Shown here piece after piece: positions 1-64,000 of a DNA stretch of 64,000 bases. Position 1 is the stretch's first letter. Each line of letters begins with the position of its first letter. The notes below the pieces were generated by a model, which saw nothing but the letters and a program-made list of their open reading frames with translations, was not told where the DNA came from and made no database searches. Location of the stretch: positions 1-64,000 of the forward strand of contig NZ_JMME01000001.1 in NCBI RefSeq assembly GCF_000686945.1, read 5' to 3'. This stretch comes from Selenomonas sp. AE3005 (lineage in GTDB: Bacteria; Bacillota; Negativicutes; Selenomonadales; Selenomonadaceae). Position numbers and translations under genes: made by a program.

Positions 1-23
1 ACATCGCAATTTCTTCTGTATAG

Positions 24-48
24 TTTTGAATGTGCAAAACATTCAAAA
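24..48 (+). other. Hairpin in the spacer before 5S rRNA
   Basis: A perfect 10-bp inverted repeat (TTTTGAATGT at 24-33 pairs with ACATTCAAAA at 39-48) with a 5-base loop lies just before the 5S gene. In rRNA operons such spacer stems can serve as processing sites between 23S and 5S. That role is inference; the 23S gene would lie upstream of the window. Confidence 0.4.
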
Positions 49-54
49 GAATAT

Positions 55-170
55 CTGGTGACGATAGCTGAGTGGTTCCACCTGTTCCCATACCGAACAC
101 AGTAGTTAAGCACTCATACGCCGAAAGTACTTGTCTGGAGACGGACTGGGAGGATAGGGCGTTGCCAGTT
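55..170 (+). rRNA. rrf: 5S ribosomal RNA
   Basis: The helix I arms CTGGTGACG (55-63) and CGTTGCCAG (about 160-168) pair over 9 positions. Between them are the typical 5S loop sequences (CCACCTGTTCCCATACCGAA, then GTTAAGC, then GCCGAAAGTACTTG). Length about 115 nt fits bacterial 5S. The exact ends are uncertain by 1-3 bases. It is the last gene of an rRNA operon whose 16S and 23S genes are upstream of the window. Confidence 0.95.
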
Positions 171-177
171 AAGCGAA

Positions 178-207
178 AGCACCCTGTGGGGTGCTTTTTT
201 CTTTTTT
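178..207 (+). terminator. Terminator of the rRNA operon
   Basis: AGCACCC and GGGTGCT form a GC-rich stem with a short loop, followed by TTTTTTCTTTTTT. This is a classic intrinsic terminator directly after 5S rRNA. Confidence 0.9.
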
Positions 208-218
208 ATTACTATTTT

Positions 219-247
219 TTGAACAATGTACAGTAGTATGTTATAAT
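219..247 (+). promoter_or_regulatory. Promoter for the 507-aa gene
   Basis: TTGAAC (219-224), a 17-base spacer and a perfect TATAAT (242-247). It lies just after the rRNA terminator and about 40 bases before the start codon at 289. It may also drive the downstream cbi genes if these form one transcript. Confidence 0.6.
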
Positions 248-288
248 AAAATTTGTTAATTATGAATAATTATTGAGGTTCCGTTTGT

Positions 289-1812
289 ATGGATAATGTA
301 TATTCTCTGGTTAAACATTTTTATGAGGAAAATGACTACGCAGCGCAGATTCTGCCACGTGATGCCGTGGAGGCATATTTGCGGCGCAATGCCTGGCATG
401 GGGCAGAAGATGAAGATTTAAAGAGAATATGGAGTATCATTTCTGTGATGATTTCAGCAGTGAATGATTTTGAATTGTACTCATTCGCCACGCTGACAGC
501 TTATGATTATCAGGAGATATTTTACCGGTATGCCGAAGTGCGGCCGGATTTTATGTTGGCAGAACAGGATATAAATGATTTTTTGTCAACGCTGACAGAT
601 TTTTATGCTTATCTTATACGTACCCGTCATACAGAGGATTTTCAGATTGGGCTGGAGGCAGCCAGGGAGGCTCTGTACGAAGGGGGATATTTTTTTCTGC
701 CTGACAGGCGCGATGGTGATGAGTTTTATCGTTCTTTGGAACACATGGAAGAGGTGTCGTATGACACCATGCAAAAACTCAATAACTTATTGGATTCCTT
801 GCTGCGTCAGATAAGCATTTATTATCAAAAGCCCCACTTCAAGCGGGATATGGACCGGGCAATTCTGATGTATGCCGGGCCGGAGTACGATGGGCAAAGC
901 AGCCTTAATGCAGAGGAGCGGCATAGTTTTTGGCTCGGGTTTTGGGATTTTTTCCTGTTTGATTATCATTTAATTGACTCTGACGCCCTGCCTCTGCGCT
1001 ATTATTATGAATACGAGCGGAGCAATTTAAGCACAACGGAGCAGGATATTCTGCGTGATTTGCTGCGGTCACGGTTTACGGTCTTTACCATCGATGATGT
1101 GGGGGCGGATTTCCTGACCTGCCGCAATTTCTTCACTGACGAGGTTTTTGAACTGCCGGTGCCGGAACTCGCCATGGGTAATTACAGTACCTGTGTGATG
1201 TTTGGTCATATTCATTCACATGGGGTTATGCTGCTTAATTATATAACGTCAATTACCGCCAGTAAAAGACTGCAGACGCGTATGCGTGATGTGGTGCTGC
1301 GGCAGTATGAACTCTTTAAGCTGCAAAATTCGCAGGCGGAATTAAAGGATTTCTTTGCCCGGAATGCCGGTGTCGTGCGTCACACTTTGCAGATTATGTC
1401 CAGCTATGCGCAGCTGAATGTGATTCCTATTCGTACGGTATCGCCGGCGATTGAGGTTCCAGAGAGTGTAAGCGTGGAGTTTGCTGAAGACGAAGATATG
1501 TTAAGGCGTGTGGCTAAGCATGTGGGGTTCAGCAAGTTTGAAATAACGCTATTGGTCAAGCTGTTCGAGGATTATGTGCTGGTGGCCGGCCTGAAGACTG
1601 GCGACGATATTTTGATTACGGCTATTTTACTGAAATTTGCCCAGCTTAACGGGATTGACATATCAGGCGGTTCTGAGATATATGAACTGCTGGGGATTGA
1701 CAGCGCCAGTGTCAAGGACTGTATGGAAAAGGTTCATGGCAAGCTGGGCTGTGTACCCTATGACCCCCGTTATTTGACAGAAGAGGCATTTATAAAGAGT
1801 TTATTCTTTTAA
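289..1812 (+). CDS. Hypothetical 507-aa protein
   Basis: I do not recognise this family. The protein is acidic and rich in Tyr, Phe and Asp, with no signal peptide or membrane segment, so it is probably cytoplasmic and largely helical. No nucleotide-binding or catalytic motif is obvious. A HIHSH cluster near residue 310 could bind metal, but this is weak. The ATG at 289 follows a modest GAGG site. The gene sits between the rRNA operon and the cobalamin genes, 15 bases before a small membrane-protein gene and in the same direction. Co-transcription with cbiT is therefore possible, but a role in cobamide synthesis is not shown. Confidence 0.75.
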   Translation: MDNVYSLVKHFYEENDYAAQILPRDAVEAYLRRNAWHGAEDEDLKRIWSIISVMISAVNDFELYSFATLTAYDYQEIFYRYAEVRPDFMLAEQDINDFLSTLTDFYAYLIRTRHTEDFQIGLEAAREALYEGGYFFLPDRRDGDEFYRSLEHMEEVSYDTMQKLNNLLDSLLRQISIYYQKPHFKRDMDRAILMYAGPEYDGQSSLNAEERHSFWLGFWDFFLFDYHLIDSDALPLRYYYEYERSNLSTTEQDILRDLLRSRFTVFTIDDVGADFLTCRNFFTDEVFELPVPELAMGNYSTCVMFGHIHSHGVMLLNYITSITASKRLQTRMRDVVLRQYELFKLQNSQAELKDFFARNAGVVRHTLQIMSSYAQLNVIPIRTVSPAIEVPESVSVEFAEDEDMLRRVAKHVGFSKFEITLLVKLFEDYVLVAGLKTGDDILITAILLKFAQLNGIDISGGSEIYELLGIDSASVKDCMEKVHGKLGCVPYDPRYLTEEAFIKSLFF

Positions 1813-1827
1813 GTGAGGTGCAGGTGC

Positions 1828-2163
1828 ATGGAACAGGATGAAGGCAAAGTAAGAGTTATGTCCCGTAGTGAACGTGATGATTATGCGGGGGCTACTATAG
1901 AAGAAGGTTCCGGTGCCGAGGAACGGGGACGGCAGGAACAACGTTATGGCTATAATAATTATGGCCGGGTGTTTACCGTAAGACGCCTGGGCTGGCGCGA
2001 TTTGCTCTTTGGTCAGGGCAACTGGCTCAACCGCGCTCTCGTTGCTGTCGGCGTAATTGCCGTGTTGGGCTTTCTGCTCTTTGTGGCGCTGCCCGTGGTG
2101 CTGGTTCTGGTGGGCGTAGCTGTGGCCGTTTGGCTGGTTATGCATCTTATTATGGGGAACTAA
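1828..2163 (+). CDS. Small membrane protein, unknown function
   Basis: A 111-aa protein. The N-terminal 60 residues are charged and hydrophilic. The C-terminal 45 residues are almost continuous hydrophobic sequence with a short break, consistent with two membrane segments as a hairpin, ending HLIMGN. I chose the ATG at 1828 because GAGGTG stands 7 bases upstream; an in-frame GTG at 1813 would lie inside that site. It falls between the 507-aa gene and cbiT with small gaps. I do not recognise a family. Confidence 0.65.
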   Translation: MEQDEGKVRVMSRSERDDYAGATIEEGSGAEERGRQEQRYGYNNYGRVFTVRRLGWRDLLFGQGNWLNRALVAVGVIAVLGFLLFVALPVVLVLVGVAVAVWLVMHLIMGN

Positions 2164-2179
2164 GATAGGGGGGAAGACT

Positions 2180-2758
2180 GTGGAATTTTTGGGAATTGCG
2201 GATGAGGAATTCATCCGGCAGGACGTACCCATGACGAAACAGGAGATTCGTATTCTCAGTCTGGTAAAAGCACGTATCAAGCCCGATGCTGTTGTTTACG
2301 ATATTGGCGCCGGTACAGGTTCACTGTCAGTAGAGGCGGCCAGATTAGCTCCTCAGGGGGAAGTTTACGCTATTGAACGTACCCCGGCAGGGATAAATCT
2401 CATTCGGGCCAATGCGGCTAATTTTGGTGTGACCAATCTTAAAGCTATACAGGCAGAGGCGCCAGAGGGACTGGCAAAGCTGCCGGCTGCAGACGCCGTG
2501 CTGATTGGTGGTACTGGCAGCAAACTGGTGGAAATTATGGATACGATTACGCCGAAACTAAAACCGGAAGGACGTATCGTATTTAACTGTATTACGATTC
2601 AGACACTGATGCAGTGTATTGACTATATGCGCAGTCATTCTGACGAGTATATATACGAGGCTATTCAGGTACAGGTTACAAGGTTGCAGCAGGTAGGGAC
2701 CTACGATATGGCCAAGGCTAACAATCCTATTTATATAGTGACCTGCTGGAAAAAGTGA
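2180..2758 (+). CDS. cbiT: Cobalt-precorrin-6B C15-methyltransferase, decarboxylating (CbiT)
   Basis: A 192-aa class I SAM methyltransferase. In the anaerobic B12 pathway CbiT methylates C15 and removes the acetate carboxyl at C12 of the corrin precursor. The sequence shows PMTKQEIR (17-24), typical of CbiT, and the SAM-binding loop DIGAGTGS (41-48), followed by acidic residue E67 in the ribose-binding region. Length matches stand-alone CbiT; a fused CbiET would be about 400 aa, and no cbiE is present here. The start is GTG at 2180 behind a very strong AGGGGGGAAG site. It opens a tightly packed run of cbi genes. Confidence 0.92.
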   Translation: MEFLGIADEEFIRQDVPMTKQEIRILSLVKARIKPDAVVYDIGAGTGSLSVEAARLAPQGEVYAIERTPAGINLIRANAANFGVTNLKAIQAEAPEGLAKLPAADAVLIGGTGSKLVEIMDTITPKLKPEGRIVFNCITIQTLMQCIDYMRSHSDEYIYEAIQVQVTRLQQVGTYDMAKANNPIYIVTCWKK

Positions 2759-2770
2759 GGGTGAGGAATT

Positions 2771-3529
2771 ATGGTACATATTGTGGGCGCAGGCCCGGGG
2801 GACCCGGATTTAATTACGGTTAAGGGCGCGAAATACTTAAAAGAGGCAGATGTGGTTATTTACGCGGGCTCATTGGTGAATCCGGCACTACTATCTATCT
2901 GCCGCGAGGATGCACAGATTCATAATTCGGCCTCGATGACACTTGATGATGTGGTAGAAGTGATTGTCCAGGCGGAAAAAGAGGGCAAAATGACAGTGCG
3001 CCTGCACACAGGCGACCCCTCTGTTTATGGTGCTATACAGGAACAGATGGACGCTTTTAATAAGAAGGGCATTGAGTATGACATTACGCCGGGCGTTAGT
3101 TCCTGTTTTGCCACGGCGGCAGCTCTGAAACAGGAGTATACCCTGCCGGGAATTTCGCAGACGGTTATTATCACGCGTAATGAAGGGCGGACGCCGGTGC
3201 CGGAGGCGGAAAAACTGCGCAGTCTGGCCCAGCATCAGTCTACGATGTGTATTTATCTGTCCATAGCAATGCTGGATAAGGTAGTGGCGGAATTGATGGC
3301 CGGCGGCTATCCGGCCGAAACACCGATTGCCATCGTACAGCGGGCCTCATGGCCGGATGAAAAAATTGTCCGGGGGACGCTGGCAACCATTGTCAGTGAT
3401 ATAGCAGACAAGGATATAGACCGTACAGCCATGATAGTCGTCAGTCATTGTCTTGGTGCGGATTATGAGTTATCCAGGCTTTATGCACCTGAATTTTCCC
3501 ATATGTTCCGAAAGGCTGTGAAAGAATGA
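2771..3529 (+). CDS. cbiF: Cobalt-precorrin-4 C11-methyltransferase (CbiF)
   Basis: A 252-aa tetrapyrrole (class III) methylase. It adds the C11 methyl group to cobalt-precorrin-4 using SAM. Family marks are the N-terminal VGAGPGDPDLIT (5-16), the central RLHTGDPSVYGA motif (about residue 77) and the AIVQRASWPDE stretch near residue 190. These match CbiF/CobM rather than the other class III methylases of the pathway. A GAGG site precedes the ATG. Its stop overlaps the cbiG start by ATGA, indicating translational coupling. Confidence 0.93.
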   Translation: MVHIVGAGPGDPDLITVKGAKYLKEADVVIYAGSLVNPALLSICREDAQIHNSASMTLDDVVEVIVQAEKEGKMTVRLHTGDPSVYGAIQEQMDAFNKKGIEYDITPGVSSCFATAAALKQEYTLPGISQTVIITRNEGRTPVPEAEKLRSLAQHQSTMCIYLSIAMLDKVVAELMAGGYPAETPIAIVQRASWPDEKIVRGTLATIVSDIADKDIDRTAMIVVSHCLGADYELSRLYAPEFSHMFRKAVKE

Positions 3530-4638
3530 GATTAGCGTGCTTGGCTGTAACGAGAAAGGGCTTACAGATGGCGCAGACGCTACGTGAGTGTCTGGACGAG
3601 CCGATTGATGTATATATTAACAACAAAGTAGTACCCGGTGAGGCGGCTAAAAAGATATTGCACGTCAATACCTTTGACAAATTGGAAGACGCGGTAAAAG
3701 AAACTTTTTATGTCTATGACGGTCTTATCTTTGTCATGGCTACGGGAATTGTGGTACGGACGATTGCGCCGTTTTTGGAAAATAAGCTCACGGACCCAGC
3801 GGTGGTCGTCTTTGATGAGCAGGGCAGGCATGGTATCAGCCTCTTGTCCGGTCATGTGGGGGGCGCTAATGAGCTGACACGCACCTTGTGCCGGGCTTTG
3901 GGCGCTAATCCTGTAATTACCACGGCAACTGATGTAAATGAAAAACTGGCGCCGGATGTTATTTCCGAACGTCTGGGACTGCGTCCGTGGCCGAAAGTAC
4001 GCATTAAAACTATCAATGCCGGCCTGCTGGAGGAACGCATTGTTCACTGGCGCATTGACCGCACGCTGCCGCATAGCAGTTTTTACCAGCAGCGGCTCGA
4101 AAAATACGGTCAGTTTGTTGATTTATGTGCACCGGGGCAGCTGTTTGAAATTGAACAGGATAAAAAGGAACAGCTGGAAATCGTGGTCACAACGGAAGCG
4201 CGGCTGCCGAACCTGGCAGACCTGCCAGCCAATATTCTGTGCATGACGCCGCGCCGTCTGATTGCCGGTGTCGGCTGCCGCAAGGGGACGCCGGCCGCTA
4301 TGGTCATGATGGCTTTGGACGAGGCCTGCAAAATGATAGGCCTTGACCGGTCATTCATAGATGTGCTGGCCAGTACGATGGTGAAACGTCATGAGGCCGG
4401 AATACTTTACGCCGGTGATAGCCTGGTACGGCCGGTTAAGTTCTTCGATAACGATATTATGGCGCAGATGATTGCCAAGCATCATCTGGAAGAATCGGAG
4501 TTTGTTTTAAATCGTATCGGTATCGGTAATGTCTGCGAGGCGGCAGCTTACTGTGAGGCCGGCGAACGGGGCGGCAAGCTGGCCCTGCGCAAAACGAGTT
4601 TTGAAAGGGTAACGGTGGCGTTATTATGGGAAAAATAA
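3526..4638 (+). CDS. cbiG: Cobalt-precorrin-5A hydrolase (CbiG)
   Basis: A 370-aa protein that opens the delta-lactone of cobalt-precorrin-5A, releasing acetaldehyde; this step is specific to the anaerobic B12 route. The N-terminal domain contains the conserved MATGIVVR segment and a GHVGGANELT motif (about 107-116). The C-terminal CbiG_C domain starts near residue 245 with AGVGCRKG. It overlaps cbiF by 4 bases and cbiH by 13 bases. One TGACCGGTCA palindrome lies inside it at 4344. Confidence 0.93.
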   Translation: MRLACLAVTRKGLQMAQTLRECLDEPIDVYINNKVVPGEAAKKILHVNTFDKLEDAVKETFYVYDGLIFVMATGIVVRTIAPFLENKLTDPAVVVFDEQGRHGISLLSGHVGGANELTRTLCRALGANPVITTATDVNEKLAPDVISERLGLRPWPKVRIKTINAGLLEERIVHWRIDRTLPHSSFYQQRLEKYGQFVDLCAPGQLFEIEQDKKEQLEIVVTTEARLPNLADLPANILCMTPRRLIAGVGCRKGTPAAMVMMALDEACKMIGLDRSFIDVLASTMVKRHEAGILYAGDSLVRPVKFFDNDIMAQMIAKHHLEESEFVLNRIGIGNVCEAAAYCEAGERGGKLALRKTSFERVTVALLWEK

Positions 4639-5381
4639 CCGTAGTGGGCATTGGCCCGGGGAACCTTTTGGATATGACACCCAGAGCACGGCAGGCCATT
4701 GAAGAGGCGGCGGTGATTGCCGGGTATAATACCTATATCAAGCTGATTGAGCCGCTGTTAGGCGAGCGCAAAGTTATTGGCACGGCCATGATGCAGGAAA
4801 TTGACCGCTGCCGCATGGCGGTTAGTGAGGCCGCTGAGGGACGTGATACCGTAGTAGTGTCGAGTGGTGATGCCGGCGTTTACGGTATGGCCGGACTGGT
4901 GCTGGAGCTCGTACTGCAGCTGCCAGCGGAGAAACGCCCCGCATTTGGCGGTGTAATTGCCGGTGTGTCAGCAGTCAATGCGGCGGCCTCGGTACTCGGA
5001 GCACCCTTAATGCATGACTTTGCCGTCATCAGCCTGTCAGACCTGCTGACACCGTGGGAAACCATCGAAAAACGCATTGAGATGGCAGCCCAGGGGGATT
5101 TTGTAACGGCACTTTATAACCCGAAAAGCAAAAAACGGGTGGAGAATATTGAGCAGGTGCGGAAAATCATGCTCAAATACCGCAAGGCTGAAACGCCTGT
5201 CGGTATTGTGACAGCAGCCAGCCGTGACGGTGAGGGCAAAATTATTTCCACACTGGCGGATTTCACCAAGCAGGAAATCAATATGTTCTCGCTCGTCATC
5301 ATCGGCAACTCCATGACGTATGTGAAAGATGGTTATATGATTACCCCGCGTGGTTACGGCAATAAGGAGCCGGGCTTATGA
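4626..5381 (+). CDS. cbiH: Cobalt-precorrin-3 C17-methyltransferase (CbiH)
   Basis: A 251-aa class III tetrapyrrole methylase that methylates C17 with ring contraction in the anaerobic pathway. Visible marks are VGIGPGNLLDMTPRA (6-20), VVSSGDAGVYGMAG (about 77-90) and the ALYNPKSKKR segment typical of CbiH/CobJ. The length is that of the stand-alone enzyme, with no iron-sulfur or CbiG fusion. It starts inside the end of cbiG and overlaps cbiJ by 4 bases (ATGA). Confidence 0.92.
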   Translation: MGKITVVGIGPGNLLDMTPRARQAIEEAAVIAGYNTYIKLIEPLLGERKVIGTAMMQEIDRCRMAVSEAAEGRDTVVVSSGDAGVYGMAGLVLELVLQLPAEKRPAFGGVIAGVSAVNAAASVLGAPLMHDFAVISLSDLLTPWETIEKRIEMAAQGDFVTALYNPKSKKRVENIEQVRKIMLKYRKAETPVGIVTAASRDGEGKIISTLADFTKQEINMFSLVIIGNSMTYVKDGYMITPRGYGNKEPGL

Positions 5382-6151
5382 TTTTCGTCGTGGCCGGCAC
5401 ACAGGACGGCCGGGAACTTGTCAAAATCCTGCTTGAAAAAGGATATGACGTGGCGGCGTCGGTGGTCAGCCGTTATGGCGGTGAACTCCTGGCGCATGCC
5501 TGCGGGCAAAAATGCCTGATAAATGACCGGCCTTTGGACCAGCAGGAACTACAGGCATATATGCAGGAGCATGCTATAAATATGCTGGTAGATGCCAGTC
5601 ATCCCTATGCGGCCAATGTCAGCGCTAATGCCATCGCTGCCTGTCAGAAACTGTCTGTGCCGTATATCCGTTATGAGCGTGACCTGACCAAGCTGGACTA
5701 CGCTAAGATTACCGTGGTGCACAGCTACGAGGAGGCGGCTAAAGCCGCAGCGGCGCTGGGGAAAAATATTTTTCTCACCACGGGCAGCCGCAATCTGGAT
5801 AAATTCGTGCACAGTCCGTACTTACAGACGGCAGAACTGACGGCCAGAGTGCTGCCCACGGCTGACGTAATTGCAGCCTGCGAACAGCTCGGCCTTGATG
5901 CCGGACATATTGTAGCCTTGCAGGGGCCGTTTTCCAAGGATTTAAACAAGGAACTCTTTTGTAAATACGGCGCGCAGGTTATCATCACGAAAAACAGCGG
6001 TACTATCGGCGGCACAGATACAAAACTGGCTGCGGCCAAGGAGTTAGGACTGCCCATTGTGCTGATTGACCGTCCGCAGCTTGATTATCCCTGCCTTGGC
6101 CATAATTACGATGAAATACTGGCTTTTGTGCAATCAGTCAACGATAAATAA
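5378..6151 (+). CDS. cbiJ: Cobalt-precorrin-6A reductase (CbiJ)
   Basis: A 257-aa NAD(P)H-dependent reductase of the CbiJ/CobK family that reduces the corrin macrocycle of cobalt-precorrin-6A. Typical features are the N-terminal GTQDGREL, the central VDASHPYAANVS, the IRYERDL segment, and a C-terminal TKNSGTIGGTDTKLAAA substrate-binding stretch. It is the last gene of the first cbi block and is followed immediately by an intrinsic terminator. Confidence 0.92.
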   Translation: MIFVVAGTQDGRELVKILLEKGYDVAASVVSRYGGELLAHACGQKCLINDRPLDQQELQAYMQEHAINMLVDASHPYAANVSANAIAACQKLSVPYIRYERDLTKLDYAKITVVHSYEEAAKAAAALGKNIFLTTGSRNLDKFVHSPYLQTAELTARVLPTADVIAACEQLGLDAGHIVALQGPFSKDLNKELFCKYGAQVIITKNSGTIGGTDTKLAAAKELGLPIVLIDRPQLDYPCLGHNYDEILAFVQSVNDK

Positions 6152-6180
6152 TCTCTGCAATTAGCAGGGATTATTTTTTT
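6147..6180 (+). terminator. Terminator after cbiJ
   Basis: AATAATCTCTGC (6147-6158) pairs with GCAGGGATTATT (6164-6175) and is followed by a run of T. The hairpin begins within the cbiJ stop region. It closes the cbiT-cbiJ transcript on the + strand. Confidence 0.9.
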
Positions 6181-6184
6181 GGCC

Positions 6185-6219
6185 AAAAAACTGCCGCGCA
6201 GACTTGTCTGCACGGCAGT
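6185..6219 (-). terminator. Minus-strand terminator of the candidate small RNA
   Basis: Read on the minus strand, ACTGCCGTGCAGAC pairs with GTCTGCGCGGCAGT (one mismatch in 14, 2-base loop) and is followed by TTTTTTGG. Orientation is set by the A-run at 6185-6190 on the + strand. It therefore does not serve cbiJ. Confidence 0.85.
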
Positions 6220-6336
6220 AGAATGCCTGCCAGTAACCAATCATCAGCATACCACGGACTGTAAGTTCAGGCCATCGCCTTGCGGTGTGCTGTCCTGTGC
6301 TGTGAAGTTTTCTCTGCAGGGTGCGTAGGCAGGATA
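6185..6336 (-). ncRNA. Candidate small structured RNA, 6S-like shape
   Basis: The cbiJ-cbiC gap carries a complete minus-strand transcription unit. A possible promoter is TTTTCA (6366-6371), 17 bases, then TATTAT (6343-6348). The end is a very strong terminator (6190-6219) with a U-run at 6185-6190. The predicted RNA of about 150 nt folds as a rod: closing stem CCUGCC/GGCAGG (6328-6333 with 6226-6231), a large internal bubble, stems CAGCA/UGCUG and GGAC/GUCC, and an apical hairpin CACCGC-AAG-GCGAUG. That shape resembles 6S RNA, the RNA polymerase-binding regulator. I cannot confirm family membership, and no convincing ORF is present. Confidence 0.5.
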
Positions 6337-6354
6337 AATATGATAATATATAAT
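6326..6354 (+). promoter_or_regulatory. Putative promoter for cbiC
   Basis: TAGGCA (6326-6331), 17 bases, TATAAT (6349-6354). It overlaps the divergent promoter proposed for the minus-strand RNA, so the two transcripts would compete or be co-regulated. The -35 match is only moderate. Confidence 0.45.
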
Positions 6355-6385
6355 ATGTATGATTATGAAAATGAGGTGATTGATT

Positions 6386-7021
6386 ATGGACTTTATCAAG
6401 CAGCCCATGGAAATAGAAAATCGCAGTATGGAAATAATTGCCCCCCATCTGGCCGGTCTTAATCTTAGTCCCGAGCAGGTGAAGGTGTATTCCCGTCTTA
6501 TACATGCCGCTGGTGATGTGGAGTATGCGCCCATCATTAAAATGTCACCTGACGCTATCGAAAAAGCTATGGACGCTTTAGAAAGTGGCTGTGACATTTA
6601 CACCGATGTGGAAATGGTCCGCACGGGAATCAACAAGCGCAAGCTGGCCTCCTTTGGCGGACAGGTGCATTGTCTGATTGCCGATGAGGAAGTGGCTAAA
6701 ACGGCCAAAGAGCAGGGGATTACTCGTTCTATGTCTGCTATACGCAAATTTGGTGCACAGATGAACGGCGCTATCATTGCCATCGGCAACGCCCCGACGG
6801 CGCTCTTTGAAGTGCTGCGGCAGGTGGAGGAAGAAAATCTGCGGCCGGCCTGCATTGTCGGGATTCCTGTCGGCTTTGTGGGCGCGGCTGATTCCAAAGA
6901 GGAACTGGCTAAGCAAAATACGGTGCCCTTTATCACGGTGACTGGTACCAAGGGCGGCAGCCCCATTGCTGCGGCCGCGGTTAATGCGCTGATGTATCTT
7001 ATCAACAACGACAGGGGCTAA
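6386..7021 (+). CDS. cbiC: Cobalt-precorrin-8 methylmutase (CbiC)
   Basis: A 211-aa mutase that moves the C11 methyl group to C12, giving cobyrinic acid. The catalytic His of the CbiC/CobH family is visible as H40 in SRLIHAAGDVEY. Other conserved parts are TDVEMVRTGI, GNAPTALFE and GIPVGFVGAADSKEEL. I chose the ATG at 6386, 6 bases after GAGGTGA, over a TTG two codons upstream. It opens the second block of cobamide genes and probably has its own promoter. Confidence 0.93.
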   Translation: MDFIKQPMEIENRSMEIIAPHLAGLNLSPEQVKVYSRLIHAAGDVEYAPIIKMSPDAIEKAMDALESGCDIYTDVEMVRTGINKRKLASFGGQVHCLIADEEVAKTAKEQGITRSMSAIRKFGAQMNGAIIAIGNAPTALFEVLRQVEEENLRPACIVGIPVGFVGAADSKEELAKQNTVPFITVTGTKGGSPIAAAAVNALMYLINNDRG

Positions 7022-7026
7022 CGGTC

Positions 7027-7614
7027 ATGGCAGGAAAGATAATCTTAGTGACCGGCGGTGCTCGTTCGGGGAAGTCCAGTTTTGCCGAAAAATTGGCGGC
7101 GGATATGGGCTGCTCTGTCGGCTATATTGCCACGGCGCAGATTTACGATGAGGAGATGCGCTATCGGGTAAAACTGCATCGGGAACGGCGGCCGTCAGCC
7201 TGGCAGACCTGGGAGGCACCCTTTGAGGCCGACAAGATTATTGCCGAGGCGGCCAAAGAACACAAGGTATTGCTGTTTGACTGCATTACGCTGTATTTGA
7301 GCAATCACCTGTGCAGAATCCTCTATGATGAACTGACCGATGAACGGGCCTATCAGATTGTGGAGGAGCAGATAGGCGCATTGGTGAAAGCGGCGCAGGC
7401 AGCCGCTGCGCAGGGCACGACAACGATTTTTGTTACCAATGAAGTCGGGGCTGGCATAGTGCCGGAAAATAAACTGTCCCGGCTGTATCGTGACGCCAGC
7501 GGCCTGAGCAATCAGCGCCTGGCCGCTGCGGCTGATGATGTGTACGCCGTTATGGCCGGGATTCCCGTAAATATCAAAAAACTCTATGCGGCACAGGAAA
7601 AGGACGGATACTAA
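7027..7614 (+). CDS. cobU: Adenosylcobinamide kinase / adenosylcobinamide-phosphate guanylyltransferase (CobU)
   Basis: A 195-aa bifunctional enzyme that phosphorylates adenosylcobinamide and then transfers GMP to it in nucleotide-loop assembly. It has a P-loop GGARSGKS (10-17), the KLHRERRPSAW region containing the His that carries GMP, and NEVGAGIVPENKLSRLYRD near residue 140. The length is normal. It lies 5 bases after cbiC, and the cbiP start follows its stop codon with no gap. Confidence 0.94.
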   Translation: MAGKIILVTGGARSGKSSFAEKLAADMGCSVGYIATAQIYDEEMRYRVKLHRERRPSAWQTWEAPFEADKIIAEAAKEHKVLLFDCITLYLSNHLCRILYDELTDERAYQIVEEQIGALVKAAQAAAAQGTTTIFVTNEVGAGIVPENKLSRLYRDASGLSNQRLAAAADDVYAVMAGIPVNIKKLYAAQEKDGY

Positions 7615-9162
7615 ATGGCAAATTCCATTATGCTGATGGGCACGAGTTCCCATGTGGGCAAAAGCATCATCACAACGGCGTTATGTCGGATTTTTCATCA
7701 GGAAGGGCGCAAGGTCGTGCCCTTTAAGGCGCAGAATATGGCGCTTAATTCCTACGTGACCAAAGACGGCCGGGAAATGGGCCGGGCGCAGGTCGCGCAG
7801 GCGGAGGCCGCCGGCCTGGAACCCATGGTGGATATGAATCCGGTGCTCTTAAAGCCGACGGGCAATTCCTGCTCGCAGGTCGTGATAAACGGCAAGGCTG
7901 TGGGCAATATGAGTGCTAGGGAATATCACAAGGGCTATTCGTTAAAAGCCTTTGGAGCGGTGACAGAGGCTCTGGCCCGCCTGCAGAAAGATTTTGACAC
8001 GCTGGTTATTGAAGGCGCAGGCAGTCCGGCAGAGGTCAATCTCAAAGCCAATGATATTGTCAATATGCGTGTGGCCAAACATTTAAATGCGCCGGTGCTC
8101 TTAATTGCCGATATCGATCGGGGCGGAGCTTTGGCGTCACTGGTGGGCACATTAGAACTTTTAGACGAGGACGAGCGCGCTCTGGTCAAGGGGCTTATCA
8201 TCAATAAGTTCCGCGGTGATGTGACGCTGCTTACGCCGGCTGTAGACTTTTTGGAAGAAAAGACCGGCAAGCCGGTGCTCGGCATTGTGCCTCATATTGA
8301 AAATATGGGCATTGATGATGAGGATTCCGTGTCCCTTGATGATAAGGATAATGACGCGGCAGAGCAGGCGCAGGCGGATTTGCATATCGCCGTTCTGCAG
8401 ACGCCGAAGATTTCCAACTTCACGGATTTTGACAGCCTGGCGGCGGAGCCTGATGTGTCGTTGTACTACGTGCGCAAGGTGGAAGATTTAGGCAATCCCG
8501 ATATGATTATCCTGCCCGGCTCGAAGAATACGACCGAGGACTTGCTGCATTTGCGTGAGTGTGGCCTGGAAGATGCTATTCGCGAACAGGTGGCTAAGGG
8601 CACGCCGTTATGGGGAATTTGCGGCGGCTATCAGATGCTGGGACAGAAAATTGCTGACCCTTTGCATACGGAATCGGCCAACGATGAAGTGACTGGTCTG
8701 GGCTATCTGCCCATGGCCACGACCTTTGCGGCGGAAAAATTGACAAGTCAGGTACAGGCTGAATGTGGTAATTTTGCTTTCCTGGGTCGGCAGATAACAG
8801 CCGAAGGCTTGTACGGGTACGAAATCCATACCGGGGAAACGCAGTTTACGGGGGAAATGACGCACCCCTTTAAGCTGACTGACAGGTCAAATCAGGCGGT
8901 GGCGATTCCCGAAGGTTTGACATGTCAGCTTGACGGTCAGGGACAAGTGACGGGTACCTATATTCATGGTATCTTTGACCATGACACGTTCCGCCGTCAG
9001 GTATTAAATGCCCTGCGCAGCCGTAAGGGACTGGCTGATTTGCCTGTCCAGCGCAGTGTGCGGCAGGAAAAGGAACGGGCGTATAATCGTCTGGCCAGTG
9101 TGGTACGGGCCAGTCTCGATATGGAAAAGCTGGCACAGATTATGGGGGAAACTTCATGCTGA
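7615..9162 (+). CDS. cbiP: Cobyric acid synthase (CbiP)
   Basis: A 515-aa glutamine-dependent amidotransferase that amidates carboxylates b, d, e and g of adenosylcobyrinic acid a,c-diamide. The N-terminal domain is a dethiobiotin synthetase-like ATPase with a modified P-loop, GTSSHVGKS (8-16). The C-terminal class I glutaminase-like domain has the nucleophile Cys in GICGGYQML (near 336) and GTYIHGIFD with its catalytic His. It overlaps cbiB by 7 bases. Three TGACnnGTCA palindromes lie in its last third. Confidence 0.95.
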   Translation: MANSIMLMGTSSHVGKSIITTALCRIFHQEGRKVVPFKAQNMALNSYVTKDGREMGRAQVAQAEAAGLEPMVDMNPVLLKPTGNSCSQVVINGKAVGNMSAREYHKGYSLKAFGAVTEALARLQKDFDTLVIEGAGSPAEVNLKANDIVNMRVAKHLNAPVLLIADIDRGGALASLVGTLELLDEDERALVKGLIINKFRGDVTLLTPAVDFLEEKTGKPVLGIVPHIENMGIDDEDSVSLDDKDNDAAEQAQADLHIAVLQTPKISNFTDFDSLAAEPDVSLYYVRKVEDLGNPDMIILPGSKNTTEDLLHLRECGLEDAIREQVAKGTPLWGICGGYQMLGQKIADPLHTESANDEVTGLGYLPMATTFAAEKLTSQVQAECGNFAFLGRQITAEGLYGYEIHTGETQFTGEMTHPFKLTDRSNQAVAIPEGLTCQLDGQGQVTGTYIHGIFDHDTFRRQVLNALRSRKGLADLPVQRSVRQEKERAYNRLASVVRASLDMEKLAQIMGETSC

Positions 9163-10097
9163 CAGGAATACTGGCTTTTTTAGTGGACTGCATTATCGGG
9201 GACCCCAAGAGCAAGTGGCACCCCGTGGTGCTGATGGGAAACCTGATTTCCCTGCTGGAGCGCCTGTTTTATCACCCGACGGATACGGACAGCCGGAAAT
9301 TTGCCTGGGGCGCGGTGCTGGTGCTATTGGTACTGTGGCTGACCTATGCCATAGCAGACGGCATAATGCTCTTGTCCTACAGGATTCCCTGGAGCTGGGG
9401 CTCCGTTGCCGTGGGCGCAGTTATGCTGTCCTTTGCTATCTCACCTAAGAGCCTGGCTAAGGCCGGCAAGGAACTTTACGGCCTGCTGCTGGCCGGGGAC
9501 ATGAGCGAGGCCCGGCGCAAGGTGGGCTGGATTGTCGGCCGGGATACGGATAAACTTGACGAACCGGAAATAGCCCGGGCCACGGTGGAAACCATTGCCG
9601 AAAATACCGTCGATGGCATTATTGCGCCCCTGTTCTTTTTCGTACTGGGCGGCGTACCGCTGGCGATGGCCTATCGGGCAGCCAATACCATGGATTCCAT
9701 GCTTGGTTACAAAAACGATAAATACCTTTACTTTGGCCGGGCGGCGGCGCGGCTTGATGATGTGCTGAACTATATTCCGGCCCGTATCACAGCCGTACTC
9801 TTTATCTTTGCGGCGTGGATACTGGGCTATGATTATAAATTTGCTTACCGCATGATGCTACGCGATGCGAAGAAACATCCGAGTCCTAACGGTGGCTATG
9901 CTGAGGCCACGGTGGCCGGAGCGTTGCATATTCGCCTGGGAGGTTATAACTCCTACTTTGGGCAGCCGCATTTTCGCGCCTATATGGGGGAGCCGTTAGA
10001 GGTTTTGAGCATTAAGCATATCATGGGTTCAATCCGGCTGATGTATACGGCCACGGTTATGTTTATCATTGTCTGCTACGCCATGTTTGGCTTGTGA
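9156..10097 (+). CDS. cbiB: Adenosylcobinamide-phosphate synthase (CbiB)
   Basis: A 313-aa integral membrane protein that attaches the aminopropanol (phosphate) linker to adenosylcobyric acid. It begins with the family signature DCIIGDPKSKWHPVVLMG, and has several hydrophobic segments, ENTVDGIIAPLFF and the AYRAANTMDSMLGYK motif. Its substrate would be made by the L-threonine kinase and CobD encoded at 16548 and 18786. The start overlaps cbiP. Confidence 0.94.
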   Translation: MLTGILAFLVDCIIGDPKSKWHPVVLMGNLISLLERLFYHPTDTDSRKFAWGAVLVLLVLWLTYAIADGIMLLSYRIPWSWGSVAVGAVMLSFAISPKSLAKAGKELYGLLLAGDMSEARRKVGWIVGRDTDKLDEPEIARATVETIAENTVDGIIAPLFFFVLGGVPLAMAYRAANTMDSMLGYKNDKYLYFGRAAARLDDVLNYIPARITAVLFIFAAWILGYDYKFAYRMMLRDAKKHPSPNGGYAEATVAGALHIRLGGYNSYFGQPHFRAYMGEPLEVLSIKHIMGSIRLMYTATVMFIIVCYAMFGL

Positions 10098-10119
10098 TAA
10101 GGGAAGGAAATGGAATGAA

Positions 10120-10887
10120 ATGAAATCATTTATTACCGCCCTGCAGTTTTTAACGCGGATTCATATCTGTACGCAACAGGATTTGACGGCTGAGGATTTT
10201 GGCCGCAGTACAAAGTTTTTCCCGTTGGTCGGGGTTATTCTGGGGACTATATATATGCTGGCAGCCTGGGGGCTGATTGCCGTATTCGGCTGGGCCAATC
10301 TGGTGACTACCTTGCTGATAATCCTGCCGGTAATGCTGACTGGCGGGCTGATGCTCGACGGTTTTATGGATACTGTGGACGGTGTCTTTTCCGGCCGGGA
10401 CCGGGAGCGTGTGCTGGAAATCATGAAGGACAGCCGCGTGGGCTCCTTTGGCGTAATCGCTTTGGCCTGTCTGCTGCTCATCAACTGGACGGCGCTCCGT
10501 GATGTCAAGCTCATGCTGATTATGACGGCGCTCTTTGTTATGCCCATTATCGGCCGCATGGCCATGGTCATGGCCATTGCCTGCTTTCCCTACGCGCGTA
10601 AGGAAGGCATGGGCAAAATATTTGCCGATATGGCCGATAAGAAAACCCTGCTGCTGGCAATAGCTGTGACACTGGCCTTTGTGGTTCCCTGGGGGCAGGC
10701 AGCTGTCGCCGCTTTGGTGGTGGGGCTTTGCTTTGCCTGGCTCGTGGGCCGCTGGCTGACAAGTCAACTGGGCGGCTTGACCGGTGACACTTACGGCGCC
10801 ATTGAAACGCTGACGGAAACGGTGGTACTGCTGGTGTTCTGGGTGACGTCCTGGATACCGGGCGGCCTGCATATATTGTGGAAATAA
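10120..10887 (+). CDS. cobS: Adenosylcobinamide-GDP ribazoletransferase (CobS)
   Basis: A 255-aa membrane enzyme joining adenosylcobinamide-GDP to alpha-ribazole (phosphate). It shows FLTRI near the N-terminus and GLMLDGFMDTVDGVFSGRDR, the metal-binding acidic motif of the family, near residues 83-102, plus LGGLTGDTYGA toward the end. About six hydrophobic segments fit a membrane location. I set the start at ATG 10120 because CobS proteins begin MKSF-like; the longer frame would begin inside cbiB. One TGACAAGTCA at 10757. Confidence 0.93.
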   Translation: MKSFITALQFLTRIHICTQQDLTAEDFGRSTKFFPLVGVILGTIYMLAAWGLIAVFGWANLVTTLLIILPVMLTGGLMLDGFMDTVDGVFSGRDRERVLEIMKDSRVGSFGVIALACLLLINWTALRDVKLMLIMTALFVMPIIGRMAMVMAIACFPYARKEGMGKIFADMADKKTLLLAIAVTLAFVVPWGQAAVAALVVGLCFAWLVGRWLTSQLGGLTGDTYGAIETLTETVVLLVFWVTSWIPGGLHILWK

Positions 10888-10914
10888 CAGACTCATGTCA
10901 TGGAGGTGCTGGAT

Positions 10915-11667
10915 GTGAGTAATAAAAATTGGCAGTTTTACGATATGGTCATCAACGGCCTGCCACAGCGTGTAAAATACAACGAGGATACGGTAAACTC
11001 GCTGTTTATACCTTTGCTGCAAAAATTGACGGATATACAGCAACGTGAACAGCGCCGGATAATGGCATTCCTGGCCGCACCGCCGGCCACGGGCAAATCA
11101 ACATTGCTGCAGTTTCTGGAACAGCTGTCACATGAGCAGGCAGGTACGCAGGCAGTGCAGGCTTTGGGTATGGACGGTTTTCATTATCCCAATGCATATC
11201 TGGAGTCACATACGATAGAGCGTGACGGGAAAACCATAACGCTCAGGTCAATTAAAGGCGCGCCGGAAACTTTTGATGTGACAGGTTTAAGGGCAAAGAT
11301 AAAAGAGGCCAAGCAGGGAAAATCCCTCTGGCCTGTTTATGACCGCAAACTGCACAATCCGATTCCTGACGCGCTTGTAGTAAACAGAAATATTTTGCTG
11401 GTGGAGGGCAACTGGCTGCTGCTCAATGAACCGCAGTGGCATGACTTGCATGAACTGGCTGATTACACACTCAGTATAAAAGTGGCACCGGAACTCCTAA
11501 AAGACCGCCTTATTCAGCGCAAAATACAGGGCGGCCTGTCCGAAAAAGACGCTGTAAATTTCTACGAAACCAGCGACCGCCTGAATGTAGAACGTATATT
11601 AAACAATCAAGTCCCAGCCGATGAACAATGGCAAATGTTCGCGGACGGGGACTTCATAAAATGCTGA
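10915..11667 (+). CDS. P-loop nucleoside/nucleotide kinase family protein (YggC-like)
   Basis: A 250-aa kinase-like protein with a Walker A motif AAPPATGKST near residue 56 and later motifs DGFHYPN, VYDRKLHNP, VEGNWLLL and KDRLIQRK. This pattern is shared by the YggC/fructokinase-like branch of the uridine kinase and pantothenate kinase fold. The substrate is unknown. I chose GTG 10915 because GGAGGT sits 7 bases upstream; an ATG at 10900 would overlap that site. It follows cobS by 27 bases and ends at a terminator, so it is probably co-transcribed with the cobamide genes. Confidence 0.75.
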   Translation: MSNKNWQFYDMVINGLPQRVKYNEDTVNSLFIPLLQKLTDIQQREQRRIMAFLAAPPATGKSTLLQFLEQLSHEQAGTQAVQALGMDGFHYPNAYLESHTIERDGKTITLRSIKGAPETFDVTGLRAKIKEAKQGKSLWPVYDRKLHNPIPDALVVNRNILLVEGNWLLLNEPQWHDLHELADYTLSIKVAPELLKDRLIQRKIQGGLSEKDAVNFYETSDRLNVERILNNQVPADEQWQMFADGDFIKC

Positions 11668-11674
11668 TAATTTG

Positions 11675-11709
11675 AAACCGCACACGGCAGCAGGCTGTGT
11701 GCGGTTTTT
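11675..11709 (+). terminator. Terminator ending the cbiC-kinase transcript
   Basis: AACCGCACAC pairs with GTGTGCGGTT around an 11-base loop, followed by TTTTT. It separates the cobamide genes from the accessory cassette that starts at 11807. Confidence 0.88.
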
Positions 11710-11749
11710 GTCGAATTATACTGATGGGAAATTTTTTACCCACTGCTCA

Positions 11750-11758
11750 TGCTATAAT
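11750..11758 (+). promoter_or_regulatory. Extended -10 promoter for the WYL gene
   Basis: TGCTATAAT (11750-11758) is a perfect extended -10 element about 50 bases before the start codon at 11807. No good -35 stands at 17 bases, as is common for extended -10 promoters. Confidence 0.55.
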
Positions 11759-11806
11759 GAAATCAAAGATAGGGAAAGGCTTAGCAAAAACAAGTGAGGG
11801 GTGTAA

Positions 11807-12799
11807 ATGGAAGTGTACGCCGGGGATAACAAAAAGATGCTTAACATGTTAATATTGGAGATTCTGAAAAATTACACCGATGCCGATCACAGGCTGACTC
11901 AACAGGAAATCATCGACCTGCTTAAGCTAAACTATGGCACAGAGTGCGACAGACGTTCTATTCGCAACAATATCCGCTCCCTCAAGGACATGGGTTACGA
12001 AATAGCCACTGAGCGGGGCTGCTATCTGGCAGAGCGAGAATTTGATGATGCGGAACTTCGGATGCTTATTGATAGCGTCCTATTCTCCAAAACTTTGTCG
12101 GGAGAGCAAGCTAAACGACTCATAAAGAAACTTAAAGGCTTTGGTAACCGTTACTTTCACGCTAAAGTCGCTCACGTTTGCAATTTGCCGGAACTATTTC
12201 ACTCGGATAACAAACAGGTCATGCTAGTATTAGATGCTTTGAATGATGCCATTGAAGAAAAGAAGAAGGTCAGTTTCATTTACAACCGCTACGGCACAGA
12301 CTTCAAACTACACCCAAGGAGGGACGAACTGTATATCGTTAATCCTTACCAATTGGTAGCTAACAACGGGCGCTATTATCTTATCGGCAATTGTGACAAA
12401 TACGATGACTTGTCCCATTACCGTATTGACCGTATCACCTCCATTAAAATTTTGTCTGAGCCAGTTAAGCCTAAAAAAGGTGTTCGGGAATTTCCCCGGG
12501 GGTGGAGTCTTCCCAAACACATGGCGGAGCATATTTATATGTATAGTGGGGACAGCGTGACGGTGAAATTTATCGCCGACACGGATTTGATGGATGAACT
12601 TATTGATTGGTTCGGCAGGGATTTTCGGATTAAAGAAGAAACTGACAACAAAATGCTTGTGACGCTCAAGTGTAATGAGCGAGCTATGAAATATTGGGCG
12701 CTACAATACGGTGAGCATATTGAAATCAAGGCACCGCAAAGTTTGCGTGAGGCCGTTAAGGCGGCTGTTTTAGATATGGCGAAGAAATACGCCGAATGA
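11807..12799 (+). CDS. WYL-domain transcriptional regulator
   Basis: A 330-aa protein with an N-terminal winged-helix DNA-binding domain (about 10-70, with TQQEIIDLL and RRSIRNNIRSLKDMGYEI) and a WYL domain (about 140-230) recognised by PYQLVANNGRYYLIG and the YRIDRI segment, followed by the usual WCX-like C-terminal part. WYL regulators often sense ligands or nucleic acids and frequently control stress and phage-defence genes. Its stop overlaps the next ORF and the small-protein gene follows, so it likely regulates the cassette that it heads. Confidence 0.88.
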   Translation: MEVYAGDNKKMLNMLILEILKNYTDADHRLTQQEIIDLLKLNYGTECDRRSIRNNIRSLKDMGYEIATERGCYLAEREFDDAELRMLIDSVLFSKTLSGEQAKRLIKKLKGFGNRYFHAKVAHVCNLPELFHSDNKQVMLVLDALNDAIEEKKKVSFIYNRYGTDFKLHPRRDELYIVNPYQLVANNGRYYLIGNCDKYDDLSHYRIDRITSIKILSEPVKPKKGVREFPRGWSLPKHMAEHIYMYSGDSVTVKFIADTDLMDELIDWFGRDFRIKEETDNKMLVTLKCNERAMKYWALQYGEHIEIKAPQSLREAVKAAVLDMAKKYAE

Positions 12800-12819
12800 T
12801 TTGGAAGGGAGCGAAAATC

Positions 12820-15042
12820 ATGTACGGAGCGATTTTAGGTGACATTATCGGCTCGCCTTACGAATTTGACAGGGGGGCGAAAATAAAGGAGTTTCCCTTG
12901 TTCGTTGCAAAAAATCGGTTCACTGATGATACGGTGATGACGATTGCTGTGGCAGATGCCTTGCTCTATGCAGGAAAAGACGCTATGGAGGACAAAATTT
13001 GCGCTGCAGTGGTTTCCTCTATGCAGCACTGGGGCGAGAAATATCCTAAAGCAGGATATGGCGGAAGATTCCGTGAATGGCTCAAGGAAAAAGAACCTAA
13101 ACCCTACGGCAGTTTCGGCAACGGCTCGGCCATGCGAGTATCTTCTGTGGGATGGCTTTACGACTCTATAGAGCGCACGAGAGATATTGCCAGGTGGACT
13201 GCGGAGGTTACACACAATCACGCCGAGGGCATCAAGGGAGCAGAATCGGTGGCAAGTGCTATCTATCTTGCACGGACGGGCGAATCCAAAGCGACTATCA
13301 AAAAGTACATCGAGGACGAGTTTGGCTATAACCTTGCCCGCACCTTGAAGGAAATTCGTCCTGCTTACCACATGGATGTGACTTGTCAAGGCTCGGTGCC
13401 AGAGGCCATTATTGCTTTCTTGGAAAGTACAGATTTTGAAGATGCTGTGCGAAACGCTGTGTCCATTGGTGGCGATACAGATACCATCGCTTGCATAGCC
13501 GGAAGTATTGCCGAGGCGTATTACGGGCTTACTCCGATGCTGGAAGAAGAGTGCTTAAAACGCATACCGAATAAAATGAAAGATGTCATAATACGTTTTG
13601 ACCGTGCGAGAGGAAAGGCAGTACAAGGCGAACCAATCATCGAATCCGCTCTTCTTCGCTATCATCGGGATAGTTCCCCGGAAAATGAAACAGCGGTGCT
13701 TAATGCGATTTATATGCGTATGAAAGACAACGGTTATTTCCTTCTTCCGCCAAGCGAAGTACGCATATTTGACGAATGTGCCGCCAAGGGCGATTATGAC
13801 GGCGAAATAAGCATCGAGGCCTATACTTCAGACAGGGAATTTTTCATGGGACTGGATGAGGAGGACGAAAGTGCTGTTTATACTACGGAGGTGAAAATTT
13901 ACGATTTGCTCTCCTTCATTGCCAAGGCAACTGACGCAGAGTCAGGCATTGACATCAACTATGACAAAAAGATTTATCTGAGCCGCGATATGGCTCGATC
14001 GATTTTGGCGAGGGGTGGAGATATGGCTGACCGGCAAAAAAGGTATCTGCCCATGCCGGATAAAATCAATATTTTACCCAAAGACTTAACCCAAAAATTC
14101 ATCTCCGGCGTCAGATTTTGTTTCATGTGCGCTTACGATGCCTATACCAACTACTGCGAACTGTATCATCGTAACGGCAAAATTTACCGTTATGATATTT
14201 TTGGCGATAACAAGCAGGTGGAAAAAATCTGCCGAGTATTCCCTGCATTCAAAAAGTATAATGAGAACGATGAACAAAACGCTAAACTAGGCGAATGGGA
14301 GTGGAACTATTGCGAAATGGGCGCTTGTGTCTTTGCTCATGCCGAGGTGATAGATGCGTATAAAATGCGTACGGGACACATGGATTATTTGACTTGGAGC
14401 CCTGATGATGCTTATATGACGATAAGGGATTTATTGGAGGAAGAAGATACGATGTTTGAGCCTATGAAGATTGATAAAGATGTTCTACATGAAATAAGTG
14501 ACTATCAACACGACCGTGAGGGGATTCCTGCTGGTTGGGTTTATTTGGGCAACGATAAGGAACGGTATGTGCTTGGGTGGCCAGGAGAACGGAATATTCT
14601 CGTATTGGGCGTAAACCCCAGCACGGCAAAACCCGGAGAAGATGATCCCACCATTAAGAATGTACGCAGGATTGCAAAGAATAAGGGATTTGACGGTTGG
14701 ATTATGATGAATCTTCATCCGCAGAGGGCTACTAATCCAGAAGAGATGGAAGAAAACGATGTATGGAGCGAAAATAACCCGAGAGTGTTTGAGGCCGTGA
14801 TGAGATATTTTCAGGTACACGCTGTATGGTGCGCATGGGGAAACATGATAGATATGACCGGCAAGAGATTTCTGTACGGTGCGTTGGCTAATATTTATGA
14901 TGTCCTTGGCGAAAACGTCAAATGGTATAGCTACGGCAAATTAACCAAGTATGGCAATCCACGTCACCCCCTTTATATGTCACTTACTCATGAATTTCAA
15001 GAGTTCGATGTGCGTGGGTATTTATTGCGGAAAGGTAAGTAA
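12820..15042 (+). CDS. ADP-ribosylglycohydrolase fused to an unknown region and a DUF1643-like domain
   Basis: A 740-aa fusion. Residues 1 to about 265 are an ADP-ribosylglycohydrolase (DraG/ARH fold) starting MYGAILGDIIGS. Both metal-binding motifs are intact: FTDDT at 34-38 and GGDTDT at 217-222. ARH enzymes remove ADP-ribose from proteins or nucleic acids. About 265-570 matches nothing I recognise. About 570-740 resembles DUF1643, with VLGVNPSTA, TIKNVRRIAKNKGF and MMNLHPQRATNP. The ATG at 12820 follows GGAAGGGA and fits the usual ARH start; an upstream ATG at 12796 overlaps the WYL stop. The fusion is unusual and its target unknown. Confidence 0.85.
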   Translation: MYGAILGDIIGSPYEFDRGAKIKEFPLFVAKNRFTDDTVMTIAVADALLYAGKDAMEDKICAAVVSSMQHWGEKYPKAGYGGRFREWLKEKEPKPYGSFGNGSAMRVSSVGWLYDSIERTRDIARWTAEVTHNHAEGIKGAESVASAIYLARTGESKATIKKYIEDEFGYNLARTLKEIRPAYHMDVTCQGSVPEAIIAFLESTDFEDAVRNAVSIGGDTDTIACIAGSIAEAYYGLTPMLEEECLKRIPNKMKDVIIRFDRARGKAVQGEPIIESALLRYHRDSSPENETAVLNAIYMRMKDNGYFLLPPSEVRIFDECAAKGDYDGEISIEAYTSDREFFMGLDEEDESAVYTTEVKIYDLLSFIAKATDAESGIDINYDKKIYLSRDMARSILARGGDMADRQKRYLPMPDKINILPKDLTQKFISGVRFCFMCAYDAYTNYCELYHRNGKIYRYDIFGDNKQVEKICRVFPAFKKYNENDEQNAKLGEWEWNYCEMGACVFAHAEVIDAYKMRTGHMDYLTWSPDDAYMTIRDLLEEEDTMFEPMKIDKDVLHEISDYQHDREGIPAGWVYLGNDKERYVLGWPGERNILVLGVNPSTAKPGEDDPTIKNVRRIAKNKGFDGWIMMNLHPQRATNPEEMEENDVWSENNPRVFEAVMRYFQVHAVWCAWGNMIDMTGKRFLYGALANIYDVLGENVKWYSYGKLTKYGNPRHPLYMSLTHEFQEFDVRGYLLRKGK

Positions 15043-15063
15043 TGTGTGGAAGAGAGAAATATT

Positions 15064-15399
15064 ATGGCAGAGCAACTTATTCTTAAAGAATCTATGCTCC
15101 ACGAAGAATCAGTAAAAAACATTCGTGTTAGGGAAAATTTTTTCTCCGATGGTCGCAGTTATGTATCAGAACTTTGGGCGTTGGAAGGAACAACCAATAT
15201 GACTTACTATTTTGCCGCCGATGGCATGGAGGAGAATGAATCTGCTTTGGAGGAGTATTTGGTGTCCGTTGACAAATTAGTTGCGAAGGAAGAGCACCAC
15301 ATGGGGATAATGACTCTCTATGTTGAGGGTGTGAAGGTATACTCTGTGACGGTGACTGTTGGGCAGGAGGATACTTTGTACTGCGAGGCGAGGATGTAG
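15064..15399 (+). CDS. Small hypothetical protein of the WYL/ARH cassette
   Basis: A 111-aa acidic protein with alternating strand-like stretches (MTYYFAADGM, GIMTLYVEGVKVYSVTVTVG) and no cysteine-rich, membrane or nucleotide-binding motif. I do not recognise a family. I chose ATG 15064, 7 bases after GGAAGAGAG; an in-frame GTG at 15046 is the alternative. It follows the ARH fusion by 21 bases and is probably in the same transcript, so it may work with the fusion protein. Confidence 0.65.
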   Translation: MAEQLILKESMLHEESVKNIRVRENFFSDGRSYVSELWALEGTTNMTYYFAADGMEENESALEEYLVSVDKLVAKEEHHMGIMTLYVEGVKVYSVTVTVGQEDTLYCEARM

Positions 15400-15527
15400 A
15401 ATTTAAAGGATGATGTCAGACATATCAAAGATATTTATATGTTGAAGACACAAGCAACGCAGGAAAAGTATAAAAGAAGGTGAATATAATATATAAATTG
15501 ATATAAATCATTCAAGGAGGCAGCGAT

Positions 15528-16454
15528 ATGAAATTTTGTATCTTTGGTGCCGGGGGCACTGGCGGGACGCTGGCGGCTTATCTGGCTATGGCCGGTAATG
15601 ATGTGACCATTGTGGCGCGTGGGGCGCATTTGGCGGCGATTCAGGCGCAGGGGCTGACGCTGCAGACCAATCACCGCGGCACAGTGCAGGTAGCCGGGAT
15701 TAAAGCCTGCACGGCGGAAAATTACGATGATGTGCCTGATGTGTTATTTGTCTGCGTGAAGTATTACAATATTGAAGATGCTATCGCCTTTGCCAAGGCG
15801 AAAATGACGCCGCAAACGCTTATAGTGCCGGTGCTGAATGTCTTTGGGACGGGCGGCGTTATGCAGGCGCAGCTGCCAGAACTTACCTGCCTTGACGGCT
15901 GCATTTACGTTATGAGTGAAATCAAAGAGCCGGGAGTAATCTATCAGTCGGATAAGATGCTCCGCGTGATATACGGCTATCGTCCCCAGCAGGAGCAAAA
16001 GCTGTTGGAAACAGCTCAAAAGCTGGAGAAGGTGCTCAATGAGGCAGATATCAAGGGGCATTTTAGTGATAATATAATTCGTGACGCTCTGCAAAAATTT
16101 GCCTTTGTTTCCCCAGCCGCCGCTGCCGGCGCTTATTTGGCGGTTACCAGTGAAAAGTTTCAGCAGCCCGGGGAGGCCAGGGATTTGTTTAGCGGCCTGA
16201 TAAAAGAGGTGGAATCCTTGGGCGGTGCCATGGGGGTTACCTTTAAACAGGACCTGACAGAGGTCGGCTTAAAAATCATGGACGCACTAAAGGCTGGTTC
16301 TACCATGTCCATGCAGCGCGATATTCAGAAGGGCAGGCAGTCGGAGTTTGCCGGGCTGGTGGACAGAGTGGTCAGCCTGGGGCACGAGTATGGCGTAGCT
16401 GTACCGCTGTATGAAAAAATCAGTCAGTGGGGCAAGGAGCAGCACCTTGGCTGA
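15528..16454 (+). CDS. Ketopantoate reductase family protein (PanE/ApbA)
   Basis: A 308-aa NADPH-dependent reductase-like protein. The Rossmann motif GAGGTGG is at 7-13, followed by the NADP-binding region VARGAHLAAI. The C-terminal half fits the PanE catalytic domain, with K and N residues in the ENIIRDALQKFAFVSP stretch. 2-dehydropantoate 2-reductases make pantoate for coenzyme A, but many family members act on other keto acids. A strong AAGGAGG site precedes ATG 15528. It lies between the accessory cassette and the second cobamide block; no pan genes are nearby. Confidence 0.8.
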   Translation: MKFCIFGAGGTGGTLAAYLAMAGNDVTIVARGAHLAAIQAQGLTLQTNHRGTVQVAGIKACTAENYDDVPDVLFVCVKYYNIEDAIAFAKAKMTPQTLIVPVLNVFGTGGVMQAQLPELTCLDGCIYVMSEIKEPGVIYQSDKMLRVIYGYRPQQEQKLLETAQKLEKVLNEADIKGHFSDNIIRDALQKFAFVSPAAAAGAYLAVTSEKFQQPGEARDLFSGLIKEVESLGGAMGVTFKQDLTEVGLKIMDALKAGSTMSMQRDIQKGRQSEFAGLVDRVVSLGHEYGVAVPLYEKISQWGKEQHLG

Positions 16455-16495
16455 CATTTGCGCCCCGGGGGAGCATGGATTTTGACGGTCAATTA

Positions 16496-16504
16496 TGGTA
16501 TCAT
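16496..16504 (+). promoter_or_regulatory. Extended -10 promoter before the threonine kinase gene
   Basis: TGGTATCAT (16496-16504) forms an extended -10 about 44 bases before ATG 16548. The same TGGTATA-type element occurs before smc, rbgA and the tRNA pair in this window. Confidence 0.45.
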
Positions 16505-16547
16505 ATCTACAAACGTTAAAATTTGTGCGTAACTCTGGAGTCTATAA

Positions 16548-17414
16548 ATGAAAATTGTGGTGCGTGTACCTGGTTCCTGTGGGGAACTGGTGCAGGGCTG
16601 GTCAGAGGGAAGTCCCTTTTTGGGCACCTGCCCGATAAATAAATATACGACGGTGGAGGTCAGCAGCGATTTTTCCGGCCGGTATGGCTTGGGGGAAAAA
16701 TCCCTGCTGGCCTTGTCGTTGACTTTGTCGCGCCTGGGAAAAACAGATTTTCCTTATGGTATCAGGCTGACTTCAGAACTGCCCCGTGGCAAGGGCATGG
16801 CCTCTTCGAGTGCGGACATTGCCGCGGTGGTTGTGGCGGTCATGGAGATTTTAGGGCAGCCCTGGACGGAGCAGTTTATCATGGACATTGCCACGGCCAT
16901 CGAACCAACTGATGGCGTGTTCTGCCCGGGGATTGTGCTGATGAATCATATAACCGGGCAGGTGCTGGCAGGGTATAGGCAGGTACCTGCCATGCAGGCG
17001 GCTGTTTTTGACCTGGGCGGAACAGTCAATACCTGTGAGCTGCACGCGCAGGTCATTGTTGACAAGTCAAAAATTGACAGTCAGGCTATGGCTGCCATGC
17101 TGGCTGTGTTTCGTGAGGCGATGACCGCGCAGGACGGGGCGGCGTTGGCGCGTGCGGCTACGCAAAGTGCTTTCTTAAATCAGGATAATCTGTATAAGCA
17201 GGAATTGACCGCGTTGTGGCAGCTCGGCAAAGCCGCCGGGGCTCTCGGCGTAAATGTGGCGCATAGCGGTACGGTAATTGGCCTGTGGTGGCCGGCGCAG
17301 GCCGGGCAGGAAGAAATCTCCCGGCAGGCGGAGGACATTGCCCGGCAGCTGGCGGTTAGTTTTCGGGGAATCGTGCAGTTACGGCCCGGCGGAGTGGAGG
17401 TTAGACGCGCATGA
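16548..17414 (+). CDS. pduX: L-threonine kinase, PduX-like GHMP kinase
   Basis: A 288-aa GHMP-superfamily kinase. The N-terminal VPGSCGELVQGW matches PduX, which phosphorylates L-threonine to O-phospho-L-threonine, the substrate of CobD in linker synthesis. The ATP-binding GHMP motif is PRGKGMASSSADIAAV near residue 80. The C-terminal part has HSGTVIGLWW. It overlaps cbiA by 4 bases and is followed by cbiA, cobD and cobC, which supports the role. One TGACAAGTCA at 17060. Confidence 0.85.
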   Translation: MKIVVRVPGSCGELVQGWSEGSPFLGTCPINKYTTVEVSSDFSGRYGLGEKSLLALSLTLSRLGKTDFPYGIRLTSELPRGKGMASSSADIAAVVVAVMEILGQPWTEQFIMDIATAIEPTDGVFCPGIVLMNHITGQVLAGYRQVPAMQAAVFDLGGTVNTCELHAQVIVDKSKIDSQAMAAMLAVFREAMTAQDGAALARAATQSAFLNQDNLYKQELTALWQLGKAAGALGVNVAHSGTVIGLWWPAQAGQEEISRQAEDIARQLAVSFRGIVQLRPGGVEVRRA

Positions 17415-18799
17415 AAAATATACCAAGGATAGTAGTGGCGGCCACGCAATCAGGTGCCGGGAAAACGACGATTGTTACAGGCTTGCTGGCGGCCTTGCGG
17501 CAGCAGGGCCTGCAGGTGCAGTCCTTTAAGGCTGGCCCGGACTATATTGACCCCGGTTATCATGCTTTGGCCAGCGGCCGGCCGGCCCACAATCTGGACA
17601 GCTGGCTGACCGCACCGGAGATTCTGCCGGAAATTCTGGCCACAGAGGCGGCAGGGGCAGATATTGCGATTATTGAGGGCGTGATGGGGCTTTATGATGG
17701 CGGCCGTCAGGGAATCAGCTCTACGGCGGAGATTGCCAAAATCCTTAAAGCCCCGGTGCTGCTGGTTATAGACGCCAAGTCTATGGGGGCGTCAGCGGCC
17801 GCTATTGCCTTAGGCTTTCGTGAGTATGATAAGGACGTGAATCTGGCCGGGGTTATTATCAATCGTCTGGGCTCGGATACACATGAGGCCATGGTACGCG
17901 AGGCTATGGCGAAAATAAATATGCCTGTCTACGGGGCTTTGCACCGCGACGATGGTCTTAGCATGCCCGAGCGTCATTTGGGACTGGTGCCGGTGGAGGA
18001 AAATCAGGAAAGGGCCGTTGTTGCACACATGGGCGAAGTCGTGGCTAAAAGTGCAGACCTTGATAAAATAATTGCACTGGCCAGAAGTGCTGCCCCCTTG
18101 CCACAGGCAGATACCCTGCCGCTTACGGCAGGGCAGTATAATTGCCGGATTGGCGTGGCCAAGGACGAGGCGTTTTCTTTTTATTATCCGGCCAGTCTAA
18201 AGGTTCTGGAACGGCTGGGGGCAGAAATCGTCACCTTCAGTCCGCTGCATGACCATGAGGTGCCGCCGGTGGACGGACTGCTGATTGGTGGGGGCTTTCC
18301 CGAAATGTTTGCCGCGCAGCTGGCGGCCAACACCGCCATGCGGCAGGCTCTTTACGCCCTGGCACAGGACGGTATGCCGATATTGGCAGAGTGCGGCGGC
18401 TATATGTATATGAAGGAAAGTTTGCAGGATTTTGCGGGCAGCAGCCATGCTATGGTCGGCGCTTTGCCCGGGCGGACGGAAATGACTGCCAAGCTGCAAA
18501 TGGTTGGTTATGTGGAGGCTGAACTGACGGCAGATTCCGTGCTTGGACGCCAAGGCGAAAAGATACGGGGGCATGAGTTCCATTTTTCCCAGGAACAGGC
18601 GCCGGCAGAAGAGACGGCCGCTTTTATCTTTAGAAAACTCCGCAATAATACAAAGTATCCGGCCGGCAGACGGTTTAAAAATGTGCTGGGCAGTTATCTG
18701 CATTTGCATTTTGCCGGCTGTCCGCAGGCGGCGGTAGCTTTTGTCAGTCAGTGTGCCGCCTACAGGCAGAAACGAGGACAGGACAATGGAAAAATTTGA
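17411..18799 (+). CDS. cbiA: Cobyrinic acid a,c-diamide synthase (CbiA)
   Basis: A 462-aa glutamine-dependent amidotransferase that amidates the a and c carboxylates of cobyrinic acid. The ATPase domain begins with ATQSGAGKTT (10-19), followed by FKAGPDYIDPGYH, IEGVMGLYDG and the LLVIDAKSMG region. The glutaminase domain has its Cys in LAECGGYMYM near residue 328 and a late SYLHLHF with the catalytic His. It is coupled to the kinase gene upstream (ATGA) and overlaps cobD by 14 bases. Confidence 0.95.
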   Translation: MKNIPRIVVAATQSGAGKTTIVTGLLAALRQQGLQVQSFKAGPDYIDPGYHALASGRPAHNLDSWLTAPEILPEILATEAAGADIAIIEGVMGLYDGGRQGISSTAEIAKILKAPVLLVIDAKSMGASAAAIALGFREYDKDVNLAGVIINRLGSDTHEAMVREAMAKINMPVYGALHRDDGLSMPERHLGLVPVEENQERAVVAHMGEVVAKSADLDKIIALARSAAPLPQADTLPLTAGQYNCRIGVAKDEAFSFYYPASLKVLERLGAEIVTFSPLHDHEVPPVDGLLIGGGFPEMFAAQLAANTAMRQALYALAQDGMPILAECGGYMYMKESLQDFAGSSHAMVGALPGRTEMTAKLQMVGYVEAELTADSVLGRQGEKIRGHEFHFSQEQAPAEETAAFIFRKLRNNTKYPAGRRFKNVLGSYLHLHFAGCPQAAVAFVSQCAAYRQKRGQDNGKI

Positions 18800-19856
18800 G
18801 CATGGCGGCAATATATATCGTAAGGCTCCGCATGGGGGGACGTGGCTTGATTTTTCCGCTAATATAAATCCCCTGGGGCTGGCCCCTGAGGTAAGTGCGG
18901 CCATTGCCCAAAATATTGCCGGGATTGTTCATTATCCGGACCCGGAGGCACGGCAGGTAAAGCAGGCAATTGGTGAACATTATGGTATCGCTTGTGAACA
19001 GCTTATTTTGGGCAACGGCGCGGCGGAGCTCTTTTACTTATTCCTGCAGGTTATCCGGCCACAGAAAGTAGGGCTGCCGGTGCCGTCGTTCAGTGATTAC
19101 CAACGGGCAGCAGAGGCCGTCGGCGCAGAAATTTTGTTTTCGCCTTTGCCGGCAGAAGCTGACTTTGCGGTGGACTTTGCCCGGCTTGAGCAGGAACTCG
19201 GCGCAGTGGACTGCATTTTTCTGGGCAATCCCAACAATCCCACCGGCCAGCTGCTAAAAAGAGAACAGCTGGCAAGATTTTTGGCGTTTACGGAAAGCCG
19301 GCAGATATGGACGGTAGTTGACGAGTCATTTTTGGATTTTCTGCCTGCTGACAATATGTATAGTGTCAGGGATTTGACTTGTCAGTATAAGCACCTGTTT
19401 GTAGTCCGCTCTTTGACGAAGTTTTACGCTATGCCGGGGCTGCGGCTGGGCTTTGCCAGTGGTCATGCGGCGCTTATTGAGCGGCTGGAACAGGCTAAGG
19501 ACGTCTGGAATGTCAACAGTCTGGCACAGGTGGCAGGTGTTGCGGCTTTGGGCTTAAAGGAGTATCATAAAAGGAGCCGGGCATTTGTAACGACGGAAAA
19601 GGACTGGCTGTATGAGCAGCTGCTGGCCATCAAGGGCCTTAAGCCGCTCTTCCCCAGCGTGAATTTCATCATGGTGAATGTAGAACATACCGGCCTTACC
19701 AGCAGCGAGCTGGCCGCCAACATGCGGCAGCAGGGTGTTTTGGTGCGTGACTGTGCCAATTATACAGGGCTGGCAGGACGGCAGTATATCCGCGTGGCGG
19801 TGCGCAGCCGGGCCGAGAATGAACAAATGCTCAAAGCATTGGAGGCAGTAGTTTGA
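18786..19856 (+). CDS. cobD: Threonine-phosphate decarboxylase (CobD)
   Basis: A 356-aa PLP enzyme of the aminotransferase class I/II fold that converts L-threonine phosphate to (R)-1-aminopropan-2-ol phosphate, the linker used by CbiB. Marks: LDFSANINPLG at the N-terminus, FLGNPNNPTG, VVDESFLDF, and the PLP Lys in VRSLTKFYAMPGLRLG near residue 213. I chose ATG 18786, behind AGGACAGGA, because CobD proteins start at the HGG segment; a longer frame begins inside cbiA. The cobC start overlaps the stop. Confidence 0.93.
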   Translation: MEKFEHGGNIYRKAPHGGTWLDFSANINPLGLAPEVSAAIAQNIAGIVHYPDPEARQVKQAIGEHYGIACEQLILGNGAAELFYLFLQVIRPQKVGLPVPSFSDYQRAAEAVGAEILFSPLPAEADFAVDFARLEQELGAVDCIFLGNPNNPTGQLLKREQLARFLAFTESRQIWTVVDESFLDFLPADNMYSVRDLTCQYKHLFVVRSLTKFYAMPGLRLGFASGHAALIERLEQAKDVWNVNSLAQVAGVAALGLKEYHKRSRAFVTTEKDWLYEQLLAIKGLKPLFPSVNFIMVNVEHTGLTSSELAANMRQQGVLVRDCANYTGLAGRQYIRVAVRSRAENEQMLKALEAVV

Positions 19857-20485
19857 CAAAGGTTATTTTTATTCGTCATGGACAGACGGAATGGAATGTG
19901 ACGGGGCGCTATCAGGGGCAGTCAGATGTGCAGCTTACGGCAGAAGGCCGCAGGCAGGCTGAGCAGCTGGCGGCAGATTTCCCTGTGGATACTGTAGACG
20001 CGGTATATGCCAGTGATTTACAGCGTGCCATGGACACAGCAGAAACGATAGCGCAGAAATTTGGCCTGTCAGTGCAGGCAGAACCGGCCTTTCGGGAAGT
20101 GAGTTTCGGCAAATGGGAGGGCCTGACCTATCAGCAGATTGTGGCTGAGTGGGAAGAGGGCATGACTAATTTTTTTCAGCACCCGGATATTTTGGAAATT
20201 CCCGGTGGTGAGACTTTCCCGGCAGTGCAGAAACGGGCCACGGACAAATTGCAGGAGCTGGTAAAAAAGCATGACGGCCAGACCATCGTGGTGGTGGCCC
20301 ATGGTGCTGTGCTGCGTACCATGCTGACCGCGGCGCTGCACATGCCGCTGCAGTATTTGTGGAGCATAAGGCAGTTTAATACAGCGGTCAATATCGTGCG
20401 ATATGATGAAGGAGCCAATGCGACTGTGGAATTATTAAACAGTACGGCTCATTTAGGCAACTCAGTACAGAGGGGGATAATATAA
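19853..20485 (+). CDS. cobC: Alpha-ribazole phosphatase / histidine phosphatase (CobC-like)
   Basis: A 210-aa histidine phosphatase (phosphoglycerate mutase fold). The catalytic motif is IRHGQTEWN near residue 6, with a conserved R in the same motif and VAHGAVLR near residue 144. In cobamide synthesis CobC dephosphorylates alpha-ribazole-5-phosphate (or cobalamin phosphate). The family is broad, so the assignment rests on position: a TTG start, preceded by GGAGG, overlaps the cobD stop. It ends exactly at the start of the epimerase gene. Confidence 0.82.
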   Translation: MTKVIFIRHGQTEWNVTGRYQGQSDVQLTAEGRRQAEQLAADFPVDTVDAVYASDLQRAMDTAETIAQKFGLSVQAEPAFREVSFGKWEGLTYQQIVAEWEEGMTNFFQHPDILEIPGGETFPAVQKRATDKLQELVKKHDGQTIVVVAHGAVLRTMLTAALHMPLQYLWSIRQFNTAVNIVRYDEGANATVELLNSTAHLGNSVQRGII

Positions 20486-21417
20486 TGAAAGTATTAGTAA
20501 CAGGCGGCGCAGGTTTTATCGGTTCGCATTTGGTACGTCAGCTTTTGGACGCCCAGCATGAAGTTACGGTGCTCGACAACGTGAGCACGGGTACCTGGCA
20601 GCACCTGCCCCAGGGCAAGGATACCTGCACCTGCTGGGAAATGGATATCCGTGACAAGGCAGCCCGGGAAAAGATTGAGCAGGCAAAGTTTGACATTATC
20701 GTACATCTGGCAGCCCAGACGATGGTTGATGTGTCCATCAAAGACCCGGAATTTGACGCGTCAGAAAATGTCATGGGCACGGTAAATATTTTGGAGGCGG
20801 CCCGTCATAGCGGTGTACAGCGGATTATCTTTGCCTCCACGGCGGCGTCCTACGGTGATGTAACTGAGGACAAGCTGCCTATTCGCGAGGAAGAAACGCT
20901 GGCCCCCATGTCCTTCTATGGTCTGACCAAGGTTGTAGCGGAAAAGTACTTAAAGCTCTATCATGACCTGTATGGGCTTGATTATGTTGCCCTGCGTTTT
21001 GCCAATGTCTATGGTGAACGGCAGGGAGACACCGGCGAGGGTGGTGTTATCAGCATCTTTGCCAAACGCATTGCCAAGGACCAGGGCATTACGGTATTTG
21101 GTGATGGCAAGCAGACGCGTGACTTTATTTATGCCGGGGATATTGCAGCCGGTATCATTGGTGCCATGACCACGGATAAAGCCAATACCGTTTACAATCT
21201 GAGCAATCAGACGGAAACGAGCCTGCTCGAGCTTATCGACCTCATGGCCAAAGCTGTCGGCAAGGCTGTAGAGCCGCAGTTCGCTGCTCCGCGCGAAGGG
21301 GATATCAACCGTTCCATGCTCTGCAACGAGGCCGCTGTACAGAACTTGAACTGGCAGCCGCAAATGGATTTGGCCGAAGGCCTGGCCCGGACGATAAATT
21401 ATTTTAAGGGCTGCTAA
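20485..21417 (+). CDS. NAD-dependent sugar epimerase/dehydratase (GalE-like)
   Basis: A 310-aa extended short-chain dehydrogenase. GGAGFIGS (7-14) binds NAD. The catalytic triad is visible as ASTAASYG and YGLTK. The family includes UDP-glucose 4-epimerases and related nucleotide-sugar enzymes; the substrate cannot be decided. The RBS is AGGGGG, and its ATG overlaps the cobC stop by one base, so it is transcribed at the end of the cobamide run though it has no obvious role there. TGACGCGTCA at 20754. Confidence 0.85.
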   Translation: MKVLVTGGAGFIGSHLVRQLLDAQHEVTVLDNVSTGTWQHLPQGKDTCTCWEMDIRDKAAREKIEQAKFDIIVHLAAQTMVDVSIKDPEFDASENVMGTVNILEAARHSGVQRIIFASTAASYGDVTEDKLPIREEETLAPMSFYGLTKVVAEKYLKLYHDLYGLDYVALRFANVYGERQGDTGEGGVISIFAKRIAKDQGITVFGDGKQTRDFIYAGDIAAGIIGAMTTDKANTVYNLSNQTETSLLELIDLMAKAVGKAVEPQFAAPREGDINRSMLCNEAAVQNLNWQPQMDLAEGLARTINYFKGC

Positions 21418-21435
21418 AAAAATCTAAAAAAGTTC

Positions 21436-21464
21436 TTGACTTGCAGTTCGTTTTTGCGTAGAAT
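21436..21464 (+). promoter_or_regulatory. Strong promoter of rplM-rpsI
   Basis: TTGACT (21436-21441), 17 bases, TAGAAT (21459-21464). It lies shortly after the epimerase stop, and about 100 bases of leader separate it from rplM. Confidence 0.8.
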
Positions 21465-21470
21465 GTTTTT

Positions 21471-21560
21471 ATGTGATGTTACGGACATGGCATCCATTAG
21501 CCCCGGAAGCCAGTCGTGAGAATGTCATATACCGATTAAATTATTTGAACTTATTAGGGG
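21471..21560 (+). promoter_or_regulatory. Candidate structured leader of rplM
   Basis: The leader can form a nested stem: GACAT (21484-21488) with ATGTC (21522-21526), and inside it GGC (21489-21491) with GCC (21509-21511). Firmicutes L13 operons can carry an autoregulatory leader bound by a ribosomal protein. I cannot tell whether this is that family; the structure is short. Confidence 0.35.
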
Positions 21561-21569
21561 GGAAATCGC

Positions 21570-22010
21570 ATGAAGACAACGTTTATGGCAAACGCATCCA
21601 ACGTTGAGCGTAAATGGTATGTTGTAGACGCTGAAGGGCAGACTGTCGGCCGTCTCGCAGCTGAAGTTGCTAAAGTTCTTCGCGGTAAAAATAAACCGAC
21701 CTTTACTCCGCACGTAGATACGGGTGATTATGTCATCGTCATCAATGCAGAGAAGGTTAAATTTACGGGTAAGAAACTTACGGATAAGACTTACTTCCGT
21801 CATTCCGGTTACCAGGGTGGCACGACGTTCACGTCCGCTGGCCTGATGCTCGAAAAGTTCCCGGAACGCGTTATTGAGCACGCTGTAAAAGGCATGCTGC
21901 CGCATAACCGTCTCGGTGCTAAGATGTACCGCAAGCTCAGCGTTTACGCTGGCAGCGAACATCCGCATGCAGCTCAGAAGCCGGAAAAGCTCGAGCTGAA
22001 CATTCGCTAA
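21570..22010 (+). CDS. rplM: 50S ribosomal protein L13
   Basis: A 146-aa protein, the normal length for L13. It begins [20 protein letters not shown] and contains [29 protein letters not shown], and GMLPHNRLG near residue 108, all typical. A very strong TTAGGGGGGAAA site precedes the ATG. It forms the conserved L13-S9 operon with rpsI 20 bases downstream. Confidence 0.98.
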
Positions 22011-22030
22011 TCTGGAGGAGGAACATATAA

Positions 22031-22423
22031 ATGGCACAAGTAAGCTATTACGGCACTGGCCGCAGAAAGTCTTCCGTTGCCCGTGTTCGTCTGGTTCCAG
22101 GCGAAGGCAAGGTTACGATCAACGGTCGTACCATGGAAGAATATTTTGGTCTCAAGACTCTCGAACTCATCGTTCGTCAGCCTCTGAACCTTACGGAAAC
22201 TGTTGACAAGTATGACGTTATCGCTAACGTAGCTGGTGGCGGCGTATCTGGTCAGGCAGGCGCAATTCGTCACGGTATCACCCGTGCACTCATGGAAATG
22301 GATGCTGAGCTCCGTCCGGCTCTGAAAAAAGCTGGTTTCGTTACGCGTGACCCGCGTGAGAAAGAGCGTCGTAAATACGGCCTCAAGAAAGCTCGTAAGG
22401 CTTCCCAGTTCTCCAAGCGTTAA
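22031..22423 (+). CDS. rpsI: 30S ribosomal protein S9
   Basis: A 130-aa protein, the normal length. It starts with a [16 protein letters not shown] segment and ends [12 protein letters not shown], whose basic tail reaches the ribosomal P site. [14 protein letters not shown] lies near residue 75. The RBS is GGAGGAGG. It is followed by an intrinsic terminator. Confidence 0.98.
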
Positions 22424-22441
22424 TTTTATTATCGCCATTAC

Positions 22442-22467
22442 AGTCCGTCCTGCGGGACGGACTTTTT
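22442..22467 (+). terminator. Terminator of rplM-rpsI
   Basis: AGTCCGTCC pairs with GGACGGACT around a TGCG loop, followed by TTTTT. Confidence 0.92.
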
Positions 22468-22483
22468 CTATGCGCTTTTTTAG

Positions 22484-22523
22484 CAAAAAAAAATCCCCCG
22501 GCCGGTACAGGCTGGGGGATTTT
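22484..22523 (-). terminator. Minus-strand terminator of the 68-aa gene
   Basis: On the minus strand AAATCCCCCAGCC pairs with GGCCGGGGGATTT-type sequence, followed by a long U-run (A-run at 22485-22492 on the + strand). It ends the convergent small gene. Confidence 0.85.
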
Positions 22524-22530
22524 GGTGTAA

Positions 22531-22737
22531 TTATTTCTTTAAGGTCTCTTTCAGGATAGCCGTCAAAGCCTTCTGGGTAACACGCATCATGTCACCGAGG
22601 AGAGCGTTGTACAAGTCACCGCCATCGCAGACACCACGACCATTTTCAGTAATGAAGAACTTCTTCGGATGTTCTTCGGACTGATAAGCCTCGTTAAGTT
22701 TATCCTGAACGAGTTTCTCGATTTCCTGTTCTGTCAT
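22531..22737 (-). CDS. Small hypothetical protein
   Basis: A 68-aa soluble protein, mainly helical, with a central ENGRGVCDGGDL segment. I do not recognise the family. The ATG at 22737 is preferred because AGAGGTG stands 8 bases upstream; the first in-frame ATG at 22758 would put the RBS inside the gene. A dedicated terminator follows, so this is a separate convergent transcript to rpsI. Confidence 0.65.
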   Translation of the reverse strand: MTEQEIEKLVQDKLNEAYQSEEHPKKFFITENGRGVCDGGDLYNALLGDMMRVTQKALTAILKETLKK

Positions 22738-22970
22738 CGAATATACACCTCTTTCCATAAATCCATGATAAACATAATTCTACAACTTAGGAGGAAAATC
22801 CTGCTGTCTGTAGAAATAAAATAATAAAAATTTATGGTTATACTATTTTCAACTTATTTTCAGTAAAAATTTATGTAAATTTAATAGCTGCTTAAAGCGA
22901 ATATAAGAATAAGGGGGTATATTATAGCCATAGAGTTGGATATGGTCATTTATGCATGGAGGGATAAATT

Positions 22971-23702
22971 ATGAAAAAGAAAATTTTAGCTGGTATGGTA
23001 GCAGGAGCAATTTTGGCCGGTACTGGCTTTGGCTTTTTAGGCCAGGCGCAGGCAGCTGCTGACCAGGGAACCAACCAACAGGGTAAAGTGGCCCAGCATA
23101 AACTGCGCGGGCCGCAGGACGGGCAGCCGCCGATGATGAATATGAACAGTGCCGATGTGGCCAAGCGCATTCATGACACCTTTGGTGTCAATGAGGCTGA
23201 AGTCAAGGCTGCACTCGATGCCAAACGCAATTTCCACGACGTAGGTCAGGCTGCAATGCTCGCCAAAATCAGCGGTAAATCCTTCAAGGACGTGCTGGCG
23301 ATGAAGACCGATAGCAAGCATTGGAAGGACGTTGGCAAAGAACTCGGCATTACTGCTGACCAGGTTAAGAATCAGATGGATATCCTGTCGGCTGAACGCA
23401 TGGCTAAACGCGGCGATATCACCAAGGAAAAGGCTCTGTCCCTGTTGAAGGCAGGTTACAGACCGCATGACGTGGGCATGGCTGCTAAACTGGCAAAACT
23501 CAGCAAGAAAGACGTACAGGCTGTGCTGGATATGAAAAAAATCAACAACACCTGGAGAGATGTCGCCAAGAAGTTGGGTGTAGATGAATCGAAACTGCGT
23601 CCGCAGTTCTCCGGCAAGAACATGCAGCGTCCCGATAAAGATGGCAGAGGTGAAATGCCCGGACCTGCGCATGATTTTGTCATGGGCGACGACAACAAAT
23701 AA
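22971..23702 (+). CDS. Exported protein with two internal repeats
   Basis: A 243-aa secreted protein. A signal peptide occupies residues 1 to about 28 (MKKKI, hydrophobic core, AQAAA cleavage region). The mature part holds two repeats of about 60 residues: FHDVGQAAMLAKISGKSFKD..HWKDVGKELGI (about 83-135) and PHDVGMAAKLAKLSKKDVQA..TWRDVAKKLGV (about 163-210). Each ends with a DV-containing helix followed by GITADQ/GVDESK. Family and function are unknown. The gene is flanked by an AT-rich 210-bp upstream region and its own terminator, so it is transcribed alone. Confidence 0.75.
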   Translation: MKKKILAGMVAGAILAGTGFGFLGQAQAAADQGTNQQGKVAQHKLRGPQDGQPPMMNMNSADVAKRIHDTFGVNEAEVKAALDAKRNFHDVGQAAMLAKISGKSFKDVLAMKTDSKHWKDVGKELGITADQVKNQMDILSAERMAKRGDITKEKALSLLKAGYRPHDVGMAAKLAKLSKKDVQAVLDMKKINNTWRDVAKKLGVDESKLRPQFSGKNMQRPDKDGRGEMPGPAHDFVMGDDNK

Positions 23703-23721
23703 GTAAATAGTCTTTTTTAGG

Positions 23722-23752
23722 AAAACAGTCAGGTATATCCTGGCTGTTTTTG
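23722..23752 (+). terminator. Terminator of the exported repeat protein
   Basis: AAACAGTCAGG pairs with CCTGGCTGTTT around TATAT, followed by TTTTT. Confidence 0.88.
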
Positions 23753-23773
23753 TATATTTTAGATACTATTGTG

Positions 23774-23802
23774 TTGACAATGCGGACAAAAGCCTGTAAA
23801 AT
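23774..23802 (+). promoter_or_regulatory. Promoter of trpF
   Basis: A perfect TTGACA (23774-23779), 17 bases, TAAAAT (23797-23802), about 60 bases upstream of the trpF start. Confidence 0.8.
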
Positions 23803-23864
23803 TTGACTCATCGAGGACAGTTAACAATGTTACATTTAAATGTGGAGAAATTAGGGGATAGGAA

Positions 23865-24470
23865 ATGATTCGAGCGAAAATATGTGGAATAACAGATTTA
23901 TATGCAGCTAAAATTGCGGAAGAGGCTGGGGCAGATTTCCTTGGTTTTGTCTTTTATAAACCAAGTCCCCGTTATATAGACCCGGTAAAAGCTGCGGTTA
24001 TCAGCAGTCAGATACAGAAGTCACGTTTGGTAGGAGTCTTTGTGGATGAAGACCTGGACGTGGTAAATGAAATTGCCCACCGGGTAAAACTTGACTATGT
24101 GCAGCTCCACGGAAGTGAGTCGGCGGAGTATGCGCGGCAGGTTGACTGTCCGGTTATAAAGGCATATCATTATGATGAGAATTTTTCCGTGGCGGAGGCG
24201 GAGGCATATCCGGCGGAAATGATTCTGCTTGATGCCGGCGATGCGCAAAATCCCGGCGGCACGGGGCAGAGTTTTGACTGGCAGAAGGCCGCACAGGATA
24301 TTGCGCAGCTGCATAAGTCGGTAATAGTGGCCGGCGGCATAAACAGGGAAAATGCCCTGCAGGCCAATAAGGTCATGAAACCCTATGCCCTGGATGTGTC
24401 CAGCAGTCTGGAAGTCAATAAAGAAAAGTCCGTGGAAAAAATCAAGGCTTTTTTGCGGCGTGTTAAGTAA
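23865..24470 (+). CDS. trpF: Phosphoribosylanthranilate isomerase (TrpF)
   Basis: A 201-aa TIM-barrel enzyme of tryptophan synthesis that isomerises N-(5-phosphoribosyl)anthranilate. The catalytic Cys is in KICGIT (5-10). Other marks are GADFLGFVFYKPSPRYI, VGVFVDE, VQLHGSE, LLDAGDAQNPGGTGQSFDW with the general acid Asp, and DVSSSLE near the end. The length is normal. It stands alone, with no other trp gene in the window, which is unusual because trpF usually lies in a trp operon. Confidence 0.93.
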   Translation: MIRAKICGITDLYAAKIAEEAGADFLGFVFYKPSPRYIDPVKAAVISSQIQKSRLVGVFVDEDLDVVNEIAHRVKLDYVQLHGSESAEYARQVDCPVIKAYHYDENFSVAEAEAYPAEMILLDAGDAQNPGGTGQSFDWQKAAQDIAQLHKSVIVAGGINRENALQANKVMKPYALDVSSSLEVNKEKSVEKIKAFLRRVK

Positions 24471-24555
24471 GTCGGTGCGGTAATGAAGGATTTTCCGCAG
24501 ATAAGGGCGAATAAGTAGCATATAGTCCTTAAATGATTCGGAAAGGAAGGCCGCT

Positions 24556-24822
24556 ATGATAGTTACTGACAACGCAACCGTAAATGCCGCGGAGGATTTA
24601 ATCCGCAAACATAAAAACGAACGACCGGAAAAGCCGCGCAGGCCGCAGGAATTGTCTGCCCGTTATGAACAGGCAATTCGCCAGTATCAGGAGTTGATGA
24701 AGGCGGATGTGGACAATCGGGAGCAGCGTGTAATGCTGTATGCGGAAATAAAGGTGCTGGGCTGGTGCTTAGGCCGTGATGAGGCTAAGGTCGTCAGGGA
24801 AATAAATACCCCCAGAAAATGA
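24556..24822 (+). CDS. Small hypothetical protein
   Basis: An 88-aa charged, helix-rich protein (ELSARYEQAIRQYQELMKADVDN) with no recognisable domain. A good GGAAAGGAAGG site precedes ATG 24556. It lies 85 bases after trpF and is followed at once by a terminator, so it may be the last gene of the trpF transcript. The function is unknown. Confidence 0.6.
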   Translation: MIVTDNATVNAAEDLIRKHKNERPEKPRRPQELSARYEQAIRQYQELMKADVDNREQRVMLYAEIKVLGWCLGRDEAKVVREINTPRK

Positions 24823-24831
24823 ACAGATAGC

Positions 24832-24868
24832 GGAAGGCTTTGCACCAGGCAGAGGCCTTCCGTTTTTC
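24832..24868 (+). terminator. Terminator after the 88-aa gene
   Basis: GGAAGGC pairs with GCCTTCC around a loop of about 15 bases, followed by GTTTTTCC. Confidence 0.8.
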
Positions 24869-24898
24869 CTTATGCAGATGGGAGCAGTGTAAGAACTT

Positions 24899-26905
24899 AT
24901 GGAAATAAAGAAAACAGCTTGTCCGTATGATTGCCCGGACTGCTGCGGCCTGCTGGTCACAGTAGAGAATGGGAAAGCCGTAAAGGTAGCCGGGGACCCG
25001 GAACACCCGTTTACCCGGGGAACGTTATGCCCGAAAATGGCGCATTACGAACGGACGGTACATTCCCCCAGGCGTCTGACCACACCGTTAAAACGTGTGG
25101 GGGCTAAGGGCAGCGGCGAATTTACCCCCATCAGCTGGGAGGAGGCCGTGGCGGCGATTGCTGCTAAATGGCAGGCGATAATCAAGGCGTATGGCGCTGA
25201 GGCTATACTGCCTTATTCCTATGCCGGAACGATGGGAACCTTACAGTACAGTGCCGGACATGCCCTGTTTTTTGCGTTAGGGGCAAGCAGCCTGGACAGG
25301 ACGATTTGTGCACCGGCCAAGGCCCAGGGCTTTCGTGCGGTTATGGGAGCGACGCTGCCCACAGCACCGCAGGAGGCGCAGCATAGTGATTTTATTCTGC
25401 TCTGGAGTATCAGCATGCTGGCCACGGATATTCATTTCAAGCATGATGTGGACATAGCGCGTAAGCGGGGAGCCAGGATTGTCTGCATTGATACGTATGC
25501 CACGCGGACGGCCGCCTATGCCGATGAGTTTATCTGTGTGAAACCGGGGACTGATGGGGCGCTGGCCTTGGGGCTTATGCATATAATGGCGCGTGAGGGA
25601 CTGGTGGACGAGGCGTTTATTGCCGCACATGTTCAGGGCTGGGAAGACCTTAAGGCAGAAATTCTGCCCCGGTATACGCCGGCAGTTGTCAGCCGGATAA
25701 CCGGTGTGGACGGCAAGGTATTAGAAGAACTGGCGCAGAGTTTAGGAAGGGCCAGAGCGCCGTTTTTGCGGCTGGGCAGCGGCCAGTCACGCTATGGCAA
25801 TGGCGCGATGACGTCCCGTCTGATTACCTGCCTGCTGGCTGTGACTGGTGCTTATGCCAGACCGGGCGGCGGTATGCTGACTTCGGCCGCCGGCAGCAAT
25901 GCTTTTGATAAGGATATTATCCGCCGTCCCGATATGGAAAAGCCGGGCGTGCGGCATATCAATATGATTAAGCTGGGTGATGTGCTGACGGATAAGGACT
26001 TGCAGCCACAGGTTAAGAGCCTGTTTGTCTATTCTTCCAATCCGGCCTGCACAGCTCCTGACCAAAATAAGGTACTGGCAGGGCTGGCTCGGGAAGATTT
26101 ATTTACCGTGGTGCATGAACGATTTATGACGGATACGGCGCTGTATGCTGATATCGTGCTGCCGGCAACCACGTCGCTCGAGCATGAGGATATTTATTAT
26201 TCCTATGGGCAGTATGTGATTCAACGGGGGCAGGCGGTAATACCGCCGGTAGGCGAGAGTAAATCCAACTGGCAGGTCATGCAGCTGCTGGCTAAGGCCA
26301 TGGGCTTAACAGATGAATTTTTTGCCAGACAGGAAAAAGATTTTATTGCGGCTTTTATGGACAGCACCAAAACGGCCTGGCCTTTGCCGGTAGACCGGGA
26401 AAGATTGGCTGCCGGAGAGCCGGTGGCTCTGCCGCTGCCGGCTGCTTATAAAATGCAGTTTAAGACGCCTTCCGGCAAAATCGAGATATTAAATCCCCGG
26501 CTGACGCCGCCGCTGCCGGATTATTTCCCGGCACACAGCGAGGGAGACGCAGGGGAGTTTGTACTGATAAACTCCCCTGATGCCCGGATTTTGGACAGCT
26601 CGTTTAATGAACGGGAGGAACTTACCCGCGGCAATATTATGACGCTGCTGTTAAATCCCGTGGACGCACAGCGGCTGGGCTTAAAGACCGGTGACCGGGT
26701 ACGGGGAAAAAATGCCCGGGGGCAGGCGGAGTTTACTTTGCAGGTTACGGATAAAGCAGCCTGCGGTACAGCGGTCAGTGAAGGTGTCTGGTGGCAGGAA
26801 TACACCAGAGGGGGGAACATCAACCGGCTGACTTCGCAGCGGACAACGGATAAAGGGGAAGGCAGTACCTTTTATGATGTGCGCATAGATATAGAACGAA
26901 TTTAA
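24899..26905 (+). CDS. Molybdopterin-dependent oxidoreductase
   Basis: A 668-aa catalytic subunit of the DMSO reductase (bis-molybdopterin guanine dinucleotide) family. An N-terminal [4Fe-4S] site is formed by C8, C12, C15 and C44 (CPYDCPDC then GTLCPK). Downstream are typical cofactor-binding stretches: RLGSGQSRYGNGAMTSR, a VYSSNPACTAPDQ motif, ADIVLPATTSLEHEDIYYS, and a C-terminal dinucleotide-binding domain ending in NINRLTSQ. There is no Tat signal, so it is probably cytoplasmic. No partner iron-sulfur or membrane subunit is adjacent, so the electron partner and substrate are unknown. The RBS is weak (GGAG 14 bases away). Confidence 0.88.
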   Translation: MEIKKTACPYDCPDCCGLLVTVENGKAVKVAGDPEHPFTRGTLCPKMAHYERTVHSPRRLTTPLKRVGAKGSGEFTPISWEEAVAAIAAKWQAIIKAYGAEAILPYSYAGTMGTLQYSAGHALFFALGASSLDRTICAPAKAQGFRAVMGATLPTAPQEAQHSDFILLWSISMLATDIHFKHDVDIARKRGARIVCIDTYATRTAAYADEFICVKPGTDGALALGLMHIMAREGLVDEAFIAAHVQGWEDLKAEILPRYTPAVVSRITGVDGKVLEELAQSLGRARAPFLRLGSGQSRYGNGAMTSRLITCLLAVTGAYARPGGGMLTSAAGSNAFDKDIIRRPDMEKPGVRHINMIKLGDVLTDKDLQPQVKSLFVYSSNPACTAPDQNKVLAGLAREDLFTVVHERFMTDTALYADIVLPATTSLEHEDIYYSYGQYVIQRGQAVIPPVGESKSNWQVMQLLAKAMGLTDEFFARQEKDFIAAFMDSTKTAWPLPVDRERLAAGEPVALPLPAAYKMQFKTPSGKIEILNPRLTPPLPDYFPAHSEGDAGEFVLINSPDARILDSSFNEREELTRGNIMTLLLNPVDAQRLGLKTGDRVRGKNARGQAEFTLQVTDKAACGTAVSEGVWWQEYTRGGNINRLTSQRTTDKGEGSTFYDVRIDIERI

Positions 26906-27004
26906 AAAAGGTTTTTGGGAGTGTTTCACGAATATAAACTTCAGAGATATTTTTTCGCTGTTAGAGGGATTCTATACCGAAAAATAAATGGGGAAGTGCA
27001 AGTT

Positions 27005-28219
27005 ATGACGTATTATTGCCTGATAGATTTTTTGGCATTGATGGTGCTCCTTATAACCAATAATGATATCGTGTTTAGGGATGTGCGCGTGGTACGTAAT
27101 CGTGGACACAGACTTTACAGATTGTTTCTGTTTGCCGTCATTGCGTATTATATATCGGATTTTATCTGGGCCTGGCTGTATAAAATTGGCACATATCCTA
27201 TGGCGCTGTATGTGGACACTGAGGTGTATTTCATCTTTATGGCCCTGGGAACTGTGCTGTGGTCGCGTTTTGTAATCAGATACCTGCGAATAAAGATGGC
27301 TTTTGCCCGTTTTCTGAACATAGCCACAGTACTGCTGTTTATGTTGGTGATAATTGCCACACCTTTAAACCGTATGTGGGATATCATGTTCTGGTTTGAT
27401 ATTGACGGGATATATCATGAAGGCCCGGTCAGAGATTTCATATTTATTTATCAGGTGGTATTGCTGCTGGTGCTTTCCCTGTATACGCTGTTTATAGCGT
27501 CTCATATCAGCAGCAAGCAGAGGAAACGAAATATTGCTGTAGGTATGTCCGGTATTGTTATGCTGGTGTTCACGGTGGTGCAGATATTTTTTCCCTTGTA
27601 TCCGCTCTACGCCATCAGCAATATGATGGGCTGCTGTCTGCTGCGTACCTTTGTTGTTGAGCATGAACGTGACGAATATCGCGAAAACCTGAAAATTACC
27701 CTGGCAAGAGAACGTGAGCAGTTTGAGGAATATAAAAAGGTCTGGAGTCTGGCCTATAAAGATGCACTTACCGGGGTGAAAAATAAACTGGCTTATGCAG
27801 AAAAATGTGCACAGCTTGACAGTCAGATAAACGAGGGTACCCTGCAGGGAATGGCTGTAGCAGTTATGGACCTCAATGACCTGAAAGTCATAAATGACAC
27901 GTTTGGTCATGATGTGGGCGATGAGTATATCAAAAACGCCTGTCATCTGATTTGTGAGATATTCAAGAAGAGCCCGGTATATCGGATAGGCGGCGATGAA
28001 TTTGCGGTCATTCTCGAGGGAGATGACTACGAGCAACGGGAAATGCTGCTTAGCACATTTACTATGGAAATATATAGGAACCTGAAGAATAAAACGGTGG
28101 TTATTGCCATCGGTATGGCAGAATACAATCCCGAACAGGATGATTGTTATAAGCAGGTTTTTGAACGTGCGGACGTGAAGATGTATCAGCATAAGAAAGA
28201 TTTGAAGAAAATCGCATGA
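27005..28219 (+). CDS. Membrane-bound diguanylate cyclase (GGDEF)
   Basis: A 404-aa protein. The first 220 residues hold about six hydrophobic membrane segments. A charged coiled-coil linker (EHERDEYRENLKITLAREREQFEEYKK) leads to a GGDEF domain. The active site is intact (YRIGGDEFAVIL, near residue 328), with DALTGVKNKLAY and DLNDLKVINDTFGHDVGDEY. It should make cyclic di-GMP. The inhibitory RxxD site before GGDEF is absent (KKSP at that place). ATG 27005 follows GGGAAG; the upstream extension lacks a site. Confidence 0.88.
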   Translation: MTYYCLIDFLALMVLLITNNDIVFRDVRVVRNRGHRLYRLFLFAVIAYYISDFIWAWLYKIGTYPMALYVDTEVYFIFMALGTVLWSRFVIRYLRIKMAFARFLNIATVLLFMLVIIATPLNRMWDIMFWFDIDGIYHEGPVRDFIFIYQVVLLLVLSLYTLFIASHISSKQRKRNIAVGMSGIVMLVFTVVQIFFPLYPLYAISNMMGCCLLRTFVVEHERDEYRENLKITLAREREQFEEYKKVWSLAYKDALTGVKNKLAYAEKCAQLDSQINEGTLQGMAVAVMDLNDLKVINDTFGHDVGDEYIKNACHLICEIFKKSPVYRIGGDEFAVILEGDDYEQREMLLSTFTMEIYRNLKNKTVVIAIGMAEYNPEQDDCYKQVFERADVKMYQHKKDLKKIA

Positions 28220-28231
28220 TGGGTGCGAGGA

Positions 28232-28260
28232 AAGCCTCAGGCTTAGGCCGGGGCTTTTTC
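28232..28260 (+). terminator. Terminator after the diguanylate cyclase gene
   Basis: AAAGCC pairs with GGGCTTT across a loop that can fold on itself (AGGCTTAGGCC), followed by TTTTTC. It directly abuts the repeat element at 28261. Confidence 0.7.
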
Positions 28261-28425
28261 TTATAACGAGGCAAGAAAATGTCCCCCACCTCAGCAGGTG
28301 GGGGCACGAATACCAAAACAGGCGGCGAGCATATCTCCCGCCTCGTTGCGAAGCGAAGCTAGTCCTTTAGGGAAACGCCAAGAGGAAGTTTTGCCTATGG
28401 CAAAACTGGAACAACGGCGTTATAA
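28261..28425 (+). mobile_element. MITE-like element, copy 1 (165 bp)
   Basis: A non-coding element bounded by TTATAACG and CGTTATAA inverted ends, with an inner AACGAGGC that can pair with GCCTCGTT at 28340-28347. It contains three hairpins: CCCCCACC/GGTGGGGG, AGGCGGCGAG/CTCCCGCCT and AGTTTTGCC/GGCAAAACT. A second copy at 43831-43971 is identical over about 140 bases but lacks the 24 bases at about 28349-28372. The ends read TA on both sides, so insertion at TA (as IS630/Tc1-type elements do) is possible. It sits between a terminator and the arginine decarboxylase gene; with the flanking bases it fills the 28220-28530 gene-free stretch. Confidence 0.75.
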
Positions 28426-28530
28426 GATTGTGTATTATTTGTGCTTGCTTAATAAGCTGATAAACGGTAAAATTGCAAATAGTGAATATAAATGCACGCC
28501 GTCTTACAGGCGGCTTAATTGGAGGGGAAA

Positions 28531-29997
28531 ATGGACCGAATCAATCAACATACAGCCCCGGTTTACGAGGCGATGCTGGAACTGCGCAAACGGCGGATTG
28601 TTCCTTTTGACGTACCTGGGCATAAGCGCGGCCGCGGCAATCCTGAACTGGTGGATTTCCTCGGGGAGAAATGCGTGGGCGTGGATGTTAATTCCATGAA
28701 AATGCTGGATAACCTCAGTCATCCTGTTTCCGTAATCAGGGAGGCGGAGGAACTGACTGCCGATGCTTTCGGGGCCAAACATGCTTTTTTCATGGTGCAT
28801 GGCACGACGTCGGCGGTGCAGGCCATGGTGCTGGCCTCCGTACGGGCCGGTGAGGAAATTCTGCTGCCGCGCAATGTGCATAAGAGTGTAATTAACGCCC
28901 TGGTACTGTGCGGCGGTATTCCCGTCTATGTGCCGGTCAGGGTTAATCATAAAATCGGTATTGCCACGGGTATGGCGCTAGCTGATGTGCAGCGTGCTAT
29001 CCTTGAACATCCCAAGGCCAAGGCTATTTTTGTCAACAATCCCACTTACTACGGCATTGCCTCGGACCTGCGGGGGATTGTAAAACTGGCCCATGCAGCT
29101 GGTATGAAGGTTCTCGTGGATGAGGCTCATGGTACGCATTTGTATTTTGGCGACAACCTGCCGATTTCGGGTATGGCAGCCGGGGCTGACCTGGCTGCGG
29201 TGTCCATGCATAAATCCGGCGGCAGTCTGACGCAGAGTTCCATTATGCTCTGCGGTCAGGGTGTGGACGTGGAATATGTGCAGCAGATTATAAATCTGAC
29301 ACAGACCACGAGTGCGTCGTATCTTTTGATTTCCAGTCTTGACTTGTCACGCCGTAATCTGGCCCTGCATGGCCGGGAGTCTTTTGAAAAGGTCAGCTCG
29401 ATGGCAGAATATGCCCGGGCGGAAATCAATGAGATTGGCGGCTACTATGCCTATGGCCGGGAACTTATTGACGGGGACAGCGTCTTTGACTTTGACGTGA
29501 CCAAGCTGTCTGTTTTTACACAGGGAATTGGCATGACGGGCATAGAAGTTTACGATATGCTGCGTGATGAGTATGATATTCAGATTGAGTTCGGTGATAT
29601 CGGCAATATTCTGGCCTATATTTCCATCGGTGACCGTATACGCGATATCGAGCGGCTCGTGGGCGCGCTCGAAGATATTGCCGACCGTGCCGGCAAGGAT
29701 AAGAAGGAACTTTACTGCGGTGAGTTCATTGCGCCGGAACTCGTGATGAGTCCCCGTGAGGCTTTTTATGCGCAGGGCGAGCGTATGCCGCTCAGTGAAA
29801 CAGTGGGACGCATTGCCGGGGAAATGCTCATGTGTTATCCGCCGGGCATTCCCATTTTGACACCGGGGGAGCGCATTACGCAGGAGATTCTTGACTATAT
29901 CGAATACGCCCGGGAAAAGGGCTGTTCGCTGCAGGGCACGCAGGACCTGGAATGCCGGGAAATACGCATTTTGACCGGTCAAAAGGGGGCTGAATAA
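28531..29997 (+). CDS. speA: Arginine decarboxylase (Orn/Lys/Arg decarboxylase family)
   Basis: A 488-aa PLP enzyme of the aspartate aminotransferase-fold decarboxylases (Bacillus SpeA type). Marks: PFDVPGHKRGRG near residue 23, HGTTSAVQAMVLA, VDEAHGTHLYFG, and the PLP Lys in SMHKSGGSLTQSS near 226. The C-terminal PPGIPILTPGE is typical. The arginine substrate is inferred because agmatine deiminase and N-carbamoylputrescine amidase lie in the same operon; lysine or ornithine use cannot be excluded from sequence. ATG 28531 is preceded by GGAGGGG. The next start overlaps its stop by one base. Confidence 0.88.
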   Translation: MDRINQHTAPVYEAMLELRKRRIVPFDVPGHKRGRGNPELVDFLGEKCVGVDVNSMKMLDNLSHPVSVIREAEELTADAFGAKHAFFMVHGTTSAVQAMVLASVRAGEEILLPRNVHKSVINALVLCGGIPVYVPVRVNHKIGIATGMALADVQRAILEHPKAKAIFVNNPTYYGIASDLRGIVKLAHAAGMKVLVDEAHGTHLYFGDNLPISGMAAGADLAAVSMHKSGGSLTQSSIMLCGQGVDVEYVQQIINLTQTTSASYLLISSLDLSRRNLALHGRESFEKVSSMAEYARAEINEIGGYYAYGRELIDGDSVFDFDVTKLSVFTQGIGMTGIEVYDMLRDEYDIQIEFGDIGNILAYISIGDRIRDIERLVGALEDIADRAGKDKKELYCGEFIAPELVMSPREAFYAQGERMPLSETVGRIAGEMLMCYPPGIPILTPGERITQEILDYIEYAREKGCSLQGTQDLECREIRILTGQKGAE

Positions 29998-30854
29998 TGG
30001 AAATATGGTTTTCCCAAATGGATACGGAAAATGTCAAAACTTCTGTGCGTGTGGATAAACAGCTTTTTTCCAAGCAGAGTGAATACCAGCGCATTGATGT
30101 CTTTGAATCCCGGGAATTTGGCAGAATGATTGTGCTCGATGGCGAAATCATCTTTTCGGAGGCTGATGAATTCATCTATAACGAAATGGTGGTTCATGTG
30201 CCGATGGCTGTTCATCCGCAGGTAAAAAATGTGCTGATTATCGGCGGTGGTGATGGTGGTGTGGCCAAAGTCCTCACGCAGTACCCCGAGATTGAGTCCA
30301 TTGATGTGGTAGAGCCTGATGAAATGTTCATCGAGGTTTCCCGGGAATTTTTCCCCGAAACCGCCAAGGGGTTTGATGATGAACGCGTGAAGATTACCAA
30401 CATGGACGGCCTGCGTTTTTTGCGGCGCTGCCGGGATAAGTACGACCTTATCATCAATGATTCGACTGATCCGTTTGGCCATACAGAAGGCCTGTTTACG
30501 CGTGAGTTCTATGGCAATTGTTACCGCGCCCTGCATGATGACGGTATTATGGTCTACCAGCATGGCAGTCCGTTCTATGATGAGGACGAGGCGGCTTTCC
30601 GGGCCATGCACCGCAAGGCCTACCAGAGTTTCCCCGTGAGCCGTGTGTATCATGCCGGGATTCCGACTTGTCCGGCCGGTCTTTGGATGTTTGGCTTTGC
30701 GTCCAAGAAATATCATCCGTTAAAGGATTTTGACGCCCAGCGTTGGAATGAGCGGGGGCTCAAAACCTGGTATTATACGACACATTTACATAAGGGTGCT
30801 TTTATGCTGCCCAAATATGTTGAAGATATTCTGTCAGAGGAGGAAAAGAAATGA
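29997..30854 (+). CDS. speE: Spermidine synthase-like aminopropyltransferase (SpeE)
   Basis: A 285-aa class I methyltransferase-fold protein of the spermidine synthase family. Present are LDGEIIFSEADEFIYNEM, the nucleotide-binding GGGDGG (about 82-87), NMDGLRFLRR and DSTDPFGHTEGLFTREFY. The family normally transfers an aminopropyl group from decarboxylated SAM to putrescine. No SAM decarboxylase gene is in this operon or window. Some positions differ from classical SpeE (DSTDPFGHTE where most have a DSTDPxGPAE form; QHGSPFYDEDE). Substrate choice is therefore open. It is coupled to the next gene by ATGA. Confidence 0.85.
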   Translation: MEIWFSQMDTENVKTSVRVDKQLFSKQSEYQRIDVFESREFGRMIVLDGEIIFSEADEFIYNEMVVHVPMAVHPQVKNVLIIGGGDGGVAKVLTQYPEIESIDVVEPDEMFIEVSREFFPETAKGFDDERVKITNMDGLRFLRRCRDKYDLIINDSTDPFGHTEGLFTREFYGNCYRALHDDGIMVYQHGSPFYDEDEAAFRAMHRKAYQSFPVSRVYHAGIPTCPAGLWMFGFASKKYHPLKDFDAQRWNERGLKTWYYTTHLHKGAFMLPKYVEDILSEEEKK

Positions 30855-32110
30855 GCAAATTGATGATTATCGGCTGCGGCGGCGTGGCCAGTGTAGCAAT
30901 CCATAAGGTATGCCAGAATGATGAGGTGTTTGACGAACTCATGATTGCCAGCCGCACGGTGAGCAAGTGTGAGGCTTTAAAAGAAAAATTACAGGGACAG
31001 ACCAAGACGAAAATCACCACGGCGCAGATTGACGCTGATGATGTAGAGGCTTTGACCAAGCTGATTAAAGAATATCAGCCGGATGCCGTACTCAATGTTG
31101 CGCTGCCTTATCAGGATTTGACCATTATGGACGCCTGCCTGGCTGCTGGCGTAGATTATATCGATACGGCCAACTACGAGCCGGAAGATACGGAAGACCC
31201 GGAATGGCGCAAAATCTATGAAAAGCGCTGTAAGGAACTGGGTTTCTCCGCTTACTTTGATTACTCCTGGCAGTGGGCTTATGAGGATAAGTTCAAGAAT
31301 GCCGGCCTGACGGCGCTGCTGGGCACGGGCTTTGACCCGGGCGTAACCTCCGTGTTTGCTGCTTATGCCAAGAAACATTACTTTGACACCATTGACACCA
31401 TTGATATCCTCGACTGCAATGGCGGTGACCACGGCTATCCGTTTGCTACGAACTTCAACCCTGAAATCAACCTGCGTGAGGTTTCCGCACCCGGCTCCTA
31501 TATGGAAAATGGCAAGTGGATTGAGATTCCGGCCATGAGCATTAAGCGCGAGTATGACTTCGAGGGCGTGGGCAAGAAGGATATGTATCTCCTGCATCAT
31601 GAGGAAATCGAGGCTCTCGGCCGCAATATGCCGGAAGTCAAGCGTATCCGTTTCTTCATGACCTTTGGCCAGAGCTATCTCGACCACATGCGCTGTTTGG
31701 AAAATGTGGGCATGCTCTCCACGACGCCGATTAACTACAACGGTCAGGAAATCGTGCCGATTCAGTTCCTCAAAGCGCTGCTGCCGGACCCGGCCTCTTT
31801 GGGCCCGCGGACGAAGGGTAAGACGAATATCGGCTGTATCTTCACGGGCAAGAAGGACGGCAAGGAACGTTCCATCTACATTTACAATGTCTGCGACCAT
31901 CAGGAGTGCTATAAGGAAGTAGGCTCGCAGGCTATTTCTTATACGACGGGCGTACCGGCCATGATTGGTGCCATGCTCGTGGCTACGGGCCAGTGGAAGA
32001 AACCCGGCGTATTTACCACGGACGAGTTCGACCCGGACCCGTACATGGAGGCCCTCAACAAATGGGGCCTGCCCTGGAAGGTCGAGGAAAATCCGGTACT
32101 GGTGGACTAA
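30851..32110 (+). CDS. Carboxynorspermidine/carboxyspermidine dehydrogenase
   Basis: A 419-aa protein of the saccharopine dehydrogenase-like family. The N-terminal Rossmann motif is GCGGVASVAIHKV (8-20), followed by ASRTVSKCEAL, NVALPYQDLTIMDACLAAGVDYIDTANYE, and GTGFDPGVTSVFAAYA. The family reductively condenses aspartate semialdehyde with putrescine or diaminopropane, giving carboxy(nor)spermidine. The decarboxylase that acts on this product is encoded 3 bases downstream, which strongly supports the call. The polyamine acceptor (putrescine or agmatine) cannot be fixed from sequence. Confidence 0.9.
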   Translation: MSKLMIIGCGGVASVAIHKVCQNDEVFDELMIASRTVSKCEALKEKLQGQTKTKITTAQIDADDVEALTKLIKEYQPDAVLNVALPYQDLTIMDACLAAGVDYIDTANYEPEDTEDPEWRKIYEKRCKELGFSAYFDYSWQWAYEDKFKNAGLTALLGTGFDPGVTSVFAAYAKKHYFDTIDTIDILDCNGGDHGYPFATNFNPEINLREVSAPGSYMENGKWIEIPAMSIKREYDFEGVGKKDMYLLHHEEIEALGRNMPEVKRIRFFMTFGQSYLDHMRCLENVGMLSTTPINYNGQEIVPIQFLKALLPDPASLGPRTKGKTNIGCIFTGKKDGKERSIYIYNVCDHQECYKEVGSQAISYTTGVPAMIGAMLVATGQWKKPGVFTTDEFDPDPYMEALNKWGLPWKVEENPVLVD

Positions 32111-32113
32111 GGC

Positions 32114-33289
32114 ATGACCAGGAAAATCGATAAAGTGCCAACGCCTGCTTATGTGGTGGACGAACAGGCCTTAGAGAATAACCTGCGGATTTTGCAGCAG
32201 GTCAAAGAGGCGGCCGGCTGTAAAATCCTGCTGGCGCAGAAATGCTTTTCGATGTTTGCCGAGTATCCTTTGATTGGCAAGTATCTTGACGGCGCTACGG
32301 CCAGCGGCCTTTATGAGGCGCGCCTGGGCCATGAGGAAATGGCGGGGGAGAACCATGTGTTTTCCCCGGCTTACCGCCCGGAGGAAATTGAAGAAATTGC
32401 CGCTATCTGCGACCATGTGATTTTTAATTCCTTTTCCCAGCTGCGCCGCTTTGGTGCCAAGGTGCGGGAAATTCAGCAGGCGCGCGGCATTGAGCATGGT
32501 ATCGGCCTGCGTATCAATCCAGAATGCTCGACACAGGACCATGCTATTTATGACCCCTGTGCGCCCGGCTCGCGGCTTGGTGTTACGGCGGAGGATTTTG
32601 CCCGGGCGGTGGAAACCGCGCCACAGCTCTGGGAACTGCTGGACGGCCTGCACTTCCATACCCTTTGTGAGCAGAACAGCGACGCGCTGGCGGCAACTTT
32701 GCAGGCCGTAGGGCAGAAGTTTGGCTGCTGGCTGGCAAAGGATTCTATCCATTGGCTGAATATGGGCGGCGGCCATCATATCACAAGGGCCGATTATGAC
32801 CGTCAGCTGCTGATTGACCTGATTAAGGGCGTCAAGGATAAGTATGACGTGGCCGTCTATCTGGAACCGGGCGAGGCCGTGGCTCTTAATGCAGGCTATC
32901 TCATTACCGAGGTACTGGACACGGTGACAAATCATGGTGTGGATATTCTGCTGCTTGACGCGTCAGCCGCCTGTCATATGCCTGATGTGCTGGAAATGCC
33001 CTACCGGCCGCCGCTTAAGGATTCCGGCGAGGCCGGGGAGAAAGCCCATACTTACCGGCTTTCGTCCTGTACCTGCCTGGCCGGGGATATCATTGGCGAT
33101 TATTCTTTTGACAGGCCAGTTAAGCCGGGGGACAGACTCTATTTTGAGGATATGGCCATCTATTCCATGGTCAAGAATAATACCTTCAACGGCATGGCCC
33201 TGCCCTCTATCTGGAAGATGGACGCCAGCGGTGAATGCACGCTGGTCAGGAAGTTTGGCTATAAAGATTTTAAGGAACGATTGTCATGA
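32114..33289 (+). CDS. nspC: Carboxynorspermidine/carboxyspermidine decarboxylase (NspC)
   Basis: A 391-aa PLP decarboxylase of the alanine racemase-fold group. The PLP Lys lies in LLAQKCFSMF near residue 38. Further motifs are RINPECSTQDHAIYDPCAPGSRLG, GLHFHTLCEQ, LNMGGGHHITRADYD, YLEPGEAVALNAGYL and SCTCLAGDIIGDYSF. It removes the carboxyl of carboxyspermidine to give spermidine. It follows the dehydrogenase by 3 bases and overlaps the agmatine deiminase gene by 4 (ATGA). TGACGCGTCA at 32956. Confidence 0.92.
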   Translation: MTRKIDKVPTPAYVVDEQALENNLRILQQVKEAAGCKILLAQKCFSMFAEYPLIGKYLDGATASGLYEARLGHEEMAGENHVFSPAYRPEEIEEIAAICDHVIFNSFSQLRRFGAKVREIQQARGIEHGIGLRINPECSTQDHAIYDPCAPGSRLGVTAEDFARAVETAPQLWELLDGLHFHTLCEQNSDALAATLQAVGQKFGCWLAKDSIHWLNMGGGHHITRADYDRQLLIDLIKGVKDKYDVAVYLEPGEAVALNAGYLITEVLDTVTNHGVDILLLDASAACHMPDVLEMPYRPPLKDSGEAGEKAHTYRLSSCTCLAGDIIGDYSFDRPVKPGDRLYFEDMAIYSMVKNNTFNGMALPSIWKMDASGECTLVRKFGYKDFKERLS

Positions 33290-34395
33290 TGATTACAGGC
33301 AGCACACCTAAAGCAGATGGTTTTTATATGCCGGCGGAGTTTGCGCCGCATGCCGGGACATTTTTGATATGGCCTGTACGGCCCGGTTCCTGGACAAATA
33401 ATGGTGCCGATGTGCAGCCGGTTTTTGTGGAGCTTATTCGCGAGATTGCGGCGGTGGAGGAACTTTACTTGCTCGTAGGTTCGCAGCACCGCGCTCAGGC
33501 TGAGGCTATGCTGAAAGACCTACCGCAGGAACATATCCACTATCTGGATATTCCCACGGACGACGCCTGGGCCAGAGATATGGGGCCTACCTATGTCGTG
33601 GACGGCCAGGGGCGCCGCCGGGGCATTAACTGGCGATTCAATGCCTGGGGCGGTGAGGTTGACGGGCTTTATCCCAACTACGCGCAGGACGATGCGGCGG
33701 CAGAGAAGATGTGCGCGGCCCTGCATGATGATATCTATGACGCCGGTGATTTTGTGCTCGAAGGCGGCTCAATTCATGTGGACGGCGAGGGAACCGTGGT
33801 CGTGACGGAAACGTGCCTGCTCTCGCAGGGGCGCAATCCTAATTTGTCCAAGGTGCAGATTGAAGAAAAACTGTGCTATTATCTGGGCGCCCAAAAAGTA
33901 ATCTGGCTGCCCCGGGGCATTTATAACGATGAAACCAATGAGCATGTGGATAATGTCTTTGCCTTTGTCCGTCCCGGTGAAGTTCTGCTGGCGTGGACGG
34001 ACGATGAGTCTGACCCGCAGTATGCGCTGAGCAGGGGGGATTTAGAGGTATTGGAACAGGCTGTGGACGCTAAAGGGCGCCCGTTTAAGATTCATAAACT
34101 GCCCATTCCGCAAAAGCCTGTCAGCATCACCGAGGAAGAAGCAAACAGCTTTACCTTCGAGGAAGGTGAGGACAGGCGTGAACCCGGGGAACGACTGGCG
34201 GCCAGCTATGTGAACTTTTATCTCTGCAATGGCAAGGTTATTGTGCCGCAGTTCGGTGATGAAATGGACGCCGAGGCGCGGCGTATCTTAGGGGAGTGTT
34301 TCCCGGAACGCCAGGTCGTGCCCCTGCCGGCCCGGGCGGTTATTGTCGGCGGCGGCAATTTCCACTGCCTGACACAGCAGATACCAAGTCTTTAG
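33286..34395 (+). CDS. aguA: Agmatine deiminase (AguA)
   Basis: A 369-aa guanidine-group modifying enzyme that converts agmatine to N-carbamoylputrescine and ammonia. The catalytic Cys is C361 in GGGNFHCLTQQIP at the C-terminus. Also visible are MPAEFAPHAGTFLIWP, DDAWARDMGPTYVV, FVLEGGSIHVDGEGT and DETNEHVDNVFAFV with the active-site His. The length is normal. The product feeds the amidase encoded next. Confidence 0.96.
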   Translation: MMITGSTPKADGFYMPAEFAPHAGTFLIWPVRPGSWTNNGADVQPVFVELIREIAAVEELYLLVGSQHRAQAEAMLKDLPQEHIHYLDIPTDDAWARDMGPTYVVDGQGRRRGINWRFNAWGGEVDGLYPNYAQDDAAAEKMCAALHDDIYDAGDFVLEGGSIHVDGEGTVVVTETCLLSQGRNPNLSKVQIEEKLCYYLGAQKVIWLPRGIYNDETNEHVDNVFAFVRPGEVLLAWTDDESDPQYALSRGDLEVLEQAVDAKGRPFKIHKLPIPQKPVSITEEEANSFTFEEGEDRREPGERLAASYVNFYLCNGKVIVPQFGDEMDAEARRILGECFPERQVVPLPARAVIVGGGNFHCLTQQIPSL

Positions 34396-34419
34396 GGGCA
34401 CAGAAAACGAGGTGACAAA

Positions 34420-35295
34420 ATGCGCAATGTAACTGTAGCCGCCGTTCAAATGCAGATGTCGGCAAGTGTGCGTGAGAATATCGACAAGGCTGATAAATTG
34501 GTGCGCGAGGCGGCCGGACGTGGGGCACAGATTATCCTGCTGCCGGAACTCTTTGAACGGCCGTATTTCTGTCAGGAACGGCAGTATGATTTCTATGATT
34601 ATGCCACGGCGGTGGCGGATAATCCGGCGGTTCGCCATTTCCAGCCTATCGCCAAAGAACTGGCCGTGGCTATGCCCATCAGTTTTTATGAGAAGGACGG
34701 CACGCGCCTTTTTAACAGCATTGCCATGCTGGACGCTGACGGCAGCGTTTTGGGCGTATACCGCAAGACACATATTCCCGATGACCATTACTATCAGGAA
34801 AAATTCTACTTCACACCGGGCAATACCGGTTTTAAGGTCTGGGATACACGCTATGGCAAGGTAGGCGTAGGTATTTGCTGGGACCAGTGGTTCCCCGAGG
34901 CGGCCCGGGCGATGGCCCTGCAGGGGGCAGAAATTCTGCTCTATCCCACGGCTATCGGCTCGGAGCCCATACTGGAAACGGACAGCATGCCGCATTGGCG
35001 GCGTTGTATGCAGGGGCATGCCGGCTCCAACCTGCTGCCGGTGGTGGCGGCTAACCGCATTGGTGTAGAAACGGTGGAACCGTGCGCGGAAAACGGCGGC
35101 CAGCAGTCAAGCCTGAACTTTTACGGCTCGTCCTTTATCACGGATAATACCGGCGCAATCATCACCGAGGCCGGCCGTACAGAGGAAGTGGTGCTGACGG
35201 CCAGCTTTGACCTTGATGGTTATGCCAAAGACCGTATGAGCTGGGGGCTGTTCCGTGACCGCCGCCCGGAAATGTACAACGAAATAGTAAGGTGA
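34420..35295 (+). CDS. aguB: N-carbamoylputrescine amidase (AguB)
   Basis: A 291-aa nitrilase-superfamily hydrolase that splits N-carbamoylputrescine into putrescine, CO2 and ammonia. The catalytic triad is visible: Glu in LLPELFERPYFC, Lys in YRKTHIPDDHYY and Cys in GVGICWDQWFPEAARAMAL. It is preceded by GAGGTGAC and lies 24 bases after aguA. It is the last gene of the polyamine operon, with a terminator directly after it. Confidence 0.96.
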   Translation: MRNVTVAAVQMQMSASVRENIDKADKLVREAAGRGAQIILLPELFERPYFCQERQYDFYDYATAVADNPAVRHFQPIAKELAVAMPISFYEKDGTRLFNSIAMLDADGSVLGVYRKTHIPDDHYYQEKFYFTPGNTGFKVWDTRYGKVGVGICWDQWFPEAARAMALQGAEILLYPTAIGSEPILETDSMPHWRRCMQGHAGSNLLPVVAANRIGVETVEPCAENGGQQSSLNFYGSSFITDNTGAIITEAGRTEEVVLTASFDLDGYAKDRMSWGLFRDRRPEMYNEIVR

Positions 35296-35301
35296 AAAGA
35301 C

Positions 35302-35350
35302 AACAGGGCTGAGGTACGTTTACGGACGTGCGGCAGCCCTGTTATGTTTT
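35302..35350 (+). terminator. Terminator of the polyamine operon
   Basis: AACAGGGCTG (35302-35311) pairs with CAGCCCTGTT (about 35334-35343) around a loop with its own small stem (TACGTTTACGGACGTG), followed by ATGTTTTG. The tail overlaps the -35 box of the smc promoter. Confidence 0.85.
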
Positions 35351-35377
35351 GAGAAAAGAGGGCAAATATGGTATAGT
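35349..35377 (+). promoter_or_regulatory. Promoter of smc-ftsY
   Basis: TTGAGA (35349-35354), 17 bases, TATAGT (35372-35377) with a TG one base upstream (extended -10), about 43 bases before the GTG start of smc. Confidence 0.7.
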
Positions 35378-35419
35378 AGATAGTATGTGTGCAGGGAAAT
35401 GACGAATGAGGTGTAGAGG

Positions 35420-38400
35420 GTGCAGTTAAAACGGTTGGAGGCTTATGGCTTTAAGTCATTTGCTGACAAGATAACAATAGATTTTGACCAGGGGATAACG
35501 GCTATTGTCGGGCCTAACGGCAGCGGCAAGAGCAATATCACAGACGCCATTCGCTGGGTATTAGGTGAACAGAATGTCCGCAATTTGCGTGGGACGAAGG
35601 CCGAGGATATTATCTTCACCGGTTCGGCCTCCCGTAAAGCTCTGGGCGTGGCCGAAGTTACGCTGGTGTTTGCCAATGACGGCACCCTGCCGGTGGATTT
35701 CCGCGAGGTTATGGTGACGCGCCGGTTGTACCGCAGCGGCGAGAGTGAGTTTTATATCAATCGTTCGCGGTGCCGGCTGAAAGATATTTACAATCTCTTT
35801 GCCGACACGGGTATTGGGCATGATGGCATGAGTATTATCGGGCAGAACCGCATTGATGATATTCTGAACAGCCGCCCGGAAGAGCGCCGGGCGTTCTTTG
35901 AGGAAACGGCCGGTATCACCAAGTACCGCAACCGCAAACGCGAGTCCGTGCGGAAACTCACCGATACGGAGAACAACCTTGTCCGCGTGCAGGATATTAT
36001 CCATGAAATCGAAAACCAGCTGGAACCCCTGGCGCGGCATGCGGAAAAAACCAGAATTTATAACGGGCTCCACGAGGAGTACCAGCGTTATAAGCTGACG
36101 AAACTGGCGCAGGATTACGCACGGGAGGCCGGACAAAAGCAGGCTAATGACGGGAAACTCACCCAGCTGCAGGACGAGGTCATTGCGGCTGAGGCGAAAG
36201 TCCAGTCTTTGGCTGCAGAAAAAGAACGCCTCAATAAAGAGATAATCGACCTGGAAAATGCCATGCAGGCACAGGCCGAAAAAAATGAGTTCCTGCGGCA
36301 GAAGATGGCGGTAGCCGACCAGGAGGCGGCCAAGCTGCAGGAACGTCAGGACCAGAGTGACGGTATCAGGGACCGCATTCTGGAACGCCGGCAGGAACTT
36401 AATCACGAAATCGCTGAGGCTATAGCGGAGATGACGCGGCTGGCCGAACAGGAAAAGCAGCAAAAGCAGGACCTGGCCTTGCTCGATGAATTTCTGACCA
36501 AGGAACAGGCCAAGCAGAAGGACTATAGTCAGCGTATTCGGACGCTGGAAGAACAGAGCCAGGCTGTCAATAAGGAAAAAGAGGCCCAATTTGCCGTCTG
36601 GACGGCTAAGCAGCAGGAACTGGCACTGGCTGAGCGCGACCTGGAAAATGGCGCTGATGGGCAGGAGGGCCGGGAAAGCGAATTGCAGCAGGCCAGGGAA
36701 AAACTGCAGCATTGGCAAAAACTGCAGGCCGAACTGCAGGAATCACTCGAGGCTGAGGCCGACAATGCCCGTAAGTGCCAGGAGCAGCTGCAGGCGGCCC
36801 AGCAGGCCAGAAAGGCAGCGGAAAACGAGCTGCGGTCTGCTCGCGACAAGGCCAGTGACCTTGCCAGCCGGCTGAAGAACACGGAAAACAAGCTGCAATT
36901 CTTAACCCGTATGCAACAGGCTTATGAAGGCTTTGGCAAGGCGGTAAAAGCCGTGCTGAAAAGCCAGGAAAAATGGCGCAGCGGCGTGGCCGGGGCGGTG
37001 GCAGAACTCATTGATGTGCCCCGTGATTATGTGACGGCTATCGAAATTGCCCTGGGCGGCAATATGCAGAATATCGTCACGGCCGATACGGACACGGCTA
37101 AGGCGGCCATTGCCTTCCTTAAACGGGAAAAGCAGGGGCGTGTTACCTTCCTGCCGTTGTCCACATTGGTGGTCCGCCAGCCACAGAATCTTAATTCCCG
37201 TCTGCCGGGGATTATCGGCTGGGCTAATACGCTTGTGAAAACCGAAACGCGGTATCAAAAGGCCGTAGATTTCCTGTTATCGCGTACGCTGGTGGTGGAT
37301 AACCTCGACAATGCCCTGGCTCTGGCCAAGGAACAGGGCTACCGCCTGCGGATTGTCACCCTTTCCGGGGAATTACTTAATCCCGGCGGTTCCCTTTCCG
37401 GTGGCAGCCGGGGGCACCAGGAGGCCAGCTATCTCAACCGTAGCGGGGAAATCGCTGATTTGCAGGCCCAGCAGGTGACACTGCAGCAACAGCTGGCGGC
37501 CAGCGGGCAGGAATGTCAGGCCAGGCAGGCAGCGGTGCAGACAGCCGAGGAAGATTTGCTGTCGGCCCGGGAAAACTTGCAGCAGGCGGATATCCATCAG
37601 GCCGAGTTAAAGACAAGTCTGGCCCGTCTGGGTGAAAATCTGACAAGTCAGGAAAAGCTCGTAACTGATTTGGAAACGGCGATGGCTGCACTGCAGGCCT
37701 CGTTTGCCAAACTGCAGGAAAAGAAGGTTATGGCCAAACGGGCGGCGGCTGAGGCGGAAAAGAAATACGAGGAACTCAGCAAGGCGGCCGAGGAGGCACA
37801 GCTGAACCTGGAGGATTTAGAACAGGACGCCGATGATTTAGCGGCCTATATCCATGACCGGGAAGTCAAACGGGCAACGCTCGAGCAGGAGGCTTTAAAC
37901 AGCCGTCAATTCCTGCTGCTGCGTACCAAAGCCAAGGAAAACAGTGAACAGAGCCTGCGGGAAAACGAGCGTGAGGAGCAGGAACTGGAAAAAAGCCTCG
38001 TGGACAGTACGCAGCGCCTGCAGGAACTGGCTGACCAGCAGAAAGGCCTGCAGGAAGTTTATGACGCCGGTCAGGAGGCTCATACGGCCATCTACAATGA
38101 GCGTATGGACAAGCTGACGGCCAATCAGCAAAACGATAAAGAGGCTCACAACGCCGCACAGGCCCTCAACCGCCTGCAGGCTGAGGTGCAAAAGCTGGCG
38201 GTGCTGGACAATAAACTGCAAATGCATATTGAGAGCCTGCAGGAGGATATCCTGTCAGAATACGGCCTGACGCCGGAACGGGCGGCAGAGGAGGCCATGG
38301 ACGCCGAGCCGGGGGATATCAAGACGAATATGCAGCGTCTGGAGCACAAGCTGAAGGAATTGGGACCGGTCAATCCCAACGCGCTGGAAGAATATGAAGA

Positions 38401-38962
38401 ACTTTCCCAGCGTCATGATTTTATGCAGAAACAGGCCGGCGACCTCAACAGTGCCAAGGAAGATTTGGAGCGGATTCTGGCGGAAATGGACGAGGCCATG
38501 ACCAAGCAGTTCAAGGAGGCCTTTGCCCAGATTCAGGTGTACTTTGCCGATATCTTTGTGCGCCTCTTTGGCGGCGGCAAGGCCGAGCTGAAACTGCTTG
38601 ATGAAGATGATGTGTTGAACACCGGCGTGGACATTCTCGTTACCCTGCCGCAGAAGAAACGGCAGAACCTGTCAGCCCTGTCCGGTGGTGAACGTGCGCT
38701 GACGGTTATCGCCCTGCTCTTTTCCTTCCTGCGCTACCGGCCGTCGCCGTTCTCGGTGCTCGACGAAATTGACGCGCCGCTCGACGAGGCCAATGTCGTG
38801 CGTTTTGGCTCCTTCCTGAAGGAATTTGCCGACAACACCCAGTTTATCGTGGTAACCCATCGTAAGGGCACGATGGAGGCGGTGGACACCTTGTATGGTG
38901 TCACCATTGAGGACGCCGGTGTATCAAAGATATTATCAGTGAAAATAGACGACGTAGAATAG
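35420..38962 (+). CDS. smc: Chromosome segregation protein SMC
   Basis: An 1180-aa condensin ATPase that compacts and segregates the chromosome with ScpA/ScpB. The N-terminal head has Walker A GPNGSGKS (32-39). Two long coiled coils (about 170-490 and 670-1010) flank a hinge at about 510-650. The C-terminal head has the ABC signature LSGGERAL near 1085 and Walker B VLDEIDAPLDEANV. The length is normal. The start is GTG 35420, as the MQLKRLEAYGFKSF beginning shows. ftsY follows by 10 bases. TGACAAGTCA at 37641. Confidence 0.97.
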   Translation: MQLKRLEAYGFKSFADKITIDFDQGITAIVGPNGSGKSNITDAIRWVLGEQNVRNLRGTKAEDIIFTGSASRKALGVAEVTLVFANDGTLPVDFREVMVTRRLYRSGESEFYINRSRCRLKDIYNLFADTGIGHDGMSIIGQNRIDDILNSRPEERRAFFEETAGITKYRNRKRESVRKLTDTENNLVRVQDIIHEIENQLEPLARHAEKTRIYNGLHEEYQRYKLTKLAQDYAREAGQKQANDGKLTQLQDEVIAAEAKVQSLAAEKERLNKEIIDLENAMQAQAEKNEFLRQKMAVADQEAAKLQERQDQSDGIRDRILERRQELNHEIAEAIAEMTRLAEQEKQQKQDLALLDEFLTKEQAKQKDYSQRIRTLEEQSQAVNKEKEAQFAVWTAKQQELALAERDLENGADGQEGRESELQQAREKLQHWQKLQAELQESLEAEADNARKCQEQLQAAQQARKAAENELRSARDKASDLASRLKNTENKLQFLTRMQQAYEGFGKAVKAVLKSQEKWRSGVAGAVAELIDVPRDYVTAIEIALGGNMQNIVTADTDTAKAAIAFLKREKQGRVTFLPLSTLVVRQPQNLNSRLPGIIGWANTLVKTETRYQKAVDFLLSRTLVVDNLDNALALAKEQGYRLRIVTLSGELLNPGGSLSGGSRGHQEASYLNRSGEIADLQAQQVTLQQQLAASGQECQARQAAVQTAEEDLLSARENLQQADIHQAELKTSLARLGENLTSQEKLVTDLETAMAALQASFAKLQEKKVMAKRAAAEAEKKYEELSKAAEEAQLNLEDLEQDADDLAAYIHDREVKRATLEQEALNSRQFLLLRTKAKENSEQSLRENEREEQELEKSLVDSTQRLQELADQQKGLQEVYDAGQEAHTAIYNERMDKLTANQQNDKEAHNAAQALNRLQAEVQKLAVLDNKLQMHIESLQEDILSEYGLTPERAAEEAMDAEPGDIKTNMQRLEHKLKELGPVNPNALEEYEELSQRHDFMQKQAGDLNSAKEDLERILAEMDEAMTKQFKEAFAQIQVYFADIFVRLFGGGKAELKLLDEDDVLNTGVDILVTLPQKKRQNLSALSGGERALTVIALLFSFLRYRPSPFSVLDEIDAPLDEANVVRFGSFLKEFADNTQFIVVTHRKGTMEAVDTLYGVTIEDAGVSKILSVKIDDVE

Positions 38963-38972
38963 GAGTTTAGCT

Positions 38973-39890
38973 ATGGGATTTTTTGACAAATTAAAAAAGG
39001 GCCTGAATAAGACCAGGGAAAACCTGACCACGAAAATTGAAAAGCTGGTTATTGGTTATGCCGATATCGATGATGATTTTCTCGACGAGCTGGAAGAAAC
39101 CCTGATTATGGCCGACGTGGGCGTGCAGACTACGGAAAAACTGATGACCGCTGTACGCAAGGGCATTAAGAAAAAGGAAATCAACAGCCCCGAAGATTTA
39201 AAACCGTTTTTGGAAAAGGAAATTGCCGCCATTCTTACGGCGGGGGAAGATAACACCCGGACGGCTGCCGAAGGCCCTACGGTACTGCTGGTAATCGGTG
39301 TCAATGGTGCCGGCAAGACCACGACGATTGGCAAGCTCGCCGCTTATTACAAGGAGCAGGGCAAGAGTGTCATGCTGGCAGCTGCCGATACCTTCCGTGC
39401 GGCGGCTATTGACCAGCTGGAAGTCTGGGCCGGCCGCAGCGGTGCTCAGCTCATCAAGCATGAAGAAGGTTCTGACCCGGCAGCTGTGGCCTATGACGCT
39501 GTTAAGGCGGCTGTGGCCCGTAACATCGACATGCTTATCATCGACACGGCCGGCCGCCTGCAAAATAAGTCCAACCTCATGCAGGAACTGGAAAAAATCA
39601 ATCGTGTTATTGGCCGGGAAATCAAAGGCGCACCGCATGAAACCCTGCTGGTGCTGGACGCAACTACAGGCCAGAATGCCATCAGCCAGGCGGAACTCTT
39701 TACCAAGGCGGCACCGATTTCCGGGGTAGTGCTGACCAAATTGGACGGCACGGCCAAGGGCGGTGTGGTCATCGGTATCAAGAGCCAGCTCTCCATGCCG
39801 GTTAAATGGATTGGCGTAGGCGAGGGTGTGGAAGATTTGCGCCCCTTCGTGGCCGAGGACTTTGCCAAGGCCCTGTTCGCCAAGGAATAA
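38973..39890 (+). CDS. ftsY: Signal recognition particle receptor FtsY
   Basis: A 305-aa SRP-family GTPase that docks the SRP-ribosome complex at the membrane. It consists of the N domain (FFDKLKKGLNKTRENL start), then the G domain with GVNGAGKTTT near 109-118, DTFRAAAIDQL, DTAGRLQNK and TKLDGTAKGG. The long acidic A domain found in E. coli is missing, as in many Firmicutes. It follows smc in the same operon, a conserved Firmicute order. ffh is not present here. Confidence 0.97.
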   Translation: MGFFDKLKKGLNKTRENLTTKIEKLVIGYADIDDDFLDELEETLIMADVGVQTTEKLMTAVRKGIKKKEINSPEDLKPFLEKEIAAILTAGEDNTRTAAEGPTVLLVIGVNGAGKTTTIGKLAAYYKEQGKSVMLAAADTFRAAAIDQLEVWAGRSGAQLIKHEEGSDPAAVAYDAVKAAVARNIDMLIIDTAGRLQNKSNLMQELEKINRVIGREIKGAPHETLLVLDATTGQNAISQAELFTKAAPISGVVLTKLDGTAKGGVVIGIKSQLSMPVKWIGVGEGVEDLRPFVAEDFAKALFAKE

Positions 39891-39901
39891 AATACGCAAA
39901 G

Positions 39902-39937
39902 AAAAAATCCGCTGAGCATTGCGCTCAGCGGATTTTT
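39902..39937 (+). terminator. Shared terminator between ftsY and guaB
   Basis: AAATCCGCTGAGC and GCTCAGCGGATTT form a perfect stem with a short loop. It has T-runs in both directions (TTTTTG after it, and AAAAAA before it, read as U on the minus strand), so it can stop both converging genes. Confidence 0.92.
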
Positions 39938-39961
39938 GTCGCTATAAGGTGTTAGCAGGGA

Positions 39962-41470
39962 TTAGTCTCTGCCCAAACGGTCGCGGAGAATTACGTCATG
40001 GGAGCCGCCTTCCACGATACTGGTTGCCGATACCAGTGTGAGTTTGGCCTTGTCGCGGAACTCGGGCAGGGACAGGGAGCCGCAGTTGCACATCGTGCTG
40101 CGAATCTTGGCCAGCGTCGTGCCCACATTGTCCTTCAGGGGGCCGGCGTACGGAACATAGGAGTCAACACCTTCTTCGAAGGAGAGTTTCTTGGAGCCGC
40201 CCAGGTCATAGCGCTGCCAGTTGCGGGCGCGGTTGGAACCTTCGCCCCAGTACTCTTTGTAGTAGGTGCCGTTGACTTTAACCTTGTCCGTCGGGCTTTC
40301 GTCAAAACGGGAGAAGTAGCGGCCGAGCATGAGGAAGTCAGCGCCCATAGCCAGTGCCAGTGTCATGTGGTAATCATGCACGATACCGCCATCGGAGCAG
40401 ACAGGAATGTAAATGCCCGTTTCTTCATAATACTTATCGCGTTCGTGGCAAACGTCAATCAGAGCCGTAGCCTGACCGCGGCCGATACCTTTCGTTTCAC
40501 GGGTGATACAAATGGAGCCGCCGCCGATACCGACTTTGATGAAGTCAGCGCCAGCATCAGCCAGGAAACGGAAACCTTCGCCGTCAACGACGTTGCCGGC
40601 ACCGACCTTTACGTCCTCACCGAAGTTTTCATGAATGTATTTCAGGGTAATGCGCTGCCACTCGGAGAAACCTTCCGAGGAGTCAATGCAGAGAACATCT
40701 GCACCGGCTTTTAAGAGGGCCGGCACACGTTCTGCATAGTCACGGGTGTTGATACCGGCACCGACGATATAGCGCTTATTGTCATCAATGAGTTCGAGCT
40801 CATTGTCTTTGTTGGCATTGTAATCTTTACGGAACACCATGTAACGCAGGCGCTGATTCTTGTCGATGATCGGGAGCATGTTGAGCTTGTTTTCCCAGAT
40901 GATATCGTTGGCCTGGCCAATGGTGGTAACTTCTTCAGCCTTGGCGTAAACCAGATTTTCAAAAGCCGTCATGAAATCGCTGGCCGGTGTGTCCATGGAC
41001 ATACGGGAAACGCGATAGTCACGGCTGGTCACGATACCTAAGAGCTTGCCGTTCGGCGTGCCATCTTCGGTAACTGCCATGGTGGAGTGGCCGGTTTCCT
41101 GCAACAGGTCGAGAATTTCGCCCAGAGTGGTGGAGGGCTTGATATTGGAGTCACTGCTGACAAAACCGGATTTGTAATGCTTTACGCGGGAAACCATAGC
41201 GGCCTCATCTTCAATGCTTTGGGAGCCGTAAATGAAGGACACACCGCCCTCTTTGGCCAGTGCGATTGCCATGTTATCATCGGAAACCGCCTGCATGATA
41301 GCAGAGGTCATGGGGATGTTCATGGTAATCTTCGGTTCCTCGCCCTTACGGAATTTCACCAGCGGTGTACGCAGGGATACATTCATCGGAATGCATTTTT
41401 CCGATGAGTAGCCGGGAACAAGCAGATACTCGCCAAAAGTGTGTGATGGTTCTTCAAAATAGAATGCCAA
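39962..41470 (-). CDS. guaB: IMP dehydrogenase (GuaB)
   Basis: A 502-aa enzyme oxidising IMP to XMP, the first committed step of GMP synthesis. It is a TIM barrel with an inserted pair of CBS domains (about residues 95-225). The catalytic loop is [12 protein letters not shown] with Cys near residue 318; most bacterial enzymes have GIGPGSICTT, so this is a slightly variant form. DGGI and the flap near the C-terminus are present. The ATG is preceded by AAGAAGGGG. It is convergent with ftsY, with a possible promoter in the 41540-41573 region. Confidence 0.94.
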
Positions 41471-41617
41471 CGTAACCCCTTCTTTCTTAAAATGTCAAAT
41501 AACAATACTCTACACGGCGTTGTGTATATTGTCATATATCTTAATATAGATGGTGGGGGCCTGTCAATGACAAATTAAAATTTGTCTTACAAGTTTACAA
41601 CTGTCAGCAAAAAATGC

Positions 41618-41657
41618 CAAAAAATAACAGCCTGACATATCACCTGTCAGGCTGTTA
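41618..41657 (-). terminator. Terminator of the minus-strand RNA before guaB
   Basis: On the minus strand AACAGCCTGACA pairs perfectly with TGTCAGGCTGTT around a loop of about 8 bases, followed by ATTTTTTGG. No T-run exists on the + side, so it acts on minus-strand transcripts. Confidence 0.88.
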
Positions 41658-41811
41658 GCTCATTATCTCATATTCTATTTTCATAACTCACTTGGGTTCC
41701 AATCTTACGGGCCCATTGGACTCCCCTCCTTCACGAGCCATAACTGTCACCGGATAACAAACTCTCCTACGGCTAGCTATTACCTTTTCCGGATAGCCTG
41801 TATCCTAGCTT
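41619..41811 (-). ncRNA. Candidate structured RNA or leader upstream of guaB
   Basis: A minus-strand unit with a good promoter (TTGACT, 17 bases, TATCAT at 41818-41846) and a perfect intrinsic terminator about 190 nt downstream. The RNA can form GGATA/TATCC inside a GCTA/TAGC stem near its 5' end and TCCAAT/ATTGGA farther down, enclosing GGGCCC. There is no convincing ORF. It may be a stand-alone small RNA, or a riboswitch-like attenuator for guaB, whose ATG is 150 bases beyond the terminator. I looked for purine, T-box, THF and SAM motifs and found none. Together with the terminator and guaB promoter this explains the gene-free stretch 41471-41913. Confidence 0.55.
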
Positions 41812-41817
41812 GGGATT

Positions 41818-41846
41818 ATGATAACACAGAATAGACGCAAAGTCAA
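41818..41846 (-). promoter_or_regulatory. Promoter of the RNA upstream of guaB
   Basis: On the minus strand TTGACT (41846-41841), 17 bases, TATCAT (41823-41818). The predicted start is near 41811. Confidence 0.7.
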
Positions 41847-41873
41847 TAATTTTCTAATAATTGTACAGTAAAA

Positions 41874-41903
41874 TAAAAACGGCTGCGCAAATCGCAACCG
41901 TTT
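41874..41903 (-). terminator. Terminator of tRNA-Ala
   Basis: On the minus strand AACGGTTGCG pairs with CGCAGCCGTT (one G-U) around a short loop, followed by TTTTA. Confidence 0.85.
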
Positions 41904-41913
41904 GTAATCATTA

Positions 41914-41989
<76 letters not shown>

Positions 41990-42023
41990 GTGATGTTTCG
42001 CCGTGGCGTCATCAACGAATATT

Positions 42024-42052
42024 AGTATACGGCAAAGCTCTATGTCTGTCAA
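42024..42052 (-). promoter_or_regulatory. Promoter of tRNA-Ala
   Basis: On the minus strand a perfect TTGACA (42052-42047), 17 bases, TATACT (42029-42024), about 35 bases upstream of the tRNA. Confidence 0.85.
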
Positions 42053-42087
42053 CACTTTTTTTAAAATTTTTTCTCTGAGGGAAATTA

Positions 42088-42096
42088 TGGTATACT
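42088..42096 (+). promoter_or_regulatory. Extended -10 promoter of rbgA
   Basis: TGGTATACT (42088-42096), about 36 bases before the start codon at 42132. The -35 region is only T-rich. Confidence 0.55.
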
Positions 42097-42131
42097 AATT
42101 CTGATAGAAAAAGATGAGAGGATACAATAAT

Positions 42132-43034
42132 ATGGATAAAAAAGATATACCTAATCTGCAATGGTTCCCAGGCCATATGAAAAAGGCGCAGCGGTTAATA
42201 GAAGAGAATCTGAAACTCGTTGATGTGGTGATAGAACTGCTTGACGCGCGGATTCCGTTCAGCAGTGCCAACCCCATGCTGGCGGAAATCATCAAGGGCA
42301 AACCGCGCATGATTGCCTTGAATAAATCTGACCTGGCAGACAGCGCCAGCACGAAAAAGTGGCTGGCTTATTTTAAAGAGCAAAATGTACCGGCAGTGGC
42401 CATTGACTCCATGAATGGCAAGGGTATGAAACAGCTTGTGAAGGTGGCTGAAGAACTGGCCCGGCCCAAGACGGATAAATTCGTCAGCAAGGGAGCCAAG
42501 CCTAGGGCCGCGCGCTGCATGATTCTGGGGATTCCCAATGTGGGCAAGTCATCCCTGATTAACCGCCTGGCCGGAGCAGTAAAGGCCAAGGCTGCGGATA
42601 AACCCGGTGTGACCAGAGCCAAGCAGTGGATAAAGATTGGTTCGAATCTGGATTTGCTCGATACCCCGGGCATTCTCTGGCCGAAGTTTGAGGACCAGAC
42701 CGTGGGGCTTAAACTGGCGTTCACCGGCGCTATCAATGATGATATCTATGACCGGGAACAGGTGACAGCCCTGCTGCTGGGCGTAATGCGCCGTGATTAT
42801 CCGGAAAGACTGGCCGAACGCTTTAAGCTGACCGGCGAAGTGCCGGAAAATGGCCTGGAGATACTCGAACTCATCGGCCGCAAGCGCGGCTGTCTGGTCA
42901 AGGGCGGCGTCGTCGACCTGGAAAAGGCGCAAAACATTGTCTTAAACGAATTCCGGGCTGGCAAATTAGGTTTGGTAACACTTGATGAAATTCCTGTAGA
43001 AAATACAGTTGAGGAGTCAAAAAGCAGTGAATGA
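42132..43034 (+). CDS. rbgA: Ribosome biogenesis GTPase RbgA (YlqF)
   Basis: A 300-aa circularly permuted GTPase needed for late 50S subunit assembly. The G motifs are in permuted order: NKSD (64-67) first, then GIPNVGKSS (about 133-141) and DTPG (about 177-180). The start NLQWFPGHMKKA is the family signature. ATG 42132 is used; an upstream in-frame ATG at 42114 would place the AGAGGA site inside the gene. rnhB overlaps its end by 8 bases, as is common in Firmicutes. Confidence 0.95.
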   Translation: MDKKDIPNLQWFPGHMKKAQRLIEENLKLVDVVIELLDARIPFSSANPMLAEIIKGKPRMIALNKSDLADSASTKKWLAYFKEQNVPAVAIDSMNGKGMKQLVKVAEELARPKTDKFVSKGAKPRAARCMILGIPNVGKSSLINRLAGAVKAKAADKPGVTRAKQWIKIGSNLDLLDTPGILWPKFEDQTVGLKLAFTGAINDDIYDREQVTALLLGVMRRDYPERLAERFKLTGEVPENGLEILELIGRKRGCLVKGGVVDLEKAQNIVLNEFRAGKLGLVTLDEIPVENTVEESKSSE

Positions 43035-43815
43035 TTTGAGTAATTATACGATAAAACAAGTAGAGGCTTTGTTTGCAGAGCAGAAGATAACGGAAGAATT
43101 TCTGACGCTCTGCCGCAATGACGGCCGCAAGGCCATCGGCACGCTGGTCCGCCGTTATGAACGGCAGCAGCAGGAACGGCAGCGTGTGGCGGAACTCTAC
43201 AATTATGAACGGCAGTTTTGGGCTAAGGGCTGCGAATTCGTGGCCGGGGTGGACGAGGCCGGCCGGGGGCCGCTGGCCGGGCCGGTATCGGTGGCAGCGG
43301 TTATTCTGCCGCATGATTTATACCTGCCGAAAATCAATGACTCCAAAAAGCTGTCGGCCAAAGTACGTGATGAACTGTATGATGAAATCATGGACAAGGC
43401 TCTGGCCATTAAGACAGCTTTGGTGGACGCTAAGACCATTGACCGCGTGAATATCTATCAGGCCACGATAAATGGCATGTACGAATCCATCTTTGGTCTG
43501 GCCCAGGAACCACAGGCGGTACTTATCGACGCGGTAAAACTCGATAATCTGCCGATGGTTTCCGAGTCCATTATCAAGGGTGACGCCAAGTCGGCCTCGA
43601 TTGCCGCCGCCTCTATTATTGCCAAGGTCAATCGTGACCGGCTGATGGACGAATATGATAAGCAGTATCCTGAGTATGGTTTTGCCCAGCACAAGGGCTA
43701 TGGTACGGCCCAGCATATTGAGGCCCTTAAAAAGTATGGCCCTTGTCCGATTCACCGTTTGTCCTTTGAACCTATCCGTTCTATGGTGGACCGGCAGACG
43801 GGCGTGCCGTTTTAA
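43027..43815 (+). CDS. rnhB: Ribonuclease HII
   Basis: A 262-aa nuclease that removes RNA from RNA/DNA hybrids. The first catalytic Asp and Glu lie in GVDEAGRGPLAGP (about 75-87). Further family motifs are NDSKKLS, LIDAVKL, KGDAKSASIAAASIIAKVNRDRLM and GYGTAQHIEAL. An N-terminal extension of about 60 residues is normal for the longer form. The start is GTG 43027, 10 bases after GAGGAG. A MITE copy follows within 16 bases of the stop. Confidence 0.95.
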   Translation: MNDLSNYTIKQVEALFAEQKITEEFLTLCRNDGRKAIGTLVRRYERQQQERQRVAELYNYERQFWAKGCEFVAGVDEAGRGPLAGPVSVAAVILPHDLYLPKINDSKKLSAKVRDELYDEIMDKALAIKTALVDAKTIDRVNIYQATINGMYESIFGLAQEPQAVLIDAVKLDNLPMVSESIIKGDAKSASIAAASIIAKVNRDRLMDEYDKQYPEYGFAQHKGYGTAQHIEALKKYGPCPIHRLSFEPIRSMVDRQTGVPF

Positions 43816-43830
43816 GGCAGAACTGATTTA

Positions 43831-43971
43831 GTATAACGAGGCAAGAAAATGTCCCCCACCTCAGCAGGTGGGGGCACGAATACCAAAACAGGCGGCGAGC
43901 ATATCTCCCGCCTCGTTGAAACGCCAAGAGGAAGTTTTGCCTATGGCAAAACTGGAACAACGGCGTTATAA
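43831..43971 (+). mobile_element. MITE-like element, copy 2 (141 bp)
   Basis: This copy is identical over about 140 bases to the copy at 28261-28425, apart from the first base and the absence of a 24-base internal segment. It has the same inverted ends (TATAACG and CGTTATAA) and the same three hairpins. It lies between rnhB and the ylqG-like gene, a pair usually adjacent in Firmicutes, so it probably inserted there. Reading through it creates a false N-terminal extension of the next ORF. Confidence 0.78.
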
Positions 43972-43996
43972 AAGATGTAGAAAAGGTGTGATGGAA

Positions 43997-46060
43997 ATGC
44001 CAATGGAAACATCGATGAATGTGGGGATTCGCCCCGTTGACCGCCCCCAGGCGCCAGGCGCGGCTGAGGGGCTGGGGCGGCGCGGTGAGGGCGGCGGCTC
44101 TTCGGCGGCCTTTAGTCCCAAAACCAATGTGGCAATCCAGAACGCCGTTGATGATATGGCCGGAATTCTGGCCAGAATCGCCAGCAATCAGACGGAGGCC
44201 GTGGATAAGATGCCGGCTGATTTGCAAAAGATGATACAAAATATCATGAAACAGGCCTTTTCCCTGGAAGAAACTTTAGGGCAGGGGCTCGGCAGCAGTC
44301 TGGAAAGCCAGCGTTTTTCCATGGACCAGCTCAGCGCTTTTTCCCGTATGCTCACACAGATGGGCAAGCTGATGGACAAGGGCATGAGTCTGGAAGTCAG
44401 TGATACCATGCAGACCTTGCTGACCAATTTAAAAACAATGGTCAGCAGCGAGAATAATGCGGCTTTAGAGCCGGTCTTGCTCACAAAAGCGGCGTTTGAA
44501 CTGCTCGATAACAAGAGCTTTGCCGAATTGCCTAAAGATGTGCAGCAGCTTTTACTGGCCCTGCAGCCCCAAGGTATGCCACCCGCTGCTATAGCCGGGG
44601 AGAGCAGCTCCATGAATTTCCTCAAACAGCTGGTGCAGTACTTTATGCCGCGGCCGGCTGCTGGCAGTGAGGCTGCTGCAGAAAATGCACCGCAGGGGCA
44701 GATGACGCAGGGACAGGGGACACCGGGACAGGCTGCCCCCGGACAGGCGATGGCGCAAGGTCAGCAGGCGGCCCCTGGTCAGGCCGGCCAGCAGGCTGCA
44801 ACGACGCCGGGACAGACAACCCCAGGTCAGGCCGGACAATCTGGTCAGGCCGGACAATCTGGTCAGGCCGGACAACCGCCACAGCCGGGGCCTGGTGTGC
44901 CGCAGACGTCAGCCGGCCAGATGGCTGCGCAGCCCCAGACAGCAGGTCAGGGGCAAAATCTGACAAGTCAGGGACAGCCGTTGACAGGTCAAGGTCAGCA
45001 GGCAGCTGTACCCGGACAGGCACAGGCGCAGCCGGCAGCACCGGGAGCACAGCTGACAGGTCAGCAAATGACAGGTCAGTCACAAGCGCCTGGTCAGAAT
45101 ATGACTGGTCAGACAAACACTGCCGGACAGGCGATGACCGGTCAGACTGCCAACAATAGTCAGGGAATGCCGGCGCAGAATATGGCGCAGGGACAGCGCT
45201 TGTCAGCGCCGGTAAATAATCAGGCCGCACCATATCAGACAGACGGTCAGGGACAACAGACGGCCGCAGCTGAGGGACGGCCGCAGCAGGCTGCCATGCA
45301 GCAGGCGAAGAATCAGCTGCTCAGTCAGAATATGGAGAACACGCCGCAAATGATGAACGCCCTGCGTGATTTAGGGCAGTTATTGATGAAGGAAGGCAAT
45401 CTGACACAGAAGGACGCTTTGCTTATGCAGAGTTTTGTCAACGGCAAGGAGGCACTGCTCAGTGCCAAGGAAAGCCAGCAGCTGCAGCAGCTGATTCGCT
45501 TGTGTCAGGCTAATATTCCGGCTACGGTACAGCAGGCGGCCCTGCAGCAGAATATTCCTGATCTGCCCAGATTATGGGCATTCATGCAGCTGTGTGACAT
45601 GTCAATGACGCGCAATATGACGGCGCGGCAGCTCAAAAAGGCCGGCAAGGACGTGGCGATGTTTGTCCTGTCCATGCGTCATTCCATGGAAGGGGATAAT
45701 TCCATTGTCCCCGGCCAGCGGTCGCTTAACTTTATGCTGCCCATGTATATGGGGGAAGAAACGACTTATCCATCATATATACATGTATATGATGAAAAGC
45801 GGCCGGATCCGGAGACGGGGGAAATGAAGAAGGAAACATGGCTGCGGCTGTGTGTGCTGACGGATAATATCGGGGCTGTAGAGCTTACCTGCCGTGTGTA
45901 TCAGGAAAATCAGCTGGATATGCGGCTGTTCTTTTCCAACACGGAATCGGCCAACGAGTTCAGAAGTCAGACAGAGGCGCTCAGAAGTTCGTTAAGGGAC
46001 AGCACCCTGCGGCTGAAAGAGCTGAAAATTGGGGCTGTGGGTGAGCGGCGCTTTATGTAA
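43997..46060 (+). CDS. FliK-like hook-length control family protein (YlqG-like)
   Basis: A 687-aa protein. About residues 1-220 are helical and hydrophilic. About 230-440 are low-complexity, rich in Gly, Gln, Pro and Ala, with GQAGQS tandem repeats from an 18-bp DNA repeat at 44825-44876. The C-terminal 200 residues are folded (SLNFMLPMYMGEE to GAVGERRFM) and resemble the C-terminal domain region of FliK-type proteins. Position after rnhB and before an FlhB-tail-like gene matches B. subtilis ylqG. ATG 43997 is 8 bases after AAGGTG; the frame upstream runs through the MITE. Six TGACnnGTCA palindromes lie in the repeat part. Confidence 0.65.
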   Translation: MPMETSMNVGIRPVDRPQAPGAAEGLGRRGEGGGSSAAFSPKTNVAIQNAVDDMAGILARIASNQTEAVDKMPADLQKMIQNIMKQAFSLEETLGQGLGSSLESQRFSMDQLSAFSRMLTQMGKLMDKGMSLEVSDTMQTLLTNLKTMVSSENNAALEPVLLTKAAFELLDNKSFAELPKDVQQLLLALQPQGMPPAAIAGESSSMNFLKQLVQYFMPRPAAGSEAAAENAPQGQMTQGQGTPGQAAPGQAMAQGQQAAPGQAGQQAATTPGQTTPGQAGQSGQAGQSGQAGQPPQPGPGVPQTSAGQMAAQPQTAGQGQNLTSQGQPLTGQGQQAAVPGQAQAQPAAPGAQLTGQQMTGQSQAPGQNMTGQTNTAGQAMTGQTANNSQGMPAQNMAQGQRLSAPVNNQAAPYQTDGQGQQTAAAEGRPQQAAMQQAKNQLLSQNMENTPQMMNALRDLGQLLMKEGNLTQKDALLMQSFVNGKEALLSAKESQQLQQLIRLCQANIPATVQQAALQQNIPDLPRLWAFMQLCDMSMTRNMTARQLKKAGKDVAMFVLSMRHSMEGDNSIVPGQRSLNFMLPMYMGEETTYPSYIHVYDEKRPDPETGEMKKETWLRLCVLTDNIGAVELTCRVYQENQLDMRLFFSNTESANEFRSQTEALRSSLRDSTLRLKELKIGAVGERRFM

Positions 46061-46067
46061 AATGTCC

Positions 46068-46096
46068 TTGACAGAAGGACTGATGAGTAATAGACT
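46068..46096 (+). promoter_or_regulatory. Promoter before the FlhB-tail-like gene
   Basis: A perfect TTGACA (46068-46073), 17 bases, TAGACT (46091-46096), just after the upstream stop and 36 bases before ATG 46132. Confidence 0.65.
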
Positions 46097-46131
46097 AAAC
46101 ATAGTGAAGGAACACAGGCAGGTGAACAGGA

Positions 46132-46455
46132 ATGAAAAGACAGCGCCCGACATTGCACCCGGAGCCGGAAACAGATCCCAATGCCCCGCAGCAGGCGGTG
46201 GCCTTAAAATATGATGTGGAACGCGATACGGCACCAAGAGTGATAGCCAAGGGCCGTGGACATGTGGCGGAAAACATTATGTCAGCAGCGCAGCAGAACG
46301 CCATTCCTGTATATCAAAACAAGACTTTGGTCAATATGCTGATGGCCTTGGAGATAGATAGGGAGATTCCCCCGGAACTTTATCGCACGATTGCGGAGGT
46401 TATGGCCTATGTGTACCGTATTGACAAAAAAGCCAAAAAGCCTGGTGGAAAATAG
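46132..46455 (+). CDS. FlhB C-terminal-domain-like protein (YlqH/FlhX-like)
   Basis: A 107-aa protein matching only the cytoplasmic tail of FlhB, the flagellar export switch. Conserved parts are AVALKYD, APRVIAKGRG, AENIMSAAQQNAIPVYQN and EIPPELYRTIAEVMAYVYRI. The membrane part is absent. The self-cleaving NPTH motif of FlhB is replaced by NAPQ, so autocleavage is not expected. B. subtilis has the same kind of orphan (YlqH) at the same locus. It may modulate export or have a separate role. Confidence 0.85.
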   Translation: MKRQRPTLHPEPETDPNAPQQAVALKYDVERDTAPRVIAKGRGHVAENIMSAAQQNAIPVYQNKTLVNMLMALEIDREIPPELYRTIAEVMAYVYRIDKKAKKPGGK

Positions 46456-46480
46456 TAGCTGGGAAGAAGATGTTTAGCTG

Positions 46481-46843
46481 ATGCATAATCAGATTCTCGG
46501 AAGTCAGGGCGAACAGGCAGCGGCGGAGTTTCTCCAGCAGCACGGCTATGTTATTTGTGCGCGCAATTTTCGTGTGCCCGTGGGGGAGATTGACATAATT
46601 GCCAAGGCCGGGGAAGTGCTGGCTTTTGTCGAAGTAAAGACGCGTCATGGCAGCCGCTATGGCACGCCGGCCCAGGCGGTAAACTATCATAAACAGCAGA
46701 AAATTATACAGACAGCAAAATGGTATCTACGGCAGAATCATCTGGAGGACAGGTGTTTCTGCCGTTTTGATGTATTGGAAGTCTATGCCCTGCCGGGCAA
46801 TAAATGGCAGGTTCGTCATTTACCGGGAGCTTTTGAAAGCTAG
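46481..46843 (+). CDS. yraN: YraN family (UPF0102) nuclease-fold protein
   Basis: A 120-aa protein with the Holliday-junction-resolvase-like nuclease fold. Motifs: LGSQGEQAAAEFL, ARNFRVPVGEIDIIA, and LAFVEVKTR carrying the D..ExK metal-binding pattern; a conserved lysine-rich KQQKIIQTAKWYL helix follows. The cellular role is poorly known. It stands directly upstream of comM, a usual neighbour. The RBS is GGGAAGAAG. Confidence 0.9.
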   Translation: MHNQILGSQGEQAAAEFLQQHGYVICARNFRVPVGEIDIIAKAGEVLAFVEVKTRHGSRYGTPAQAVNYHKQQKIIQTAKWYLRQNHLEDRCFCRFDVLEVYALPGNKWQVRHLPGAFES

Positions 46844-46861
46844 GGAAAGGGAGGGAACGGC

Positions 46862-48379
46862 TTGTTTGCAAGAACGTATGGAGCGACAACCTTAGGCGTA
46901 GATGGGCTGCTCATCGATGTGGAAGTGGATTCCGCGGCCGGTCTGCCAGGTTTTGAAATCGTGGGGCTGGCTGACGCCCTGGTCAAGGAGGCCAAGGAAC
47001 GGGTGCGCACGGCAATCCGCAATTCCGGGATTCAGCTGCGGCAGGAGAAGGTGACCATCAATCTGGCACCGGCTGACGTGCGCAAGGACAGTGCCGGCCT
47101 GGACTTACCCATTGCGGTGGGGCTGCTGGCTGCTTATGGACTGGTGTCAGCGGTTACGCTTGCTAAATATCTCTTTGCGGCAGAATTGTCATTGGAGGGC
47201 GAGTGCCGGCCGATTAAGGGGATTTTGCCGATGACAGTGAAGGCGCGGGAATCCGGGTTTGAGGCGGTGTTTGTCGCCAAGGCCAATGCCAACGAGGCCT
47301 TGCTGGTGGACGGGATTGCTGTTTATCCGTTGGACAATCTCAGTCAGCTGGTGGGTTTTTTGACAGGTCAGGAACGGCTGGTACCAGCCAAAGCTGAACC
47401 TGTGCCGGAGCAGGATACTGAATGCCAGGACGATTTTGCTGATGTGCAGGGACAGTTTCAGGCCAAGCGGGCTTTGGAGATTGCCGCAGCCGGCGGCCAT
47501 AATGTACTGATGGTCGGCTCGCCGGGAGCCGGCAAGACCATGCTGGCCCGGCGTATGAGTACGATACTGCCTGACCTGACCACAGAGGAGGCCCTAGAAG
47601 TTACGCGCATATACAGCGTGGCCGGGCTGCTCCCCAGGGAGGGCGGCCTTATCAAAAGACGCCCGTTTAGAAGTCCCCATCATACGAGTTCCATGACGGC
47701 GCTTATCGGCGGTGGCAGCGTCCCACGGCCCGGGGAGGTGACACTGGCGCATAATGGCGTGCTGTTTCTCGATGAACTGCCGGAGTTCAGCAAAAAGACT
47801 TTGGAAGTTTTGCGTGAACCTTTGGAGGACAGAAAAATCACGATATCCCGGGTACACGCTACGCTTACCTTCCCCTCGGATTTTATCCTGATAGCAGCCG
47901 CCAACCCGTGCCCCTGCGGCAATTTCCTCGATGAAGAGCAGGAGTGCACCTGCTCGGCCGGGGAGATACGGCAGTATAACCGCAAGATATCCGGGCCACT
48001 GCTGGACAGAATAGATATTCACATACAGGTGCCGCGTGTCAAATATGACGAGCTCGCCTCTAAAAAACGCGCGGAATCTTCGGCGCAGATTCGGCAAAGA
48101 GTTGTGGCCGCCCGGGAAATTCAGCTGCAGCGGTTCAGGAAATACGGCATATTCTGCAATGCCCAGATGAATCATGCCCTGCTGCAAAAGCTCTGTGTGT
48201 TGGACGAGCAGGCGCAGGCTATGCTCGCGCTGGCGTTCAAACAAAAGAATTTATCGGCCCGGGCCTATGACCGCATAGTTAAGGTAGCCCGTACCATTGC
48301 TGACCTGGCCGGGGCCAAAAATATTGAGGCGGCGCATGTCGCGGAGGCGATTCAGCTGCGCAATGACAATAACTTTTAG
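46862..48379 (+). CDS. comM: ComM / YifB family AAA+ ATPase
   Basis: A 505-aa magnesium-chelatase-like AAA+ protein. An N-terminal Lon-protease-like fold domain (about 1-170) has the family start FARTYGATTLGVDGLLIDVEVD. The AAA domain has Walker A GSPGAGKTM (about 219-227), FRSPHHTSSMTALIGGG, Walker B VLFLDELPEF, and a C-terminal helical domain. ComM helicases aid branch migration of incoming DNA in natural transformation. The start is TTG at 46862, with GGGAGGG upstream. The usual neighbour dprA is not present. TGACAGGTCA at 47361. Confidence 0.93.
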   Translation: MFARTYGATTLGVDGLLIDVEVDSAAGLPGFEIVGLADALVKEAKERVRTAIRNSGIQLRQEKVTINLAPADVRKDSAGLDLPIAVGLLAAYGLVSAVTLAKYLFAAELSLEGECRPIKGILPMTVKARESGFEAVFVAKANANEALLVDGIAVYPLDNLSQLVGFLTGQERLVPAKAEPVPEQDTECQDDFADVQGQFQAKRALEIAAAGGHNVLMVGSPGAGKTMLARRMSTILPDLTTEEALEVTRIYSVAGLLPREGGLIKRRPFRSPHHTSSMTALIGGGSVPRPGEVTLAHNGVLFLDELPEFSKKTLEVLREPLEDRKITISRVHATLTFPSDFILIAAANPCPCGNFLDEEQECTCSAGEIRQYNRKISGPLLDRIDIHIQVPRVKYDELASKKRAESSAQIRQRVVAAREIQLQRFRKYGIFCNAQMNHALLQKLCVLDEQAQAMLALAFKQKNLSARAYDRIVKVARTIADLAGAKNIEAAHVAEAIQLRNDNNF

Positions 48380-48386
48380 AAAAAAG

Positions 48387-48416
48387 TTGACAGCCGCCAA
48401 GGATAGATGGTATACT
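48387..48416 (+). promoter_or_regulatory. Promoter of the tRNA pair
   Basis: A perfect TTGACA (48387-48392), 18 bases, TATACT (48411-48416), with TG before the -10 (TGGTATACT). It lies directly after the comM stop. Confidence 0.82.
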
Positions 48417-48427
48417 GCAATAGTTGC

Positions 48428-48503
<76 letters not shown>

Positions 48504-48505
48504 AT

Positions 48506-48581
48506 GCTGATATAGCTCAGTCGGTAGAGCGTATCCTTGGTAAGGATAAGGTCACCAGTTCAATCCTGGTTATCAGCTCCA
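48506..48581 (+). tRNA. tRNA-Thr (GGT)
   Basis: A 76-nt cloverleaf starting GCTGATA and ending TATCAGCTCCA. The anticodon stem TATCC/GGATA carries loop TTGGTAA, anticodon GGT. It lies 2 bases after the initiator tRNA and is co-transcribed with it. Confidence 0.96.
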
Positions 48582-48623
48582 TAAGTATATTACAGCAGCT
48601 CATAATGAGGGCGGCTGAACCAT

Positions 48624-48658
48624 AAAGCTCGAAAGGCAGGCACCTTTCGGGCTTTTTT
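48624..48658 (+). terminator. Terminator of the tRNA pair
   Basis: AAAGCTCGAAAGG pairs with CCTTTCGGGCTTT (one mismatch or wobble) around 6 bases, followed by TTTTTT. Confidence 0.9.
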
Positions 48659-48729
48659 ATTGTAAGCTGGGACAGCCTGAGTTTACTGAATAAAAATCAA
48701 ATGAATCGTGAATAAAAATACAAAAATTA

Positions 48730-48758
48730 GTGACATTGTCCGCGTAATGGTGTACAAT
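48730..48758 (+). promoter_or_regulatory. Promoter of the YjiH-like gene
   Basis: GTGACA (48730-48735), 17 bases, TACAAT (48753-48758), about 43 bases before ATG 48801. Confidence 0.6.
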
Positions 48759-48800
48759 ATGATTTGCTGAAAATTATTCATGAAAAGTGAGGAAGATTTC

Positions 48801-50117
48801 ATGACTTGGATTAAATTTATAGCCGGGGCTCTGTTCGGCATGGGAATGTTTTTACTGCCGGTCGGCGGCGGTGAAGGTTTTTCCACACCGGTGGGGCTGC
48901 TTACGGAATGGCTCGAAAAAATCATTACTGATAATATTCCCTGGTTCTTATATGTACTGGTGACGGCCTCTGCTCTCGGGGCACTGCTCGGACGTTTTTA
49001 CCTGCCGGAATGGATTAAGAAACGGCAGTGGCTGGCCGGTTTGTTTACTGTATCCTGGCCGTATCTGCTCACCCGGCTGGTGGCTTTGGTGGTTGTTGTC
49101 TGTGTCGGTGGTGAGCTGGGCCCGGCGTGGTTCAGCGGTCCCGACGTCGGCGGCAGTATGGTCGGCTTATCCCAGACACTGGTAGCGCTGGCGTTTTCCC
49201 TGAGCTTTGTGCTGCCCTTTCTGACGGATACAGGTATTATGGAGTTCACAGGCGTATTGCTGAAACCGTTGATTCGTCCCTTATTCCATGTGCCGGGACG
49301 GGCCTCGGTGGACCTTATTGCCTCCTGGCTGGCGTCCTCTAATACGGCGGTACTGATTACCGCTGGCCAGTATAACAGCGGTTACTACTCAAAACGCGAG
49401 GCCGCGACGATTATGACCAATTTTTCGCTCGTGTCTATTCCGTTTTGTATGGTAGTGGCCGGGACACTGCATATCAACAATTATTTTCCGCTGCTTTACC
49501 TTACCGTTACGCTTGTGGGCTTGCTGCTCGCCGTTATCTGTGTCCGCATTCCGCCTTTGGCGAGCGTAGAGGATACCTATCATGGTACGCCGCAGCTCCG
49601 GGAAGATGTACCGCAGGAAAAATCCCTGCTGGGCTGGGCCTTGGCCGCAGCGTTGCAGCGGGCGGAAAAATTCCGTACGGAAACGGCGATAGCCGTAGGC
49701 TTAGAGATGGCCGTCGGGATTTTGTTCGACCTGATTCCCATCGTTATTGCCTGGGGAACCGTGGGGACGCTGCTCGTAAATGAAACGCCGATATTTAAGT
49801 GGCTGGCGTACCCCATGGGGCTTTACATGTGGGCGCTGGGAATTCCCGACGCTTTCCAGCTGGCTCCGGCTACGCTCGTAGGCTTTATCGATATGTTCAT
49901 TCCGGCGCTTATCACCAGCCCTGAGGCTCCCTTGCAGGTACGGTTCTTCATTTCCGCCCTGTCGCTGGTACAGATTATCTATCTGACCGAAGTCGGGAGT
50001 ATCATCGTCAAGAGTAATGTCGGCATGGATGTGAAACGGCTCTTTATTGTCTTTTTGGAACGCACGCTGGTAGCGGTGCCGCTGCTCTGGATGATTACAA
50101 AAATTTTTGTCAGTTAA
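48801..50117 (+). CDS. YjiH family membrane protein (nucleoside-recognition Gate domain)
   Basis: A 438-aa integral membrane protein with about ten hydrophobic segments. The SNTAVLITAGQYNSGYYSKREAATIMTNFS region and the FLTDTGIMEF motif are typical of the YjiH/Gate-domain group related to nucleoside transporters and SpoVM-type membrane proteins. The substrate is unknown. ATG 48801 is preceded by GTGAGGA; an earlier in-frame ATG at 48780 lacks a site. It is transcribed from its own promoter and followed by two sensor kinases. Confidence 0.75.
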   Translation: MTWIKFIAGALFGMGMFLLPVGGGEGFSTPVGLLTEWLEKIITDNIPWFLYVLVTASALGALLGRFYLPEWIKKRQWLAGLFTVSWPYLLTRLVALVVVVCVGGELGPAWFSGPDVGGSMVGLSQTLVALAFSLSFVLPFLTDTGIMEFTGVLLKPLIRPLFHVPGRASVDLIASWLASSNTAVLITAGQYNSGYYSKREAATIMTNFSLVSIPFCMVVAGTLHINNYFPLLYLTVTLVGLLLAVICVRIPPLASVEDTYHGTPQLREDVPQEKSLLGWALAAALQRAEKFRTETAIAVGLEMAVGILFDLIPIVIAWGTVGTLLVNETPIFKWLAYPMGLYMWALGIPDAFQLAPATLVGFIDMFIPALITSPEAPLQVRFFISALSLVQIIYLTEVGSIIVKSNVGMDVKRLFIVFLERTLVAVPLLWMITKIFVS

Positions 50118-50136
50118 TTATCAATAAGAAGGAAAA

Positions 50137-50192
50137 AGCTCCTCCGCAAAGAATAATAATCTAAAGAGGATTATGCATTACTGGGGGGAGCT
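50137..50192 (+). promoter_or_regulatory. Possible RBS-masking stem before the first hybrid kinase
   Basis: AGCTCCTCC (50137-50145) is complementary over 9 positions (one G-U) to GGGGGGAGCT (50183-50192), which contains the ribosome binding site of the kinase gene at 50196. The intervening 37 bases could form the loop. If it forms in the mRNA it would block translation, so this may be a translational switch. Confidence 0.4.
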
Positions 50193-50195
50193 ATT

Positions 50196-52196
50196 ATGAT
50201 AGCTGACGCAAAGCAAAAGTTCGGCCATATAGATGACGCTTTGGCTCCGGTACTGGTGTGTCAACGGAGTGCCAAAGACTTTAAAGTCCTGCATATATCT
50301 GCAGGGCTTTGTCGTTTATTCAATGTAAAGCGGGCAGAACTGGAATCGTTCTTTTTGCGTCCAACGGAGGAAACAATTCACCCGGATGATTATGTGCGTG
50401 TAATGCGGGCGGTGCAGAAGGGATTCCGCAACCCGGAAGAATATCAGCAATTCAGCTACCGCATGCGGATTCCCAAGCAGGAAGAGTATGTTTGGCTGAC
50501 TTCCTGTATATATGGCTATCGTATGCCGGACGGGTCCGTGTTGCAATACATAACTTCGCTGGATGTTACAAATGAATATGCTGAACGGCAAAATCGCGAT
50601 GAGGCTTTTTTCCATACCAGCGTTCTGTTGGAAAAGATTCTGGATACCACGCAGACAGCCTTGTTCTGGAAGGACAAGAACCGGCGTTTCCTCGGGGCCA
50701 ATAAGGCCTTTTTGGACTACTATGGTTTTCCCTCCGAGCAGGTCATTTTGGGGAAAAATGATGAAGATATGGGCTGGCATAAAGACGAAGAACCTTTTCA
50801 TAGCGATGAAGTGATGGTTTTGACAACTGGCCGCTCCACTTACCGCGTGCATGGCAAATGTATGAGTCATGGCGAACTGCGCGACATTGTGGCCAGCAAG
50901 AGCCCTTTGGTGGAAAATGGCGAAATCGTGGGACTCGTGGGCAGTTTTGAGGATGTAACTGACGAAATACGCCGTCAGGAGCAGATTGAAAAACTGAATG
51001 AAGGTTTGAGCCAGGCCTTGGAAAAGGCGGAAAGTGCCAATGAGGCCAAAACGTCCTTTTTGTCCAATGTGAGTCATGATATGCGCACCCCCTTGAATGG
51101 TATTTTAGGGGTGGCCGACCTGGCGCTGAAATGTCAGGACCTTGATAAAATTCACGAGTATCTGCAAAAAATCATGACGGCCGGTTCGTTGCTGCGTGAC
51201 TTAATCAATGATACACTGGAACTGTCGCGGATTGGCAGCGGCAAGCGGCAGATGGACTGGGAGGTCGTGGAGGCCAGCCACATGCTCGACCGGCTCGTTA
51301 CGTCAATGCGTTCGGCGGCAGAGCAGAATGCGGTGAACTTTCATGTAAATCTTGACTTTGCTGACCTGGGCTATCTGCGGCTGGACCGGCTGAAATTGTC
51401 CAAAGTCCTGTTGAATCTGCTGTCCAATGCGGTGAAATTTACCCCGTTTGACGGTGATGTGTGGCTGGAAGGTTCAGTGCTTTCGTCCACGGCGGACAGC
51501 TGTACCTGCCGCTTTATTGTCAAGGATACGGGGATTGGCATGGCGCCGCATTTCCTGCCGAAGATGTTTGACCCCTTTGAACAGGAAAATTCCATGTCGG
51601 AAAAGGGCAGGATGGGAACCGGCTTAGGGCTGTCTATCGCCAAGGAACTGCTGGACCTAATGGACGGCAAAATTACCGTGGAAAGCGAACGCGGCAAAGG
51701 TACGACCTTTACGGTAGAAATACCTTTTGAACGGGTGAGCGGTGAGGAAGGCTTACCGGAGGTGCCGGTTGAGGCCGAAAGTGTCAGCCTGGATAAGCGG
51801 CTGATTCTGGTCTGTGAGGATAATGAGTTAAACCGGGAAATCGTAAAGACGATTCTGGAAATGAACGGCATGACGGTGCTGACAGCTGAAGATGGTGAGC
51901 AGGGGGTAATGACCTTCATTGAATCCGAGGAGTATAAGATTGACGCCATTCTGATGGATATACGCATGCCGGTAATGGACGGCCTGACGGCGGCGGCGCA
52001 AATCAGGCAGCTTGAAAGACCTGATGCCCATAAGGTGCCGATTATCGCCTTGTCAGCCAATGCTTTTCAGGAAGATGTGGAGCAATCTCGTCAGGCCGGT
52101 ATGAATGACCATCTGACCAAGCCGGTGGAACCTGATTTGCTGCTGGCGTGCCTGTCACGCTATATAGGTGCCTATGATACCCAACGGAAGGGGTGA
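50196..52196 (+). CDS. Hybrid sensor histidine kinase/response regulator (first of two)
   Basis: A 666-aa cytoplasmic hybrid kinase with no membrane segment. Two PAS-like sensor domains (about 1-135 and 145-260) are followed by a HisKA domain with the phosphorylated His in SHDMRTPLNG near 293. The HATPase domain has NLLSNAVKFTP, DTGIGM and GTGLGLSIAKEL. The C-terminal receiver domain has the acceptor Asp in ILMDIRMP near 587 and Lys in LTKPVEP. No HPt or DNA-binding output is attached. The next kinase gene starts right after its stop. Confidence 0.92.
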   Translation: MIADAKQKFGHIDDALAPVLVCQRSAKDFKVLHISAGLCRLFNVKRAELESFFLRPTEETIHPDDYVRVMRAVQKGFRNPEEYQQFSYRMRIPKQEEYVWLTSCIYGYRMPDGSVLQYITSLDVTNEYAERQNRDEAFFHTSVLLEKILDTTQTALFWKDKNRRFLGANKAFLDYYGFPSEQVILGKNDEDMGWHKDEEPFHSDEVMVLTTGRSTYRVHGKCMSHGELRDIVASKSPLVENGEIVGLVGSFEDVTDEIRRQEQIEKLNEGLSQALEKAESANEAKTSFLSNVSHDMRTPLNGILGVADLALKCQDLDKIHEYLQKIMTAGSLLRDLINDTLELSRIGSGKRQMDWEVVEASHMLDRLVTSMRSAAEQNAVNFHVNLDFADLGYLRLDRLKLSKVLLNLLSNAVKFTPFDGDVWLEGSVLSSTADSCTCRFIVKDTGIGMAPHFLPKMFDPFEQENSMSEKGRMGTGLGLSIAKELLDLMDGKITVESERGKGTTFTVEIPFERVSGEEGLPEVPVEAESVSLDKRLILVCEDNELNREIVKTILEMNGMTVLTAEDGEQGVMTFIESEEYKIDAILMDIRMPVMDGLTAAAQIRQLERPDAHKVPIIALSANAFQEDVEQSRQAGMNDHLTKPVEPDLLLACLSRYIGAYDTQRKG

Positions 52197-54071
52197 ATGA
52201 GGATGAAACTGACATTAGCGGAAATATATAGTTTGGCGGCGTTCTTTCCGGGAAACTGCCTGGTCTATAAGCTGGACGGTCAGCAGCTGACACTGCTGGC
52301 CTCCTCAGAAGGCGGTGAGCAGATAGGACCGCGCAGCGGCAAGGAGTTTTTGCAGTATGCCGGTGATTCCTTGATGACCAAGGTTTTTAAAAATGACCGC
52401 CGATTTTTGCTGGAAACCCTTGCCAGGGCCGTAAAGGACGGCAGTGCAGAATGTGTTTACCGCTTTGGCGAGGAGTCACAGGATAGTTTTGTCTGGCTGC
52501 ATACCATCGTCAAGCATATCGGCAAGCTCGATGACTCGCCGGTAGTGGCCCTGACCTTCAGAAATGCCAGTGAGCGCAATGAGGCGCAGCTCGAGCTGTT
52601 GGAGGATATGGATACCATTGTCTACGTTTGTGATGTGGAAACGCAGGAGCTCTTGTACGCCAACCGGGCGGCCATGAATAACAGTCAGCTGCGTGGCAGT
52701 TACAGCGGCCATACCTGCTATAACTACATGTTTGGCAAGAAACATGTCTGTGAGGACTGCCAGCTCAAACGCCTGCAAATGGACGGCAAGCAGGAACTCG
52801 TACGTCATGACAAGGACGGTGACCGCTATCTTAATATCGAGAAAAAGGGTATTTCCTGGTACGGTCATTTTGCCTGCGCCCATTTCATCAACGATGTGAC
52901 GGAGAAAAAGCGCAATGAGCGCATGCTGGCCGTAGAGCGCGAGGCCTCGGCCAAGGCGGCGTTTGTTTCCAATGTAAGCCATGATATGCGCACGCCGCTC
53001 AACGGCATATTGGGCTTTATTGAACTGGCACTCCAAAGCAAGGGCAAAGATGAGCGTGAGGAGTATCTGGAAAAAATCCGGACAACCGGCAAGTTTATGC
53101 TGAATCTCATCAATGAGACGCTGGATTTGAGCAAAATCAGCAGCGGCAAATTGGAGATTGAACCGGAAAACAGCAATATGCAGGAACTGCTGGATACCAT
53201 TATTGTATCCGCTTATGCAAATGCTGAGGTCAAGAAGGTGCAATTCATCACAAAACTTGCCGATATGCACTTTCAGGACGTGTATGTGGACGTTTTGAAA
53301 CTGCAGAAGGTGATATTGAATCTCCTGTCCAATGCCATTAAATACACGCCGGCGGGCGGCAGTGTGACCATGTGTATGGAAGGACCGGCCGATTTTGGCG
53401 CCTATAACTGTCATATCGTTATCAGTGATACCGGTGTCGGGATGGATAAGTCGTTCCTGCCCAAGCTGTTTGAACCTTTCTCCCAGGAACGGACCAGTAT
53501 CACCAGAAAAATCGAGGGTACAGGCTTAGGCATGTCGATTGTCAAGAGCCTTGTTGACCTGATGGGCGGTAAAATCACGGTAGACAGCGAGCGGGGCAAG
53601 GGCACGCGGTTTGACATGTGGTTTTTCCTGCCACCGGGACAGACTAGCGAGGCTGCGGAAGTTCCTGTTGATGGTGAACTTATGCAGCTGGTCAACCGCC
53701 GCATACTGCTGTGCGAGGATAATGAAATCAACCGGGAACTTATGCAAAGCCTGTTGTCCTTTAAGGGGATTGAGGTCATTGCAGCCGGCGACGGCCAGCA
53801 GGGCGTGGCCGCATTTGCTAATTCTCCCGAGGGGAGCATTGACGCTGTGCTGATGGATGTACGTATGCCCATTATGGACGGGCTGGAGGCGGCCAGGGCT
53901 ATCAGAGCCATGAGCCGTGATGACGCCCGGCATGTGCCTATCTTTGCCCTGACGGGTGAAGTTGATGATGAATCGGTGCAAAAGGCAAAGGCTGCCGGCA
54001 TGAATGAGTGCCTGTCCAAACCCGTGGATATTCCCGTGCTGTTGCAGCAGCTGGCGGCAGTTATGACGTGA
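52197..54071 (+). CDS. Hybrid sensor histidine kinase/response regulator (second of two)
   Basis: A 624-aa paralogue of the upstream gene, with the same order: PAS-like region (about 1-230, with a Cys-bearing NYMFGKKHVCEDCQLKRL segment that could bind metal or sense redox), HisKA His in SHDMRTPLNG near 261, HATPase (NLLSNAIKYTP, DTGVGM, GTGLGMSIVKSL) and a receiver with Asp in VLMDVRMP near 553. No membrane segment. The start at 52197 abuts the previous stop; ATG 52203 is also possible. The pair may pass phosphate between them through an unlinked HPt. Confidence 0.92.
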   Translation: MRMKLTLAEIYSLAAFFPGNCLVYKLDGQQLTLLASSEGGEQIGPRSGKEFLQYAGDSLMTKVFKNDRRFLLETLARAVKDGSAECVYRFGEESQDSFVWLHTIVKHIGKLDDSPVVALTFRNASERNEAQLELLEDMDTIVYVCDVETQELLYANRAAMNNSQLRGSYSGHTCYNYMFGKKHVCEDCQLKRLQMDGKQELVRHDKDGDRYLNIEKKGISWYGHFACAHFINDVTEKKRNERMLAVEREASAKAAFVSNVSHDMRTPLNGILGFIELALQSKGKDEREEYLEKIRTTGKFMLNLINETLDLSKISSGKLEIEPENSNMQELLDTIIVSAYANAEVKKVQFITKLADMHFQDVYVDVLKLQKVILNLLSNAIKYTPAGGSVTMCMEGPADFGAYNCHIVISDTGVGMDKSFLPKLFEPFSQERTSITRKIEGTGLGMSIVKSLVDLMGGKITVDSERGKGTRFDMWFFLPPGQTSEAAEVPVDGELMQLVNRRILLCEDNEINRELMQSLLSFKGIEVIAAGDGQQGVAAFANSPEGSIDAVLMDVRMPIMDGLEAARAIRAMSRDDARHVPIFALTGEVDDESVQKAKAAGMNECLSKPVDIPVLLQQLAAVMT

Positions 54072-54114
54072 GAAGGCTTATATTGATGGTATGCAGGAGA
54101 TGAACTTACAGTAA

Positions 54115-54507
54115 ATGATGGCGTGTTTTTATGTTTTTATCGGCGGCGGCCTGGGGGCGGTGTGCCGATATGGAATTACGACTTTGGTGGGAACCTGCGG
54201 CGGTATGTTATTTCCGATGGCCACCTTGGCGGTAAATGGGGTGAGTTGTTTTTTTATGGGGCTTATTATGGGGCTGCTTTTGCCACTGGCCAAGTCCCTG
54301 CATTTAATTCCTGAATCTCTGCGGCTGTTGCTTACCGTGGGCTTTTTGGGCGGTTTTTCCACCTTGTCTGCCGTGTCCCTGGAAACGCTGATGTTAATCA
54401 AGAACGGCAGCAGCCTGCTGGCGGCGGTAAATATTCTGAGCACGATGGTGGTGGCTATGATAACGGTCTGGGCCGGCTGGCAGCTGGCCTGGCTGTGTCA
54501 GCGCTGA
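54115..54507 (+). CDS. crcB: CrcB/Fluc-like fluoride channel, divergent
   Basis: A 130-aa protein with four membrane segments and the CrcB pattern GGGLGAVCRYG, TLAVNGVSCFFMG and GFLGGFSTLSAVSLE. CrcB proteins export fluoride as dual-topology dimers. The phenylalanine box of classical Fluc channels (TTFSTF) is here STLSAV, losing both Phe residues, while the Asn of TLAVN is kept. No second crcB gene and no fluoride riboswitch is seen nearby. Fluoride transport is therefore doubtful. Confidence 0.7.
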   Translation: MMACFYVFIGGGLGAVCRYGITTLVGTCGGMLFPMATLAVNGVSCFFMGLIMGLLLPLAKSLHLIPESLRLLLTVGFLGGFSTLSAVSLETLMLIKNGSSLLAAVNILSTMVVAMITVWAGWQLAWLCQR

Positions 54508-54590
54508 GCACTGCTGCTGGCAGGGATTTAAAGAGATATATAGAAGATATTAAAGATACTACATGTTACTTTTTATAAATGGGGGATTAG

Positions 54591-55403
54591 ATGACTCTGG
54601 ATTCCAGTACGGAGGTTGTAGCGATACTTTACGATATCGAAAACGCTCCGTTTGAAATGTTGGACTACACTTTAAGCAAGGCACGGCGTTACCAGCCCTG
54701 CCGGACGATTGTCATTTCCGATTGGGAGGCACGGCCGGAACAGAAACGCTGGGAAAAACTCATGCGGCGGCCGGGCTTTACTTTCCGGCAGATAAGCCGT
54801 ACTTATCAGGGAAAAAACTCGCTGGATTCGGCTTTATACGATTCGGCCAAACTCCTGTATGATGATGGTGTGCGGCGGTTCTTTATCATTACCACGGACT
54901 CGGATTTTGTCAGGATTGCGGAATATCTGAACTCCGGCACGCCATCGTATATCATCGGTGTGGGGACTAAGCAGGCCAGTGAAACCCTGCGCAATGCCTA
55001 CGATGAGTTCTTGGTTTATCCGCCGGAGGAAAAAAAGCCTGCCAGCAGGAAAAAGACCACGGCGGCGCCGGAAACCGAAAGTAAACAGGCTAAAGCTGCA
55101 GAGCCGGCTCCGGCTGCGAAAAAGACCAAGACAGCCAGGACGACCAAGGCAGCGAAAACAACCAAAACAACCAAAACAACTAAAACAACTAAGACAACTA
55201 AAACGGCCAAAGCTGCGGCTGCGGTACAGGCTCCAAAGTCCGCAGGTCAGACGGCGGCTTTAACCGCTGGCACGCTGACGGTCAACCTGCCCCGTACCCT
55301 GCGTGAATCCTTGCAGGCACGGCAGGAGGCTGAGGGAGTTTCCCTGGACGAACTTGTTACTTATTTACTGATGCGCGGGATGGCCCGCTGGGTGGAGGAC
55401 TGA
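54591..55403 (+). CDS. NYN-domain protein with Lys/Thr-rich linker and ribbon-helix-helix C-terminus
   Basis: A 270-aa fusion. Residues 1-145 are a NYN/PIN-like ribonuclease domain (LabA-like), with acidic residues in LYDIENA, NSLDSALYD and TTDSDF at the expected metal-binding places. About 150-220 is a disordered Lys/Thr/Ala tail with KTT repeats coded by a 9-bp repeat at about 55156-55205. About 225-270 looks like a ribbon-helix-helix DNA-binding domain (LTVNLPRTLRESLQAR then SLDELVTYLLMRGM). RNA and DNA binding in one chain is inferred. A DUF3783 gene follows 4 bases later. Confidence 0.78.
   Translation: MTLDSSTEVVAILYDIENAPFEMLDYTLSKARRYQPCRTIVISDWEARPEQKRWEKLMRRPGFTFRQISRTYQGKNSLDSALYDSAKLLYDDGVRRFFIITTDSDFVRIAEYLNSGTPSYIIGVGTKQASETLRNAYDEFLVYPPEEKKPASRKKTTAAPETESKQAKAAEPAPAAKKTKTARTTKAAKTTKTTKTTKTTKTTKTAKAAAAVQAPKSAGQTAALTAGTLTVNLPRTLRESLQARQEAEGVSLDELVTYLLMRGMARWVED
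55156..55205 (+). repeat. 9-bp in-frame repeat coding KTT
   Basis: About five units of AAAACAACC or AAAACAACT in tandem inside the NYN-RHH gene. Because the unit is 9 bp, slippage would change the linker length without breaking the frame. Confidence 0.8.
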
Positions 55404-55407
55404 GTTA

Positions 55408-55794
55408 ATGAAAAGGCAGGAACAGGTATTATTCTATCAATTTCGTGATGAAGAAACACTTACAGCAGCCTGCAAGACTTTGCATAAGCTCGGGATAGCC
55501 ACGAAAATTCTGCCCGCGGAGGCCTGGCGCGAGAAGGTAGGATACCTGCTGGGCGCGAAAGGTTACCAGCCGGCAAAGGTGAAGGACGATGACAACTTTG
55601 TCTTTCCGCATGAGGTCATGGTACTGCAAAATATCCGCAATAAACGGCTGGACGAAGTGCTGCAGGCCTTGCAAAACGCCGGCTTGCCGCATGTGCGGTT
55701 CAAAGCGGTCGTGACGCCGTTTAATATATTGTGGACGTTGCGGCGTTTGTGCGAAACAATGCAGAAGGAACACGGGGCCTTGACTAAGGAGTAA
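55408..55794 (+). CDS. DUF3783-like protein
   Basis: A 128-aa soluble protein. The C-terminal half (PHEVMVLQNI, LDEVLQALQNAGLPHVRFKAVVTPFNILWTLRRLCETMQKEH) matches the pattern of DUF3783, whose function is unknown. It starts 4 bases after the NYN-RHH gene with a weak site, so the two are probably translated from one mRNA. Confidence 0.65.
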   Translation: MKRQEQVLFYQFRDEETLTAACKTLHKLGIATKILPAEAWREKVGYLLGAKGYQPAKVKDDDNFVFPHEVMVLQNIRNKRLDEVLQALQNAGLPHVRFKAVVTPFNILWTLRRLCETMQKEHGALTKE

Positions 55795-55819
55795 AAATTT
55801 ACGACGCTGCTTGACAGGC

Positions 55820-55864
55820 TGACAGGTCAGAATATTGACCGGTCAGTCTGCTTTTGACATGTCA
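55820..55864 (+). promoter_or_regulatory. Cluster of three TGACnnGTCA palindromes
   Basis: TGACAGGTCA (55820), TGACCGGTCA (55836) and TGACATGTCA (55855) stand within 45 bases in an intergenic region. The third overlaps the -35 box of the promoter below. This layout looks like an operator region for a dimeric regulator. The same 10-bp palindrome is unusually common in the window. Confidence 0.5.
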
Positions 55865-55882
55865 ATATAAAAACCGTATACT
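55854..55882 (+). promoter_or_regulatory. Promoter of the coiled-coil protein gene
   Basis: TTGACA (55854-55859), 17 bases, TATACT (55877-55882), about 47 bases before ATG 55929. Confidence 0.8.
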
Positions 55883-55928
55883 ATCATATAGTTGATACCT
55901 GAGCATACAATGAAAGTGGAGATTTTTA

Positions 55929-56744
55929 ATGAAACAAGATGATTTGGATAAGACGCAGTTAATGCGCCCTGTTGATGATAGTGAACGGATTTTTGATACC
56001 AGACCTTTGCCACGGATAGAGGCAGATGATGAGCAGGCGACGGACAGACAGCGCAGAGTCCGGGAATTGCCGCCGGAAGAGCTGCCGCCGCGCCAGGAAG
56101 AACCGCGTCCGCACAAGAGCTTTTTGACTGCTGGCCGCAAACGCGGTCTGCTCCTGGGCGCAGGCTTTGCCGCTGCCCTGGCCATCGGTTTTATGATAGC
56201 CGGTTACACGCAGGAACAGTCGGCGGAGCGGCAAAATCAGCAAAAGCTGGAACAACAGATGATGAAGGACCGCGAGCAAAAGCTGGCCAGCCAGGAGGCC
56301 GATTTAAAGGCGCAGCGTGAGGTGCTGGAGAAACAAAAACAGGAGCTGCAGGCCCGGGAACGGGAACTGGAGGAAAAATCCAGCCGGGCCAAAGGCCGTA
56401 ACGAGGCTATAATGGACAGCGCGCCCGGCTCAACCCTGGGTAAACTTGTGGACAAGGTAACAGGCAAAGAGGCCAAGCGTGAGGAACAGGTCAAGGAAAA
56501 CAAGAGTATCAGCGCCCAGGCCGACAGCGATGTGGCCAAGTTAAAGCAGTCCATTGCTGAGGCACAGACCATGCTTGATGATGTGGACGCCAAGCTCGAT
56601 ACGGTGGCCGAAATGAAACAGGAGGCCGGCAAAATCAAAGCCAAGGCCGAAAGCGCTTATGCTGAGAACAAGGATATTATCGATAAGGCTGTATATTATG
56701 CCCGGACAGGTGCAGATTACCTGTCCCAATGGTTCACGCAATAA
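55929..56744 (+). CDS. Single-pass membrane protein with coiled coil, unknown function
   Basis: A 271-aa protein. The N-terminal 60 residues are charged and Pro/Glu-rich. One membrane segment lies at about 75-95 (GLLLGAGFAAALAIGFMIAG). A long coiled coil follows at about 98-160 (QKLEQQMMKDREQKLASQ...), then a second helical region (about 200-255). The topology suggests a cytoplasmic N-terminus and an extracytoplasmic coiled coil. I do not recognise the family. It has its own promoter with palindromic repeats and precedes an ABC transporter operon. Confidence 0.7.
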   Translation: MKQDDLDKTQLMRPVDDSERIFDTRPLPRIEADDEQATDRQRRVRELPPEELPPRQEEPRPHKSFLTAGRKRGLLLGAGFAAALAIGFMIAGYTQEQSAERQNQQKLEQQMMKDREQKLASQEADLKAQREVLEKQKQELQARERELEEKSSRAKGRNEAIMDSAPGSTLGKLVDKVTGKEAKREEQVKENKSISAQADSDVAKLKQSIAEAQTMLDDVDAKLDTVAEMKQEAGKIKAKAESAYAENKDIIDKAVYYARTGADYLSQWFTQ

Positions 56745-56772
56745 AATAAATACATGAGGGGAGTAGATAAAG

Positions 56773-57711
56773 GTGAAAAAATATGCACTGTTACTGATGG
56801 CCGTAGTGCTGATGGGATTGGCGGCCGGCTGCGGCCCCCAGCAGGAGGCCAAGAAGGATTTGCAGCCGCTGAACATCGGCCTGATGCCGGATACGGATTC
56901 CCTGCCGTTTATCGTAGCTCAGGAAAAGGGCTACTTTAAGGAAGAAGGGCTGGAAGTCAACATTCAGCAGTACAAGAGTGCTATGGACAGGGATTCAGCC
57001 TTGCAGAGCGGCAATCTGGACGGGGCTGTCTCGGACATGCTGGCCGTGGCTTTTGCCAAGGACGGCGGCTTTAATGTGAAGGTGACGTCGTTTACAGACG
57101 GCAGCTATAAACTGATTGCCGGTGCCCAGTCCAGTGCTACGAAGATGGCTGACCTGAAGGGGCAGGACGTGGCCGTTTCCCGTAATACGATTATCGAGTA
57201 TGTTACGGACCAGATTCTGCAGAAGGAAAATCTGGGCGAGGATACCATCAATAAGGTGATTATTCCGCAGATTCCCACGCGCCTGGAAATGCTGCAGAAT
57301 GGCAAGCTGGGAGCAGCTACGCTGCCGGAACCCATGGCCAGCATTGCCGTTCATAATGGCTGCAAGTATGTGACCGGCTCTGACGAGCTGGGTATCAATC
57401 CCGGTGTTATCATGTTTACGGCCAAGACTGCCAATGACCGCCGGGCCGAACTGGCTGCCATGTACCGCGCCTATAACAAGGCAGTGGATTATCTCAACAA
57501 TACCCCGCGGGAAGAATATATCGACATGCTGGTGGAGAAGGCGTCTTTCCCTCCCACGGCCAAAGCAGCTCTGAAACTGCCGGAGTATCATCATGCCGCC
57601 CTGCCGAAGGAAAGCGATGTGGTGGATTGCGTGAAATGGCTGCAGAGCAAGGGGCTTATCAAGAAGAATTATACTTACGCCGATTTTGTGGTCGATGTGC
57701 TGGGCAAGTAA
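56773..57711 (+). CDS. ABC transporter substrate-binding lipoprotein (SsuA/NMT1-like)
   Basis: A 312-aa periplasmic-type binding protein. The signal peptide ends in a lipobox LAAGC near residue 19, so it is membrane-anchored by lipid. The mature part, NIGLMPDTDSLPFIVAQEKGYFKEEGLEVNIQ, is typical of the NMT1/SsuA/TauA group, which binds sulfonates, taurine, nitrate or pyrimidine precursors. The ligand is unknown. The start is GTG. The ATPase gene follows after one base. Confidence 0.88.
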   Translation: MKKYALLLMAVVLMGLAAGCGPQQEAKKDLQPLNIGLMPDTDSLPFIVAQEKGYFKEEGLEVNIQQYKSAMDRDSALQSGNLDGAVSDMLAVAFAKDGGFNVKVTSFTDGSYKLIAGAQSSATKMADLKGQDVAVSRNTIIEYVTDQILQKENLGEDTINKVIIPQIPTRLEMLQNGKLGAATLPEPMASIAVHNGCKYVTGSDELGINPGVIMFTAKTANDRRAELAAMYRAYNKAVDYLNNTPREEYIDMLVEKASFPPTAKAALKLPEYHHAALPKESDVVDCVKWLQSKGLIKKNYTYADFVVDVLGK

Positions 57712-57712
57712 T

Positions 57713-58468
57713 ATGATTGAAGTAGATAATTTAACTGTTGCCTATACCGGACTAAAACAACAAAATACTGCATTGCAAAATGTAAGCCTGACCGTTCCGC
57801 AAGGAACGGTCTGCGCTGTAATAGGGCCTTCCGGCTGTGGCAAGTCCACCTTGCTGAAGGTCGTGGCCGGGCTGATTAAGGATTATAAGGGCGAAGTACG
57901 CATAAATGGCGGCGCGGTAAGCCCCAAGAAACTGCGTATTGGCTTTATGCCGCAAAATTACGGCCTGCTGCCCTGGCAGACAGTAGCTGATAATATACGC
58001 CTGGCCAGCACGATAAAAGACGGCTGGACGGAGGCCAAGGCGGCTAAAATGGCAGCCTTGTGCCAAAAGCTCGGTCTGGAAGATTTGCTGGCGCGTTATC
58101 CGCAGGAACTCAGCGGCGGCCAGCAGCAGAGGGTGAGCCTGGCCCGGGTGTTTTTACTTGAACCGGACATTCTGCTGATGGACGAGCCGTTTTCTGCCCT
58201 GGACGCCATTACCCGTGAGGAAATGCAGGACGTTTTCCGCGATTTATGGGAGGCCGCCGGGATTACGACCATACTGGTCACCCACTATGTGGAGGAGGCG
58301 TTATATCTCGGCCAGCAGATTGTCCTGATGTCAGCCAATCCCGGGACTGTGGCCGAGGTTATGGAGAATAAATGGCAGGGCAGCCGCAGCTGGAAGTCCA
58401 GCCAGGAGTTCTTTGTCAAGGGGCAGGAGCTGCGCAGCAAAATTAAAGCAATGGGGGCAGGGGCATGA
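57713..58468 (+). CDS. ABC transporter ATP-binding protein (SsuB/TauB-like)
   Basis: A 251-aa ATPase. Walker A is GPSGCGKST (about 39-47), the signature is LSGGQQQRVSLARVF, and Walker B is LLMDEPFSALD. The FMPQNYGLLPWQTVADNI Q-loop region is typical of the SsuB/TauB/ThiZ group. ATG 57713 lies 1 base after the binding-protein stop; a longer frame starts inside that gene. It overlaps the permease start by 4 bases (ATGA). Confidence 0.94.
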   Translation: MIEVDNLTVAYTGLKQQNTALQNVSLTVPQGTVCAVIGPSGCGKSTLLKVVAGLIKDYKGEVRINGGAVSPKKLRIGFMPQNYGLLPWQTVADNIRLASTIKDGWTEAKAAKMAALCQKLGLEDLLARYPQELSGGQQQRVSLARVFLLEPDILLMDEPFSALDAITREEMQDVFRDLWEAAGITTILVTHYVEEALYLGQQIVLMSANPGTVAEVMENKWQGSRSWKSSQEFFVKGQELRSKIKAMGAGA

Positions 58469-59214
58469 GAAAAGGAAAAATCGTTCTGCGCGCCTATCTG
58501 CTTGGGATGGTCTTTTTGCTGATTGCCTGGCAGATAGCGGCTAGTATTGCCCAGCTGCCCATTATTCCCGAACCGTATAATGTGTTTGTACGGCTGGGCG
58601 AAATTTTTGCAGATAAAATCGCTGTTCATGCGGTGTACAGCCTGTGGCGTATCATAGCTGGCATTATGCTGGCTGTGCTTATCGGGTATCCGCTGGGCAT
58701 TATCATGGGGTATTTTGCCCGGGCTGACAGGTATCTGGCACCCGTGGTTTACCTGACCTATCCCATTCCGAAAATCGCCCTGCTGCCGATTTTAATGTTG
58801 CTGGCAGGTATTGGCGAGCTGTCAAAAATCATCATGATTTTCCTGATTGTCGTCTTTCAGATTATTGTGGCACTCCGCGATGGCATACGCGCGATTCCGG
58901 CCGAAACCTACTACCCGTTGTATTCCCTGGGCGCCGGTTTCCGGCAGGTGTGCCGCTATATTCTCGTGCCGGCAGTTATGCCCAATTTCATTACGGCTAT
59001 ACGGGTGGCTATGGCTACCGCTGTTTCCGTGCTGTTTTTTACAGAAACCTTCGGCACGCAGTATGGCATGGGCTATTTCATTATGGACGCCTGGCTGCGC
59101 GTAAACTATCTGGAAATGTACACGGGAATTGTGATTTTGAGTTTTATGGGCCTGCTGCTCTTTGGCCTGTTGGACGTAATTGAGCAAAAAGTTTGCCGCT
59201 GGCAGATGAAGTGA
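58465..59214 (+). CDS. ABC transporter permease (SsuC/TauC-like)
   Basis: A 249-aa membrane protein with six hydrophobic segments. The permease-ATPase contact loop is SLGAGFRQVCRYILVPAVMPNFITAIR near residue 152-178, and AEPYNVFVRLG-like PEPYNVFVRLGE is near the N-terminus. It completes a three-gene importer with the two genes upstream. The peptidase gene follows after 7 bases and may be co-transcribed. Confidence 0.93.
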   Translation: MRKGKIVLRAYLLGMVFLLIAWQIAASIAQLPIIPEPYNVFVRLGEIFADKIAVHAVYSLWRIIAGIMLAVLIGYPLGIIMGYFARADRYLAPVVYLTYPIPKIALLPILMLLAGIGELSKIIMIFLIVVFQIIVALRDGIRAIPAETYYPLYSLGAGFRQVCRYILVPAVMPNFITAIRVAMATAVSVLFFTETFGTQYGMGYFIMDAWLRVNYLEMYTGIVILSFMGLLLFGLLDVIEQKVCRWQMK

Positions 59215-59221
59215 GGTAAAG

Positions 59222-60844
59222 ATGAAAAAGCTGCTGTTGCTGTTATGCATTATGATATTTATGGCCGGAGCTCTCCTATGGGGAGTTTCTGACGGCGGCG
59301 TACTGGCAGAAAAACTAGGCCTGGCCAGGGGCAATGGGGATATTACCGTAGCGGCCTATGGGCAGGTGCCTGTGGATACAAGGCAGGATGTAGAAAAAGC
59401 GGCAAAAGGGTTTGCCGCTTTTTGTGAAAACAATTTGGCCGTTAAGCTGAACCGCGATGTGCGCGTTTTAGTGGCACCTGACCGCAATAGTTACCAGGCC
59501 CTGCTGGTGAAGGAAATGGAAATGACCGAGGCTGAGGCGAAAAACAAAGCCCAGTACACCAGCGGTCAGGCCAGCGGCCAAAAGGGGCTCTGTGTCATCA
59601 ATGGCGATAAGGACGGCCTGAAGGAAAGTGATGACCGTCTGGGGACAACCGCCCACGAATTGTTTCATCAGCTGCAGTATCAGCTGAGCGACGGCCATAA
59701 TGGTTATGAGCAGGGTCTGTTCTGGCTCGAAGAAGGCTCGGCTGATTACATGGGGGCGCAGGTGGCGGCCGCCGTGGGTGGCAGGTCTGTGGAAAAATGG
59801 TTTTTGGACGCCAAATTTACGGTGCAGAACTCCCGTAAAGTCGCGGATATTATGGCCTTGCAGCATACGACAGAGGCGCAGCGCAGCGAACTGATGAACA
59901 ACCGCGTCAACTCGTATGGCCTGGCAGATTTAATGACCTGGTTTCTGGTGAAAAATTATGCTGCCGGACAGGAAAATGCCAAGCTGCTGGAATATTACCG
60001 CCGCTTAGGACAGGGGGAACGGGCTGAAGAATCCCTGCAGAATACCTTTGGTGTATCACTGGACGCTTTTCTTACCGCGTTTGTGGATTGGTGGCAAAAG
60101 GAACAGCATAAGACCGCATTTAATTTCCAGGGCCATGGCAATGTCCGGCCGGCCGTGGTTGAGCAATTGCAGGCCCAGGTAAATGCCGCGCAGGCATGGC
60201 TTGCCAGACATTGGGGGCGGCGTCTGACGGGCGAATACGATATCATCGTCGCTGCCAATCAGGAGGATTTGGCCAAGGTGGCAGAAGAACATTGCCGTAT
60301 TTCTCCGGAACGCGCCCGGCAGCTGGCTGCCGGCAGTGTCTGGGTGGAGAATAACAGCACGCTGATAGTCAACGGCGAACGCATTGCCGACCAGCGGCAA
60401 TGTATCTTTGTGGGCGGCGTGATGATGGCCCGCATGCTGGAAGTTCAGGAACTTGGGGCAGAGCCCTGCGGCGTGGAATGGCTTATGCGCGGCATTGGCT
60501 ATGTCGTCGGCGTAGGCCGCCTGTGTGATAACGGCTATGGCCGGCTGACCGACTACCAGCGAACCTGGCGCACGGAGCTGCGCAAGAAAACACCGCTGCC
60601 GTCTTTGGACAAAATGATGTGGCAGGAATCCATGGAGGAAATAACCGGGCAATACAATCATGATGATGTTGCCAAGTTATGCGAGTACGCGACGGCAGAG
60701 CTCGTGCGGCGTTATGGCTGGGGCAGCCTGCAGAACTGGCTGCTCGCGGCCAGACAGACTGGTGATGGCCGGCAGGCCTTTACGCAGGTATTTGGCATAA
60801 CCGCCACGGATTTTGCCGCGCAGATACAAATGTTGATTTATTGA
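59222..60844 (+). CDS. Exported metallopeptidase-like protein with internal duplication
   Basis: A 540-aa protein with an N-terminal signal or anchor (about 1-25). Zinc peptidase motif HELFH near 145-149, followed by EEGSADY with the third ligand Glu near 170, as in gluzincin (peptidase MA-like) enzymes. Residues about 310-540 resemble a degenerate copy of residues about 55-300: EYDIIVAANQEDL matches DVRVLVAPDRNSY, and RRYGWGSLQNWLLAARQ..FGITATDFAAQI matches NSYGLADLMTWFLVKNY..FGVSLDAFLTAF. The second copy lacks HExxH. Strong GAGGTAAAG site. It likely acts outside the membrane. Confidence 0.8.
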   Translation: MKKLLLLLCIMIFMAGALLWGVSDGGVLAEKLGLARGNGDITVAAYGQVPVDTRQDVEKAAKGFAAFCENNLAVKLNRDVRVLVAPDRNSYQALLVKEMEMTEAEAKNKAQYTSGQASGQKGLCVINGDKDGLKESDDRLGTTAHELFHQLQYQLSDGHNGYEQGLFWLEEGSADYMGAQVAAAVGGRSVEKWFLDAKFTVQNSRKVADIMALQHTTEAQRSELMNNRVNSYGLADLMTWFLVKNYAAGQENAKLLEYYRRLGQGERAEESLQNTFGVSLDAFLTAFVDWWQKEQHKTAFNFQGHGNVRPAVVEQLQAQVNAAQAWLARHWGRRLTGEYDIIVAANQEDLAKVAEEHCRISPERARQLAAGSVWVENNSTLIVNGERIADQRQCIFVGGVMMARMLEVQELGAEPCGVEWLMRGIGYVVGVGRLCDNGYGRLTDYQRTWRTELRKKTPLPSLDKMMWQESMEEITGQYNHDDVAKLCEYATAELVRRYGWGSLQNWLLAARQTGDGRQAFTQVFGITATDFAAQIQMLIY

Positions 60845-60865
60845 GCAGGAGGACAGGGGAGTAAT

Positions 60866-61549
60866 ATGGACGTACAGGCAGAGTTATTAAAGCTGCAGGA
60901 TAAAAAATACGGACAGTTTCAGCAGAAACTGCTGCCTGCTTTGGCCCCAGACAGTATTATCGGTGTGCGCACCCCCGAACTGCGCCAAATGGCCAAGGGC
61001 CTGCTGAAAAGCGATGAGGCGGCAGCCTTCCTTACGGCCTTGCCGCATAAGTTCTTTGAGGAAAATCAGCTGCAGGCGTTTATGATTGCCGGCATTAAGG
61101 ACTATGACTTATGCCTGAGGGAGCTAAAAGCGTTTTTGTCCTATGTTGATAACTGGGCTACCTGCGACCAGATGTCGCCGCAAGTCTTTAAAAAACATCG
61201 CGGCGCGCTGCTGCCGGAGATAAAAACATGGCTGCAATCCCCGCATACATATACCAAACGCTTTGCGATAAAAATGTTGATGGACCATTTCCTCGACGAG
61301 GATTTTGACTTGTCATATTTGGAACTGGTGGCGGCCGTACGCTCTGAGGAATACTATGTCAACATGATGATTGCCTGGTACTTTGCTACGGCCCTGGCCA
61401 AGCAATACGAGGCGGCCTTGCCCTTTATCGAGAAAAAACGTCTGGCTGTCTGGACACATAACAAGGCCATTCAAAAAGCCAGGGAAAGCTATCGGGTGAG
61501 TGTGGCGGCCAAAGCGTATTTGCAGCAGCTGAAGATAAAACAGGGATAA
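60866..61549 (+). CDS. DNA alkylation repair protein, AlkD-like
   Basis: A 227-aa all-helical HEAT-repeat protein of the AlkC/AlkD glycosylase-like family, which removes alkylated bases. Typical stretches are VRTPELRQMAK, FFEENQLQAFMIAG, VDNWATCDQMSP, FAIKMLMDHFLD and YYVNMMIAWYFATAL. The WATCD region carries the conserved Trp and Asp. The many small YhaZ-type relatives in Firmicutes are less studied, so activity is inferred. It follows the peptidase by 21 bases. TGACTTGTCA at 61306. Confidence 0.88.
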   Translation: MDVQAELLKLQDKKYGQFQQKLLPALAPDSIIGVRTPELRQMAKGLLKSDEAAAFLTALPHKFFEENQLQAFMIAGIKDYDLCLRELKAFLSYVDNWATCDQMSPQVFKKHRGALLPEIKTWLQSPHTYTKRFAIKMLMDHFLDEDFDLSYLELVAAVRSEEYYVNMMIAWYFATALAKQYEAALPFIEKKRLAVWTHNKAIQKARESYRVSVAAKAYLQQLKIKQG

Positions 61550-61638
61550 ATCATATCCCCCCGGGGGGCTTGTGGAGAGTTTGGCATATTGTTATTATCT
61601 AAATGAAAGTGATTTTCGACTAAGAGAGGAGTAACAGT

Positions 61639-62973
61639 GTGCGATTACAAGCCAATGACAGACATTACTTAGGAATTGCCATGCCGGCGGCCTTGGAAGG
61701 ACTCTTTATGGTGCTGCTATCCTCCGTGGATATCATCATGGTGGGGGTACTCGGTACGGCGGCGATTGCGGCGGTCAGTATCTTTACCCAGCCACGTATG
61801 ATGCTTTTGTGTGTGGTGCGTTCGGTGGCCTCGGTGCTTACCCTGCTCACAGCCCAGAAATTTGGTCAGAAGAAATTAGAAGAGGTGCCTGCGCTGCTTG
61901 CGCGGACACTTTTTTGTATGCTGATTCTGATGGGCGCGCTCCATGTGTTCTTTTTCCTGCATTTAGAGAGGATTCTAAGCTGGATGGGAGCCAGGGAGGA
62001 TTATATGGAGGCGGCGCTGGCTTATGGCGATATAGCGCTCGTCGGCGTGTTTATGACAACACTGGCCACAATTCTGCAGGCCGTGCAGCTCGGCTACGGA
62101 CATACCAAGCAGGTAATGAGTGCCAATGTGCAGGGCAATGTGGTCAACATCATCGCCAATGCCCTGCTTATCTTCGGACTGGGGCCCTTCCCGGAGTTGG
62201 GTGTAGTTGGGGCGGCTGTGGGAACGGTCATCGGTACCAGCTGGACACTTATTGTTACGGGATATCAGCTGAAAAACAGCGAGTGGTCAGGCTGGGGCAG
62301 TTTTTGGCCGAACCAGGCATATTTTCGGGAATTTTTGCCGGTCTTTGCCGGTGTGTTCAGTGAGCAGGGCTTTGAGCGTATCGGTATGGTGCTCTACACA
62401 CGTATGGTGGCCGAGCTCGGCACAGCAGCCTATGCCGTACATGCTATCTGCATGAACTTTTGTGATTTTTATTACTGTTTTGCCGGCGGTCTGGGCAAGG
62501 CCAACATGGTGCTGGCAGGTCATGCCCATGGTGCCGGGGATTGGAATTACTGGCAGCGGCAGCTGCGGGCCGGGCTCAAGTGGAGTTTTGTTTTCTCCCT
62601 GCTGGCCTTCCTGCTGACTTATGGCCTGCGCTATGAAATCTTTGGCATTTATTCCCATGAGGCAGAACTTTTGCCCTTGGGCGCTTTGATAATGATTTTT
62701 GTGGCGGCGGTGAGTTTCCCCGAGGCCCATGCCATGGTCTGTGCCGGCGTCCTCAGGGGCAGCGGCAAGACCAGTCAGGTGGCGGCCTATTCCTTCGTGA
62801 GCATTGCCTTCCTGCGCCCCATCATAACGGCGGTTTTCCTGCAGTGGTTCCACTGGGGGCTCGCAGGGGCCTGGCTGGCACTGGCGATTGACCAGTCACT
62901 AAGAGCGTCCTGTGCGTCGTTTCTGCTCTGGCGCCTGTGGAGGAACAGGCCGCAAATTGTCTGTGACTCTTGA
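61639..62973 (+). CDS. MATE family efflux transporter
   Basis: A 444-aa membrane protein with twelve hydrophobic segments in two similar halves. N-terminal AMPAALEGLFMVLLSSVDIIMVGVLG and PRMMLLCVVRSVASVLTLLTAQ are typical MATE signatures; these proteins exchange drugs or metabolites for Na+ or H+. The start is GTG at 61639, with AGAGAGGAG upstream. A perfect CCCCCCGGGGGG palindrome lies at 61557-61568 in the preceding gap. Its stop overlaps the promoter of the riboswitch transcript. Confidence 0.92.
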   Translation: MRLQANDRHYLGIAMPAALEGLFMVLLSSVDIIMVGVLGTAAIAAVSIFTQPRMMLLCVVRSVASVLTLLTAQKFGQKKLEEVPALLARTLFCMLILMGALHVFFFLHLERILSWMGAREDYMEAALAYGDIALVGVFMTTLATILQAVQLGYGHTKQVMSANVQGNVVNIIANALLIFGLGPFPELGVVGAAVGTVIGTSWTLIVTGYQLKNSEWSGWGSFWPNQAYFREFLPVFAGVFSEQGFERIGMVLYTRMVAELGTAAYAVHAICMNFCDFYYCFAGGLGKANMVLAGHAHGAGDWNYWQRQLRAGLKWSFVFSLLAFLLTYGLRYEIFGIYSHEAELLPLGALIMIFVAAVSFPEAHAMVCAGVLRGSGKTSQVAAYSFVSIAFLRPIITAVFLQWFHWGLAGAWLALAIDQSLRASCASFLLWRLWRNRPQIVCDS

Positions 62974-62999
62974 CACAGACAGGGCGGTAATGGTAAAAT
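62970..62999 (+). promoter_or_regulatory. Promoter of the riboswitch transcript
   Basis: A perfect TTGACA (62970-62975) overlapping the MATE stop codon, 18 bases, TAAAAT (62994-62999). About 60 bases of leader precede the aptamer. Confidence 0.75.
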
Positions 63000-63059
63000 T
63001 TTTTCTATCCTAATGTGTATTGAGAGTAATTTTTAATAAGGAATTATTCATAAAGATTG

Positions 63060-63219
63060 AATCAGGTGTCGGAAGACTTAATAGAGAATCCGGTATATGC
63101 CGGAGCGGTCCCGCCACTGTAACAGGGAATTGTATTGCAAGTAAGTCACTGAAGAGGGGAAAGCCTCTTTGGGAAGGCGCGATATGATGATGAACTGGAG
63201 CCAGGAGAACTGCCTGATT
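63060..63219 (+). promoter_or_regulatory. Cobalamin (B12) riboswitch
   Basis: P1 is AATCAGG (63060-63066) with CCTGATT (63213-63219). The conserved B12-box parts are in order: CCGGAGCGGTCCCGCCACTG, AAGTCACTGAAG, GGGAAGGCGCG and AGCCAGGAGAACTGCCTGATT. The expression platform follows: a hairpin AAGAAACTG/CAGTTTCTT (63232-63253) and a terminator at 63302. High adenosylcobalamin or another cobamide would favour termination. It controls the ABC permease gene at 63371 and is the only such riboswitch seen in the window. Confidence 0.95.
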
Positions 63220-63301
63220 GACAATCACCGCAAGAAACTGTTGGCAGTTTCTTACACCCGCGAGCGATGGGGATGGGGATTTTACTGAGTTTGTTACGGT
63301 G

Positions 63302-63333
63302 AGCCTGTCTGCCTTTTTGCGGACAGGCTTTTT
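63302..63333 (+). terminator. Riboswitch-controlled terminator
   Basis: AGCCTGTC (63302-63309) pairs with GACAGGCT (63322-63329), followed by TTTTTG. It lies between the B12 aptamer and the permease gene. Confidence 0.85.
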
Positions 63334-63370
63334 GTATATTTTTATTTAATTAAATAGGGAGTGGACGATT

Positions 63371-64000
63371 TTGCAAAAACTTGTAAGCAAATTGTCGCAA
63401 ATGCTGATAACCCTGGTCGGAGTCAGCTTTCTGACTTTTTGTTTGACCTATCTGGCACCGGGCGACCCGGCGGCCATGCTGCTGGAGGCCGGCGACACGA
63501 TTGTTTCGCAGGAAACTCTGGACAAGACACGGGCGGAACTGGGACTCGACAAGCCGTTTCTCGTGCAGTATGTCAACTGGGCCGGCGGCGTTCTGCATGG
63601 GGATATGGGCATGTCTTACTCAGCGAAGAAACCGGTAACAGATAAGCTGCTCGAAGGCTTTGCCGGGACGCTGACGCTGGCGGCCGTGACGATTGTGTTT
63701 GTGCTGCTGATATCCCTGCCACTGGGTATCTGGTCGGCGGTGCACCGCAATGGCTGGCAGGACTATCTGGTACGGACGATATCCTTTATCGGTGTGTCCA
63801 TGCCGACCTTTTGGCTCGGTCTTATCTTTTTGTATGTGTTTGGTCTGAAACTGGGCTGGTTCCCCATTGCTAAATCCACAGTTACGGCACAGGGCATTGT
63901 TCTGCCAGCGCTTACGCTGGCGCTCTACATGTCGTCGAAGTACATCAGGCAGGTGCGTACGGTATTCCTGGAGGAACTGCAGCAGGATTATGTGGTGGGC
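63371..64000 (+). CDS. ABC transporter permease, Dpp/Opp/Nik type (partial, cut by window end)
   Basis: 210 codons remain open at the window end. The N-terminal membrane segment with FLTFCLTYLAPGDPA is the hallmark of DppB/OppB/NikB permeases. Further segments include LELGLDKPFLVQYVNW-like sequence, SLPLGIWSAV, SFIGVSMPTFWLGL and SKYIRQVRTVFLEEL, the ATPase-contact region. I chose TTG 63371, 9 bases after AGGGAG. Under a B12 riboswitch, nickel/cobalt (Nik-type) or corrinoid-related import is more likely than peptide import, but this is inference; the binding protein and ATPases would be downstream. Confidence 0.88.
   Translation, partial: MQKLVSKLSQMLITLVGVSFLTFCLTYLAPGDPAAMLLEAGDTIVSQETLDKTRAELGLDKPFLVQYVNWAGGVLHGDMGMSYSAKKPVTDKLLEGFAGTLTLAAVTIVFVLLISLPLGIWSAVHRNGWQDYLVRTISFIGVSMPTFWLGLIFLYVFGLKLGWFPIAKSTVTAQGIVLPALTLALYMSSKYIRQVRTVFLEELQQDYVVG

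Follow-up and report, generated by a model that had tools for sequence, protein, structure and literature searches.

Hybrid ASA-/dcAdoMet-dependent polyamine pathways, as presented in the sections of Li et al. 2025 (PMC11999265) drawn on here, combine CASDH/CASDC or CAPADH/CAPADC with a SpeE homologue in one genome, in several cases together with an arginine decarboxylase, while AdoMetDC supplies the decarboxylated SAM (dcSAM). The same enzyme set of ADC, SpeE, CASDH and NspC occurs in Streptococcus pneumoniae (SP_0916 and other polyamine genes), for which both PMC7531197 and PMC7990898, in the extracts cited here, report no annotated SAM decarboxylase and offer no resolution. Upon deletion of pneumococcal speE in rich medium, none of the measured metabolites changed (PMC7531197, same extract), which weighs against the explanation favoured below. 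Plant putrescine N-methyltransferase (PMT) sets a precedent for a change of donor: in the available part of PMC3725402, it is described as a spermidine synthase (SPDS) derivative that moved from dcSAM to SAM and methylates putrescine, with the equivalent of residue 62 changed (Q79T) among other residues and with Ile in place of the Asp of GGGDGG, an Asp assumed to repel the carboxyl of SAM.

We analysed a window of 64,000 nucleotides of DNA from the rumen bacterium Selenomonas sp. AE3005 (Selenomonas ruminantium group), which contains an operon with this gene set. Its likeness to the pneumococcal system lies in the gene set. We take the pneumococcal polyamine genes to form one operon in the order ADC, SpeE, CASDH, NspC. 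In contrast to the hybrid pathway, defined by a working AdoMetDC together with an APT and CASDH/CASDC, no SpeD with a catalytic serine was found here, and both the donor and the acceptor sites of SpeE are changed. As in PMT, residue 62 differs from the ordinary enzyme, whereas the GGGDGG Asp that PMT has replaced by Ile is present in 80 of 80 related loci. Hybrid pathways and the pneumococcal speE without speD are already published, and a search of the open-licence PMC literature found no account or biochemistry of the remodelled SpeE subfamily described below, nor of a SAM-using bacterial SpeE.

The operon and its SpeE

Six abutting ORFs on the + strand, at 28531-35295, make up the operon speA-speE-CASDH-nspC-aguA-aguB:

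28531-29997, + strand: speA-like arginine decarboxylase, Orn/Lys/Arg decarboxylase major-domain family (PF01276 214 bits, PF03711 51 bits; alternative start TTG at 28519)
29997-30854, + strand: speE-like aminopropyltransferase homologue of the remodelled subfamily (NF002010 356 bits, cut-off 260; TIGR00417 285.8 bits, cut-off 249.55), with Gln7, Asn62, Asp86, Asp155, Asp158, Gly190 and Cys225
30851-32110, + strand: CASDH/CAPADH homologue (carboxyspermidine / carboxyaminopropylagmatine dehydrogenase; PF16653, PF03435)
32114-33289, + strand: nspC, carboxy(nor)spermidine decarboxylase (TIGR01047 451.5 bits, cut-off 409)
33286-34395, + strand: aguA, agmatine deiminase (TIGR03380 482 bits, cut-off 382; NF010070 over cut-off)
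34420-35295, + strand: aguB, N-carbamoylputrescine amidase (TIGR03381 454 bits, cut-off 410)

The first-pass annotation had placed a SpeE beside the carboxyspermidine route with no speD among the six genes, an arrangement that was confirmed by ORFs and family scans and that holds beyond this genome. The coupling of speE between speA and the dehydrogenase, also described there, is equally clear: speE begins on the final base of the speA stop codon, a 1-base overlap, and the CASDH-like ORF overlaps speE by 4 bases. The speA-like gene holds the same operon position in related loci. With nspC over its cut-off and a saccharopine-dehydrogenase-type gene adjoining it, the CASDH/NspC route to spermidine is represented; the CASDH-like protein scored 421.5 bits against the carboxynorspermidine synthase equivalog NF043000, under the cut-off of 800, and is therefore called a homologue rather than that equivalog. 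An Rfam scan of 26500-36000 gave no match. Downstream of aguB, an smc-like ORF was identified by eye at 35420.

As it scores above cut-off with the spermidine synthase models, the SpeE would be named a spermidine synthase and taken as evidence for a dcSAM route. It shares its family, GGGDGG and DxxD with the canonical enzymes of B. subtilis (1iy9) and T. maritima (1inl), and it has the ribose Glu of 1inl where 1iy9 has Asp, whereas the His62, Asp/Glu190 and Tyr225 of these two are Asn, Gly and Cys here. Asp86 of GGGDGG, Asp155 and Asp158 of DxxD, and Glu106 are all kept in 80 of 80 related loci, and hence adenosyl-sulfonium binding and amine activation look intact. Position 62, the contact of the dcSAM amine, is Asn in 75 and Asp in 5 of these loci, and His in four and Gln in one of the five PDB sequences shown; in the remodelled subfamily, both this donor-amine contact and the acceptor-site residue 190, usually Glu in ordinary SpeE, are changed. 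Since E. coli SpeE, an ordinary enzyme, likewise has Gly at 190, that residue alone is not diagnostic. Further changed positions in this operon type are 7, 225, 162, 187 and 154. The DSTDPFGHTE site, earlier singled out as differing from the usual form, does so at His162/Thr163, with both Asp of DxxD present: of the 80 related loci, 59 have His and 21 have Tyr at position 162, where 85 of the 88 ordinary SpeE compared have Pro. The AlphaFold model of SpeE (mean pLDDT 64.7; residues 42-66 and 223-227 below 50) was not used for the donor pocket because of its low confidence.

SpeD status and residue type across genomes

Outside the operon, this genome (assembly completeness 99.96%) has a single SpeD homologue, at G000:C10:16360-16680, which scored 83-84 bits with PF02675 (cut-off 25) and 76.3 with TIGR03330 (cut-off 75.65). 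At the position of the T. maritima SpeD serine that becomes the pyruvoyl group, this homologue has Gly; the 1tmi chain in the same alignment has Ala there. Gly also occupies the position of the pyruvoyl-forming serine in the single homologue of all 22 genus genomes examined, and those read among further Negativicutes genomes with a single SpeD match had Gly (11) or Ala (1), 12 of 12 being without Ser. The first-pass annotation had called for a genome-wide search for speD and held that a speD elsewhere, coupled with ordinary activity of this SpeE, would speak against an unusual SpeE; such a homologue exists, but in name only, because it lacks the catalytic serine, and an ordinary speD elsewhere in this genome was rejected because this sole homologue found is without it. 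A PF01536 search of the genome, run without a positive control, gave no match.

Among non-Selenomonas genomes that carry the operon SpeE, 38 of the 41 searched, whose completeness is not stated, gave no PF02675 match, in a survey that covered the genomes of 50 of the 80 related loci and whose nine Selenomonas overlap the 22 genus genomes. In G086 and G089, two of the three genomes that did match, a further SpeE of ~500 aa lies ~2.3 kb from SpeD; G071 has a SpeD with Ser intact and no second SpeE over cut-off. Reading by eye the ORFs between speE and CASDH in L104, L105, L107, L055 and L058, we recognised no hidden SAM decarboxylase. Together, these searches support the view that the operon SpeE persists in genomes that appear to have no recognisable dcSAM source, well beyond this genome.

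The combination D/N62 with G190 was found in 39 of 41 SpeE from SpeD-less genomes, and 120 of the 124 SpeE from genomes with SpeD had H62 with E190, in a sample of 110 SpeE places from a ranked Clostridia list, lower-ranked and ~500-aa fused Clostridia SpeE being left out, and 55 Negativicutes SpeE of our choosing (172 genomes had a match). After collapsing sequences at least 90% identical, the counts were 22 of 24 and 102 of 106, respectively. Clostridia genomes counted as SpeD-bearing when PF02675 matched; of these 97 genomes, the eight in which the serine was checked all have Ser. Negativicutes genomes needed two matches, and the nine that were read all have the E. coli-type serine; G215, with its one match, was classed as SpeD-bearing by score only. 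When groups were set by SpeD status alone, columns 62, 190, 50, 107 and 204 were the five best-separating of 285. In the alignment, column 107 matches Ile152 of AtSPDS1, the residue that stacks on the adenine. The pair 62 and 190, combined with 50, 107, 204 and 229, offers a small set of residues by which to distinguish the two kinds of SpeE. A natural control is provided by G326, the one SpeD-bearing genome with a remodelled SpeE in this comparison: its remodelled operon lacks speD, and ~95 kb away it has speD and speE of the ordinary kind next to each other. Asn62 occurs alongside Glu190 in two ordinary-type SpeE of SpeD-bearing genomes, and two genomes have no SpeD, yet H62/E190: G401, with nspC present and Asn for Asp158, and G334, without nspC.

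The operon also occurs in Lachnospiraceae and others, and the same remodelled SpeE is found without a SpeD partner in other gut bacteria, a recurrence that suggests an unrecognised job. With partial or split matches scored as present (e.g., G363 at a contig end, G065 over two frames), nspC accompanied the remodelled SpeE in 40 of 40 genomes and was found in 67 of 120 genomes with other SpeE only. CASDH accompanies the operon SpeE in 78 of 80 loci, and the remaining two loci end at speE. SpeE is under purifying selection (dN 0.021, dS 1.04 against L039), and in 6 of 6 comparisons the two lowest dN values among the six operon genes are those of SpeE and CASDH; conservation and dN reject the idea of a decaying relic. 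We estimate a probability of roughly 0.85 that the operon SpeE represents a subfamily of spermidine synthase homologues under purifying selection, without a recognisable working SpeD, alongside nspC and changed at 62 and 190. Judged by its sequence, it is conserved, yet probably not an ordinary dcSAM enzyme, and the active-site changes that accompany SpeD absence make it likely that its reaction differs from the ordinary one.

Candidate reactions of the remodelled SpeE

The first-pass annotation had suggested that SpeE uses SAM itself and that NspC decarboxylates the product, and this is the best single mechanism we can offer, although only tentatively. SpeE would take the 3-amino-3-carboxypropyl group from SAM and transfer it to a polyamine, the acceptor most likely being spermidine or N1-aminopropylagmatine made by CASDH/NspC, and otherwise putrescine or agmatine. 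NspC would then strip the carboxyl, such that decarboxylation after transfer replaces SpeD, while CASDH/NspC would stay the main spermidine route and SpeE would add a further product, e.g., spermine via carboxyspermine. The constant company of nspC argues for this mechanism; the retention of Asp86 throughout the related loci argues against it, as does residue 62, which as Asp or Asn is not basic and adds no positive charge. A SAM route to carboxyspermidine would be redundant with the CASDH that accompanies SpeE, which would make the same first product. Doubtful, though worth stating, is the wider proposal that a clade spread through gut Bacillota dispenses with SAM decarboxylase in this way, by moving the 3-amino-3-carboxypropyl group of intact SAM and leaving decarboxylation to NspC. 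This would constitute a third route to aminopropyl polyamines beside the dcSAM and aspartate-semialdehyde routes, and may also explain the pneumococcal speE without speD. Should the subfamily use a different donor or form a different product, this step is wrong in the metabolic models built for bacteria of the rumen and gut (Selenomonas, Butyrivibrio, Agathobacter, Pseudobutyrivibrio), and the published pneumococcal puzzle could be tested directly with a single purified protein.

SpeE could instead have been recruited to a different SAM-dependent polyamine reaction, such as N-methyl transfer, with a product that never meets NspC. This is unlikely, though the PMT precedent speaks for it, and the acceptor-site residues of the remodelled SpeE have changed as well; however, the first PMT step, Asp to Ile in GGGDGG, has not occurred, the position of the PMT change V106T is still Val in all 80 loci (Val89), and the presence of nspC in every genome would be accounted for only by the shared operon. 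It is improbable that SpeE is no longer a transferase and instead works with CASDH/NspC in a structural or regulatory capacity, perhaps by sensing SAM, MTA or polyamines. Its retention in the operon, its low dN and the lack of an obvious donor without SpeD are consistent with such a role, of which the G401 SpeE, with its substituted Asp158, may be a case, but the catalytic Asp pair and the cofactor motif, which one would expect to decay in an enzyme out of use, are kept in all 80 loci.

Two other explanations leave dcSAM as the donor. An ordinary hybrid pathway as in Li et al. 2025, with SpeE a dcSAM spermidine/spermine synthase and speD unrecognised or unassembled, could draw on the finding that the APT of Sporomusa ovata, a diderm member of the Bacillota that also has CASDH/CASDC, produces spermidine when expressed in E. 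coli (PMC11999265, section cited) and on the related clusters speD-speA-speE-speB-CASDH-nspC that we found in G413, G162 and G192. It is rendered quite improbable by the near-complete assembly, by the same absence in all 22 genomes of the genus and in 38 of the 41 others, and by the tracking of SpeD presence by H62/E190 and of its absence by D/N62-G190. Least probable of all is a SpeE that still uses dcSAM made by another enzyme, the nearest candidate being NspC, which acts on the same 3-amino-3-carboxypropyl head group. The kept Asp86, Asp155, Asp158 and Glu106 and the invariable presence of nspC would fit, and decarboxylases of NspC's family accept several tails (PMC11999265, section cited), but an unchanged donor would not explain the changed donor-amine contact in the SpeD-less group, the adenosyl group of SAM is bulky, and NspC activity on SAM was not found in the open-licence PMC literature.

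Origin of the remodelled clade

A single origin of the remodelled clade was not rejected (AU p 0.717), and independent pairs were too few to test the association between residues and SpeD, so that this association may rest on one event and the residue change in the remodelled SpeE may have arisen once. A 119-row tree showed two clades, but the search behind it was brief and overlooked a better tree in which the group stays together; we do not claim many independent residue switches. The remodelled SpeE probably arose in a hybrid cluster of the speD-containing layout found in G413, G162 and G192, which then lost speD.

A speE-containing polyamine operon without speD

The window carries a polyamine operon at the coordinates and with the gene identities that the first-pass annotation had assigned:

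28531-35295, + strand, six touching or almost touching genes: speA, speE (29997-30854), a CASDH-like dehydrogenase gene, nspC, aguA and aguB

The genome (S. ruminantium group, 2.82 Mb, 99.96% complete) encodes a SpeE 98% identical to those of three S. ruminantium loci. The annotation's premise, that speE is combined with the carboxyspermidine route without speD, holds in the window and was extended to many genomes; its interpretation gains partial support. The closest non-Selenomonas relatives of this SpeE occur in Lachnospiraceae and other Clostridia within the same operon, and the CASDH gene directly follows speE in 78 of 80 related loci, the remaining two ending at speE (several of the 80 are broken off further downstream by contig ends). 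Additional ORFs between speE and the CASDH gene were seen by eye at loci L104 and L105, with zinc-ribbon-like ends, and at L107, metallophosphoesterase-like. No match to the SpeD family (PF02675) was found in 38 of 41 non-Selenomonas genomes with this operon, many of them MAGs of unstated completeness. Two of the three SpeD-bearing exceptions, G086 and G089, encode a second SpeE of roughly 500 aa about 2.3 kb from SpeD, while the third, G071, is without one of that kind. A related order, speA-speE-speB-CASDH-nspC (speB called a ureohydrolase by eye), occurs without speD in several Negativicutes and Clostridia, and speD-speA-speE-speB-CASDH-nspC is found in other genomes of these groups.

Genomes with both polyamine routes plus AdoMetDC have been described (PMC11999265). 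S. pneumoniae has speE with no annotated SAM decarboxylase, according to passages of two papers (PMC7531197, PMC7990898). SpeD homologues unaccompanied by SpeE have been investigated as decarboxylases with new functions (neofunctionalised); the reverse case was not found in the sections consulted of that paper (PMC10407285).

The SpeD homologue of Selenomonas

A genome-wide search for speD, as the annotation had proposed, returned exactly one PF02675 match, on a contig other than the operon's (L001:1414-1944; G000:C10:16360-16680), but its pyruvoyl-forming serine, by alignment with T. maritima SpeD, is replaced by Gly (the 1tmi chain has Ala there). The homologue scores 76.3 bits against the B. 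subtilis-type SpeD model, with a cut-off of 75.65, and is flanked by ispE-like and thrS-like ORFs (by eye). All 22 Selenomonas genomes examined have a single match with Gly at this position, and a single match was also the only one in 9/9 Selenomonas among 50 operon-bearing genomes searched, a set overlapping the 22. Twelve further single-match Negativicutes genomes examined have Gly (11) or Ala (1). Most other Negativicutes surveyed carry a second match of ~265-296 aa, which retained the serine in all nine such genomes examined. The serine-less homologue may have been kept as a pseudoenzyme serving some other role. Two genomes of one genus (g3) differ: G023 combines the gene for an ordinary SpeE and an E. 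coli-type speD in a single cluster, and G247 has the window-type operon and a serine-less sole SpeD homologue. The Gly-type copy and an E. coli-type SpeD with Ser occur together in some other Negativicutes (e.g. G023, G028, G029, G033 and G040).

Remodelling of SpeE and its relation to SpeD

Surveying 165 SpeE from 160 genomes, we found Asp/Asn62 with Gly190 (remodelled SpeE) in 39 of 41 proteins from genomes with no working SpeD or none at all, versus His62 with Glu190 (ordinary SpeE) in 120 of 124 from SpeD-bearing genomes. After collapsing sequences at least 90% identical, 22/24 and 102/106, respectively, follow the pattern. When proteins were grouped by SpeD status alone, columns 62, 190, 50, 107 and 204 were the five best separators among 285, joined by column 229 when the comparison was limited to SpeE sharing 45% identity or more with the window protein. 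Additional differences of the window operon type lie at 54, 111, 154, 162, 187, 198, 208 and 225. Of the four SpeE from SpeD-bearing genomes that depart from this pattern, two combine Asn62 with Glu190, one has Ser62 and Glu190, and one, in G326, has Asp62 and Gly190; G326 has a remodelled speA-speE-speB-CASDH-nspC cluster without speD and, ~95 kb away, an ordinary speE directly beside its speD (L358, L359). Both SpeD-less exceptions have His62/Glu190: that of G401 (L360) has Asn for DxxD Asp158 and is possibly a dying enzyme, and G334 is without nspC.

The 39 proteins are not 39 independent events. When the signature columns were left out, a short tree search split remodelled SpeE into two clades separated by ordinary SpeE; a tree uniting remodelled SpeE scored better and could not be rejected (AU p 0.717), so the residue change may have arisen once. 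What recurs is the gene company, as remodelled SpeE accompanies nspC in several families: nspC was present in 40/40 surveyed genomes with remodelled SpeE versus 67/120 with other SpeE only. Substitution rates point to strong constraint on SpeE (dN 0.021, dS 1.04 against the related locus L039), and SpeE and CASDH had the two lowest dN among the six operon genes in 6/6 comparisons, most of them saturated at synonymous sites.

Active site and candidate reactions

Window SpeE aligned with plant spermidine synthase (SPDS; roles from parts of PMC6514230)
Plant residue; window residue; role in plant SPDS
Gln107; Asn62; dcSAM amine contact
Asp131; Asp86; GGGDGG, dcSAM amine contact
Asp201; Asp155; first DxxD Asp, dcSAM amine contact
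Ile152; Pro107; adenine stacking
Asp204; Asp158; acceptor far end
Glu50; Gln7; acceptor far end, via waters
Glu236; Gly190; acceptor far end, via waters
Tyr106; Tyr61; acceptor flank
Tyr270; Cys225; acceptor flank

From this alignment, window SpeE keeps the Asp residues but has changes at the remaining amine contact, at the two Glu that act through waters and at one Tyr. The AlphaFold model is poor around residues 42-66. Judged by the aligned residues, the enzyme would retain the requirements for adenosyl sulfonium binding and amine activation, with donor and acceptor ends changed.

The simplest single mechanism, to which we give a probability of roughly one in three, is the annotation's proposal that SpeE would move the 3-amino-3-carboxypropyl group from SAM to a polyamine and NspC would then decarboxylate the product. 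In its favor are the changed donor and acceptor ends and the cellular setting, with NspC present and no recognisable dcSAM source; against SAM as donor count the retained Asp86, Asp or Asn at residue 62, and the failure to find biochemistry of remodelled SpeE in the portions of open-licence literature searched, where no account of the subfamily was found either. Methyl transfer is a less probable alternative. A non-catalytic role, which the kept Asp residues disfavour, and the use of dcSAM from another source are both improbable.

CASDH/NspC convert putrescine to spermidine, or proceed via carboxyaminopropylagmatine where agmatine is available (PMC11999265). Because CASDH already yields the first product, the more useful acceptors for 3-amino-3-carboxypropyl transfer by SpeE would be spermidine or aminopropylagmatine, for instance towards spermine.

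By eye, the stretch 28230-28310, between an upstream GGDEF-like ORF and speA, shows GC-rich inverted repeats, and a T-run follows one of them.
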